This document shows, in pieces, positions 1-39,377 of a DNA stretch of 39,377 nt. The stretch spans positions 1 through 39,377 of the forward strand of contig JADFAK010000206.1 of the NCBI GenBank assembly GCA_015665315.1, written 5' to 3'. Position 1 is the stretch's first letter. Every line of letters begins with the position of its first letter. Source of the DNA: Flavobacteriales bacterium (GTDB lineage Bacteria; Bacteroidota; Bacteroidia; Flavobacteriales_D; Sanyastnellaceae). Position numbers and translations under genes: made by a program. Under the pieces are notes generated by a model, which was not told the DNA's origin, made no database searches, and was given only the letters and a program-made list of their open reading frames with translations.

Positions 1-1
1 T

Positions 2-30
2 TGTAGGAAAGCTCCTACACCTATGTAGGG
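2..30. repeat. Three-arm inverted repeat with mutually exclusive hairpins
   Basis: TGTAGGA (2-8) is complementary to TCCTACA (13-19), and the same middle arm also pairs with TGTAGG (24-29). The middle arm can therefore form either of two hairpins, each with a loop of four bases. There is no T-run, so neither looks like an intrinsic terminator. Lying at the window edge, it may be the tail of a transcript or mobile sequence starting further left. Nothing else is recognisable up to position 155. Confidence 0.35.
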
Positions 31-156
31 TGTTTATCTTACACTTGTTGCCCAACTCAATTCTAGATTTGACCCAGTGTTCAAACAAAGATGAGCACAT
101 AATAAATAGTTAGTTATATAGTAGTTAAGTATTTAAGTAATAATTTGGTTAAGTTG

Positions 157-189
157 GCCGTCTCGATCTTTATCGGGACGGCTTTCTTT
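157..189 (+). terminator. Intrinsic terminator of the upstream transcript
   Basis: GCCGTCTCGAT (157-167) pairs with ATCGGGACGGC (172-182) with one G-T wobble over an 11-bp stem, followed by a T-rich tail. It ends just before the ATG codons of dapF. It probably ends a transcript from left of the window. It also argues against an upstream TTG start for dapF, since that start would place the hairpin inside the coding region. Confidence 0.7.
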
Positions 190-195
190 ATGACT

Positions 196-969
196 ATGTT
201 GAAACTACATTTTTCCAAATACCAAGGCGCGGGTAACGATTTCATTTTGATCGATAACCGGTCTGGCACGCATCAATTGTCTACCGATCAGATCCAAAAA
301 CTATGCGATCGAAATTTTGGAATTGGCTCAGATGGATTGATCTTAATTGAGGAAAGTGATAGTGCTAACTATTTTGTGAATTTCTACAATCCCGATGGCT
401 CGCAGAGCTTTTGCGGCAATGGATCAAGGTGCGCTTTCCGCATGGCTCAGAGAATAGGACTGGTAAAGAAAGAAGGCAGCTTTCAAGCGATTGACGGTCT
501 GCACCAAGCGAAATCCATTTCCGATGATGTGAGTATCTCTATGTCTGATGTGGCGGGAGTGGATGCGTATAAGGATGGGTTTGTCTTGCAGACTGGTTCT
601 CCTCATTTCGTGAAGTTTGCAGAAGAAATTGAGAATATAGACCTTGTGAAAGAAGCCCACTCCATCCGATATGATGCCCACTACAAAGACAAGGGGATTA
701 ATGTTAATTTCGTGCTTCCCGAATCGGATGGGATCAAAATGCGCACCTATGAACGGGGTGTGGAGGCTGAGACCTTAGCTTGTGGCACTGGCGTGACTGC
801 TGCGGCATTGGTGTTTGCCCTTTCTCGTGATCATGTGGAAGCGGTAAAAGTCCAAACCAGGGGAGGGAAACTAAGCGTCAACTTTGAACGCGCAGGTCAA
901 GGATTTAAGAAGATCTGGTTAACTGGACCAGCCGAACACGTTTATGACGGAAATATCGAGCTAATATGA
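196..969 (+). CDS. dapF: Diaminopimelate epimerase
   Basis: DapF interconverts LL- and meso-diaminopimelate in the cytoplasm, the last step before meso-DAP enters lysine and peptidoglycan synthesis. The sequence opens with the family signature (LHFSKYQGAGNDF). Both catalytic cysteines are visible: C73 in CGNGSRC and about C196 in ETLACGTG. From this start the length is about 257 residues, normal for the family. The frame is open back to a TTG at 145, but that part is a terminator hairpin, so ATG 196 (or 190) is the likely start. The stop overlaps the next gene by an ATGA, suggesting translational coupling. Confidence 0.95.
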   Translation: MLKLHFSKYQGAGNDFILIDNRSGTHQLSTDQIQKLCDRNFGIGSDGLILIEESDSANYFVNFYNPDGSQSFCGNGSRCAFRMAQRIGLVKKEGSFQAIDGLHQAKSISDDVSISMSDVAGVDAYKDGFVLQTGSPHFVKFAEEIENIDLVKEAHSIRYDAHYKDKGINVNFVLPESDGIKMRTYERGVEAETLACGTGVTAAALVFALSRDHVEAVKVQTRGGKLSVNFERAGQGFKKIWLTGPAEHVYDGNIELI

Positions 970-1814
970 AATTGATTGCTGATAGTGGGGGGACGAAAAC
1001 TGACTGGCGTTTGATTGGTGAATTCAACATTATTCATCAAGCGAAGTCGGATGGACTCAATCCTTACTTTTTAAGCGAAATTGAAATTGTAGACATCCTG
1101 AAAAGTGATCCGCTACAAATGTTTCCGGCCGAAGAGATCGAAGAAGTCGTGTTTTATGGTGCAGGATGTTCAGGCGATATCCAAATTTCGAAAATGGAAA
1201 AGGCCCTGTCTGAGGTCTATTCTTTCGCACATGTGCACGTTGAACACGATCTGTTGGGAGCCGCCAGGGCGATCTGTGGTAGGAATGAGGGAATTGCTGT
1301 CATTCTCGGTACTGGTGCGAATACCTGTTATTTTAATGGTGAACACATTGAGGCCAATATACCTTCATTGGGATATGTTCTTGGTGATGAGGGGGGAGGA
1401 GCCGATTTGGGAAAGAGTTTGCTCAAAGCCTTTTGCCTAGAGGAAATGCCGGACCACTTGGACACTGCTTTTCGGATAAAATACGGACATACCCGCGATT
1501 CGCTGTTGCAAAATATATACTCGGAACCATTTCCTAGTCGCTTTCTCGCACATTTTACCCACTTTCTGTCCAAGAACATGGATGATCCATGGGTCAAAGA
1601 TTTGATCTTCGAGCGATTTGAATTGCTATTCAAGAAAACAATCCTACAATACCCCGAGTCACGACATGTGCCCGTTGGTTTTGTGGGTTCCATCGCTTTC
1701 CATTTTTCAAGATATTTAAGAGATGTTGCTGAGTCAATGGGGGTTCAAGTTGGACAAATATTAGAGACTCCCATAGCCGCGCTCACCCTATTCCACATGA
1801 ATGATGATGAATAA
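966..1814 (+). CDS. BadF/BadG/BcrA/BcrD-type ATPase, N-acetylglucosamine-kinase-like
   Basis: A protein of 282 residues with the ASKHA (actin/hexokinase) fold. It has an N-terminal phosphate-binding loop (DSGGTKTDW at residues 6-14), a second nucleotide loop (ILGTGANTCYF) and the GDEGGGADLGK segment typical of the N-acetylglucosamine kinase branch in Bacteroidota. By family it would phosphorylate an amino sugar during cell-wall or chitin-derived sugar salvage; the exact substrate cannot be read from the sequence. It overlaps dapF by 4 bases and the following lnb-like gene by 14, so it sits inside a coupled operon with envelope genes. Confidence 0.8.
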   Translation: MKLIADSGGTKTDWRLIGEFNIIHQAKSDGLNPYFLSEIEIVDILKSDPLQMFPAEEIEEVVFYGAGCSGDIQISKMEKALSEVYSFAHVHVEHDLLGAARAICGRNEGIAVILGTGANTCYFNGEHIEANIPSLGYVLGDEGGGADLGKSLLKAFCLEEMPDHLDTAFRIKYGHTRDSLLQNIYSEPFPSRFLAHFTHFLSKNMDDPWVKDLIFERFELLFKKTILQYPESRHVPVGFVGSIAFHFSRYLRDVAESMGVQVGQILETPIAALTLFHMNDDE

Positions 1815-2955
1815 ACTCTGCTGGATATTTCTTTTCCTTGTTCCCTTTAGTCTAGGAGCATACGACCTGAGTGAAAATGCCAAAATCAGCATTCTGACTT
1901 GTTCTCCCGGGCAAGACTTGTACTCAACTTTTGGCCATTCAGCCATTCGTCTGCAAGATGAAAAAGGTGAGCTTAGACTGGACGCGATTTACAATTATGG
2001 AACCTTTGTTTTCGACGACGATTTTTATTTGAAGTTCACGCGTGGTAAGCTCAACTATATCTTGTCCAAAAGTAGGTGGGCCGATTTCCAGTATGGATAT
2101 CTCCAAGAAGGTAGGGGGATCATTGAGCAAGAATTGGATCTGACATGGGAGCAAAAACAAAAGTTTGTCGACTTGTTAGAGGAAAACTACCTTCCAGAAA
2201 ATCGGGAATACCTCTATGATTTCTTTTACGACAATTGCAGCACTCGGATTCGCGATCTGCTGAAAAAAGCCCTTGGAGAGGATTTGGAGTTCTTCCCCAT
2301 CGAACGAGAGCCAATCTCCTTTCGCCAAATGACCGATCCATACATGCTCAATCTACCGTGGAGTGATTTTGGCATTGACCTCGGACTCGCGGTGCCTAGC
2401 GATAAAATCATTGGTGATGAGGATGATATGTTTTTACCCGACTTCCTGTTCGATCAAATAGGACGTGCCTCCTTGGCAGGAAAGCCATTAGTTGCCGCCG
2501 AGCGAGAACTACTTCCAACTTTGGATATTGAACCTTTATCTTCCCTTTGGGTGCCGAAAGTGGTCTTTTGGAGCCTCCTGGTTGTGCTTCTTTTGGTATT
2601 TTTTCTGCTGCGCAAATCTGAAAGGTTAGTCGGCCTGATTTCTGGATCCCTCATGTTCCTATTTGGTCTGCTCGGATTACTGCTCTTTCTACTTTGGACA
2701 GCTACCGATCACGTAGCAACTATCAATAATCTGAATGTCATGTGGTTATGGCCAACGCACCTGGTGTTTGTCTTCATTTCGAGGGAGAAATGTGATCAAT
2801 ATTGGACGATTTCTGCGCTGGTTCTCTTTTTCTTGGTCTTTGTTCATTCGTTTTTACCTCAGCAATTTCCTGCCAATGTCACGCCTCTGCTTCTCATCGG
2901 ACTAACCTGCTCACTGGTTCGCACGTCTATGGGGAAAAGACTCGCTAGTTTGTAA
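1801..2955 (+). CDS. Lnb-like lipoprotein N-acyltransferase (DUF4105 domain)
   Basis: A protein of 384 residues with a signal/anchor at the N-terminus, a periplasmic domain and about five hydrophobic segments from residue 250 on. The periplasmic part has the DUF4105 (Lnb N-terminal domain) signature: SPGQDLYSTFGHSAIRL near residue 35 and FFYDNCSTRIRDLL near 142, with the conserved His and Cys. The family is linked to N-terminal acylation of lipoproteins in bacteria lacking Lnt, which fits the many lipoproteins nearby. Three consecutive ATG codons open the gene, all overlapping the end of the kinase-like gene. The family call is firm; the acyltransferase activity is inferred. Confidence 0.78.
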   Translation: MMMNKLCWIFLFLVPFSLGAYDLSENAKISILTCSPGQDLYSTFGHSAIRLQDEKGELRLDAIYNYGTFVFDDDFYLKFTRGKLNYILSKSRWADFQYGYLQEGRGIIEQELDLTWEQKQKFVDLLEENYLPENREYLYDFFYDNCSTRIRDLLKKALGEDLEFFPIEREPISFRQMTDPYMLNLPWSDFGIDLGLAVPSDKIIGDEDDMFLPDFLFDQIGRASLAGKPLVAAERELLPTLDIEPLSSLWVPKVVFWSLLVVLLLVFFLLRKSERLVGLISGSLMFLFGLLGLLLFLLWTATDHVATINNLNVMWLWPTHLVFVFISREKCDQYWTISALVLFFLVFVHSFLPQQFPANVTPLLLIGLTCSLVRTSMGKRLASL

Positions 2956-3017
2956 CAGTTAATAAATCTGTTGGCTTTTACTCAACTGCCAAATGTGAAG
3001 TCTTATTTTTGTGGCGC

Positions 3018-4592
3018 ATGATGTACAGAGGATTAGTGTTTTTGTGTTTGATTTCACTCCTAGTTGGGTGTAAACGTGAGCGGCCAACGGCCTGGTCTGC
3101 TCAGGAGTTAATCCCTCTTGCTCACGGAACCCTCACTCTTGCCAACCTCGTTCCCGATAGCCTTCTGTCGGTCGATGATGACGGGTTGTTGCATTTCTAC
3201 TTGGATGAAAATTTGACCGACTTTAACATCGATAGCCTCGTTCAAATTCCCGATACCACCATTCATAGATCATTTACGTCCGGAATTTCGGGCGGACCGT
3301 TTGAGATTGCGCAAGGTACTTCGGTGTTAGATCAACAAGATGAAAATGTCTTTGCCGTGAGCGAGGCGGCCTTGAAGGAGGTCATATTGAAAGGAGGGGT
3401 TTTGGAATACACTCTTTACAACCATATGAACGGACAGCTCATTATGGATTACGCGATTCCCGGAGCGACCAAAGATGGTGAGTCTGTTGCCTTTAGCGAG
3501 ATACTTCCACCGGGTTCCGGATCCAACCCGTCTATTGTTGAAGGAACGATAGATCTTGCGGATTATAGAATCGACTTTAGTGGCCCATCTGGAGCCAGCT
3601 CCAATACTTTGGTCTCGATTTTTAACGCGACAGTTGATCCCGATGGACCAGGTCCGGCTTCAGTTTATGGAACCGACAGTCTGGTGCTTGATGTGAGATT
3701 TGTAGATGCCGCTGTCCACTATGGGCGAGGTTACTTCGGTCAGCATCATATAGAAGTAAGAGACACAGCCGACTTTTCACTGTTGAATTCTTTGGCAGGT
3801 GGAAACTTGACATTGGGTGATATGGAGCTCAGCTTGGAAATTGTGAATAGGGTGGGCGCAGACGCGCAAATACAGATCAACACGCTCAAAGGATCCAACA
3901 CCTTCAATGATACGCAGCAGACACTGGACAATGTCTCACTTTCGGATCAAATCAATATTACGCGTGCATTTGAGAACAATGGTGTTGTAGAACCTACTTA
4001 CCACAGTATTTTGCTGGACGAAGGAAATAGCAATATTTCAGACTTTATTTCTAACATGCCCAACCAGTTGTTAATGGACGTCGATATCGAAGTCAATCCA
4101 TTGGGAAATGTATCGGCCAACAATGACTTTATCTATACCGATCAACCTTTAGACGCCCACCTCATTGCCGATATTCCATTGTGCGTTCGGCTGGACAATT
4201 TGAAGATTCAAGATACATTGGCCATTGAAAATGCACTCGGATTTGATGCCAAGGGCAAGCTATTCTTATACGTAGAAAACTCCTTCCCTTTCGAAGCAAC
4301 AGTGAGTGTCGAACTCATTGACGCAAGTGGCCTTGTCGTTGCTTCTATGGCTAGCCAAGAACTTATGGCTTCTGGATTTTACGATAGCTCATCACTGCAA
4401 GCCGATGCCGTGGAAAGTACGCTCGAACTGACATTTGCCGAAGGCGTGATCGAAAACATTACTGAGGCCAATAGCTTTGTAGTCACGGTTATTTTTGATT
4501 CATACGGAAACGATTTAGTAAAGCTTACGTCCCAAAATCAGTTGACTTTGAGCATTGTAGCCGATCTTGAAACAATTCTCGAATTCGAATGA
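3018..4592 (+). CDS. Predicted lipoprotein of unknown function, partner of the next gene
   Basis: About 524 residues. The N-terminus is a lipoprotein signal peptide ending in LLVGC, so the protein should be anchored in a membrane facing the periplasm or surface. The rest is beta-rich and acidic with many Asp/Asn/Gly turns and no catalytic motif I recognise. A TTG at 3009 also opens the frame, but ATG 3018 (or 3021) gives a normal signal peptide. A TATTTTTG box (3004-3011) resembling the Bacteroidota -7 element lies directly in front. The gene overlaps the next one by ATGA; that neighbour looks like an outer-membrane protein, so the two may form a surface pair. Confidence 0.65.
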   Translation: MMYRGLVFLCLISLLVGCKRERPTAWSAQELIPLAHGTLTLANLVPDSLLSVDDDGLLHFYLDENLTDFNIDSLVQIPDTTIHRSFTSGISGGPFEIAQGTSVLDQQDENVFAVSEAALKEVILKGGVLEYTLYNHMNGQLIMDYAIPGATKDGESVAFSEILPPGSGSNPSIVEGTIDLADYRIDFSGPSGASSNTLVSIFNATVDPDGPGPASVYGTDSLVLDVRFVDAAVHYGRGYFGQHHIEVRDTADFSLLNSLAGGNLTLGDMELSLEIVNRVGADAQIQINTLKGSNTFNDTQQTLDNVSLSDQINITRAFENNGVVEPTYHSILLDEGNSNISDFISNMPNQLLMDVDIEVNPLGNVSANNDFIYTDQPLDAHLIADIPLCVRLDNLKIQDTLAIENALGFDAKGKLFLYVENSFPFEATVSVELIDASGLVVASMASQELMASGFYDSSSLQADAVESTLELTFAEGVIENITEANSFVVTVIFDSYGNDLVKLTSQNQLTLSIVADLETILEFE

Positions 4593-5845
4593 TGACTCGT
4601 AGCAAATATGGCTTCTTGTTGGTTTGCCTCGTGGGCGCCATGCTATCTGGGGGAAATGCTTCTGGTCAGTCCATGTTTTTACTCCGAGCCGATTCTACAT
4701 TTCGTGCCTATTCGAGTTTTTTCGAAGTGCATGGCAACGGCTATTACCGCAGTAATTCCCTGAGCAATGAGTATGTCAACCGCATGGTTGTGGGCGGATA
4801 CATCGGTCCGGATACCAAAGCAGGCATAAGAGACAAGCTATCGGGAATGAACAGGATGGGGGCCGAAGCTTCGTTAGGACTGTCGTATTGGAATATGAGT
4901 GACTCGCTTTTTAATCGGCCCAATTTGGGGATAAAGCTCCTGGTCGATGTAAAGTACGATGCGAGCATGTCCTTTACAGATGAATTGTACAAAGTCGCAT
5001 TCGAAGGGAACAAGCAGTATCGCGGAGAAGAGATTTTATTTGATGGAACGGCCGCTGAGTATTACGCGTATCAGAAACTTGGCTTCGGAATATTTGACAA
5101 GCGAACGCTTTCGGGAATTAGTTTGTCCTATGTAAACGGACAGGATTATCTTCAGACCTATATCAACAATGGCGAGCTATACACTTCGGAACTCGGGGAC
5201 AGTTTGAACTTGGCCTATCACGGGACTCATTCACAGTCGCTTTCTAAAAACGGATTTGGAACTGGCGATGGCGTGGGGGCTGCAATTGACGTCAATGTGA
5301 ATTTCCCTTTGACCGATAACAAAGGATTTATTTCGCTTCAGTTAAATGATTTGGGATTCGTTTATTGGAATGAGGTGACTGAGTATCGAGCAGATTCTTC
5401 GTTGTCCTACCAGGGTGTAGATATTTCGAACCTATTCGCGAGCGATCTTTCCCAACTGGAAATGCCCTCGCTCATCGATTCACTTGCCTATGACAGCACC
5501 GTATCCAGCGAGATCAAAGCATTGCCGCTTTCATTGGGAGTGAGTATGTTGCACGAACTTGGTGACGCAAGTTATATTGAAGTCGGACTGAGAATTAAGC
5601 CTACGCGCTCACATACGCCTGAAATTTATGCGAAGTATCACTATTTCATGAACCCAACAACACAGGTGAGTGCTTCGGCGCGATATGGTGGTTATGGCGG
5701 ACTGAGATTTGGATTTGACGTGCAAAAGATGTGTGGAGCGTGGTACATATCGCTCGGTTCGGATGACTTGCCTGGGCTGATATTAAATAGCTCACGCGGT
5801 AGGGGAGCATACGCTCAAATAGGGCGATTTTTTGGAAAAATATGA
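4589..5845 (+). CDS. DUF5723-like outer-membrane protein
   Basis: A protein of 418 residues with a signal peptide (hydrophobic run, then a GGNASGQ cleavage-like site), followed by alternating beta-strand segments with aromatic ends (for example GGYGGLRFGFDVQ near the C-terminus), as expected for an outer-membrane beta-barrel. The opening MFLLRADSTFRAY and the GADASLGLSYWNM-like strand resemble DUF5723 proteins of Bacteroidota; this is from memory, not a search. It is coupled by 4-base overlaps both to the upstream lipoprotein and to kdsA. The function is unknown. Confidence 0.6.
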   Translation: MMTRSKYGFLLVCLVGAMLSGGNASGQSMFLLRADSTFRAYSSFFEVHGNGYYRSNSLSNEYVNRMVVGGYIGPDTKAGIRDKLSGMNRMGAEASLGLSYWNMSDSLFNRPNLGIKLLVDVKYDASMSFTDELYKVAFEGNKQYRGEEILFDGTAAEYYAYQKLGFGIFDKRTLSGISLSYVNGQDYLQTYINNGELYTSELGDSLNLAYHGTHSQSLSKNGFGTGDGVGAAIDVNVNFPLTDNKGFISLQLNDLGFVYWNEVTEYRADSSLSYQGVDISNLFASDLSQLEMPSLIDSLAYDSTVSSEIKALPLSLGVSMLHELGDASYIEVGLRIKPTRSHTPEIYAKYHYFMNPTTQVSASARYGGYGGLRFGFDVQKMCGAWYISLGSDDLPGLILNSSRGRGAYAQIGRFFGKI

Positions 5846-6651
5846 TTGATTCGATAAAGAACATAAAGCACGCTGATAGCGGTAATTTTCTCCTTATAGC
5901 AGGTCCTTGCGCCATTGAAGGCCGGGAAATGGCTTTTGATATTGCCCGCAAGATTCAAGAAATTACAGACCGACTGGAAATTCCATACGTATTCAAAGGC
6001 TCGTATCGGAAGGCCAACCGTTCGCGATTGGATTCTTTTACCGGTATTGGCGATGAGTTGGCCCTGAATATTCTAAGAGATATTGGTGCTGAATTGAACT
6101 TGCCCGTAACCACCGATGTACACCTTCCTGATGAGGCAACACGTGCTGGGGACTATGTGGATTTAATTCAAATTCCAGCGTTTTTATGTCGACAAACAGA
6201 CCTACTAGTCGCCGCGGCCAAAACGGGTAAGCCTGTCACAGTGAAGAAAGGTCAGTTCCTATCGGCGGAGTCCATGAAACACGCAGTCGACAAGATTGTA
6301 GGCTCGGGCAACGATCGTGTTTTTCTTATGGAACGCGGTACGACCTTCGGCTACCAGGATTTGGTGGTCGACTTTAGAGGTCTGCCAGTCATGCGAAAAT
6401 ATGCCCCAGTTATACTAGACATTACCCATTCGCTACAACAGCCCAATCAAGCATCGGGTGTGACAGGGGGGAAGCCAGAGCTGATCGAAACGATAGCGCG
6501 CGCAGGTGTTGCCGTCGGACTAGACGGATTGTTCATTGAAACCCATCCCGACCCAAGTGTGGCCAAAAGTGACGGCGCCAATATGTTGAAATTGGAATTG
6601 CTAGAACCGATGTTGGAGAGACTTTTAAAAATTCATCATGCTGTAAAATGA
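5842..6651 (+). CDS. kdsA: 3-deoxy-8-phosphooctulonate (KDO-8-P) synthase
   Basis: KdsA condenses phosphoenolpyruvate with arabinose 5-phosphate to make KDO 8-phosphate for lipopolysaccharide inner core. The 269-residue protein carries the expected motifs: AGPCAIEG (residues 20-27), YVFKGSYRKANRS, TDVH, QIPAFLCRQTD, GKPVTVKKGQF and FIETHPDP. C23 in GPCAIE replaces the Asn of the E. coli enzyme, which places it in the metal-dependent class; His and Asp ligands are present in ETHPDP and KSDGAN. It is coupled by 4-base overlaps to genes on both sides, an unusual setting among unknown envelope proteins. Confidence 0.95.
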   Translation: MIDSIKNIKHADSGNFLLIAGPCAIEGREMAFDIARKIQEITDRLEIPYVFKGSYRKANRSRLDSFTGIGDELALNILRDIGAELNLPVTTDVHLPDEATRAGDYVDLIQIPAFLCRQTDLLVAAAKTGKPVTVKKGQFLSAESMKHAVDKIVGSGNDRVFLMERGTTFGYQDLVVDFRGLPVMRKYAPVILDITHSLQQPNQASGVTGGKPELIETIARAGVAVGLDGLFIETHPDPSVAKSDGANMLKLELLEPMLERLLKIHHAVK

Positions 6652-8093
6652 AATCCTTCTTCTCCTTCATATTGCTCGTGTTTTGTCTGCAAGGTCCAGC
6701 CCAAGAGGTCTTTCAAAATCTTTATGGAAGCAGTGGGATTGATATTGCGCGAACGGTCATTCCATTGGAAAATGGAGAGTACGTGATTGCGGGAAGCACG
6801 GGAAGTTACAATGGAAACCAAGATGGCTACTTCTTGCGCTTGCACGCTGATGGTCAATTGTTGTCGTCCAATTCGATAGGCGGTATGAACGTTGATTATT
6901 TCAATTCCATGGCTAAGATCTCTGAGGAGGCATTCCTCTGTGTCGGAACTTCCAACAGTTTTGGTCTTGATTATGACATTTTCTGGGCCTTGCTCGATGT
7001 TGATGGTGAAGTATCCCAACAGGGAACTATCGATTCAGGGGACTGGGATTTTGGTGTTGATATGGCACGAGCTGATGATGGCAACACTTACTTGCTGGCC
7101 GATACATACGCTGGCAATACGGGAAGAGACATCGTATTGTACAAATTCGATGCTTTAATGAACGAAGTGTGGAGCGTGCAGTTTTTTAATGAAGGGAATG
7201 ATCATGCGGCCAAAATGATGCTAAACGATGGCAAGATCGTCATCGCTGGGACGCATGCAAGTGTTGATCAGACGGATTCTTGGATGATCTTTATGGATGA
7301 AAATGGGAACTTGCTTGACGAATGGATTGCCGACCTACCAGGGAATCAATCAATTGCAGGGATGAGCCTTGCCAGCGATGGTGATTTCTTGTTGATCGGT
7401 GACGATGATAGTGAAGTTTCAGGCTTGGGACTAACCGACATGCTTGTTTTGCGATATGATGAACTAGGAAACGAGATTTGGCGCACTTACTGGGGAGGAG
7501 CGCAAATGGATTTCGGTAAGGACATCGTTGAATTGCCCGATGGGAATTTTGTCATTTGTGGTCAGTCAAACAGCTTTGGTAATGGCATTCCCGACGCCTA
7601 CAATTTGAAAACATACCGACTTAGTTCATCAGGTAACTATCAAAGTGGTCAGAATCTAACTATAGGTGCCAACGGGGATGAACTCATAACCGATATTGCA
7701 CTTTGTCTTGATGACGGGTATGTGATCGTGGGACAGGCCGATAATAACGCACTCACAGAAAAGTATGCCTACGTAGTGAAGGTGGGAGATGGCAACGAGG
7801 TGGATGAGGTAATTGAGATAATTGCAGATCCAAATGACCTATTCGAGCAGCCAGCCCTTGTGCATTTAGAACTGTATCCGCAACCTAGCTCGGGTCAGTT
7901 GTGCATAGTATGGCCTGAAGGGGATAACACGATTGCCCTTGTGGACGCGAGTGGCCGATTGATCAGAAGTTTAGCGCTAGTCAAAGGAAAGAACCAGATT
8001 GATCTGACTGATATCTCGCCAGGAGTCTATTTCTTGCGAAATGACGATAGTAGCGTGAGTTTCAAATCAAAGCAGCTTGTTATTGTTAGGTGA
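6648..8093 (+). CDS. Secreted protein with T9SS type A C-terminal sorting domain
   Basis: A protein of 481 residues with a Sec signal peptide (about residues 1-18, ending GPAQ). The middle has repeated blocks of the form GYxxxG-S and E-WxxxWGG found in secreted repeat proteins that may fold as a propeller. The last 75 or so residues are a T9SS type A domain: ELYPQPSSGQ, ALVDASGRLIRSL, and ISPGVYFLR with a basic end. It should be exported through the outer membrane by type IX secretion. The ATG overlaps the kdsA stop by 4 bases. The cargo function is unknown. Confidence 0.82.
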   Translation: MKSFFSFILLVFCLQGPAQEVFQNLYGSSGIDIARTVIPLENGEYVIAGSTGSYNGNQDGYFLRLHADGQLLSSNSIGGMNVDYFNSMAKISEEAFLCVGTSNSFGLDYDIFWALLDVDGEVSQQGTIDSGDWDFGVDMARADDGNTYLLADTYAGNTGRDIVLYKFDALMNEVWSVQFFNEGNDHAAKMMLNDGKIVIAGTHASVDQTDSWMIFMDENGNLLDEWIADLPGNQSIAGMSLASDGDFLLIGDDDSEVSGLGLTDMLVLRYDELGNEIWRTYWGGAQMDFGKDIVELPDGNFVICGQSNSFGNGIPDAYNLKTYRLSSSGNYQSGQNLTIGANGDELITDIALCLDDGYVIVGQADNNALTEKYAYVVKVGDGNEVDEVIEIIADPNDLFEQPALVHLELYPQPSSGQLCIVWPEGDNTIALVDASGRLIRSLALVKGKNQIDLTDISPGVYFLRNDDSSVSFKSKQLVIVR

Positions 8094-10860
8094 AAAGAGC
8101 TTATTGATCGCCATGTTTGTTTGGGCCAACTTGTTTGTGTGCGCCCAGTCATGCGTGGATTCTATCATAGGGCCGCCGAACAAAGAACAAATAAATCCAG
8201 CCGCATCGCTCAACCTTGGTAGCAAGGAACTCATTTCTTTCAACGAAAGTCTAAGATTCAAGTATTCACCTTGGTGTGATACGTTGAACAATGAATTCAT
8301 ATCGATTAAAGAATCAACAAGCTTGTCCAGCCTGAAAAAGGCGGATGGTCACTTGTCACAGATTCCAACCACCCCGAATTACGCAGAAATCGATTTTCAC
8401 GGCCTCAAAACTTGGGTTACCCCCGTTTCTGTCGAGACTTTAAGCACCTTGTTTTTCGAGTCAACGGATTCCAGTCGTTGGATTTCAATCTACGGCCACC
8501 ACCAATCGGCCCACGACGTGCTTTGTCTGACAGTTGATGAGGACGATCTCTTTAGTGATTCTCTCGGTATTATGGTGCCGGGCATTCGTTATGAGAATTC
8601 AGAGCGGACGGGAAATTATCATCTGCGTGGAAAGCAGTCGGAGCGCGATGCATACTTGCATTATTTCACGCCCGATTCTCTCTTGTTCGCTATGCCCATC
8701 CATATACGCATACATGGAGGTTTACAAAGAGGGGCTATGCAAAAGTCCATACGTCTCTATTTTCCAGGAGATGAGAAAAAGAATGAGTTCTTCCCTGAGT
8801 CACAGCGCTCGACTTTCGATCAGCTTGTCCTTAGAAATGGCAACAGTGCGGGAAATGGCACACACATCACCGATGCATTCATTCATGCGTGCGCACCCAA
8901 AAGTAACCTGATCTCCAATCCATCTCGACCTGTCGAACTCTTTATCAATGGCGAATATTGGGGCTTCTATCACCTGAGACACCGCAATAACGAAGAGACT
9001 ATCCAAGCCGCCTTAGGTTTGACCGATCCTATTCATCTCTACGACGAAAAGGTTCTCACCGATGCCACATTCAATACGCCTATCGATTCTTTGGCGGAGG
9101 AAATAGGTCAGTTGGATGTTAACACCGAAGAAGATTGGACAAAATTGGCAGACTTGCTCGATATTGAAAATGTCACCGATTACATACTCATCAATACCTT
9201 CTTTTCGAATCAGGATTGGATCATCAACAATGTGAAGGTATATCGACATCCGAGTACCGGTAAATGGTGCTTTCTGTTGGATGACATGGATGCCTGCATG
9301 AAAGATGGCCCAGAGGTCAATATTTTTGAGAACATCGACAAGACCCATGGATGTTATGCCGAAATTTTCAAGAAACTGTTGTCATGCCCACGATTCACAA
9401 GCCTTATTTGGAAGAGGTATCGGGAATTGAAAGCTAGTTCTTGGTCTGCGGAAACACTCAAACGCAAACATCTACACTGGTTACAGGATCACGAGCAATT
9501 AATTCAAGCCCATAGGCTGCGCTGGAAACCTAGCTTTATTCACGAAGATCTGAAGAGATCCCAAATAGCATCGCTTACTTTCCTGTCTCATCGTCATTAT
9601 TTCTTCGAAGACCAACTCTCAGAATATGGCTCAGGTTCGGCCGATTCCTCCTTGTGGGCTTTGATCGTCGTTTTAGTCTTGGCTCTGGTGTTCGGACTAC
9701 TGGCATTTGTTGCAAAAATCCCCTTGCTCCTTAAAAACATCTTCCTCCTTCTTGGTCAGTGGATAGCCATGTTCTCCGCAGTGGGATTCGTTTGTCCCGA
9801 AGGATTAAATTTTTCGCTTTTCGTTCTGGCAGATTCGTTTCTTAGTCCGACAACTTGGCTACTAGAATCGTTGAGCTTTACGACAATGGATAGCGGATCC
9901 ACAGGATTTATCGTGTCAATTGTGCTCGTACTTGTGTTGTGCGCCTGGGCACTGGCGACCATGCTGACTGAGTTAAATGTTTCACGTTTCATCCTTTGCT
10001 TTATTGGTTTTCTCTCGCCGCTCTATTTCATCCTACTGCCAAGCGCCGATTGGGTACTATTTGTTCTCAGTGCTATTTTCATAGTGGCTTATCGTCGCCA
10101 AAACAAATTCGGAATTGCCTTTGTACTTTTTCTGGTCGGCCTCGCTTTACCGATCGGTTTGCTCATGTTGCCCGCGCTATTCCTTACCGAAATGATCACT
10201 TCGAGTTCTCGAAGAGAGGTGCTGAAGAACTTTACCATGTATACCCTGGCGACTTTTGTTGGAGAGGGGATTGGTGCTTTATTCTTGTCCGATAGCTGGT
10301 TAACTCAAGGCTCGACGCTACTTGGACATTTCCATTGGCCTCAACTCCCCTTCATGAGCGGTACCGTTTTTCCAACCTTGTTTTTAGATGCTGTCGCAGT
10401 TTCGATTTCGATATTCTGCGTGTTTACGCTTCTCTACTATTTCATAAAACGACTCAAAGGGCAAATTCAAGAGAATCGCGAGTTAGTCCTATCAATAGGA
10501 GTGCTGGCATCTGTATTCTTATTTGCTTTTTGCACTGGGGATCAGTCTATGGTAAAAAGACTTGTTTTATCCTCTGGCTTTATCTTCGTGCTAATCGCCA
10601 ATTTTTGGCAGTATTCTTCGCGGGTCACCTATTTTATTCCGCTCTTTTTTATGCTCACCTTTCTCCTTTTTGGAAGCTATACACATATTTTAATTCAAAT
10701 AAAGTTCACCCTTCTTGCGCTTTTCTTGGGCTCATTTTTCTTGGTGTATCGTGAGAATAAGTTAATTCGAAACACATTCCGGGTGCTACAATTAGTTGGA
10801 ATGGCTTTTGCTCAATGGTATTTCCTCTTGCAATGGTTTTGCAGTGGGCCAGTACAATAA
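8083..10860 (+). CDS. CotH-kinase-like domain fused to a multi-span membrane domain
   Basis: About 925 residues. After a signal-like N-terminus (LLIAMFVWANLFVCAQS), residues about 150-450 carry CotH family motifs: IRIHGGLQRG, LRNGNS, FINGEYWGFYHLRHRNNE, and KVYRHPSTGKW followed by FLLDDMDACM, whose Asp residues match the metal-binding site of the CotH atypical kinase fold. From about residue 525 to the end there are roughly 11 hydrophobic spans, which I do not recognise as a named transporter or transferase. There is no ATG near the frame start: TTG at 8077 or 8083 gives the best signal peptide, and ATG 8113 would shorten it. It overlaps the T9SS gene. Protein kinase activity is only inferred. 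Confidence 0.7.
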   Translation: MLGEKSLLIAMFVWANLFVCAQSCVDSIIGPPNKEQINPAASLNLGSKELISFNESLRFKYSPWCDTLNNEFISIKESTSLSSLKKADGHLSQIPTTPNYAEIDFHGLKTWVTPVSVETLSTLFFESTDSSRWISIYGHHQSAHDVLCLTVDEDDLFSDSLGIMVPGIRYENSERTGNYHLRGKQSERDAYLHYFTPDSLLFAMPIHIRIHGGLQRGAMQKSIRLYFPGDEKKNEFFPESQRSTFDQLVLRNGNSAGNGTHITDAFIHACAPKSNLISNPSRPVELFINGEYWGFYHLRHRNNEETIQAALGLTDPIHLYDEKVLTDATFNTPIDSLAEEIGQLDVNTEEDWTKLADLLDIENVTDYILINTFFSNQDWIINNVKVYRHPSTGKWCFLLDDMDACMKDGPEVNIFENIDKTHGCYAEIFKKLLSCPRFTSLIWKRYRELKASSWSAETLKRKHLHWLQDHEQLIQAHRLRWKPSFIHEDLKRSQIASLTFLSHRHYFFEDQLSEYGSGSADSSLWALIVVLVLALVFGLLAFVAKIPLLLKNIFLLLGQWIAMFSAVGFVCPEGLNFSLFVLADSFLSPTTWLLESLSFTTMDSGSTGFIVSIVLVLVLCAWALATMLTELNVSRFILCFIGFLSPLYFILLPSADWVLFVLSAIFIVAYRRQNKFGIAFVLFLVGLALPIGLLMLPALFLTEMITSSSRREVLKNFTMYTLATFVGEGIGALFLSDSWLTQGSTLLGHFHWPQLPFMSGTVFPTLFLDAVAVSISIFCVFTLLYYFIKRLKGQIQENRELVLSIGVLASVFLFAFCTGDQSMVKRLVLSSGFIFVLIANFWQYSSRVTYFIPLFFMLTFLLFGSYTHILIQIKFTLLALFLGSFFLVYRENKLIRNTFRVLQLVGMAFAQWYFLLQWFCSGPVQ

Positions 10861-10916
10861 GCTTACTTATCTTGCACAAGGCAAATGCTGATTCACGAAC
10901 ATATCAATTCACTACG

Positions 10917-11420
10917 ATGAAATACCTAATTCTCCTCTTTGGCATCCTCTTAACTTCATGCGGAAATAATAAAGGAGCCTCCAAAAGTGACAGCATGATG
11001 ATGGACGTGAATGTATCTTCCTTCTTTTCACAAGATAGTTTCCCAGGAGTAGAATCCAACCTGAGAAATACACGAGTGTACAAGTGCGACTTTACGGTGA
11101 ATACAAAAGTGCCTTTCGAAATTGTTGAATTTTTAGTCGACTCGATTAAATTACCAGTTCCCAGTCTGACCCTCAACGGGGAAATTCTCAAGAACGAACA
11201 TATTCAAATTGCCGGTGATTCGGCACATGTTATATTTCAGGCCAATCGGATGTTCTTCAATGCTGAAGCCAAGAATCAGATCTATAATGTTGAGACCTAC
11301 CAGCTTTCTGGCTTGAGACTTCCTGAGTTAAATGGAAAGATGGTCATTCGAGTGGATGGGCAGTTGCAAACTGTAGACTTGGGGGATTACGTCAAAAAGG
11401 CATCCGTCTTTCATCCTTAA
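10917..11420 (+). CDS. Small predicted lipoprotein, unknown function
   Basis: A protein of 167 residues. The frame is open from 10815, but ATG 10917 gives a clear lipoprotein signal peptide (KYLILLFGILLTSC), so that start is chosen. The mature part starts with a Ser/Lys/Met-rich linker and then a beta-rich domain ending in a VDLGDYVKK segment. I recognise no family. It begins 57 bases after the CotH-fusion gene, so it may share that transcript. Confidence 0.62.
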   Translation: MKYLILLFGILLTSCGNNKGASKSDSMMMDVNVSSFFSQDSFPGVESNLRNTRVYKCDFTVNTKVPFEIVEFLVDSIKLPVPSLTLNGEILKNEHIQIAGDSAHVIFQANRMFFNAEAKNQIYNVETYQLSGLRLPELNGKMVIRVDGQLQTVDLGDYVKKASVFHP

Positions 11421-11431
11421 TTCCATTCTTT

Positions 11432-11467
11432 AGATCTACTAAGATCTTCCTCGATTAATTTTTTTTT
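11432..11467 (+). terminator. Weak hairpin plus T-run
   Basis: AGATCT (11432-11437) and AGATCT (11442-11447) form a 6-bp stem with a 4-base loop; after about a dozen bases comes a run of nine T. The gap between stem and T-run is longer than usual, so this is a tentative end of the long envelope transcript. Confidence 0.4.
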
Positions 11468-11530
11468 GGTTTGCGATGCAACTACCGAAGAAAGTCGTGT
11501 CATTAAGTTGGAAACAATAAATTTTGACTT

Positions 11531-12244
11531 ATGAATCGATTATTTTGGATTGCAATTGCCGCTGTAGTGTTTACACTTGGATCATGCCACAAAGGCGTTT
11601 TCGATAGCGGAGTATGGGTAACTGAAGAACGAGTTATCTCCGACAATTACCACGGTATCATCATAGAAGATGCAATTGATGTGGTAATCATTGAAGGTGC
11701 ACCCTATTCTCTTAAAATTGAAGGTGGTGAGAATAAATTGCCTTTTATCGAAACCAAGGTGATTGATGGCCGACTGGTCTTGCGTGAAAAGAGAAATCAC
11801 ATTCGAAACGACAAACAAGTGAGGGTTTTCGTTTCGCAAAATCACATTAGCAACATATCTATCGATGGATCTGGCGACGTGACAGGCGACGATATTTGGG
11901 CCGGTGAGTTAGAAATCGATATCAGCGGATCGGGAAACATCAATTTAGGGGTTGACATTGAAGGAACAGTTGAAGTTGATATCAATGGCTCGGGCGATGT
12001 GCGTTTAACAGGTGAAGCTTCGCAGGTTAATTTCGATATTGATGGAAGTGGTGACATTGACACCCGTCAAATCATGGCATCCAACGCCTATGTGTTTATC
12101 AACGGCAGCGGAGATGTACGCCTAACGGCCACCGAGTTTTTGCACGTGGAAATTGATGGAAGTGGTGACGTCATGTACTGGGGAGCGCCAAATACCGTTG
12201 AAGTAGATATCGATGGTAGTGGCGATCTAATCGACATGGAATAA
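11531..12244 (+). CDS. Head-GIN domain lipoprotein (DUF2807)
   Basis: A protein of 237 residues with lipobox LGSC at the end of the signal peptide. The body is a repetitive beta-solenoid: the pattern I-D/N-G-S-G-D/N recurs about every 20 residues (at least eight copies, such as IDGSGDV and INGSGDV), the signature of the putative auto-transporter adhesin head-GIN/DUF2807 family. Cell-surface or periplasmic location is expected, but the biochemical role of the family is not established. A TAAATTTTG stretch (11517-11525) just before the gene is a near match to the Bacteroidota -7 box. Confidence 0.82.
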   Translation: MNRLFWIAIAAVVFTLGSCHKGVFDSGVWVTEERVISDNYHGIIIEDAIDVVIIEGAPYSLKIEGGENKLPFIETKVIDGRLVLREKRNHIRNDKQVRVFVSQNHISNISIDGSGDVTGDDIWAGELEIDISGSGNINLGVDIEGTVEVDINGSGDVRLTGEASQVNFDIDGSGDIDTRQIMASNAYVFINGSGDVRLTATEFLHVEIDGSGDVMYWGAPNTVEVDIDGSGDLIDME

Positions 12245-12274
12245 CTTAGCAACAATCAATAAAAAACCAACAAG

Positions 12275-12901
12275 ATGAAATCAATCATTAGCGCAGTACT
12301 TGTGATGTTGAGCCTAAGCACAATGGCGCAGGAAGTAAAAGAAATGCAAACCCTTTTTGGCAACGAACGTTCTCTTGGCGTGTTCTTCGGTGTAGGGGTT
12401 AAGATGACCGAAATTGATAAACAACCTGCTGTGTTCACTGGTGGTGAGTTTAACCTAATTATAGGACGAGCCATGAATATCGGCGTAGTTGGGTACGGAT
12501 TGTCGACCAGTTCGTTTACAGGCAACACGGCACTCGGAGAAGATGGATACTACTTGTCAATGGGGTACGGAGGCCTAAATCTTGAGCCTGTATTTTATTC
12601 AAGAAGCTTAGTGCATTTCACCGTACCTGTTTTAATAGGAGTGGGTGGTGTGTCGCAACGACCTGATGGCTATGTGGCATTCGAACCCGGTGAAGACCCT
12701 GTCGTGAGCGAACCACGGATCTCTGATGGTTTCCTAATCATTGAACCTGGAATCAATGCCGAGCTCAATATCTTCAAGTTCATGAGACTCACTGCCGGAG
12801 CTAGTTATAGAATGATAAGCGATGTGCAAATTCCAGGGATGCAACAACAAGCGCTCCAAGGATTATCTGGACATATCGGATTAAGAATAGGCTGGTTCTA
12901 A
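12275..12901 (+). CDS. Outer-membrane beta-barrel-like protein
   Basis: A protein of 208 residues with a signal peptide (about 1-19, ending TMAQ). The mature part has alternating strands (GVFFGVGVKM, GEFNLIIGRAMNIGVVGYGL, GYGGLNLEPVFY) and ends in an aromatic residue (GLRIGWF), as is usual for the last strand of a beta-barrel. I do not recognise a specific family. It lies 30 bases after the head-GIN gene and just before the sigma-factor operon, so it may be part of one envelope-response unit. Confidence 0.6.
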   Translation: MKSIISAVLVMLSLSTMAQEVKEMQTLFGNERSLGVFFGVGVKMTEIDKQPAVFTGGEFNLIIGRAMNIGVVGYGLSTSSFTGNTALGEDGYYLSMGYGGLNLEPVFYSRSLVHFTVPVLIGVGGVSQRPDGYVAFEPGEDPVVSEPRISDGFLIIEPGINAELNIFKFMRLTAGASYRMISDVQIPGMQQQALQGLSGHIGLRIGWF

Positions 12902-12920
12902 GCAGCAAGAATTTCAAGAG

Positions 12921-13475
12921 TTGTCGCAAACTGAAGTATTCATACACCACGAATTGGTGGAAAAGTGCAAGCGGGGTGATTCCCGTGCTCAGCGAGATCT
13001 GTACAATCACTATTCAAGAGGAATGTTCAACGTCGCATTACGTATCGTGAACGATCATTTTGAAGCAGAGGATGTGTTGCAGGAGTGCTTTGTAACGGCC
13101 TTTTCCAAGATTCAATCCTTTCGAGGGGATTCGAGCTTCGGTGCTTGGCTCAAGCGGATAGTCGTCAATAGATCGATCAATGCTGTCAAGAGACGAAAGA
13201 TGAATTTCGAGTCCATCGATGATGATCAAAATGCAGACTTCAAAGAAGATGAAGAGCAGGATGAACAACCGTGGGGAATATATACGGTGCAGGATGTGAA
13301 GAAGGCGATGGGGCATTTGCCCGAAGGGTACAGAATTGTATTCTCATTGTATATGTTCGAAGATTTGAGCCACAGGGAAATAGCAGATTCACTGAACATT
13401 ACGGAGTCAACCTCCAAAAGTCAGCTGAATCGAGCAAAGAAGAAGTTGAAAGATTTAATACTACAGCAACGATGA
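12921..13475 (+). CDS. ECF-type RNA polymerase sigma factor
   Basis: A protein of 184 residues with both ECF domains. Region 2 spans about residues 10-75 (LYNHYSRGMFNVALRIVND, EDVLQECFVTAFSKI, FGAWLKRIVVNRSINAVKR). Region 4 spans about 125-180 (LPEGYRIVFSLYMFEDLSHREIADSL, then a helix-turn-helix). It should direct polymerase to a small regulon, probably envelope related. No ATG precedes region 2 in frame, so TTG 12921 is the likely start. Its stop overlaps the anti-sigma start by ATGA, the usual arrangement for a sigma/anti-sigma pair. Confidence 0.9.
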   Translation: MSQTEVFIHHELVEKCKRGDSRAQRDLYNHYSRGMFNVALRIVNDHFEAEDVLQECFVTAFSKIQSFRGDSSFGAWLKRIVVNRSINAVKRRKMNFESIDDDQNADFKEDEEQDEQPWGIYTVQDVKKAMGHLPEGYRIVFSLYMFEDLSHREIADSLNITESTSKSQLNRAKKKLKDLILQQR

Positions 13476-14026
13476 AAGATGATCGATTAAAAAGCTGGAT
13501 TACAGAGAACAAAGAAGCATTTGAAGAGGATTTCAATGCCGAAAGTAACTGGTCCAGAATCGAGGAAGGTTTGGCACCTCCCGTGAAGATGGTTCGCTTG
13601 AGAACAGTCATCCAATGGGGCGTCGCAGCAGCTCTCGTCATTAGCTTGGGTGTCTCGGTTTTGCTGAATATGATACATCGAGAACAAGAGGTTTTAGCTG
13701 AAGTGCCAGCCAAAGAAACCATACAGCCAATGGACTTGTCGGCTCTGGGAGGTGAACTCGCTGAAGCCGAAGGGTATTATATCAGTCAGGTGAATCTATG
13801 CATGTCGCAATTGGCCGATTTCGAAGTGGATGAAGATATGATGGCCGATGTTCAAATGCTCCAGGAGGAATACGAGAATTTGAAGAAGGAGTTGGGAAGA
13901 GGGGCCGATAAAGAAAAGATCATCGCCGCCATGATCGAGAATTACAGATTCAGGTTGGAAATACTTGAAAATATTTTGCAGGAATTAAACGAAAAGAATC
14001 ATGATGATGAGCAAGTTATGGCTTAA
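13472..14026 (+). CDS. Membrane anti-sigma-factor-like protein
   Basis: A protein of 184 residues. The cytoplasmic N-terminus (KDDRLKSWITENKEAFEE) precedes a membrane span at about residues 48-67, and the rest is a predicted periplasmic helical domain rich in Glu and Leu. Position and shape fit a regulator holding the upstream sigma factor, but no zinc-binding anti-sigma motif is visible. The frame is open from 13271, but ATG 13472 overlaps the sigma stop and gives the correct topology. It overlaps the next gene by 26 bases. Confidence 0.7.
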   Translation: MKDDRLKSWITENKEAFEEDFNAESNWSRIEEGLAPPVKMVRLRTVIQWGVAAALVISLGVSVLLNMIHREQEVLAEVPAKETIQPMDLSALGGELAEAEGYYISQVNLCMSQLADFEVDEDMMADVQMLQEEYENLKKELGRGADKEKIIAAMIENYRFRLEILENILQELNEKNHDDEQVMA

Positions 14027-15095
14027 GTCTGGACTGTTATTGATGTGCGTGCTCTCAGCATCCATCGTCCAGGCAAATGATTACGAGAAATCGAGAAAGG
14101 AGGGGAGGGCAATGAAGGTGTCTAGCTCTGTTTTGCTCGAAATAGACAACCAATACGGCAACGTCGAAATCTTGTCGGTGAAAGGTGATTCCCTCATTAT
14201 CGACGTGACGATCAAGGTTCTTGGAGACGACAAGGACGACGTAGAAGAACTGTTGGATTTGATTCAAGTGAATATCCGTGAGGCTTCTTCTTATGTCCTG
14301 GTAGAGACTTTGTGGGCCGAGGATGCTTCTTTCTTTAAAAAGAGTTTCCTTGATCTTTCACAGACCTTTGGCTCGAGAGACATGATTCAAGTTGACTACC
14401 ACATTCGGGTACCCAAAAATATGTCGATCGAGATTAAAAATCGCTTTGGGGATGTGTATATGGGTGACCATGATGGTACCGTAGATCTAGACTTGTCCTA
14501 CGGCGACTTTCGAGCGCACAAACTGGCTCAGGTGAAAACCCTCAAAGCTAAATATGGCAAAATGAAGGTGAAAGAAATTGGAGGGTCGGCAAGATTTGAC
14601 GTGAGATTCATGGATACGGTGGAAATTGACGAAGCCAATGAAGTGTATATGAAATCCACTTCTTCGGATATCGAAATAGAAAAAGTGGCCAAGTTGAACC
14701 TCAATTGCACGCATGATGACATTCGAGTAGTAGAAGCCGAAGAGATTTCTGGATCCATATCGCTAACTGAACTGGAGGTGGAAGACATCTTAACGAAATT
14801 TGATTTGACGACCAAGTACGGTGAGGTTCACCTGAGAAATGTGAGCACGAGCTTGAACTTGCTCAACATAGAAGGAGCATATACCGATTTCCAAATTGGC
14901 TTCGCACCTGGGTTTAAGAGCAAGTATACGGTCCAAATAACAGACAATAGAGAATTCTCCCGTGGCGAAAATGTATCAGTAGAAGATGAAACCAAGCGCA
15001 GTGAATTCATTACATATAAAGGTTCCATTGGTAAGGGAGGGGACGCACGCGTATCGATTATAACACGTAGCGGCTTTGTGAAATTTACACGATAA
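14001..15095 (+). CDS. DUF4097-type beta-strand repeat protein, secreted
   Basis: A protein of 364 residues with a signal peptide (about 1-25, ending VQAND). The mature part is a run of short beta strands with repeated pairs such as IDNQYGNVEI, IKNRFGDVYM, LDLSYGDFRAHK and TKYGEVHLRN. This N-x-x-G-D-V pattern is that of DUF4097/putative-adhesin proteins. It is the third gene of the sigma/anti-sigma operon and may be a sensor or target of that circuit in the periplasm or on the surface. Confidence 0.75.
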   Translation: MMMSKLWLKSGLLLMCVLSASIVQANDYEKSRKEGRAMKVSSSVLLEIDNQYGNVEILSVKGDSLIIDVTIKVLGDDKDDVEELLDLIQVNIREASSYVLVETLWAEDASFFKKSFLDLSQTFGSRDMIQVDYHIRVPKNMSIEIKNRFGDVYMGDHDGTVDLDLSYGDFRAHKLAQVKTLKAKYGKMKVKEIGGSARFDVRFMDTVEIDEANEVYMKSTSSDIEIEKVAKLNLNCTHDDIRVVEAEEISGSISLTELEVEDILTKFDLTTKYGEVHLRNVSTSLNLLNIEGAYTDFQIGFAPGFKSKYTVQITDNREFSRGENVSVEDETKRSEFITYKGSIGKGGDARVSIITRSGFVKFTR

Positions 15096-15107
15096 AGCTC
15101 TTTATTT

Positions 15108-15123
15108 AGCCTTCGGCAAATGC
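15108..15123 (+). repeat. Short dispersed hairpin repeat, copy 1
   Basis: AGCCTTCGGCAAATGC is repeated exactly at 27329-27344, and a close relative lies on the minus strand at 36707-36722. It can fold as GCcTT-CGGCA-AAtGC with a five-base CGGCA loop. It lies directly after the DUF4097 stop and before a short T-run. Confidence 0.45.
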
Positions 15124-15187
15124 CCTTTTTGAGGTATTGTGAGAAGTAGAAGAAATCGAGTCATTTGGTCTGTAATAATAGGACTAT

Positions 15188-15337
15188 ATGCTTCGAGAGA
15201 CGACGGAAGTGAACTTCCAATTGCCAGCCTGTGTTTTCCATCAAATCGAACTGGATTTGAAAAAGAAAAAGAGCAAAGGCTGCTGCGAAAAATTCAAGAA
15301 GAAAAAGAGGTGTAAGAAATGCCCGGCAAATACCTAA
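15188..15337 (+). CDS. Cys/Lys-rich small protein (49 residues)
   Basis: A short frame from ATG 15188 to TAA 15335-15337, with an in-frame stop (TAG, 15179-15181) just upstream fixing the start. The C-terminal half is strikingly basic and Cys-rich (KKKKSKGCCEKFKKKKRCKK, then CPANT). I recall short Bacteroidota proteins with a similar CC-K-RCKKCP tail, but cannot confirm it by search. The four cysteines (CC, C, C) could bind metal and the lysines could contact nucleic acid. It lies convergent to acylphosphatase, 92 bases after the DUF4097 gene. Confidence 0.55.
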   Translation: MLRETTEVNFQLPACVFHQIELDLKKKKSKGCCEKFKKKKRCKKCPANT

Positions 15338-15342
15338 GCCGT

Positions 15343-15615
15343 TTATCGCCTGATCTCAAACTTACTTTCTCCCTCAACGATTTCTATAAAGTCCGTTGAC
15401 ACCTTGGTGACCTCTGACATCGGTGGTCCCTGCTCACACCAAGCTAGCACCGAATTTAAATCTTCCATTCCACCCTGTATTTCCGCTTGAACTTCACCGC
15501 TTGGTACATTGCGCACATAGCCAGTGATCGGGAGCTTGGCTACGAAGTCAAACATACTCTTGCGGTAATAGACACCCTGCACTTTTCCTGAAATTAGCAG
15601 CTTCATTCTCTTCAT
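15343..15615 (-). CDS. Acylphosphatase
   Basis: Cytoplasmic hydrolase of acyl phosphates. The 90-residue length is normal. The catalytic Arg is R18 in GKVQGVYYRKS (a variant of the usual GRVQGVGFR), and the catalytic Asn is N36 in TGYVRNVPSG. It overlaps deoC by 4 bases and is cotranscribed after it. Two Met codons lie at the start (M1, M4); either could be used. Confidence 0.9.
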   Translation of the reverse strand: MKRMKLLISGKVQGVYYRKSMFDFVAKLPITGYVRNVPSGEVQAEIQGGMEDLNSVLAWCEQGPPMSEVTKVSTDFIEIVEGESKFEIRR

Positions 15616-16280
15616 AGTTCAACTTCTTGGATAATCTGAATGCCCGCGCTCGTGCCAAGTCTGTGTGTGCCTAGTCGCAAGTAGGAGAGAGCGGATTGTA
15701 AATCACGGATTCCCCCAGCGGCCTTGACTTTTACGCTTGTGCCCTTGGTCAGAGCCATTAGAAGTTGAACATCCGCGAGACTAGCCCCTCCTTTGCTATG
15801 TGTGCCAGTACTCGTTTTGAGATAGTCGACGCCTTCCTCTATCCCCATTTGCGCTTGTCGCTGCTTTTCATTGTCATTCAGGGCCGACATCTCCAAGATA
15901 AGTTTCAAGCATATATGTGGACCGCACGCCTTTCTAATTTCACGAATTTCATTTCTTACGTACTGATCATGGGCTCCTTTGACCATTCCCAGATTGATAA
16001 CCATGTCAATCTCCGTTGCGCCATCGGCTATTGCTTGTTTGGTTTCGGCGACTTTGATTTCCGTGGTATTGGCCCCAAGAGGAAATCCTATCACAGTGCA
16101 TATTGCGACGTTCGTGTTTTTTAATTCGGCTTTGGCGAGTTGGATATGACAGGGATGGATACACACGGCGGCAAACTTGTGCTTTTTCGCGTCGTGGCAA
16201 AGTGTTTGAATGTCTTCGGGAGTCGCTTCTGCGCGCAGATTGGTGTGGTCGATATGCGAGGCAATCATGTCGGGAGTCAT
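15612..16280 (-). CDS. deoC: Deoxyribose-phosphate aldolase
   Basis: DeoC splits 2-deoxyribose 5-phosphate into acetaldehyde and glyceraldehyde 3-phosphate in deoxynucleoside catabolism. The 222-residue protein has the class I aldolase residues: Schiff-base K155 in DYLKTSTGTHSKGGAS, proton-relay K186 in VKVKAAGG, and D92 in EIDMVIN. The DHTNL opening and CTVIGFPLGA are also typical. The segment CLKLILEMSALND departs from the common LKVIIET form but does not touch the catalytic residues. It is first in a two-gene unit with acylphosphatase. Confidence 0.93.
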   Translation of the reverse strand: MTPDMIASHIDHTNLRAEATPEDIQTLCHDAKKHKFAAVCIHPCHIQLAKAELKNTNVAICTVIGFPLGANTTEIKVAETKQAIADGATEIDMVINLGMVKGAHDQYVRNEIREIRKACGPHICLKLILEMSALNDNEKQRQAQMGIEEGVDYLKTSTGTHSKGGASLADVQLLMALTKGTSVKVKAAGGIRDLQSALSYLRLGTHRLGTSAGIQIIQEVEL

Positions 16281-16421
16281 ACTACAAAGCTACTAACTAG
16301 GAAGGTCATAATGGTAGATGTTCGGAATTCGATTTCAAAAGCGCTTTGCAGACTTGGAGAGGCCGATTTTGACCCAGGAGGAATGACATGATAATTTCCA
16401 TTAGAATTTGATTGAAAGTTT

Positions 16422-16429
16422 TATATTTG
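16422..16429 (+). promoter_or_regulatory. Promoter -7 box of tRNA-Ala
   Basis: TATATTTG matches the Bacteroidota -7 consensus TAnnTTTG exactly and lies 43 bases upstream of the tRNA. No TTG is found exactly 19 bases upstream, so the -33 part is weak. Confidence 0.6.
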
Positions 16430-16472
16430 CGCCCCTATTCTAGGCCACCATATGGTTTGTGGATAGGAGCAA

Positions 16473-16549
16473 GGGGGATTAGCTCAGTTGGCTAGAGCGC
16501 TTCGCTGGCAGTGAAGAGGTCATCGGTTCGAATCCGATATTCTCCACCA
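16473..16549 (+). tRNA. tRNA-Ala (anticodon GGC)
   Basis: A 77-base cloverleaf. The acceptor arm GGGGGAT pairs with ATTCTCC, the D-arm is GCTCAGTTGGCTAGAGC, the anticodon stem CTTCG/TGAAG encloses loop CTGGCAG (anticodon GGC), and the T-arm is ATCGG-TTCGAAT-CCGAT. The 3' CCA is encoded. An intrinsic terminator follows directly. Confidence 0.95.
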
Positions 16550-16585
16550 AAGATTCAACGGAAATTTCGTTGAATCTTTTTTTTT
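16550..16585 (+). terminator. Terminator of tRNA-Ala
   Basis: AAGATTCAACG pairs perfectly with CGTTGAATCTT (11 bp, 7-base loop), followed by an unbroken run of T. It starts at the last base of the tRNA CCA end. Confidence 0.92.
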
Positions 16586-16667
16586 GCCCGATTCGTTTTC
16601 GAAGAGATATTTCAACTATAATTGCTGCGTAAAATAGACACTTTATCTATTTCTCTGTTTCAAGAAG

Positions 16668-16841
16668 ATGAGAAGATCTTTTCGTTTGCGGAGTTGGAAT
16701 CAACTCAATAGCCAAGGGCATGTCGCTAGGATGAAAGCCCTTGTTCAGTCGGTGCTTTTCGCTTCATGGATAAAGGCCTTGGTATTTCTTGCGCGTGCAC
16801 GATTTTGTAAATCTTTGTGCTTAGTTCCTATCCGAGTTTGA
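16668..16841 (+). CDS. Possible leader peptide ORF (57 codons) upstream of speA
   Basis: Most of the 318 bases between the tRNA-Ala terminator and speA is an open frame from ATG 16668 to TGA 16839-16841. The product starts MRRSFRLRSWNQ and is Arg-rich (about 9 Arg in 57). Two perfect short hairpins lie inside it: GAGTTG/CAACTC (16691-16706) and AAGGGC/GCCCTT (16714-16742). An Arg-rich frame in front of arginine decarboxylase could be a regulatory leader, but it may also be chance. No known riboswitch is recognised here. Confidence 0.3.
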   Translation: MRRSFRLRSWNQLNSQGHVARMKALVQSVLFASWIKALVFLARARFCKSLCLVPIRV

Positions 16842-16903
16842 TTCGAGCGTAATTCTCTTTTCCCTTTTTTGGATATTAGCGCACATTTCAATCAATTTAC
16901 ATT

Positions 16904-18307
16904 ATGAAGATTAAGTACCAGGATCTGATCGAACAAACGTTTGATTGGCCTCAATATGAATTAAACAATTCCAACGACCAATTGCATTTTCATGGGATTC
17001 CATTGATGGACCTAGTGAAGAAGTACGGTTCTCCATTGAAGTTCACCTACTTGCCAAAAATCGGCGAGAACATCAATAAAGTGCACGGATGGTTCAATCG
17101 AGCCATGAAGAAATACAACTACCCCGGTAAGTATTACTACTGCTATGTGACGAAGAGCAGCCATTTCAAATATATTCTCAATGAAGTATTGTCCTTTGAC
17201 ACACATCTAGAGACTTCCTCAGCTTTTGATATTGACCTCGTCAAGGCTATGCACGCCGAGGGAAAGTTTGAAAAGGACAGAATAGTGATCTGCAACGGAT
17301 TCAAGGACACCAATTACGCACAGGGAATTGGTTCGCTCATTGACGAAGGATTCACCAATGTCATTCCGGTGATTGATAATGAGCACGAAATTGCACATTT
17401 GGCCAAATCGCTGAATTCTTGTGTAGATGTCGGGATACGAATTGCTTCGGAGGAGGAGCCAAAGTTTGAGTTCTATACTTCTCGATTGGGCATTCGCTAC
17501 AAGGATATTCCGCGCTTTTACCAAGAGCACATCGAAAACAATCCGAACTACAGGATGAAGATGTTGCACTTTTTCGTGAATACCGGCATCAAAGATTCAG
17601 CCTATTACTGGAACGAGCTTCATAAATGTTTGTCGGTATACTGCGAACTGAAGAAACTATGTCCGACCCTAGACAGCTTGAATATCGGCGGTGGATTCCC
17701 TGTAAAGAATTCCTTGGCCTTTGATTTCGACTATGAGTACATCATCGATGAAATCATGCTGCAGATTCAAACTACCTGTGAAGAAGAGGGAGTGGAACCA
17801 CCGCATATTTATTCTGAGTTTGGATCATTTACAGTAGGCGAAAGTGGCGGCGCGATTTACCGCGTTATGACGCAAAAGAAGCAAAATGATCGAGAGAAGT
17901 GGAATTTGATAGATTCATCTTTCATGACGACTCTTCCAGATGCATGGGCCATCAACAAGCGTTTTATCATGTTGCCTTTGAATCGGTGGGATCAGACTTA
18001 CGAGCGCGTTTTTCTGGGCGGTATGACCTGCGATAGCGATGACTACTACAATTCAGAACAGCACGTGAACGCAATCTATTTACCCGATTTTGACAAGGAC
18101 GAGCCTTTGTACCTCGGATTTTTCAATACGGGAGCTTACCAAGAAAGTATCAGTGGGTATGGTGGCATTCACCATTGTTTAATTCCACAGCCCAAACATA
18201 TCTTGATCGATCGCAATGATGAAAATGAGCTCACCTACGAGATGTTTAGGGCCGAACAGAAGCCTGAGGATATGCTTAAAATACTGGGTTACAACGTAAA
18301 AGAGTAA
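16904..18307 (+). CDS. speA: Biosynthetic arginine decarboxylase (PLP, alanine-racemase fold)
   Basis: SpeA decarboxylates arginine to agmatine, the entry step of polyamine synthesis. The 467-residue protein is the short Bacteroidota form, against about 650 in E. coli. The likely PLP lysine is K84 in CYVTKSSHF; the glycine-rich phosphate site is LNIGGGFP and the second-domain motif is SEFGSFTVGESG. It is the first of three polyamine genes: the agmatinase-like gene begins 5 bases after the stop, and a deoxyhypusine-synthase-like gene follows. The long structured leader upstream may control the cluster. Confidence 0.9.
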   Translation: MKIKYQDLIEQTFDWPQYELNNSNDQLHFHGIPLMDLVKKYGSPLKFTYLPKIGENINKVHGWFNRAMKKYNYPGKYYYCYVTKSSHFKYILNEVLSFDTHLETSSAFDIDLVKAMHAEGKFEKDRIVICNGFKDTNYAQGIGSLIDEGFTNVIPVIDNEHEIAHLAKSLNSCVDVGIRIASEEEPKFEFYTSRLGIRYKDIPRFYQEHIENNPNYRMKMLHFFVNTGIKDSAYYWNELHKCLSVYCELKKLCPTLDSLNIGGGFPVKNSLAFDFDYEYIIDEIMLQIQTTCEEEGVEPPHIYSEFGSFTVGESGGAIYRVMTQKKQNDREKWNLIDSSFMTTLPDAWAINKRFIMLPLNRWDQTYERVFLGGMTCDSDDYYNSEQHVNAIYLPDFDKDEPLYLGFFNTGAYQESISGYGGIHHCLIPQPKHILIDRNDENELTYEMFRAEQKPEDMLKILGYNVKE

Positions 18308-18311
18308 GGCT

Positions 18312-19172
18312 ATGAGTGAAACGAATACATACGCGGGAATACCCGATTCTTTGGGAAAGGAGGACAAGGCGCGAGCTGTCTTGATTCCCGTTCCTTACGA
18401 TGGGACAAGCACCTGGGGCAAGGGAGCCGATTTGGGGCCTGAGGCATTTTTGGACGCCTCGGAGAACATGGAATTGTACGACATAGAAACCGATTCTGAG
18501 GTATATTTGGAAGGTGTATTTCTAGACGAAGCAGTTTCTGAAGATGCGTCACCGGAAAGCATGACGGCTGCCGTAAAAGCACGCGTTGCGGCGCGCATTG
18601 AACAGGGGAAATTTGTCACCCTCTTTGGCGGGGAACATTCGATCAGCATTGGCAGTATTCAAGCACACGCTGCAGCATTCGAGAACGTTACAGTTTTACA
18701 AATTGACGCCCATGCCGATTTAAGGCCGGATTATATGGGATCGGAATGCAACCATGCCTGCGCTTTGCACTGGGCTTCGAAGAATACGAATCTTATTCAG
18801 GTGGGTATACGTAGTATGGACATTTCGGAGAAGGAGCATATGAATTTTGAGCAGACTTACTTTGCGCATGACATAGCGGCCGACAAAGAAGATGTGTGGA
18901 TGAGACGATTGTTGACTCAATTGACGAAAAAAGTATATGTTACCATAGATTTGGATGGATTTGACTCGGCCTTAGTTCCGAGCACGGGTACACCTGAACC
19001 TGGTGGGATGGATTGGTACAGCGTTTTGAAATTACTTCGCTTGGTGAGCCAAAAGTCCGAGATTGTGGGCTTTGATATCGTTGAGTTGAAACCAAATAAA
19101 ATTGATAAGTCGTCGGACTTCCTAGCGGCAAAATTATATTACAAGCTACTGACTTACAGCTTGTTGAAGTAG
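18312..19172 (+). CDS. speB: Agmatinase-family ureohydrolase
   Basis: A protein of 286 residues with the binuclear manganese site of the arginase/agmatinase family: GGEHS (H109), DAHAD (D132, H134, D136) and TIDLDGFDSA (D213, D215), then GTPEPGG. With SpeA next door, the simplest role is hydrolysis of agmatine to putrescine and urea. In some bacteria the same family acts on N1-aminopropylagmatine, and the adjacent DHS-like enzyme keeps that open. It starts at ATG 18312, 5 bases after the speA stop, so it is cotranscribed. Confidence 0.88.
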   Translation: MSETNTYAGIPDSLGKEDKARAVLIPVPYDGTSTWGKGADLGPEAFLDASENMELYDIETDSEVYLEGVFLDEAVSEDASPESMTAAVKARVAARIEQGKFVTLFGGEHSISIGSIQAHAAAFENVTVLQIDAHADLRPDYMGSECNHACALHWASKNTNLIQVGIRSMDISEKEHMNFEQTYFAHDIAADKEDVWMRRLLTQLTKKVYVTIDLDGFDSALVPSTGTPEPGGMDWYSVLKLLRLVSQKSEIVGFDIVELKPNKIDKSSDFLAAKLYYKLLTYSLLK

Positions 19173-19188
19173 AAGAAAACCAAGTAAA

Positions 19189-20154
19189 ATGAAGATAAGA
19201 GAGTTTATAGAGCACCATTACCGTCATTTCAATGCAGCCGCTTTGATCGACGCAGCCAAAGGATATGAAACCCACCTCGCCGAGGGAGGAAAGATGATGA
19301 TTACCCTTGCTGGTGCTATGAGTACTGCCGAGTTAGGTATTTCGCTAGCGCAAATAATTCGGGCGGACAAAGTTCAAATTATCAGTTGTACAGGAGCCAA
19401 CTTGGAAGAGGATTTGATGAATTTAGTTGCTCATTCGCATTACAAACGTGTGCCCAACTACCGCGATCTTACCCCAGAGCAAGAAAGAGAACTATTGGAT
19501 CAAGGATTGAATCGAGTGACGGATACTTGTATTCCAGAGGAAGAAGCCTTCCGCAGATTGCAAAAGCACGTGTTCGAAATCTGGAAGAAAGCCGAGGATG
19601 AAGGCCGCAGGATGTTTCCCCATGAGTTCATGTACGAGTTGATTCTAAGCGGAGTATTGAAGCAGTACTACGAAATTCCTCCAGAGCATTCTTGGATGAT
19701 CGCTGCTGCTGAAAAGAACCTGCCGATTGTCGTTCCAGGATGGGAGGATAGCACAATGGGTAATATTTTCGCTTCCTACTGTTTGAAAGGCGAGTTGAAA
19801 GCGTCGACCATGAAGTCGGGAATTGAGTATATGATGTATTTGGCCGACTGGTATACAGATAATTCGGAGGGGAAAGGTATTGGCTTCTTCCAAATAGGTG
19901 GAGGAATTGCTGGTGATTTTCCAATTTGCGTGGTGCCGATGCTTTACCAAGATATGGAGCGATATGACACACCTTTCTGGTCGTACTTTTGCCAGATTTC
20001 AGATTCTACAACAAGTTATGGAAGTTATTCAGGTGCTGTTCCCAACGAAAAAATTACATGGGGCAAACTTGACATTGATACCCCTAAATTTATAATTGAG
20101 TCGGATGCTACAATTGTGGCTCCGTTAGTTTTTGCATGGTTATTGAATCAGTAG
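19189..20154 (+). CDS. Deoxyhypusine-synthase-like enzyme
   Basis: A protein of 321 residues in the DHS family, which moves an aminobutyl group from spermidine using NAD. NAD-site motifs are visible (AGAMSTAELG, SCTGANLEEDL at about 67-76, IGGGIAG), and the catalytic lysine is conserved as K293 in ITWGKLDID. The His that binds the substrate in eukaryotic DHS is missing: the region reads GGGIAGDFPICVVP. Bacteria lack eIF5A, so the acceptor is probably a small amine such as putrescine, giving homospermidine. This is inferred from family and from the neighbouring speA and speB. It begins 16 bases after speB. Confidence 0.85.
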   Translation: MKIREFIEHHYRHFNAAALIDAAKGYETHLAEGGKMMITLAGAMSTAELGISLAQIIRADKVQIISCTGANLEEDLMNLVAHSHYKRVPNYRDLTPEQERELLDQGLNRVTDTCIPEEEAFRRLQKHVFEIWKKAEDEGRRMFPHEFMYELILSGVLKQYYEIPPEHSWMIAAAEKNLPIVVPGWEDSTMGNIFASYCLKGELKASTMKSGIEYMMYLADWYTDNSEGKGIGFFQIGGGIAGDFPICVVPMLYQDMERYDTPFWSYFCQISDSTTSYGSYSGAVPNEKITWGKLDIDTPKFIIESDATIVAPLVFAWLLNQ

Positions 20155-20156
20155 TT

Positions 20157-20447
20157 ATGAAAAGGATCATTAAAGATTTTAAAACAATCACCAAGGAGCA
20201 AATGGATCTAATCCTAGAGCGCTTCCCTGATGGATTTGAAGTGGAAGATTTGAAGACATTGCACGACATGAGTGGCAAACTCATTCGCTGTCTTGAAATC
20301 AAAACTGATGAAGTTGATTATCTGTTCAAGATGGATGTCAACATGATTGAATTATTGGACGACCACTCCGATGATGACATTGACATGCCCGACATGGATG
20401 ATGGCTTCGACACGGATGGAGTTGAAGGAGATGATGATGACGATTAA
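20157..20447 (+). CDS. Small acidic conserved-type protein
   Basis: A protein of 96 residues starting MKRIIKDFKTITKEQMD, a form I associate with short Bacteroidota hypotheticals (not confirmed). The N-terminal 60 residues look like a compact helical domain; the last 25 are almost all Asp, Glu, Gly and Met. ATG 20157 comes 2 bases after the DHS-like stop, so it is probably the last gene of the polyamine transcript. No function is known. Confidence 0.6.
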   Translation: MKRIIKDFKTITKEQMDLILERFPDGFEVEDLKTLHDMSGKLIRCLEIKTDEVDYLFKMDVNMIELLDDHSDDDIDMPDMDDGFDTDGVEGDDDDD

Positions 20448-20488
20448 ATCTCACGCCTACGGGTAGTTCTAACTAAATCTATACGAAG

Positions 20489-20908
20489 ATGGAAGGTGTT
20501 TTTCACATAGCATTCACTTCATCGAATCTTGACGATTCAAAAGAATTTTACGCTGGTGTACTTGGTTGCACAGAGGGTAGAAGTGACATGAATTGGATTG
20601 ACTACAATTTTTTTGGTCATCAACTTACCATTCAATACATGAGTGCCAAGTTTGGCGGCGTGTCCAATTATCGACATCCGAAAACGGGCTTTCCATTGAA
20701 CCATTTTGGTGTAATCCTCGCGTCAAAAGATTGGCAACAGGTAGTGGACAAAATTACGGCCTCAGGCTGTCCCTTTGTCGTCGAGCCCCAACTGGTTATG
20801 GAAGGTGAGATTGGCGAACAACGAATTGCCATGATTCAAGACCCCGATGGGAATGTTTTGGAATTCAAGACGTTTGCCGATTTGGGAAATGTTTTCAGGA
20901 GTTCCTGA
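20489..20908 (+). CDS. VOC (glyoxalase/dioxygenase fold) family protein
   Basis: A protein of 139 residues with the vicinal oxygen chelate pattern: an N-terminal HIAFTSSNLDDSKEFYAGVLG module and a C-terminal DPDGNVLEFKTF module. Likely metal ligands are the His of VFHIAF, the His of NHFGV and the Glu of LEFKTF. Substrate unknown; nearest in appearance to small stand-alone glyoxalase-like proteins. Confidence 0.82.
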   Translation: MEGVFHIAFTSSNLDDSKEFYAGVLGCTEGRSDMNWIDYNFFGHQLTIQYMSAKFGGVSNYRHPKTGFPLNHFGVILASKDWQQVVDKITASGCPFVVEPQLVMEGEIGEQRIAMIQDPDGNVLEFKTFADLGNVFRSS

Positions 20909-20951
20909 AAGTGAGTGGTGGTCTGAATGATAAAAAGCAACTTGCTTTACA

Positions 20952-20990
20952 AGTAGTTCCTCATTGAATTTGAGGGACTACTATTTATTC
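20952..20990. terminator. Shared terminator between VOC gene and ppk2
   Basis: AGTAGTTCCTCA pairs with TGAGGGACTACT around loop TTGAATT. T-rich sequence follows on the plus strand. It lies between two convergent genes and could serve both. Confidence 0.7.
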
Positions 20991-21007
20991 ATTTGCGCTT
21001 GTCGCGT

Positions 21008-21781
21008 TTAATGAGGGTGCTCCAAATTAACGAAGGGGTGAATCAACTTCTCGTCGGGAATCAAGATGTCGGGATCAGTGGTTTTATTGTCGTAATCGAT
21101 ATTGGATAATACGTACTTCATCGTTTCCATGCGCGCGCGTTCTTTGTGATTGGCGTGCACGATTATCCAAGGGGTCTTGTTCTTGGAGGTCTTATCAAAC
21201 ATACGTTCCTTGTACAAAGTATAGTCCTTCCACTTGGTCTCGGCCTCGACATCAACGTTGCTTAGTTTCCACTGCTTTAGCGGATTGGTTTTTCGTTCTT
21301 CAAGGCGCAGAGCTTGCACTTTAGACGAAATGGAAAACCAGAATTTGAAGATGGTAATGCCGTCGTTGATCAACATTTTTTCAAAATCAGTCACTTGCGA
21401 CATGAATAGCTCGTACTGATCATCAGTGCAAAAACCCATGACCGGTTCCACGATTGCTCGGTTGTACCACGATCGGTCAAAAAACACGATCTCCCCCGGA
21501 TTGGGCAGCTCCTTGATATAGCGCTGAAAATACCATTGTCCGCGCTCGAGCTCAGTAGGCTTCGGTAAGGCAACAACGCGCATCGCCCTGGGGTTGAGGA
21601 ATTGAGTGAGTCGAAAAACAGCACCCCCTTTTCCAGCAGTATCGCGGCCTTCGAAGATCAACATTACTCTTGCTTGACTCGTTTGGATCCAATTCTGCAA
21701 TTTGATCATCTCAATTTGAAGAGTTTCTAGCTCGTCAATCAGTTCAGGATCAAAGGCAAATTCTTTGAGGTATTTTGCCAT
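21008..21781 (-). CDS. ppk2: Polyphosphate kinase 2
   Basis: PPK2 moves phosphate between polyphosphate and nucleotides in the cytoplasm. The 257-residue protein has one PPK2 domain, Walker A FEGRDTAGKGG (about residues 43-53), Walker B-like FFDRSWYNR (100-108), the lid segment RLEERKTNPLKQWKLS, and WIIVHANHKERAR. The single-domain length fits the class that mainly makes NTP or NDP from polyphosphate. It stands alone on the minus strand. The substrate class (ADP or GDP against AMP) is not decided from sequence. Confidence 0.92.
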   Translation of the reverse strand: MAKYLKEFAFDPELIDELETLQIEMIKLQNWIQTSQARVMLIFEGRDTAGKGGAVFRLTQFLNPRAMRVVALPKPTELERGQWYFQRYIKELPNPGEIVFFDRSWYNRAIVEPVMGFCTDDQYELFMSQVTDFEKMLINDGITIFKFWFSISSKVQALRLEERKTNPLKQWKLSNVDVEAETKWKDYTLYKERMFDKTSKNKTPWIIVHANHKERARMETMKYVLSNIDYDNKTTDPDILIPDEKLIHPFVNLEHPH

Positions 21782-21935
21782 GTTTTATCGTTGATTCGTC
21801 TAAATTTAAACACTTTGTCGTAGAACTGACAATTCGAAATGATCCAGTTTTAGTCCGCGAGAACTGAGGCATTAGAATAAGCTACTTTCAGTGGGTAAAT
21901 ATGCTGAAAATCTTTGTAGATTCGCACCCGCGTTT

Positions 21936-22010
21936 GGGACATTAGCTCAGTTGGTTTAGAGCGCTACCTTGACAGGGTAGAGGTCACTGGTTCGAATCCA
22001 GTATGTCTCA
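21936..22010 (+). tRNA. tRNA-Val (anticodon GAC)
   Basis: A 75-base cloverleaf. Acceptor GGGACAT pairs with ATGTCTC, the anticodon stem CTACC/GGTAG encloses loop TTGACAG (anticodon GAC), and the T-arm is ACTGG-TTCGAAT-CCAGT. After the discriminator A the sequence is CAAC, so CCA is not encoded, unlike the tRNA-Ala and tRNA-Asp of this window. AATCTTTG, a near match to the -7 box, lies just upstream. Confidence 0.94.
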
Positions 22011-22015
22011 CAACA

Positions 22016-22053
22016 AAGAGGCTGTCTTTCATCAAGACAGCCTCTTTTTATTT
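22016..22053 (+). terminator. Terminator of tRNA-Val
   Basis: AAGAGGCTGTCTT pairs perfectly with AAGACAGCCTCTT around loop TCATC, then a T-rich tail. A second, loopless palindrome (TGAAAAGGCCCTTTTCA, 22099-22115) lies shortly after and may be linked to the end of the minus-strand porin-like gene. Confidence 0.9.
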
Positions 22054-22121
22054 CGAGAAATCAGGACCTCTTCAGGCGCTCACCGGGAAGGAGCGGGGTG
22101 AAAAGGCCCTTTTCAAGTTGA

Positions 22122-23276
22122 TCATGGACGCTTTCCAATGCCACTAACAAACTGTAGCATGACGCCACATTGCTTTTCATTGGCATCAACTACACGGGTG
22201 TAGAAGCTATTCAATCGAATACGTGTGTGTGGAGAAACTACGTAGGTTAAGCTACCTGCGACGCTCCAGTTGTACAGGTCTTGCTGACCTTCCTGCGCTT
22301 TCAACGAGTTGATCGAATGAGACGCACTTAGAATCCAGTTCTTGCCCGAGTACAGGTCAAGGCTGTTCATAATATTGGTCGAGATAAACTTACCCATCGA
22401 AGCTGAGGTTGTTTCACCAATAATTACTTGGTTCACCAGCTTTATCCGCTCGCTGTATTTGAATACCCAGTCGGCACCAATTCTATAAATATGGCTAATG
22501 TCTTTGGCAATAGCCGTGGACGTCAGGTGACCTGCAACCATGTTTAATCCTATCTCATTTCGCTTGTAGGTAGGCGATCCAATTCGAGAAGTCACCAACC
22601 AAGTTCCCTGATAATTGTACTGGCCAAATTTGAAGACAGGCGCGACGTCAATCTGAGATTCGTCGTTGACGACTAGGTTGTTGCACACGAGGACAGGCTT
22701 AGATAAGAAACCACCACTCGTCAGAGCTATTTCGATATCTAGGTTCTTCGATATAGGCGTTTTGTAGAAAACTCCGATGTCTTGCGCAAACCCCAAGTCC
22801 ATTTTGATCGGATTGATCATAAAACTAACAACCGGGTCAATTTTCGGGTTGTGGCCGTAAGGGATGGAGTTGTTTCCGACGATGAGCGATGTTCTGTCCC
22901 ATTTTGTCTTGAACTTCACATACGTCTGCTGCAATTTGAAGTCAATACTGCTGCGTTTAACGCCCAACAAGTCAACTTGTGAGTCGTACTCCAGTCCTAT
23001 GCGAAACCTCCAACTGTCAACAGCTATCAGCTTGGTATAACCGCGTTGCATATTGCGCTGGTTCTTCTTGACGATTTGGAAGTTGACCTGGTTCTTCGGA
23101 CTTCTCGTTGCGAAGTCCCATCGGTCGCCGTTGATGTCGTTGACGAATCCTCCGTGTAGATTTAACTGTCCGTAGAAGAAGGTCGTTTTTTGTTTGTTGA
23201 GTTTGATGGATGATTGTGCCGATAAGCTGCTACCGACAAAACATGCTGCTATGAAAAATAGTGTCTGTAATTTCAT
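22122..23276 (-). CDS. Porin-like outer-membrane protein
   Basis: A protein of 384 residues with a clear Sec signal peptide (MKLQTLFFIAACFVGSSLSA, then QS). The mature protein alternates charged and aromatic beta strands in the way of a phosphate- or maltose-type porin (for example FYGQLNLHGGFVNDI, YVKFKTKWDRTSLIVGNNSI, IRLNSFYTRVVDA). No lipobox. It follows the lipoprotein gene on the minus strand by 18 bases, suggesting one operon and possibly one surface complex. I do not recognise the exact family. Confidence 0.65.
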   Translation of the reverse strand: MKLQTLFFIAACFVGSSLSAQSSIKLNKQKTTFFYGQLNLHGGFVNDINGDRWDFATRSPKNQVNFQIVKKNQRNMQRGYTKLIAVDSWRFRIGLEYDSQVDLLGVKRSSIDFKLQQTYVKFKTKWDRTSLIVGNNSIPYGHNPKIDPVVSFMINPIKMDLGFAQDIGVFYKTPISKNLDIEIALTSGGFLSKPVLVCNNLVVNDESQIDVAPVFKFGQYNYQGTWLVTSRIGSPTYKRNEIGLNMVAGHLTSTAIAKDISHIYRIGADWVFKYSERIKLVNQVIIGETTSASMGKFISTNIMNSLDLYSGKNWILSASHSINSLKAQEGQQDLYNWSVAGSLTYVVSPHTRIRLNSFYTRVVDANEKQCGVMLQFVSGIGKRP

Positions 23277-23294
23277 ATCCTTAAGAATTATCGG

Positions 23295-24770
23295 TTAGTA
23301 GTTGTAAAGTTTCTTGCGAATGCGGACTGTCTCACGGATCTCTTTTGGAAGTTTGATCGTTCCCATCCACACCGGTGTAATTCGTTCGTAACACAGAACA
23401 TATACACTCAATACATCCATCTCCAATGTTTCGTAAGTGAGGTAGATTTTCTCTATACCCTTGTATTGGTTGTTCACCCACTTTCCAGTTTTCTTATCGG
23501 TCAAAAGAACAAATGGCTTGATGTCATCGGGCAACAAAGCCGCATCGTACTGGATCGTACTTTGGACTGGATTGTAGCGTCTTGATTTCGGAAAGGTGTT
23601 CACACCGAAGAGCATTCCATAGAGCTTTTGCTCGCTGATTAGGGCGAGATCGACATTGCCGATAGTAATATCGTAAGGCGACCATTCTCCCGTGAGGGTG
23701 ATTTGCATGTAGGACTCGCTTCCTTTGATATCGATAATATCCATTTGAATACTGTCTACATACTGCATCCACGAAAAGTCAAATTCTTTTGGTGTCTCGG
23801 CAGTGTAGTAACCACGATCTTGGAATTGCATCGTTTGAATAGGCTTTTCCAAAATTGTCTTGTAGGTAAACTGTTCGCTGTGCATGAGCAAGCCAAATTC
23901 TCGCTTGTAGTGCTCTTCCACATCAACAGGCTCAACGATACGTTCCGTTTGATGGCCAATTTCCAGTTGCTTCACGTCGACCTGACGTCGCAATGGTCGG
24001 CGCAATTGATCGAAATCTACCACTACATTTTCTGCATAGTCCGATAAATCGTTGTACTCGATGTTGGTAGGAATGACCTTGCCCGGGTTTTTCAATTGCA
24101 AAAGAGTGCGGTACAATTCAGCATCAAGATAGAACCAAGTATGACTTAGAATCTTATTCTGGTTGAGGTTTTTGTCGCTCGCAAATCGCGCCCCTATGTC
24201 ATCATAATTCTCAGAGGTCAAAGCAAATTCCCATTTCGATGCCGCGAGGCAATTGTTGGTGATATTTGCCCGATAGGGCTGAGCATTGATTTTACCAGCG
24301 TCGTTGGTCATCGTGAACTCCTTGTGCTCACCACGAAAATTCACGCCAAAACGGTTGAATTCTTCCAATAGAAGCTCTGCATATAACAGGTCTCCATCGC
24401 TGTCCAAGGTCGGCGTCAAACGCATCAGGTCCACATCGGGAATGCGCACTGTCGTTCCCGCCTCATCTCTGAATTCGAAATCGACAATGACTTGCCCTGC
24501 GGCCATATTGTCGTGCAGACGAAGTTGAATGTCAGTGAATCGAAGTTCACCATCGATACCGTAGTGGGAATCTAGTTCGCCAATGTCATAGGCGTAATCC
24601 TTGCCTGGACTTTGTCCGTCCAAATGGAAGATTCCATCCGGTTGTTGCGCGAAGAGTGCCGTTATCTCTGAAGGCGCAGGTTGGTCATTGTTCTTGCTAA
24701 TATTCCACTTATAGGAATAGCAAGAGCTGAGCGACATTGCCACTGTCGCGGTTAGTAAAAGTAATCGCAT
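23295..24770 (-). CDS. Large predicted lipoprotein, unknown function
   Basis: A protein of 491 residues. The signal peptide ends SLSSC, a good lipobox. The mature protein has no motif I recognise; it looks beta-rich with charged loops and a basic C-terminus (RETVRIRKKLYNY). It lies 18 bases upstream of the porin-like gene on the same strand, so the two are probably cotranscribed and may work together in the outer membrane. Confidence 0.6.
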   Translation of the reverse strand: MRLLLLTATVAMSLSSCYSYKWNISKNNDQPAPSEITALFAQQPDGIFHLDGQSPGKDYAYDIGELDSHYGIDGELRFTDIQLRLHDNMAAGQVIVDFEFRDEAGTTVRIPDVDLMRLTPTLDSDGDLLYAELLLEEFNRFGVNFRGEHKEFTMTNDAGKINAQPYRANITNNCLAASKWEFALTSENYDDIGARFASDKNLNQNKILSHTWFYLDAELYRTLLQLKNPGKVIPTNIEYNDLSDYAENVVVDFDQLRRPLRRQVDVKQLEIGHQTERIVEPVDVEEHYKREFGLLMHSEQFTYKTILEKPIQTMQFQDRGYYTAETPKEFDFSWMQYVDSIQMDIIDIKGSESYMQITLTGEWSPYDITIGNVDLALISEQKLYGMLFGVNTFPKSRRYNPVQSTIQYDAALLPDDIKPFVLLTDKKTGKWVNNQYKGIEKIYLTYETLEMDVLSVYVLCYERITPVWMGTIKLPKEIRETVRIRKKLYNY

Positions 24771-24781
24771 GTCGGTTTAAT

Positions 24782-24904
24782 TTAGTTGTTGCGCAAGCGC
24801 TCCTTCCGAACGGAAGTGTAGAGGTAGGTAGTCTCGTTTTCGTTCACAAAGGTAATCATAAATCCTCTAATTTCGACGAAATCACCCATATTATCGACAA
24901 ACAT
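24782..24904 (-). CDS. Possible small ORF upstream of the lipoprotein
   Basis: An open frame of 40 residues (start FVDNMGDFVEIRGF) ends 11 bases before the lipoprotein start on the same strand. The frame is open as far as 25003, but that would run to the trxA promoter. It is compatible with a short translated leader gene; there is no homology evidence. Confidence 0.25.
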   Translation of the reverse strand: MFVDNMGDFVEIRGFMITFVNENETTYLYTSVRKERLRNN

Positions 24905-25021
24905 GACGATAATCAGGTTTAAATTGATGGGTCTTTGTGGTTGATAAGTTGTGCATGACACGCAAGCCTTAGGGACACTTGATTTGGCGTATTCACTGAC
25001 CAATTGTCATGAATAGTTTAT

Positions 25022-25062
25022 TGGCAAAATTTTTGCCAGTTAGAAGTCAAAACTTACTTTTG
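25022..25062 (+). promoter_or_regulatory. trxA promoter with overlapping palindrome
   Basis: TTTG ending at 25035, then exactly 19 bases, then TACTTTTG (25055-25062): an exact TTG-N19-TAnnTTTG Bacteroidota promoter. The predicted transcript begins near 25069. A palindrome TGGCAAA-AATT-TTTGCCA (25022-25039) covers the -33 box and could be an operator. The promoter position rules out the longer trxA reading frame that begins at 25009. Confidence 0.8.
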
Positions 25063-25092
25063 ATCCACAATAGTTGTACAAATCGAAGAATC

Positions 25093-25410
25093 ATGGCTCT
25101 AGAATTCACAGATAGTAATTTTCAAGAACTTGCACTAGACTCAGACAAACCAGTAATGATTGATTTCTGGGCTGAATGGTGTGGCCCTTGCCGAATGGTA
25201 GGACCAATCGTTGAGGAAATGTCAGGAGAGTACGATGGCAAGGCCATTATCGGCAAAGTGAATGTCGATGAGAATCCGGATATATCAATGAAATACGGTA
25301 TCCGTAACATCCCTACAATTATCTTCCTCAAAAATGGTGAGATGGTTGACAAGAGCGTTGGCGCGGTTCCAAAGAACATTTTGACTGAGAAAATTGATAA
25401 CCTTCTCTAA
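25093..25410 (+). CDS. trxA: Thioredoxin
   Basis: Cytoplasmic dithiol-disulfide oxidoreductase. The 105-residue protein has the active site WCGPC (C30, C33) in FWAEWCGPCRMVGP, the conserved cis-Pro in RNIPTI, and the usual thioredoxin ending. ATG 25093 is chosen over the upstream frame because a consensus promoter lies between. Own promoter and own terminator mark it as a single-gene transcript. Confidence 0.96.
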   Translation: MALEFTDSNFQELALDSDKPVMIDFWAEWCGPCRMVGPIVEEMSGEYDGKAIIGKVNVDENPDISMKYGIRNIPTIIFLKNGEMVDKSVGAVPKNILTEKIDNLL

Positions 25411-25430
25411 TCTCGTCAATTAGAAAAATG

Positions 25431-25462
25431 AAAGCCTCGGTATATATCGAGGCTTTTTTTTT
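25431..25462 (+). terminator. Terminator of trxA
   Basis: AAAGCCTCG pairs perfectly with CGAGGCTTT around an 8-base AT loop, followed by T9. Confidence 0.92.
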
Positions 25463-25557
25463 GCCCAGCACTATTATACTTTGTTGTGCCCACTTCGAAA
25501 CAAAGGCGATTGTTTTTTCGTTTCTTTGTTTCATAACAACCCGCACATTTTTCCAGA

Positions 25558-26493
25558 ATGGCAATTGAAATAGACAGAAAGTACATCCAACAGGTAGGCC
25601 GACTAGAATTTTTGGCCAAGCAGGCCGTCGAAGGTTTTATTACCGGTCTGCATAAAAGTCCCTTTCACGGATTTTCTGTTGAATTTGCCGAGCACCGACT
25701 TTACAATTCAGGTGAATCGACCCGCCATATTGACTGGAAACTGTATGCGCGTACCGAGAAACTGTTCATCAAGCGCTACGAAGAAGAAACCAATCTGCGT
25801 TGTCAGCTCTTAATCGACACTTCCGCTTCCATGTTTTTTCCCGAAGGTGTTGAGCCAGAGGGACCAAAAATGAATAAGCTAAAGTTCTCTCTATACGGAG
25901 CCGCCGCACTCATTGAATTGTTCAAGCGACAGCGAGATGCCGTAGGCGTGACTATGTTCAACGAAAAGATTGATGTACACACCGTGGCCAAGTCGAGCGC
26001 TGCCCACCATAGATACTTGTACAATGAATTGGAGCAAGTACTGGATAGGGTGAATCAACCAGATGATAAATCGACTTCGGTTGCGGAGGCCCTGCACGAA
26101 ATTGCTGAAAGCATCCACAAACGCTCGCTCGTCATTCTGTTCAGCGATATGTTTGACAGTCGCGAAACGGCCGATGAACTATTTGCAGCATTGCAACACC
26201 TCCGTCATAACAAACATGAGGTCGTGGTTTTTCACGTGGTAGACAAAAAGACCGAGTTGGAATTCGATTACGAGAACCGTCCGTACACTTTTGTCGATTT
26301 AGAGAGTGGGGAAGAAGTAAAAGCCAATCCAACAGATATTCGGGAGCATTACCTCAATAATATCAATGCGTTCAAGAATGATTTGAAGATTCGGTGCGGA
26401 CAGTACCTCATCGATTTCGTTGAAGCCGATATCAACGAAGGCGTGAATCCTATTCTATTGCAGTACCTGCTGAAAAGACAAAAGCTCTTTTAG
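25558..26493 (+). CDS. DUF58 domain protein
   Basis: A protein of 311 residues of the DUF58 family, which usually partners MoxR-type AAA ATPases and von Willebrand-A-domain proteins. Visible hallmarks are GESTRHIDWKLYARTEKLFIKRYEEE and the MIDAS-like LLIDTSASM, then LFSDMFDS. No membrane span. A MoxR gene is not in the window and the gene is followed by convergent yebC, so it stands alone here. The cellular role is unknown; folding or assembly of envelope proteins is a guess. Confidence 0.85.
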   Translation: MAIEIDRKYIQQVGRLEFLAKQAVEGFITGLHKSPFHGFSVEFAEHRLYNSGESTRHIDWKLYARTEKLFIKRYEEETNLRCQLLIDTSASMFFPEGVEPEGPKMNKLKFSLYGAAALIELFKRQRDAVGVTMFNEKIDVHTVAKSSAAHHRYLYNELEQVLDRVNQPDDKSTSVAEALHEIAESIHKRSLVILFSDMFDSRETADELFAALQHLRHNKHEVVVFHVVDKKTELEFDYENRPYTFVDLESGEEVKANPTDIREHYLNNINAFKNDLKIRCGQYLIDFVEADINEGVNPILLQYLLKRQKLF

Positions 26494-26499
26494 AGAGAC

Positions 26500-27210
26500 C
26501 TAAGCAATGTTCGTAAAGGCCGATTGCACATCATCGTCCTCCTCAATCTTATCAAGTAATTTTTCGATATCAGCCAGCTGCTCCTCCGAGAATTCAACAG
26601 GTGTAGTAGGGATGCGCTCAAGAGATGCCTTTTCGATTTCAATTCCCATGGCGTCAAAGGCTTCACTCATGGTGCCGAAATTCGTGTAGTCGCCATAGGC
26701 ATACATCGTCCCATCATTTTCTTCCAAGGTCTCCAAACCAGCGTCGATCAAAGAGAACTCCAATTCTTCCAAGTCCATTTCGTCAGCCTTCGGAAATTCG
26801 AAAACCGCCTTTCGGTCAAACATAAACTCCAATGAACCGGTAGAGACCAAGCTTCCACCCACTTTGTTGAAGTAAGATTTCACGTTGGCGATGGTACGGG
26901 TCGTATTGTCGGTAGCGCATTCGACGAACACAAGCACCCCGTGCGGACCTTTACCTTCGTAGTTTACAAGCGTATAGTCAGTGGCATCTTTGGCCGTTGC
27001 GCGCTTGATGGCATTGTCAATATTATCCTTGGGCATATTTTGCCCTTTCGCATTTTGAATGGCCGTACGCAGCTTTGAATTGGTATCAGGATCCGGACCA
27101 CTCTCCTTGGCGGCAACGGTAATTGCTTTTGCCAGTTTAGGAAATACCCGAGACATCTTGTCCCATCTCTTCTCTTTTGCCGCTCTTCGGTATTCAAATG
27201 CTCTTCCCAT
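26500..27210 (-). CDS. YebC/PmpR-family regulator (TACO1-like)
   Basis: A protein of 236 residues with the family start [19 protein letters not shown] and the [15 protein letters not shown]-like block (here [20 protein letters not shown]), YEGKGPHGV, and an acidic C-terminal domain. Such proteins bind DNA as regulators (PmpR) or aid translation (TACO1, YebC). Which applies here cannot be read from the sequence. Convergent with the DUF58 gene, with only 6 bases between. Confidence 0.93.
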
Positions 27211-27559
27211 GGATGTTATTTGTTTGAAAAAGCGAAAATACCAATTCGAATCATGTTAATCAACCCAAGGTGAAAAATTGAGGAGGGGGGTATCAAAAGT
27301 CATATTTGGGCAAGAATTTAAAAGATCAAGCCTTCGGCAAATGCTGAGCAGTCGCACCATTCGAAACACCGATATATCTAGAAATCAGCCTAGTCGGCCA
27401 GCACCGAAAAAAAAAGTGCAGATTTTCGAAAAAAAAACCTCTGAACCCATTGCGTAAAAACTAAAATGTGTTACTTTTGCGTCCGCTTCGAAAGAGAAGC
27501 ACAGATTAAAAGATCGAAAGTGAAACTAATCTGTTTTTTGGAAGTAAAACTCCAAAGTT
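27211..27559. other. Intergenic stretch before tRNA-Asp
   Basis: No gene seen in 349 bases. It holds the second copy of the AGCCTTCGGCAAATGC repeat (27329-27344), two A-tracts (about 27406-27439) and the tRNA-Asp promoter. Confidence 0.6.
27450..27479 (+). promoter_or_regulatory. Promoter of tRNA-Asp
   Basis: TTG (27450-27452), exactly 19 bases, then TACTTTTG (27472-27479): a full Bacteroidota promoter identical in its -7 box to that of trxA. It would start RNA about 75 bases upstream of the mature tRNA. Confidence 0.82.
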
Positions 27560-27636
27560 GGTCTGGTAGTTCAGTTGGTTAGAATACCTGCCTGTCACGC
27601 AGGGGGTCGCGAGTTCGAGTCTCGTCCAGACCGCCA
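27560..27636 (+). tRNA. tRNA-Asp (anticodon GTC)
   Basis: A 77-base cloverleaf. Acceptor GGTCTGG pairs with CCAGACC, the anticodon stem CCTGC/GCAGG encloses loop CTGTCAC (anticodon GTC), and the T-arm is GCGAG-TTCGAGT-CTCGT. The CCA is encoded. The accessory island begins shortly after it, but I find no repeat of its 3' end further right and no integrase, so use as an attachment site is not shown. Confidence 0.95.
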
Positions 27637-27647
27637 ACAAAAAACTG

Positions 27648-27690
27648 AAACCCTTGTAAACGTTGTTTGCGAGGGTTTTTTTGTTTTTGT
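27648..27690 (+). terminator. Terminator of tRNA-Asp
   Basis: AAACCCTTG pairs with CGAGGGTTT through an interrupted stem that includes TAAAC/GTTTG, followed by T7 and more T-rich sequence. Confidence 0.82.
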
Positions 27691-27711
27691 GTATTTGTCG
27701 CGCTGCTCTTT

Positions 27712-27744
27712 CCGCTTAAAAATCTGGTCCAACTATTTAAGCGG
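27712..27744. repeat. Perfect 9-bp inverted repeat at the island edge
   Basis: CCGCTTAAA (27712-27720) and TTTAAGCGG (27736-27744) enclose a 15-base loop. It lies between the tRNA terminator and the end of the CoiA-like gene. No T-run on either side. It could be a weak terminator of the minus-strand gene or a recombination end. Confidence 0.4.
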
Positions 27745-27840
27745 TTAGGAACAAATACCGGTGACAAAATCAACCACACTCATGTTTGGTTTCTTATTGC
27801 AGTACTAGTTGGATTCTATGAATATTACTCAAACAAGTGC

Positions 27841-29427
27841 TCAACTTTTTTCCAAGTTGTTCCAATCTTTGTAAGCTCCTGATCTAATAGCCTTGAGAGC
27901 TGATCTCTTTCGGTCGATAATAAGCGATATCTCTTGGAAATCGTCAAGTAGTCTTCGGTCAACATCCAGTTTTTTAAATGCTCGGGCAAACTCGGGACTT
28001 CCTCCAGGAACTTGTTTTTCAACGCTTTTAACTGTTTGTTCTCGAAGTTCTTCAAACTGATTTTCAATTCTTTTTCTTGCTCGATCAAGTTCTTCTTCTT
28101 CTTCTCCAATAGACTTAATTTTGGCTGCAGCTTTTTCTTCATAGCTAGCTGCCAAATTTTCAATTGACTGTCGTATTCTTTGTTCAGATTGAAGGTTTTC
28201 CTTTTCAATTCTATTTGTTGTCTCTGTAAAATCTCTTGTGCGGCGTTCTGCAAGTTCAATGTCTTGGTTAATTTGTTCTTGCTCTTGTTCAACTTGTTGT
28301 CTTCTAAGTTCCAAAGTTTCATGATCTTGGTCAAGCTTTTCGATACATTGTCTGATGGCATTGTCAAGATCTTCTTCTTCTGTGACATATTGTTCTCTCT
28401 TGTTAAGATATCTTGTCTCCAAATTTGAAGAGTTTTCTTCATGTTTTCTTTCTTCTCTTTCAAGTCTATCGACCTCTCCTTGATATTGTTTTTCAATTTC
28501 GCTTCTTCGACTTTCTTGTATTCCACTCCATTTGTCCTGATGAGTCTCTGTATTTCCCTCAACTCCTTGTATTTCTGCCCTAAGATGTTCTTCAATTCTT
28601 CTGTAGTGTTCTGACTCAAGACAATTTCTAATTCTTCGTATAAGGTGATTAATTTCAGCTGCTCTGCAGGAGAAAGATTCTTCAAAAAGTCTTTTTTCGT
28701 CGTCTTCAATTTCAGCTGTCTTTCCTGAATCTCCGATGGGAACGTGTACATATTCGGTGTTTTCATAAGTGTTGTTGAATAGCCATTTGGTTCTTGAGTA
28801 TGTGGTGAGCGTTGTTTCTAAATCTCCAGGGCTGGATTTTGGCAAGTCAATTTCTACCGTATCAATACCGAGATATTTTATTTTAGCTAGTTTGTCTGCA
28901 TCGACGGTATGAGTTGCCTTGAATTCGATCAATAAAATAGGATGCCCTTCATTGTTGAAAAATGCTAAATCGGGTTTGATTAATAAGTTTTGTCCTTTAT
29001 AGCCCTTACCCCATTTGACAAGACCTTTGTCGTCTTGAAAGAAATATATTTCTCTACTGACCTTTTGACCGGTAATAAACTTAGCTTCTTCAAGCAAATT
29101 ATAATGGCCGTCAACTCCGCTAGGAGGGAGTTTGTAAACCGGAGGGACAGCGAGTCTTTTTGTTTGAGCTAATTTGTCCTTGACAAATTTGTGTCTGAAT
29201 GTTTCATCTGAATGAGTGCAGGGCTTTTCACCAGGCTTAACGTCTTTCGCGAAATGCCGGAAATACCAATTCTTCTTTGGTTTGTTGCGATGAACTGCGA
29301 TCATTCTCTTTTGGCAACCGATGCAGAAATATTCATTTTCTACTTTCTTTTCGTCGTAGATGAATACTGTATTGCCATTTGTGTCTAAGGCATATAAATG
29401 TTCCCTTTTGTTAGAATCTAAAACCAT
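27841..29427 (-). CDS. CoiA-like nuclease with long C-terminal coiled coil
   Basis: A protein of 528 residues. Residues 1-90 resemble the competence CoiA zinc-finger domain: C35-x2-C38, YFRHFA (55-60), C70/H72 and H79. Residues 145-190 form a PD-(D/E)xK nuclease core with D153 in KPDLAFF and E168-x-K170 in LLIEFKATH. From about 245 to 490 the protein is almost entirely charged coiled coil (Glu, Gln, Arg and Leu heptads). The final 35 residues form a short helical cap. Known CoiA proteins act in natural competence; the coiled-coil fusion and island setting suggest a mobile or defence nuclease. Upstream DNA is AT-rich with no clear -7 box. Confidence 0.7.
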   Translation of the reverse strand: MVLDSNKREHLYALDTNGNTVFIYDEKKVENEYFCIGCQKRMIAVHRNKPKKNWYFRHFAKDVKPGEKPCTHSDETFRHKFVKDKLAQTKRLAVPPVYKLPPSGVDGHYNLLEEAKFITGQKVSREIYFFQDDKGLVKWGKGYKGQNLLIKPDLAFFNNEGHPILLIEFKATHTVDADKLAKIKYLGIDTVEIDLPKSSPGDLETTLTTYSRTKWLFNNTYENTEYVHVPIGDSGKTAEIEDDEKRLFEESFSCRAAEINHLIRRIRNCLESEHYRRIEEHLRAEIQGVEGNTETHQDKWSGIQESRRSEIEKQYQGEVDRLEREERKHEENSSNLETRYLNKREQYVTEEEDLDNAIRQCIEKLDQDHETLELRRQQVEQEQEQINQDIELAERRTRDFTETTNRIEKENLQSEQRIRQSIENLAASYEEKAAAKIKSIGEEEEELDRARKRIENQFEELREQTVKSVEKQVPGGSPEFARAFKKLDVDRRLLDDFQEISLIIDRKRSALKAIRSGAYKDWNNLEKS

Positions 29428-29704
29428 TATTTATTATTATCAATTATGGTGCCACTCATTGATTGATTTTCAACTGTTATAATAGTATAAGCCATTTTAA
29501 CGCATATTTCTTTTATTCGCTTGAGATAACTCAGAATTCATGAGACCAAAAGTAAAATTGCTATTAAATGAAAATGAATTCTTTGAAATGCAATTTGTCT
29601 TCGGTTATTGCTTAGAAAAAGTGGATTGGACTTAAACTTGTGTTTTGAAAGAAAGGCCTTTGATTAGCTAAATAATGTAGTCTGCTTTTTGGGTGTATAG
29701 GAGA
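29428..29704. other. Intergenic stretch, AT-rich
   Basis: No convincing gene. A 31-codon plus-strand frame (29540-29635, starts MRPKVKLLLNENEF) is present but has no supporting evidence. The motif TTTTAACGCAT near 29495 resembles part of the palindrome upstream of the Mrr-like gene (35779-35800). The IS3 remnant begins at the right end. Confidence 0.4.
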
Positions 29705-30056
29705 ATAAATTCGCGTCTTGAGGCAGGCCTTAAAGCTTTTTTTCTATCACATCATCTAGAACCGTGATATGCAAGGTCTGCTCAGCTATGATCTTCTTGT
29801 ACTGAGCCAGCTCAGCCTCCATTTCTTTGATCTTCTTCAATTGATTTAGCTCCAGTCCACCGTACTTCGTTCGCCAACCGTAGAATGTCGGCTGACTTAT
29901 ACCATGTTCTCGACAGATGTCAGCGATCTTTTTACCCGCTTTCTGCTCGTTCAAAATCTTGATAATCTGTCCTTCTGTGAATCGTGATTTTTTCATCCCA
30001 ATAAATTTAAGTGATTAACTAATTAAATTCACTCCGATTTTTGGGGTAGCATTACA
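29705..30056 (-). mobile_element. IS3-family remnant, copy 1 (left end, orfA, start of orfB)
   Basis: Reads leftward. The terminal sequence at about 30056 (TGTAATGCTACCCCAAAAA in the element's sense) is followed by a complete orfA. At the orfA end an A7G run (reading GAAAAAAAG) is a classical -1 frameshift site; in the -1 frame it continues as KKALRPASRREFI, the expected start of orfB, and then loses homology at about 29705. The element is therefore truncated and has no active transposase. A related, more decayed copy lies at 36457-36680, pointing the other way. Confidence 0.8.
29730..29996 (-). CDS. IS3-family transposase OrfA
   Basis: A protein of 88 residues with an N-terminal helix-turn-helix (SRFTEGQIIKILNEQKAGKK, then ICREHGISQPTFYGWRTKYGG) and a C-terminal leucine-zipper-like helix ending EKKL. 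In intact elements this protein binds the IS ends and is fused to OrfB by frameshifting. OrfB is missing here, so no transposition is expected from this copy. The frame itself is undamaged, suggesting a fairly recent truncation. Confidence 0.88.
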   Translation of the reverse strand: MKKSRFTEGQIIKILNEQKAGKKIADICREHGISQPTFYGWRTKYGGLELNQLKKIKEMEAELAQYKKIIAEQTLHITVLDDVIEKKL

Positions 30057-30181
30057 AATGCATATACTTGCGTTGGAATACTGCTCGACGAATGTGTCTT
30101 TTAGGTGCTAATCCTATTCTGTTGATGATCGGAAAAGATAACATTCCCTTGCGTATTTGTTTTTAGCTAATACCAAAAGAA

Positions 30182-30391
30182 ATGAATCCGGAAGACGACC
30201 CTTCAGAATTTACAGATCTAAACCCAACGAAAATCCGCGAAGCAGTGGCACAATTCGCTACGAAGTTGAACTTAACGGGAGGAAGTGCAGGAGTTTGTGA
30301 TTTGTATGTTCTGATGTCTAATTATCTTATAAATTATGATGTGCGCAAGGCAATCAATTCGATATTGTTAAAATCCGATCTAGATATATAA
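30182..30391 (+). CDS. Small protein 1 of the nSTAND unit, unknown function
   Basis: A protein of 69 residues starting MNPEDDPSEFTDLNPTKIRE, then a helical part (AVAQFATKLNL, CDLYVLMSNYLINYDVRKAI) and a GGSAG turn. No family recognised. It is the first gene rightward of the IS3 end, 226 bases before the nSTAND gene and on the same strand. It could be a partner, sensor or effector adaptor of the NTPase, or an unrelated leftover. No promoter of consensus form is seen. Confidence 0.55.
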   Translation: MNPEDDPSEFTDLNPTKIREAVAQFATKLNLTGGSAGVCDLYVLMSNYLINYDVRKAINSILLKSDLDI

Positions 30392-30408
30392 TCGCTGCTC
30401 TCTTAAAA

Positions 30409-30606
30409 GTGGTAAAACTGATACAAACAGAAAAAATTACCATTAAGGGAGAGAATGTTTTCGATGCTCAAGAGAATGGCGAAGTTGGAGTTGCTAAACT
30501 AGAGGAAAAACCACCGCCTCAGATTCAGTTGGGAAAAGCTACAGCGACCAACATGATTGGCACAGAGAAGGCTGTGCTGCATATACTAACAAGTCTATGG
30601 TTCTGA
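30409..30606 (+). CDS. Small protein 2 of the nSTAND unit, or a gene remnant
   Basis: A frame of 65 residues starting at GTG 30409, 17 bases after the preceding stop and ending 10 bases before the nSTAND start. The N-terminal half is beta-like (KLIQTEKITIKGENVFDAQENGEVGV), which is credible as protein; the rest (KPPPQIQLGKATATN) is low-order. Tight spacing to both neighbours suggests one transcript. It could equally be a decayed gene, because the start is weak. Confidence 0.4.
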   Translation: MVKLIQTEKITIKGENVFDAQENGEVGVAKLEEKPPPQIQLGKATATNMIGTEKAVLHILTSLWF

Positions 30607-30616
30607 AAATGTAAAT

Positions 30617-33600
30617 ATGGGTGTAGTGTTTTTAACGGCTGTTACTTACGTGGCGCTTAAAGTGGTAGATCAGTTTATTATAGAAGAAGGCTATGGAAGG
30701 TTCAAAAGGTGGATTTTTCCAAAGCCAACTTATTTGAAGGCCCTTGAAAAGGTAATTTTGGAAACAATTGAAGAGTACGAGCAAAAGTATCCACAAAAGT
30801 CAGCAGGAGATGGAACGTTTCCATTTTACCAATCGCAAGTTGTTCTGGATGTTCTTTCGCGTCATATATTTTTTCGAGATGCAAATTTGAGTCTATTGTC
30901 GAGGGAGTTGGACCTTAACCCTAAAATTATTCCTCCTACAACCGAGCAAATAGAACAGCTGTCTTCTCTATTTATAAGTCATTTAAATAAGAATGATGAT
31001 CTTGAAAAAATGCATGTTGATGAAAATTTCAAAGCTGAAATTTTCGAGATTTCAAAAATATTAGTAGGATTTGAAAAAGATATAAAAACTGTTTCTAGCG
31101 ACACAAAGGACATAAAGAAAATAGTTACGGAGCTAGCGAGACCTGAAAGGAGGTCAATAGAGTCATTTCTAGACAAGGATTTTCTATTTAGGGAAGAGAT
31201 TGAGACAGTATCCTCAAGTTTGGAATTAAGAAATGTTGCTTTGCTTTCAGGAATGTCTTTTTGTGGGAAATCACAGGTAGCCATATTCATGGTTAAACAA
31301 TGTGTTGCTGATGGTTTTGATTTTCAAATTGGGGATGATGTTAATGAAGCCATTAGATATTTGCGTAGTTCCGATAGCCGCAGGTTGTTTCTTCTGGAGG
31401 ATCCCTTTGGTCACATTCCTGGCATCGATGATGCCGCCAGCAAAAAGTGGCTTGAAATATCGAGGTTGATTTCAAGTTTAACAGACAACAAGAAACTTAT
31501 TATCACTTCTAGAACTGATGTTCTATTGATGACTAGAGGAGCGCCTAGCTTGTTAAAATGTAATTTCGGTTCTGACAATTGGTTTGATTTAACAATTAAT
31601 AAAGGCGAAACTCTTAAGGTGATATGGTGCAAGTTGTGCAAGTCGCATAATGTAGATGATTTGGTGAAAAAGAAAATATTGGAATATATAAATGTTGCGA
31701 AAAAAGATGGTTTACTCCAGCCAGGAGAGCTATCGTATTTAGCACAAAATTACGGTAATCTAGATTTGATAAGCAGTGAAAAACTCATTCGATTTGCCCG
31801 AGTTGATTCACATAACATAGCTATGACTTTTCGTAGCCTCAAGGCAGAAATACAAAGAGTGTTTATGTTGCTGGGAATTTGTGCTAGTGCAACACGACCT
31901 GTTCATTTAAAAGAATTGGCTTTCGCCTTACTTGAAATTGATGCCGTTCCTGGGTATAAAGGCTTGAAAGAGACTGAGTTGAAAGTTTATACACTGCGAG
32001 AGCGTGACTCACACAGCTGTACCCCTTTTCCAACTTATCCTGACAATCTATCCTTAGATTTAAGTGCTGAGATCAAAGAATCCCTTGGTTATTTGGAGAA
32101 TTGTGGGTACATCCAAGTTGTTAATTCTACTGTGTGGTTTACTCATCCAACATATTCCGAAGCCTCTAGAATATTGTGTCTCGACCCGTCTTTTGAAAAA
32201 CGTGAGTTTCTTTTAGCTAGTATTCGCAAAATGTTAGGTTCTGTTTCTACTTCGGCTAGTTTCAGATCCTCGAGACAAATTACGTTTATCTACGAGAATA
32301 CTGAAGTGAATGATGTAAAACCGAAATTACTAGAGCTTGCAATTGAAGGTTTTGAGCGGTCGGTCTTTCCTTCGGTGAGGGATGAGTTATTTACTTTCTT
32401 ACTCAAGCATCGATTAGACCTTTCAGGGGACGATAGTAGAAGGTTGCTAAGATATACCGAGTCTGACTCTTCCAATGATGAAATTTGCTGGGAGGGACCT
32501 ACTCCCTATCTTGTTGATGATTTCAAATTCTATGAATTTTCTGATAAATCAGGATGCGACGATCTTGATAAATTAGGTATAGTAGGTCTATTGAATGATA
32601 AGAAGGAAGCCCCAAAGAATCTAGTTTGGGATTATCTTGAATGTTTGAAGAGTGGTTTCACGGATTCTTTGCCTGATCATAATGGGCAAATTCAGATCCT
32701 TTCGTATGAAGAGGCGTTTATTCGAAGCGAGGCGGCATTTGCTCTTACGTCGCGTCAATTTCCTCCAAAGGAAATTTCCGATATCATTTTCAATGATAGT
32801 CATCCTTCTGTCGCGTTTCACGCAATAAAGGGTATGATACAAGGAAGTCCTTTTTATAGTGAGGCCGAGGTCGACCAATGTATTCAATTAATAATTGAGG
32901 CATTGAAAAGGACAGAAGTAATAATAAGAGCCAATAATCTGCTTACTACCTTTGGAATTGGCTATCAAAGTGAAAGCATAGGGTGGTCTTCTTTAAGTGA
33001 TGAAGGCAAGAGTGTTGTATGGAAAGTTTGGGGTTCAATCTTTCCTTTTTTTCTGGATCATTATCCCCCTGAGCTAAGAGTCAGAAATACAGGGAGATTC
33101 GGTTCTACTATAAATTCATCTAAAGCTTATATTAATCCTGATCAGGCTATTAAGATTGCTAATTCATATTTTAATTGGATTGAAAGTATATTGACACAAC
33201 GAGTTCCTGACACTCATGAATTTGCTGTAGTTTCCTATTTGATTGACACTTGCGATAAAGATTCAGCTGTCAGATTAGATCTTTTCAAAAGAATATTTCA
33301 AGTTAAGGATACTTCAATGACTCTGTATTCTCTTTCATGGTCCTTGTCTAGTTGGAACAAGCTATCTGAAAATGAAAAACAATTAATTTTGGATATTCAG
33401 CAGTCGGATCGTATTGATAGACGGTGGATATTGGCGACGATATTAACTGCAACGAAATTGCCGGAAGAAATCACGAACCTTTTATTTGGGAGCCCTAAAT
33501 TCTTAAAATTGCCAGCATCCGATATGGCGAAAGAGTTAGATTCAGAGGGTTATCTCAATGATTCTTTGAGCGTTTTCTGTGGTAAATATTACGAATTTGT

Positions 33601-34321
33601 GGACCTGGGCATTGGCAGGGATGGAGGGGAGAGATGGTTTCCCATATTGGAGTGGATAATTCTCAATGAATACGAAACTGGTTTTGAAATGTCTTTGAAG
33701 ATGTACTTAAGTGAAGGAGTAAATGGCTTTTCTGATAGTTGGGGGAAGGACCCTACAAGGATCTGGAAATCAATATGCGATAAAACGGGAAACTTAGACA
33801 TACTTGCTCAGCTTCTAATCGAGGAAACGGGTAGAAGCAGTTGTGTGATTGCAATTACGAAAGTACTATGGAGTGATCTGCTTGCTGTGTACAAGTTGGT
33901 TAGAAATGAGGAAACCCTTGCAGAATTAATTTTTGCTAAAATTGACTTGCTTCAGATGATGAATCCCGAGGATTTAGTTGAGTTTTTTGGTACGAAGTTT
34001 TTTGTTTCTCATCTAGTTCCTTTGTCAAGTATTGATTTGGCCGCCATGGAGCTTTTTGTTGAGCTTCAGCAATCTAAAAAAGGGGTAGAGGACAAAATAC
34101 CAAATAAGATCACTCAAATATTGCGACTGGCAAAAGATTCAAAACTCACGTTTCACTTTGTTTCCCAACATTTGAAATTGGCAATAGAAACACACAAAAA
34201 TGCAATTCCTGAATTGAATCGATTAGAGTCAATTCTAGGCTATAAGACAATTTCTTTGACGGACTTCGGAATGACTAGCCAATATGAGGATATTGATAAT
34301 TGGATCAAATTGCAACAATGA
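30617..34321 (+). CDS. Large STAND NTPase (nSTAND3-like), putative antiphage defence protein
   Basis: A protein of 1234 residues. The N-terminus (3-22) is a hydrophobic helix, followed by a helical domain to about 180. The NTPase core has a Walker A GMSFCGKS (212-219), a Walker B with the nSTAND3-type LLEDPFG (259-265) and a sensor-1-like KKLIITSRTD (292-301). Residues about 400-550 look like a winged-helix linker, and the rest, about 680 residues, is helical repeat-like, the usual place for ligand sensing. STAND proteins of this class include Avs-type phage sensors. No effector domain is recognisable at the N-terminus. It is AT-richer than the core genes and sits among mobile remnants. Confidence 0.75.
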   Translation: MGVVFLTAVTYVALKVVDQFIIEEGYGRFKRWIFPKPTYLKALEKVILETIEEYEQKYPQKSAGDGTFPFYQSQVVLDVLSRHIFFRDANLSLLSRELDLNPKIIPPTTEQIEQLSSLFISHLNKNDDLEKMHVDENFKAEIFEISKILVGFEKDIKTVSSDTKDIKKIVTELARPERRSIESFLDKDFLFREEIETVSSSLELRNVALLSGMSFCGKSQVAIFMVKQCVADGFDFQIGDDVNEAIRYLRSSDSRRLFLLEDPFGHIPGIDDAASKKWLEISRLISSLTDNKKLIITSRTDVLLMTRGAPSLLKCNFGSDNWFDLTINKGETLKVIWCKLCKSHNVDDLVKKKILEYINVAKKDGLLQPGELSYLAQNYGNLDLISSEKLIRFARVDSHNIAMTFRSLKAEIQRVFMLLGICASATRPVHLKELAFALLEIDAVPGYKGLKETELKVYTLRERDSHSCTPFPTYPDNLSLDLSAEIKESLGYLENCGYIQVVNSTVWFTHPTYSEASRILCLDPSFEKREFLLASIRKMLGSVSTSASFRSSRQITFIYENTEVNDVKPKLLELAIEGFERSVFPSVRDELFTFLLKHRLDLSGDDSRRLLRYTESDSSNDEICWEGPTPYLVDDFKFYEFSDKSGCDDLDKLGIVGLLNDKKEAPKNLVWDYLECLKSGFTDSLPDHNGQIQILSYEEAFIRSEAAFALTSRQFPPKEISDIIFNDSHPSVAFHAIKGMIQGSPFYSEAEVDQCIQLIIEALKRTEVIIRANNLLTTFGIGYQSESIGWSSLSDEGKSVVWKVWGSIFPFFLDHYPPELRVRNTGRFGSTINSSKAYINPDQAIKIANSYFNWIESILTQRVPDTHEFAVVSYLIDTCDKDSAVRLDLFKRIFQVKDTSMTLYSLSWSLSSWNKLSENEKQLILDIQQSDRIDRRWILATILTATKLPEEITNLLFGSPKFLKLPASDMAKELDSEGYLNDSLSVFCGKYYEFVDLGIGRDGGERWFPILEWIILNEYETGFEMSLKMYLSEGVNGFSDSWGKDPTRIWKSICDKTGNLDILAQLLIEETGRSSCVIAITKVLWSDLLAVYKLVRNEETLAELIFAKIDLLQMMNPEDLVEFFGTKFFVSHLVPLSSIDLAAMELFVELQQSKKGVEDKIPNKITQILRLAKDSKLTFHFVSQHLKLAIETHKNAIPELNRLESILGYKTISLTDFGMTSQYEDIDNWIKLQQ

Positions 34322-34595
34322 CGATGTACTAAAAGAAATAACGTGAGTAAAATAAGAGGAATAAAAGATCAATACAGGAAAAATCACACATGGTTTAATT
34401 CATGGCACTTATCCTGATTGTGATGTGCTCGAACCCCATCGCTTTGTGCCAGGTTAGATGGTAGAATTTAGGGAATTGGGTGTTTTTCACCGTAAGTCGC
34501 AAACGAAGCAGTACTCGAAGCATAGACCGCCCTAGCCATATTATGAAGTACAGAATAGCTTGTCACGGTGGAAAGGGCATGGCTGAGATGGATTG
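34322..34595 (+). other. Decayed sequence between nSTAND gene and group II intron domain V
   Basis: No intact gene. One plus-strand frame reads GLIHGTYPDCDVLEPHRFVP before a stop near 34456; I do not recognise it. The part 34500-34590 looks RNA-structured and probably belongs to upstream domains of the intron remnant. Confidence 0.4.
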
Positions 34596-34682
34596 GGAGC
34601 CACTGCATGCGGGACCCGCACGTACGGTCGTTTGAGAGGCGCTCTCCGTTCCTTTAATTAGCGGCGGAGCAGTCTACTCGAA
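34596..34682 (+). mobile_element. Group II intron 3' end (domains V and VI)
   Basis: The hallmark TGCGGGACCCGCACGTACGG (34607-34626) matches bacterial group II intron domain V, with GGAGCC before it. Domain VI follows as GAGAGGCGCTCTCCG...CGGAGCAGTCTACTCGAAT; the A in GGAGCAGTC is a candidate branch point and the element would end at AAT 34680-34682. The 5' part and any reverse-transcriptase gene are absent nearby, so it is a remnant. It lies directly after the nSTAND unit and 14 bases before the end of the Mrr-like gene. Confidence 0.8.
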
Positions 34683-34696
34683 TAGGCGCTTGATTT

Positions 34697-35749
34697 TTAT
34701 AATAGCTTCATTATTTTTTCGATACCCTCGAAATATTTTTTTGCATAAATCAATTCGCTAGGGTGTTCTTTTTTTACAAAATTAATCATTCCTTTGATTT
34801 CTTCAAACAGGGTCTTTTCGCTTGTTTCATTGTCTAGGGTATTGTAAGCTTCACTGATGTTCCAAAAAGTAGCATCAAAATCTGATTCGAAATCCGTAGT
34901 ATATGGTTTGGTTTCAAATAGTAACTGTTCAATAACGGGGTACCTATTACTTTCATTCTCATTAGTAATCATTAAATCAATAGTTACAATGAAGTTTTCA
35001 AACCCCAAATACCCTGAAAATTGCATACCATTATTTGGAGTAATTATTTTATCAAGTAATACTGTTGCGTCATTTCTTGAAAGAGTATCAATTTCTGACA
35101 AGACCACTCCACTATGCTTCTTTTTCAAGGCTTTGTTTCGACTCTTTTGAAACTCTTGGACATTATTTATTTCATTAGAGGACTTGTCATAAATGTTAAT
35201 CATAATTAAATCTCCTTCTTTTGATGCTTCTGCTATACTTTTACCTCTGAGGTACAAGTTACAGGTCGATTTACTACCGATTTGAGAATTATCAGTTACC
35301 CATCCCATAGGAGCCTTTATGGCCAATCCGTTTTTCCCTCTATAGCAAAGGGCATATAAACCTTGATATTCCTTTAATTCTTCAAAGGAACATATTTGAA
35401 GCTCAATGAATCTTGGGTCGTTGTGTGCTCTTTTGTATGCACTTTTAGAGTAACCCTTGTTAGTAATGATTATTGCTCGATCAGCACTAACATCATCTAA
35501 AAAGCCTAAAATTGATTCAATGAGTTTTACGTTGATTTTTTTGTTGTAAAATTTACACTCGACAATTTGTCTGAATTTTCTTCCTCCCGAAAACCCCTCA
35601 ATTAGAACATCTATTTGTCTTTGGCGTTCAGAATATCTTCCTCTTATTCGGAAGTCTCTTTTAACATAAGTACCAGGATGTTGTTCCTTTAGTAGGTGAT
35701 GAATGTTTTCCTCATATTCTTTCCACGGTTTTACTTTTTTTTCCTTCAT
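34697..35749 (-). CDS. Mrr-like restriction endonuclease domain protein
   Basis: A protein of 350 residues. Residues 8-130 are an Mrr-type PD-(D/E)xK nuclease: D47 in RQIDVLIEG, E64-x-K66 in QIVECKFY, and the downstream helix-strand pair ILGFLDDVSADRAIIITNKGYS. The C-terminal 200 residues are a beta-rich region and a helical tail with no recognised family; this is probably the target or partner domain. It is convergent with the nSTAND gene, on the other side of the intron fragment, and may be a separate defence gene or an associated one. No methyltransferase is present in the window. Confidence 0.72.
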   Translation of the reverse strand: MKEKKVKPWKEYEENIHHLLKEQHPGTYVKRDFRIRGRYSERQRQIDVLIEGFSGGRKFRQIVECKFYNKKINVKLIESILGFLDDVSADRAIIITNKGYSKSAYKRAHNDPRFIELQICSFEELKEYQGLYALCYRGKNGLAIKAPMGWVTDNSQIGSKSTCNLYLRGKSIAEASKEGDLIMINIYDKSSNEINNVQEFQKSRNKALKKKHSGVVLSEIDTLSRNDATVLLDKIITPNNGMQFSGYLGFENFIVTIDLMITNENESNRYPVIEQLLFETKPYTTDFESDFDATFWNISEAYNTLDNETSEKTLFEEIKGMINFVKKEHPSELIYAKKYFEGIEKIMKLL

Positions 35750-35774
35750 TTTTGATTATTGTGCCTAATAGTTA

Positions 35775-35805
35775 GTGTAAAATGCGTTTTAATGCATTTT
35801 CACAC
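35775..35805. repeat. Hairpin upstream of the Mrr-like gene and the intron 5' end
   Basis: GTGT-AAAATGC pairs with GCATTTT-C-ACAC (11 bp with one bulged base). Some group II introns insert just downstream of hairpins, and the intron 5' end lies 5 bases after this one. It could also be an operator of the Mrr-like gene, 26 bases from its start. Confidence 0.45.
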
Positions 35806-35810
35806 AGTGT

Positions 35811-35888
35811 GTGTGCCCAGCAAAGGCATTCTTAAACTAGTCTAAAACTAGTTTATTAATCTAGAGGGTGCAAGTCCCTTAGGCATTG
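35811..35888 (+). mobile_element. Group II intron 5' end (start of domain I)
   Basis: GTGTGCCCAG (35811-35820) is a typical group II intron 5' end. It is followed by the AAACTAG/CTAGTTT hairpin (near 35833-35853) and AGAGGGTGCAAGTCCCTT, a domain I hallmark. The fragment is cut at about 35888 by the IS21 left end. The matching 3' end is not downstream; instead a 3' end lies upstream at 34596-34682, in the same orientation. Confidence 0.78.
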
Positions 35889-36456
35889 GTGGATATATCG
35901 GTCGCCACTATGCCAGGCATTTCGGTGATACTATGCCAAAAATCTATGGCTGGAACACGAATAGACATGCTAGATTTAAGAAAACTACTAACTCTCAAAC
36001 AGAAGGGTTACAGTAACAGACAGGCCGCTGATGCTCTTGGGGTCAATCGGAACACTGTAAATAGCTATATAAACGCGTTAAAAGGGAAACCTTTCGATAA
36101 TCTGCTTAAGCTGAATAACAGTGAATTACGCTCTCTTTTTCCTGAGCGTAATGAGATGAACATGCAGCGCTACGAGGAATTAAGCACCTCCTTTCCATAT
36201 TTCCTTAAAGAGCTTAGGAAACCAGGCTGTACGCTTGACACACTTTGGAAAGAATATAGATCTTCACACCAAAACGGCTATGGATATACCCAATTTGCCC
36301 AACACTTCAAAGACTTTAGACAGGCTCAAAACGGCAGCGGCAAGCTCACGCACATAGCAGGTGAAAAACTCTACATTGACTTCGCTGGAAAGAAGCTTCA
36401 TTATGTAGACAAAAGCACTGGTGAACTAATCCCGGTTGAGGTACCGCCTATGCTAG
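35889..36456 (+). mobile_element. IS21-family left part, truncated
   Basis: Two imperfect direct repeats of about 17 bases (TCGGTCGCCACTATGCCA at 35898 and TCGGTGATACTATGCCA at 35922) are like the multiple repeats at IS21 ends. They precede the 5' part of istA. The right part, with the rest of istA and istB, is absent: the element is broken at about 36440-36456, where the IS3 copy 2 begins. Confidence 0.75.
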
Positions 36457-36461
36457 TGTAA
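35946..36461 (+). pseudogene. istA: Truncated IS21 transposase IstA
   Basis: 171 residues of a family that usually has about 500. It begins MAGTRIDMLDLRKLLTLKQK (ATG 35946; the open frame starts earlier, inside the IS repeats). A helix-turn-helix (GYSNRQAADALGVNRNTVNSY) is followed by the start of the catalytic domain (GEKLYIDFAGKKLHYVDKST). The catalytic DDE residues beyond the first Asp are lost. The stop codon TAA (36459-36461) comes from the terminal TGTAA of the inserted IS3-type end. Confidence 0.85.
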
Positions 36462-36680
36462 ACTACCCCAAAAACAAGAGTAAATATAATTAGATAATCA
36501 CTTAAATCTATTGGGCTGAATTAATCGCGATTCGCAGGAGGACAGATCATCAAGATTTTGCACTAGTAGAAAGCCGACAAAAAGATCGCTGACATCTGGC
36601 GAAAACATGGGGTTAATTGGCCGACAATCTATGGATGGCGGACGAAGTAAGATGGTCTGGAACTAAGTCAATCAAAATCA
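36457..36680 (+). mobile_element. IS3-family remnant, copy 2 (decayed left end and orfA)
   Basis: The terminal TGTAAACTACCCCAAAAA matches the end of copy 1 (TGTAATGCTACCCCAAAAA). After it, the leader (TAATCACTTAAA...TATTGGG) and orfA follow in order: SRFAGGQIIKILH, then KADKKIADIWRKHG and TIYGWRTK, with several stop codons and no usable ATG. It ends at about 36680 after GLELSQS. It points right, whereas copy 1 points left, so the two IS ends face outward around the 30.1-36.4 kb segment. Confidence 0.82.
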
Positions 36681-36859
36681 CCCCAAACCACCCGCTCCAC
36701 TATCCCCATTTGCCGAATGGCTAAAAACCACCCACAATAAAATTATTCCCTACCTTTCCCCTAAGCAACTGGCATTGCGGCACCGGACTGTATCCGGAGG
36801 CGACGGGTGTTGGTTGCTTACTTTTTTCTTCAGTACAGTGACTATCTAGTCCCCAACCT
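36681..36859. other. Intergenic stretch between IS3 remnant and T9SS fragment
   Basis: No gene. It contains the third member of the short hairpin repeat (CCATTTGCCGAATGG at 36706-36720; minus strand CCATT-CGGCA-AATGG) and the long hairpin at 36762-36820. Confidence 0.55.
36762..36829 (+). terminator. Strong stem-loop with T-run, possible terminator or structured RNA
   Basis: TAAGCAAC (36762-36769) pairs with GTTGCTTA (36813-36820), closing a 43-base GC-rich interior that holds CCGGA-CTGTA-TCCGG; T6 follows. The interior is more complex than a plain terminator and could be a structured RNA. No known riboswitch is recognised. Confidence 0.5.
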
Positions 36860-36997
36860 TCAACGCTCCACCACCAACTTCTCCAACTTCACCCCTGATT
36901 CCCGGTAAATTGCAATAAGATAAATACCATTCGACAGGGCTGTAGAATTAAAGTCGCACTTTCTAGCTATGTGACCAAAATACGCGTTCTTCGTCTC
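36860..36997 (-). pseudogene. C-terminal fragment of a T9SS cargo protein
   Basis: The minus-strand frame ending at 36860 reads NSTALSNGIYLIAIYRESGV followed by KLEKLVVER, the C-terminal end of a T9SS type A sorting domain. The upstream part has no start or signal peptide and does not look like protein; only about 30-45 residues remain. It is therefore the tail of a larger gene removed on its 5' side by the island's rearrangements. It marks the right edge of the disturbed region. Confidence 0.7.
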
Positions 36998-37032
36998 TAC
37001 GCCGAACAATAATCTAAATTCGCGTAACGTAT

Positions 37033-37719
37033 ATGAAAGCACAAGTTGAAGTCAACATCGTATCCTACCGTGAGGTGAAAACACTCGAAGGGAGTTGGTC
37101 TTTTGATGACTATAGAAAATTACTAGATCTCTTGGGGTTTGGGGATGTTGCCGGTGTGGCCGATAATGAATTAATGGAGTACTTGTCTATGTCGCTTCAA
37201 GAGCTGGAATTGGATGAGGCTGCCTTGGAAGTTTTGACATACCGATTGGGCCATGAACTGAATGAAAATCAAATCAGTGAGATCTCACACGAGATGATTG
37301 AAGAGCCTCTTTGGGAGGAATATGGCAATATGGCTTTGCACGAAGAACTGTTTAACGTAAATTCGTTGCTGTACCATGCTTTTAACGGCAAATTTCCTCG
37401 TCCCAAAGCAGCGCTAGTAGAATTGACCATTACCGCCAAAAACCAACAGGCCAAGGAGGTATTGCACCATTTGAATGAGACTGTGTTGTGCCGAGTGATT
37501 GCTGGCGGAATGTCTGACCACGCTATCCTCAACCGCTTGTTCCACGAAAAATTGGAAAGTGGAAAGTTTGAAGAAGCCGACGATATTGTTTGGACTTACG
37601 ATGCCAAAGCCGAAGGAGCATGTTACACCTGCCACCTTACCACAAGTACGTATTGGGTGCATGAATTGGCCAATGCTGGCACCTATCAAATAGAGATCGA
37701 ACCGCGTGAAGAAGATTAA
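37033..37719 (+). CDS. Conserved-type hypothetical protein upstream of corA
   Basis: A protein of 228 residues with no signal peptide and no membrane span. It is Glu/Leu-rich and probably helical, with a more ordered C-terminal part (EGACYTCHLTTSTYWVHELA) that includes a CxxC. I do not recognise the family. It overlaps corA by 14 bases, so the two are translationally coupled. The 5' flank is the T9SS fragment, so this gene is the first intact core gene after the island. Confidence 0.7.
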   Translation: MKAQVEVNIVSYREVKTLEGSWSFDDYRKLLDLLGFGDVAGVADNELMEYLSMSLQELELDEAALEVLTYRLGHELNENQISEISHEMIEEPLWEEYGNMALHEELFNVNSLLYHAFNGKFPRPKAALVELTITAKNQQAKEVLHHLNETVLCRVIAGGMSDHAILNRLFHEKLESGKFEEADDIVWTYDAKAEGACYTCHLTTSTYWVHELANAGTYQIEIEPREED

Positions 37720-38800
37720 ACTACTGCCGAAACCAGACCTCGGTTTCCTCAAAGCTTTCAATATTGGACAAGGCCTCGCCCCTGGTGAATTGGTATTCAT
37801 CGGCGAAAGGAAACAAAGTCAAACACGGTTTACGGCACGCGTTTATTCTGAAGATAGTTACGAAGAAAAAGACATTAAGTCGGTAAGCGAGATTCCGGTG
37901 GTGATTCCCGGGCAGACGAAGCTATGGCTCAACGTCGACGGTTTGCACGACATCAAGCTTATTCGCGAAATTGGCGGGGTATATGGGGTGCACGAGTTGG
38001 TCTTGGAGGATATTCTAAACACCGATCAACGGGCGAAAGTGGATATCAGCGAGGATTATATTTTCACGATCCTCAAAATGGTTCACTACAATCAGCAAAC
38101 CGATGAGGCCGATGTCGACCAATTCTCCATGATCCTGATGTCGGATATTGTCATCACCTTCCAAGAGCGCCACTCGGAATTATTGCAGCCCGTGGTCGAG
38201 CGACTCACAACGAGAAAGAAGCGTGTGCGAGAAGCTGGCGTCGATTTCTTGGCCTATTCTTTACTAGATGCCATCGTGGAGGAGTACTTGAGCGTGGGGG
38301 CTTACATCGAATCGCGGGTGGACCGACTAGAAGAAGATGTATTAAAACATCGTCAAAAAGATATCCTCGAGCGCATCAATTACAATCAGATTGAATTGAA
38401 TGTGATCCGCAAGTCCATCAAGCCGTGCAAGGAAACTCTGCACCGATTGGCGACTTACGAGGGAGATTTTATATCGGAAGAAACGGAGCCTTACCTGAAA
38501 GACTTAGAAGAATTGGGAGAAAGGGCTTTTGATTCCATTGTCAACAACAAAAATGCCATTGCCGAGTTGCTAAATGTCTACAGCACCCACGTCAACAACA
38601 AGCTCAACGATGTCATGAAAGTCCTCACGATTTTTAGCGCGGTTTTCATTCCCTTGACTTTTATCGCAGGAATTTATGGCACCAACTTCGAGTACATTCC
38701 CCAACTGGGATTTCGCTATTCGTTTTATATCATGCTGGCCGTTATGTTCGTAATTGTAGTCACGATGCTCTACTATTTCAAGCGAAAAAATTGGTTTTAA
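37706..38800 (+). CDS. corA: CorA-family metal-ion transporter with GTN motif
   Basis: CorA forms a pentameric inner-membrane channel for Mg2+ and related ions. The 364-residue protein has the large cytoplasmic N-domain, a long helix region (about 190-290), and two C-terminal membrane spans (about 298-320 and 336-358). The family signature between them is YGMN; here it reads YGTN (G325-T326-N327, codons GGC ACC AAC). The GMN Met is nearly invariant in CorA, and known variants (such as GIN in ZntB) go with changed selectivity. The start is GTG 37706, overlapping the upstream gene; no ATG is near in frame. Confidence 0.9.
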   Translation: MKKIKLLPKPDLGFLKAFNIGQGLAPGELVFIGERKQSQTRFTARVYSEDSYEEKDIKSVSEIPVVIPGQTKLWLNVDGLHDIKLIREIGGVYGVHELVLEDILNTDQRAKVDISEDYIFTILKMVHYNQQTDEADVDQFSMILMSDIVITFQERHSELLQPVVERLTTRKKRVREAGVDFLAYSLLDAIVEEYLSVGAYIESRVDRLEEDVLKHRQKDILERINYNQIELNVIRKSIKPCKETLHRLATYEGDFISEETEPYLKDLEELGERAFDSIVNNKNAIAELLNVYSTHVNNKLNDVMKVLTIFSAVFIPLTFIAGIYGTNFEYIPQLGFRYSFYIMLAVMFVIVVTMLYYFKRKNWF

Positions 38801-38902
38801 TTCAATCGACCTAGTAAGCGCAATATCTTAAATGAATAAGTTTAGTTGGCGGGGCCATGCGGCCAAATGTTGTTTTGCCCTGGCATGACCAATTCATCTC
38901 CT

Positions 38903-39377
38903 ATGCCACAAATAGTCCTAGTCACAAATATCAAAGCCCCACAAGAACGGGTATACGATTTGAGTCGAAGCATCGATCTGCACAAGGTTTCCATGTTGAA
39001 GACCCAAGAAACTGCCGTAGCCGGACGAACGAGTGGGTTGATAGGCATGGGCGAAAGCGTCACTTGGCGGGCCAAGCATTTTGGCTTCTTTCAAACGCTA
39101 TCTGTCAAAATCACCTCCTTCGAAATGCCCGATCGCTTTGTCGATGAAATGACCAAGGGCATTTTCGCCGGCTTTAGGCACGAGCACAGTTTTGCTTTCA
39201 GCGATGGTCAAACCGTCATGACCGACAACTTTGACTACCAAGCTCCACTTGGATTGTTAGGAAAATTGGCCAATTTCTTATTCCTAAAGTCATACATGAC
39301 AAGACTCCTGGATGAGCGGAATGCCATCGTTAAAGAATTCGCTGAAACCGATCGGTGGAAGGAAGTATTGCCTATTG
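38903..39377 (+). CDS. SRPBCC-family protein, 3' end beyond window
   Basis: Partial: 158 codons are present and the frame runs past the last base. The sequence (PQIVLVTNIKAPQERVYDLS, SIDLHKV, GESVTWRAKHFGFFQTLSVKI, FRHEHSF, DNFDYQAPLG) is that of SRPBCC/START-like ligand-binding proteins of the type often called cell-division-inhibitor-like. It binds a hydrophobic ligand by fold; no ligand is known. ATG 38903 fits the family start; ATG 38885 is also in frame. Confidence 0.8.
   Translation, partial: MPQIVLVTNIKAPQERVYDLSRSIDLHKVSMLKTQETAVAGRTSGLIGMGESVTWRAKHFGFFQTLSVKITSFEMPDRFVDEMTKGIFAGFRHEHSFAFSDGQTVMTDNFDYQAPLGLLGKLANFLFLKSYMTRLLDERNAIVKEFAETDRWKEVLPI

Follow-up and report, generated by a model that had tools for sequence, protein, structure and literature searches.

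A CoiA-like gene and a helical second gene probably share one stretch of DNA in a family of entangled genes from Bacteroidota

Long same-strand overlaps of two conserved proteins are familiar in viruses and rarely accepted in cellular genomes. The bacterial precedents, such as comS in srfA and, in phages, Rz/Rz1, are far shorter, and the evidence for a cellular overlap often consists of expression in a single strain. Genes have also been entangled deliberately, by engineering. According to the portions of the literature available to us, many phase-1 overlaps of at least 7 nt have been counted (PMC2542354), pop, antisense to ompA, is a long bacterial overlap of 603 bp (PMC7103648), and only a few long overlapping genes of bacteria are fully established (PMC9927249). 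CoiA is described, in the accessible text of PMC1189080, as PD-EXQ, with TT1808 (1wdj) among its modelling templates, and a CoiA-domain protein appears among functionally selected anti-phage systems of Escherichia coli in the part of PMC9519451 that was available.

The window analyzed in this study is a 39,377-nucleotide stretch from a Flavobacteriales bacterium (contig JADFAK010000206.1). It contains gene A (27841..29427, minus strand; 528 aa, ATG start, TGA stop), which combines CCHC residues, a nuclease-like domain and a long helical arm, and which has one match in its own genome. The initial annotation delimited this reading frame exactly; its strand is the minus strand, the plus-strand frame over the same positions having many stops. 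It overlooked gene B (27825..28766, minus; 313 aa, ATG start, TAA stop), which lies over the coiled coil in the +1 frame of A and is itself conserved. B starts at an ATG inside A (28764..28766, minus), at A residue 221 and shortly past the conserved W215, and stops 16 nt beyond the stop of A; the dual-coding overlap covers 926 nt (27841..28766, minus). Judged from sequence comparisons, the locus is in all probability an entangled two-gene unit, in which a CoiA-like A and an almost all-helical B share the DNA of the arm. A/B units form a family of entangled genes, often located on mobile DNA near defence genes. The simple fusion of a nuclease and an arm that had been proposed for this locus is unsupported, because the arm DNA holds two overlapping, separately selected frames.

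In A residues 35-70 (29218..29325, minus), the family alignment contains zinc-binding-type CCHC residues, C35, C38, H58 and C70, that are invariant in all 32 family members, window included, which bears out the Cys/His pattern noted at the outset. The nuclease-like fold that follows (residues 75-223; 28759..29205, minus) was delimited by AlphaFold2, structure alignment and conserved residues: E75 and E168 are present in 32 of 32 members and D153 in 31, and T172 and H173 are also conserved. The nuclease core suggested earlier, D153 and E168-x-K170, keeps its acidic residues and loses its lysine, since position 170 is occupied by Val in 23 members, His in 5, Ile in 2, Met in 1 and Lys in 1, the last being the window protein. 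The conserved lysine is K179 (31 of 32), possibly a migrated lysine that replaces the absent canonical lysine of PD-(D/E)xK enzymes. The PD-EXQ active site of CoiA was not seen, as none of the 32 members has Q at position 170.

The Pfam family CoiA_N (PF25164) matches 13 of the 32 A members at E<=0.01 (best 4.9e-8). Window A has no CoiA_N match and only a weak one to DUF7828 (E 0.0023, under the cut-off). CoiA_nuc (PF06054) is absent from the 13 families that any of the 32 members matches in sequence-profile searches at E<=0.01; it is also unmatched in the genome of the window at E<=0.001, with matches in 3 of 14 control genomes. The AlphaFold2 model of A (28 rows; mean pLDDT 78, low pTM of 0.39) is confident for a domain spanning about 75-223 and shows residues 273-469 as a helix, in agreement with the long charged arm first described (residues 245-516; 27880..28695, minus), whose DNA would also encode B. 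Residues 73-224 align mostly with restriction-endonuclease-like folds, including tRNA-splicing endonucleases; the best alignment has Z 6.7 and rmsd 3.0 over 95 aligned residues, where Z<8 may mean a common arrangement only, and that with TT1808 (1wdj) has Z 5.4 and rmsd 3.7 over 96. Foldseek alone, used with the A domain, found nothing at E<=0.001. The modelled fold is consistent with a PD-(D/E)xK nuclease at middling scores, and the original assignment of A to the CoiA type is partly supported, by the CoiA_N matches and this fold and not by PF06054. With fold Z<8 and the canonical lysine not conserved, the putative nuclease activity of A is unproven. Matches of window A to the PADLOC and NCBIfam models ZorA, JetC, LmuB and SMC lie on the helical arm and were set aside as coiled-coil background, as were similar arm matches in other members and PDB sequence matches to crescentin and apolipoprotein. 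A weak DruB1 match was found in 6 of the 32 members.

By tblastn, A has relatives in 16 plasmid records. Among 100 relatives, the weak matches L002 and L003 were discarded, as blastx gave them nothing A-like at 1e-20. An alignment profile built from six A sequences, covering residues 1 to about 299, detected 29 loci in a genome collection, all from Bacteroidota by their record titles, in carriers including Spirosoma, Hymenobacter, Rufibacter, Pontibacter, Saprospiraceae, Prolixibacteraceae and Paludibacter. A is sparse, being found in 4 of 395 genomes at the phylum level, that of the window counted. Used alone as a query against genomes and viruses, the window protein gave no match; phage records contained no match to A, and an alignment scan of viral contigs found none. 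A profile of B, applied to 395 class-level genomes with the best five or fewer candidates per genome scored, matched the 4 A-profile genomes and, weakly and partially, one more (E 9.6e-7, inside a 1116-codon frame). Three loci detected by the A profile in later genomes (L044, L045 and L046) have +1 frames open over 306-339 codons, which the B profile matches at E 1e-62 to 4e-16; as about 80 of the 299 A-profile residues lie in the overlap, this out-of-sample search is not wholly blind to it. The trees of the A N-terminus and of B agree (Spearman 0.85). At the sequence level, A and B are clearly found together. Three proteobacterial relatives, L010, L011 and L012, are without the overlap; their +1 frames past codon 220 are interrupted by 19, 3 and 14 stops, respectively, L011 having just 70 codons there.

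Gene B was detected when the frames of A and of its homologues on five Bacteroidota plasmids were translated: across the coiled coil, the +1 frame is open in the window and in four of the five. Genome-scan loci showed the same organization: in 27 of 29, a stop-to-stop +1 frame of 312-384 codons opens 475-640 nt into A and ends 7-97 nt after it. These 27 loci, four of the five Bacteroidota plasmid loci and the window make up the 32 pairs analyzed below. L037, L041 and L008 were left out, L043 duplicates L033, and L044-L046 served as the out-of-sample check only. The overlap measures 818-1076 nt over the 32 pairs, and the B start codon is ATG in 28, GTG in 3 and ATC in 1 (L033); four starts were assigned manually (the window, L033, L034 and L036). 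By BLAST, B products are alike between species, except for that of L009, which has no significant similarity to the others. Typical B proteins begin with MSK....TYxFP...QREYHxLMNSK and carry a conserved KIG....F segment at the C-terminus. AlphaFold2 predicts B to be almost all helix (mean pLDDT 85, low pTM of 0.31), and Foldseek returned two matches, neither under E 5.

Several loci deviate from this organization. On a plasmid of Spirosoma sp. KNUC1025 (L008:7992-9770), the two frames swap inside the overlap and the annotated ORF joins the A N-terminus to the B C-terminus; this swap is an indel or a sequencing error that leaves both frames open in dual-coding DNA. The Rufibacter sediminis locus (L041:6001-6688) has lost the nuclease core and the B start in a large internal deletion, and both C-terminal frames are still open despite it. 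L037 is a fragment with an A of only 162 aa, 106 nt from the contig end. In Hymenobacter sp. DG25B (L009:8584-9630), the B-frame ORF (WP_156126522.1) is the one entered in the gene table, A being absent at this place. Among the genes listed, each of the five Bacteroidota plasmid records has one frame, A in four and B in this Hymenobacter.

Plasmids are among the places where the A/B unit is found, and its surroundings vary: the neighbour cluster seen most widely is present at 5 of 34 loci. Neighbouring genes encode MmeI-type restriction-methylation proteins, RloB and SMODS cyclases, with further matches to the CapP and AriA models. We scanned 109 of 174 candidate neighbours, mostly the two nearest per side, some short ones having been dropped by hand. 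They matched 289 PADLOC families, compared with 58 in 111 control proteins (of 20 stretches chosen for the control, 16 existed). Several models match one protein and are not independent, and the control set is small and was chosen regardless of mobile context. The neighbourhood survey recommended earlier for defence enrichment shows more matches to defence models near A/B than in this small control, a surplus that is only suggestive of a role in defence. On the Fibrella plasmid (L007:1-7947), a Piwi-domain protein, a DEAD helicase, a DNA methyltransferase, an ATPase and RloB lie upstream of A/B.

The unit could instead serve DNA uptake, repair or recombination on mobile elements, the kind of role proposed for CoiA. 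The CoiA_N matches fit such a role, as do the UmuDC genes that adjoin L005 and the relatives of both near L023 and L039. The initial annotation had named homologues lying only in competence loci as a refutation of its reading; in eight annotated plasmid neighbourhoods (five A/B units and three proteobacterial relatives), no competence gene was present among the genes listed apart from the gene itself, named 'CoiA family' in four of them. This, the unmatched PF06054 and the larger number of defence models nearby than in the control make the uptake or repair role unlikely. For the defence role, in which a complex of A and B would act against invading DNA as phage or plasmid defence carried by mobile elements, we consider the chances to be even.

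The stretch of the window holding A has a GC content of 0.376, compared with 0.444 in window positions 1-27500, and this low-GC island is bordered by a tRNA-Asp (gtc) gene (27560..27636, +). This tRNA, after which A had been placed, lies beyond the 3' end of A. A 20-base piece of the 3' part of the tRNA, sought as a tRNA-derived repeat, is not repeated elsewhere within the window. Upstream of A, inside the island, is an 88-aa IS3-type HTH ORF (29730-29996, minus), and at the island's far end a 191-aa IS21-like transposase ORF (35886-36461, plus), each below its NCBIfam model cut-off. Plasmid carriage in the family supports the mobile nature proposed before. Adjoining the A/B unit is a 1234-aa protein (30617-34321, plus) whose nSTAND3 NTPase domain (Pfam E 3.5e-12) makes it a candidate STAND-type defence sensor; no PADLOC match was found for it at E<=1. 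In the same island, a 350-aa protein (34697-35749, minus) is possibly a type IV restriction enzyme, given its Mrr catalytic domain (Pfam E 2.4e-9).

The two helical proteins may form an assembly in which B builds or controls the A complex, a proposal to which we give an even chance. The overlap would couple the transcription and dosage of A and B and would hinder their separation through recombination or loss. A more specific version, which we find doubtful, is a fail-safe: a mobile-element nuclease and its controller or neutralizer would share approximately 0.9 kb in two frames and have spread across Bacteroidota, the shared DNA meaning that the nuclease could not be kept without the controller, nor the reverse. 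B could also be an inhibitor of A in an entangled, toxin-antitoxin-like pair, such that damage to the inhibitor also damages the toxin. The co-occurrence of A and B, their carriage on plasmids and the nuclease-like nature of A agree with an inhibitor, but a plain assembly partner is equally compatible with these observations, and we regard inhibition as improbable.

Synonymous change falls at the B start, from 0.46 and 0.51 at offsets -2 and -1 to 0.00, 0.00 and 0.03 at offsets 0, 2 and 3. Codons -3 to -1 are free (0.46-0.53), as are offsets 4 and 5 inside B (0.67 and 0.65); offset -12, upstream of the start, is constrained (0.13). These comparisons establish that the constraint attributable to B begins at an internal ATG or GTG. 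An onset at the start codon together with free codons just before it points to internal initiation and not to frameshifting, and very probably B is translated from the mRNA of A in this way. If instead A ribosomes slipped into the +1 frame, B would not be a separate protein, and a nuclease-B fusion would provide A with two alternative arms. The +1 frame is indeed open some way upstream of the B start, but the freedom of the preceding codons, the onset at ATG or GTG and the situation in L019, where the +1 frame is open just 15 nt before the B start, make slippage very unlikely.

Whether A and B are under separate constraints was examined in the 32 pairs. The +1 frame contains no stop in any of them over 271-357 codons. 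When codons were resampled synonymously with the A protein fixed, none of 2000 trials per gene opened it in any of the 32 genes, and permuting each A gene's own codons opened it in at most 0.2%. Conversely, of 1000 permutations of B per gene, no more than 2 left the A frame open in any of the 32. In eight disjoint pairs, picked among the closest, conserved A residues show synonymous change at 687 of 1298 positions (53%) before B and at 294 of 1544 (19%) inside it (Fisher p about 4e-81; Mantel-Haenszel odds ratio 5.0, stratified by residue). The counts for all 43 pairs with at least 45% identity are 3430 of 6229 and 1546 of 6478, respectively. In the overlap, the substitution rates at the three codon positions move from 0.19/0.12/0.53 to 0.29/0.19/0.25, a pattern that constraint on both frames would produce.

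We also compared proteins with the other frame held fixed. Earlier versions of these tests used hand-chosen sets of 19 and 17 pairs, the latter without L009 and L023, and both tests were therefore repeated with the window against all 31 others. In 28 of 31 comparisons, window B is more similar than the null with A fixed predicts (z>=4); in the remaining three, with a divergent Hymenobacter subgroup (L009, L038 and L040), it has no excess similarity (z 1.3-1.6). The B proteins of this subgroup are alike among themselves (z 15-18) and like that of L036 (z 5.4-8.7), with mixed results for seven other members (z 1.7-7.8). In the reverse test, with B fixed, the similarity of the window A arm lies above the null at z>=4 in 31 of 31 comparisons. 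Codon usage of B is nearer to that of flanking genes in 20 of the 32 pairs (p 0.023, the pairs not being independent). The opposite net charge of the A arm and B was rejected as evidence, as the genetic code alone predicts the same (r -0.35, null -0.39). Taken together, the comparisons demonstrate conservation of, and selection on, both frames. That the B frame is open spuriously, owing to E/Q/K-rich coiled-coil codons, is hardly credible: such codons do lower the number of +1 stops, own-codon permutation giving a mean of only 4-9, and in the three Hymenobacter comparisons window B is no more similar than A forces, but neither explains a stop-free frame in every pair, a conserved start, N-terminus and C-terminus of a B that runs past the A stop, an approximately 5-fold drop in the residue-stratified odds of synonymous change from the B start, or the excess similarity in all other comparisons.

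The preferred reading, two long helical proteins encoded by one DNA sequence, is represented here by a clean case, whose evidence is selection on two frames throughout a family, over roughly 300 codons and with an onset at the second start codon. The plasmid records of A/B show that annotation can miss a 300-residue protein, and the family suggests gene entanglement as a possible means for mobile elements to prevent a nuclease from being parted from its partner. Literature titles and the openings of abstracts, in which subscription literature is thinly covered, contained no earlier description of the A/B overlap that we could find.

Among known proteins, CoiA (COG4469, PF06054/PF25164) resembles A in the Cys/His N-terminal domain, which in A is related to CoiA_N and matched by that model in 13 of 32 members, and the A fold also aligns with 1wdj, a CoiA template in the accessible text of PMC1189080. 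A differs from CoiA in having no match to the CoiA nuclease model, mostly Val at position 170 with K179 as the conserved lysine, a long helical arm with the overlapping gene B, and no competence context seen. The CoiA-like proteins of proteobacterial plasmids (L010, L011 and L012, 'competence protein CoiA family protein') share the N-terminal and nuclease regions, and all three match CoiA_N at E<=0.01, two of them above the cut-off; unlike the A genes of Bacteroidota, they are matched over the N-terminal part only and have stops in the +1 frame. The anti-phage CoiA protein of E. coli, likened to A by description only, places a CoiA domain in phage defence, and an overlapping gene is not mentioned in the part of PMC9519451 available to us. 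CoCoNuT tandems similarly combine coiled coils and nucleases, some in adjacent genes with overlapping frames; however, these are McrBC GTPase systems, and within the accessible portion of PMC11090510 the main text does not mention CoiA and no dual-coding arm was found. As in pop/ompA and other long bacterial overlapping genes, one DNA stretch in A/B would specify two proteins; the A/B overlap differs in being a same-strand +1 overlap of 818-1076 nt, with two-frame selection in many genera. Long overlapping genes are a known kind, of which the A/B pair is a further variant.
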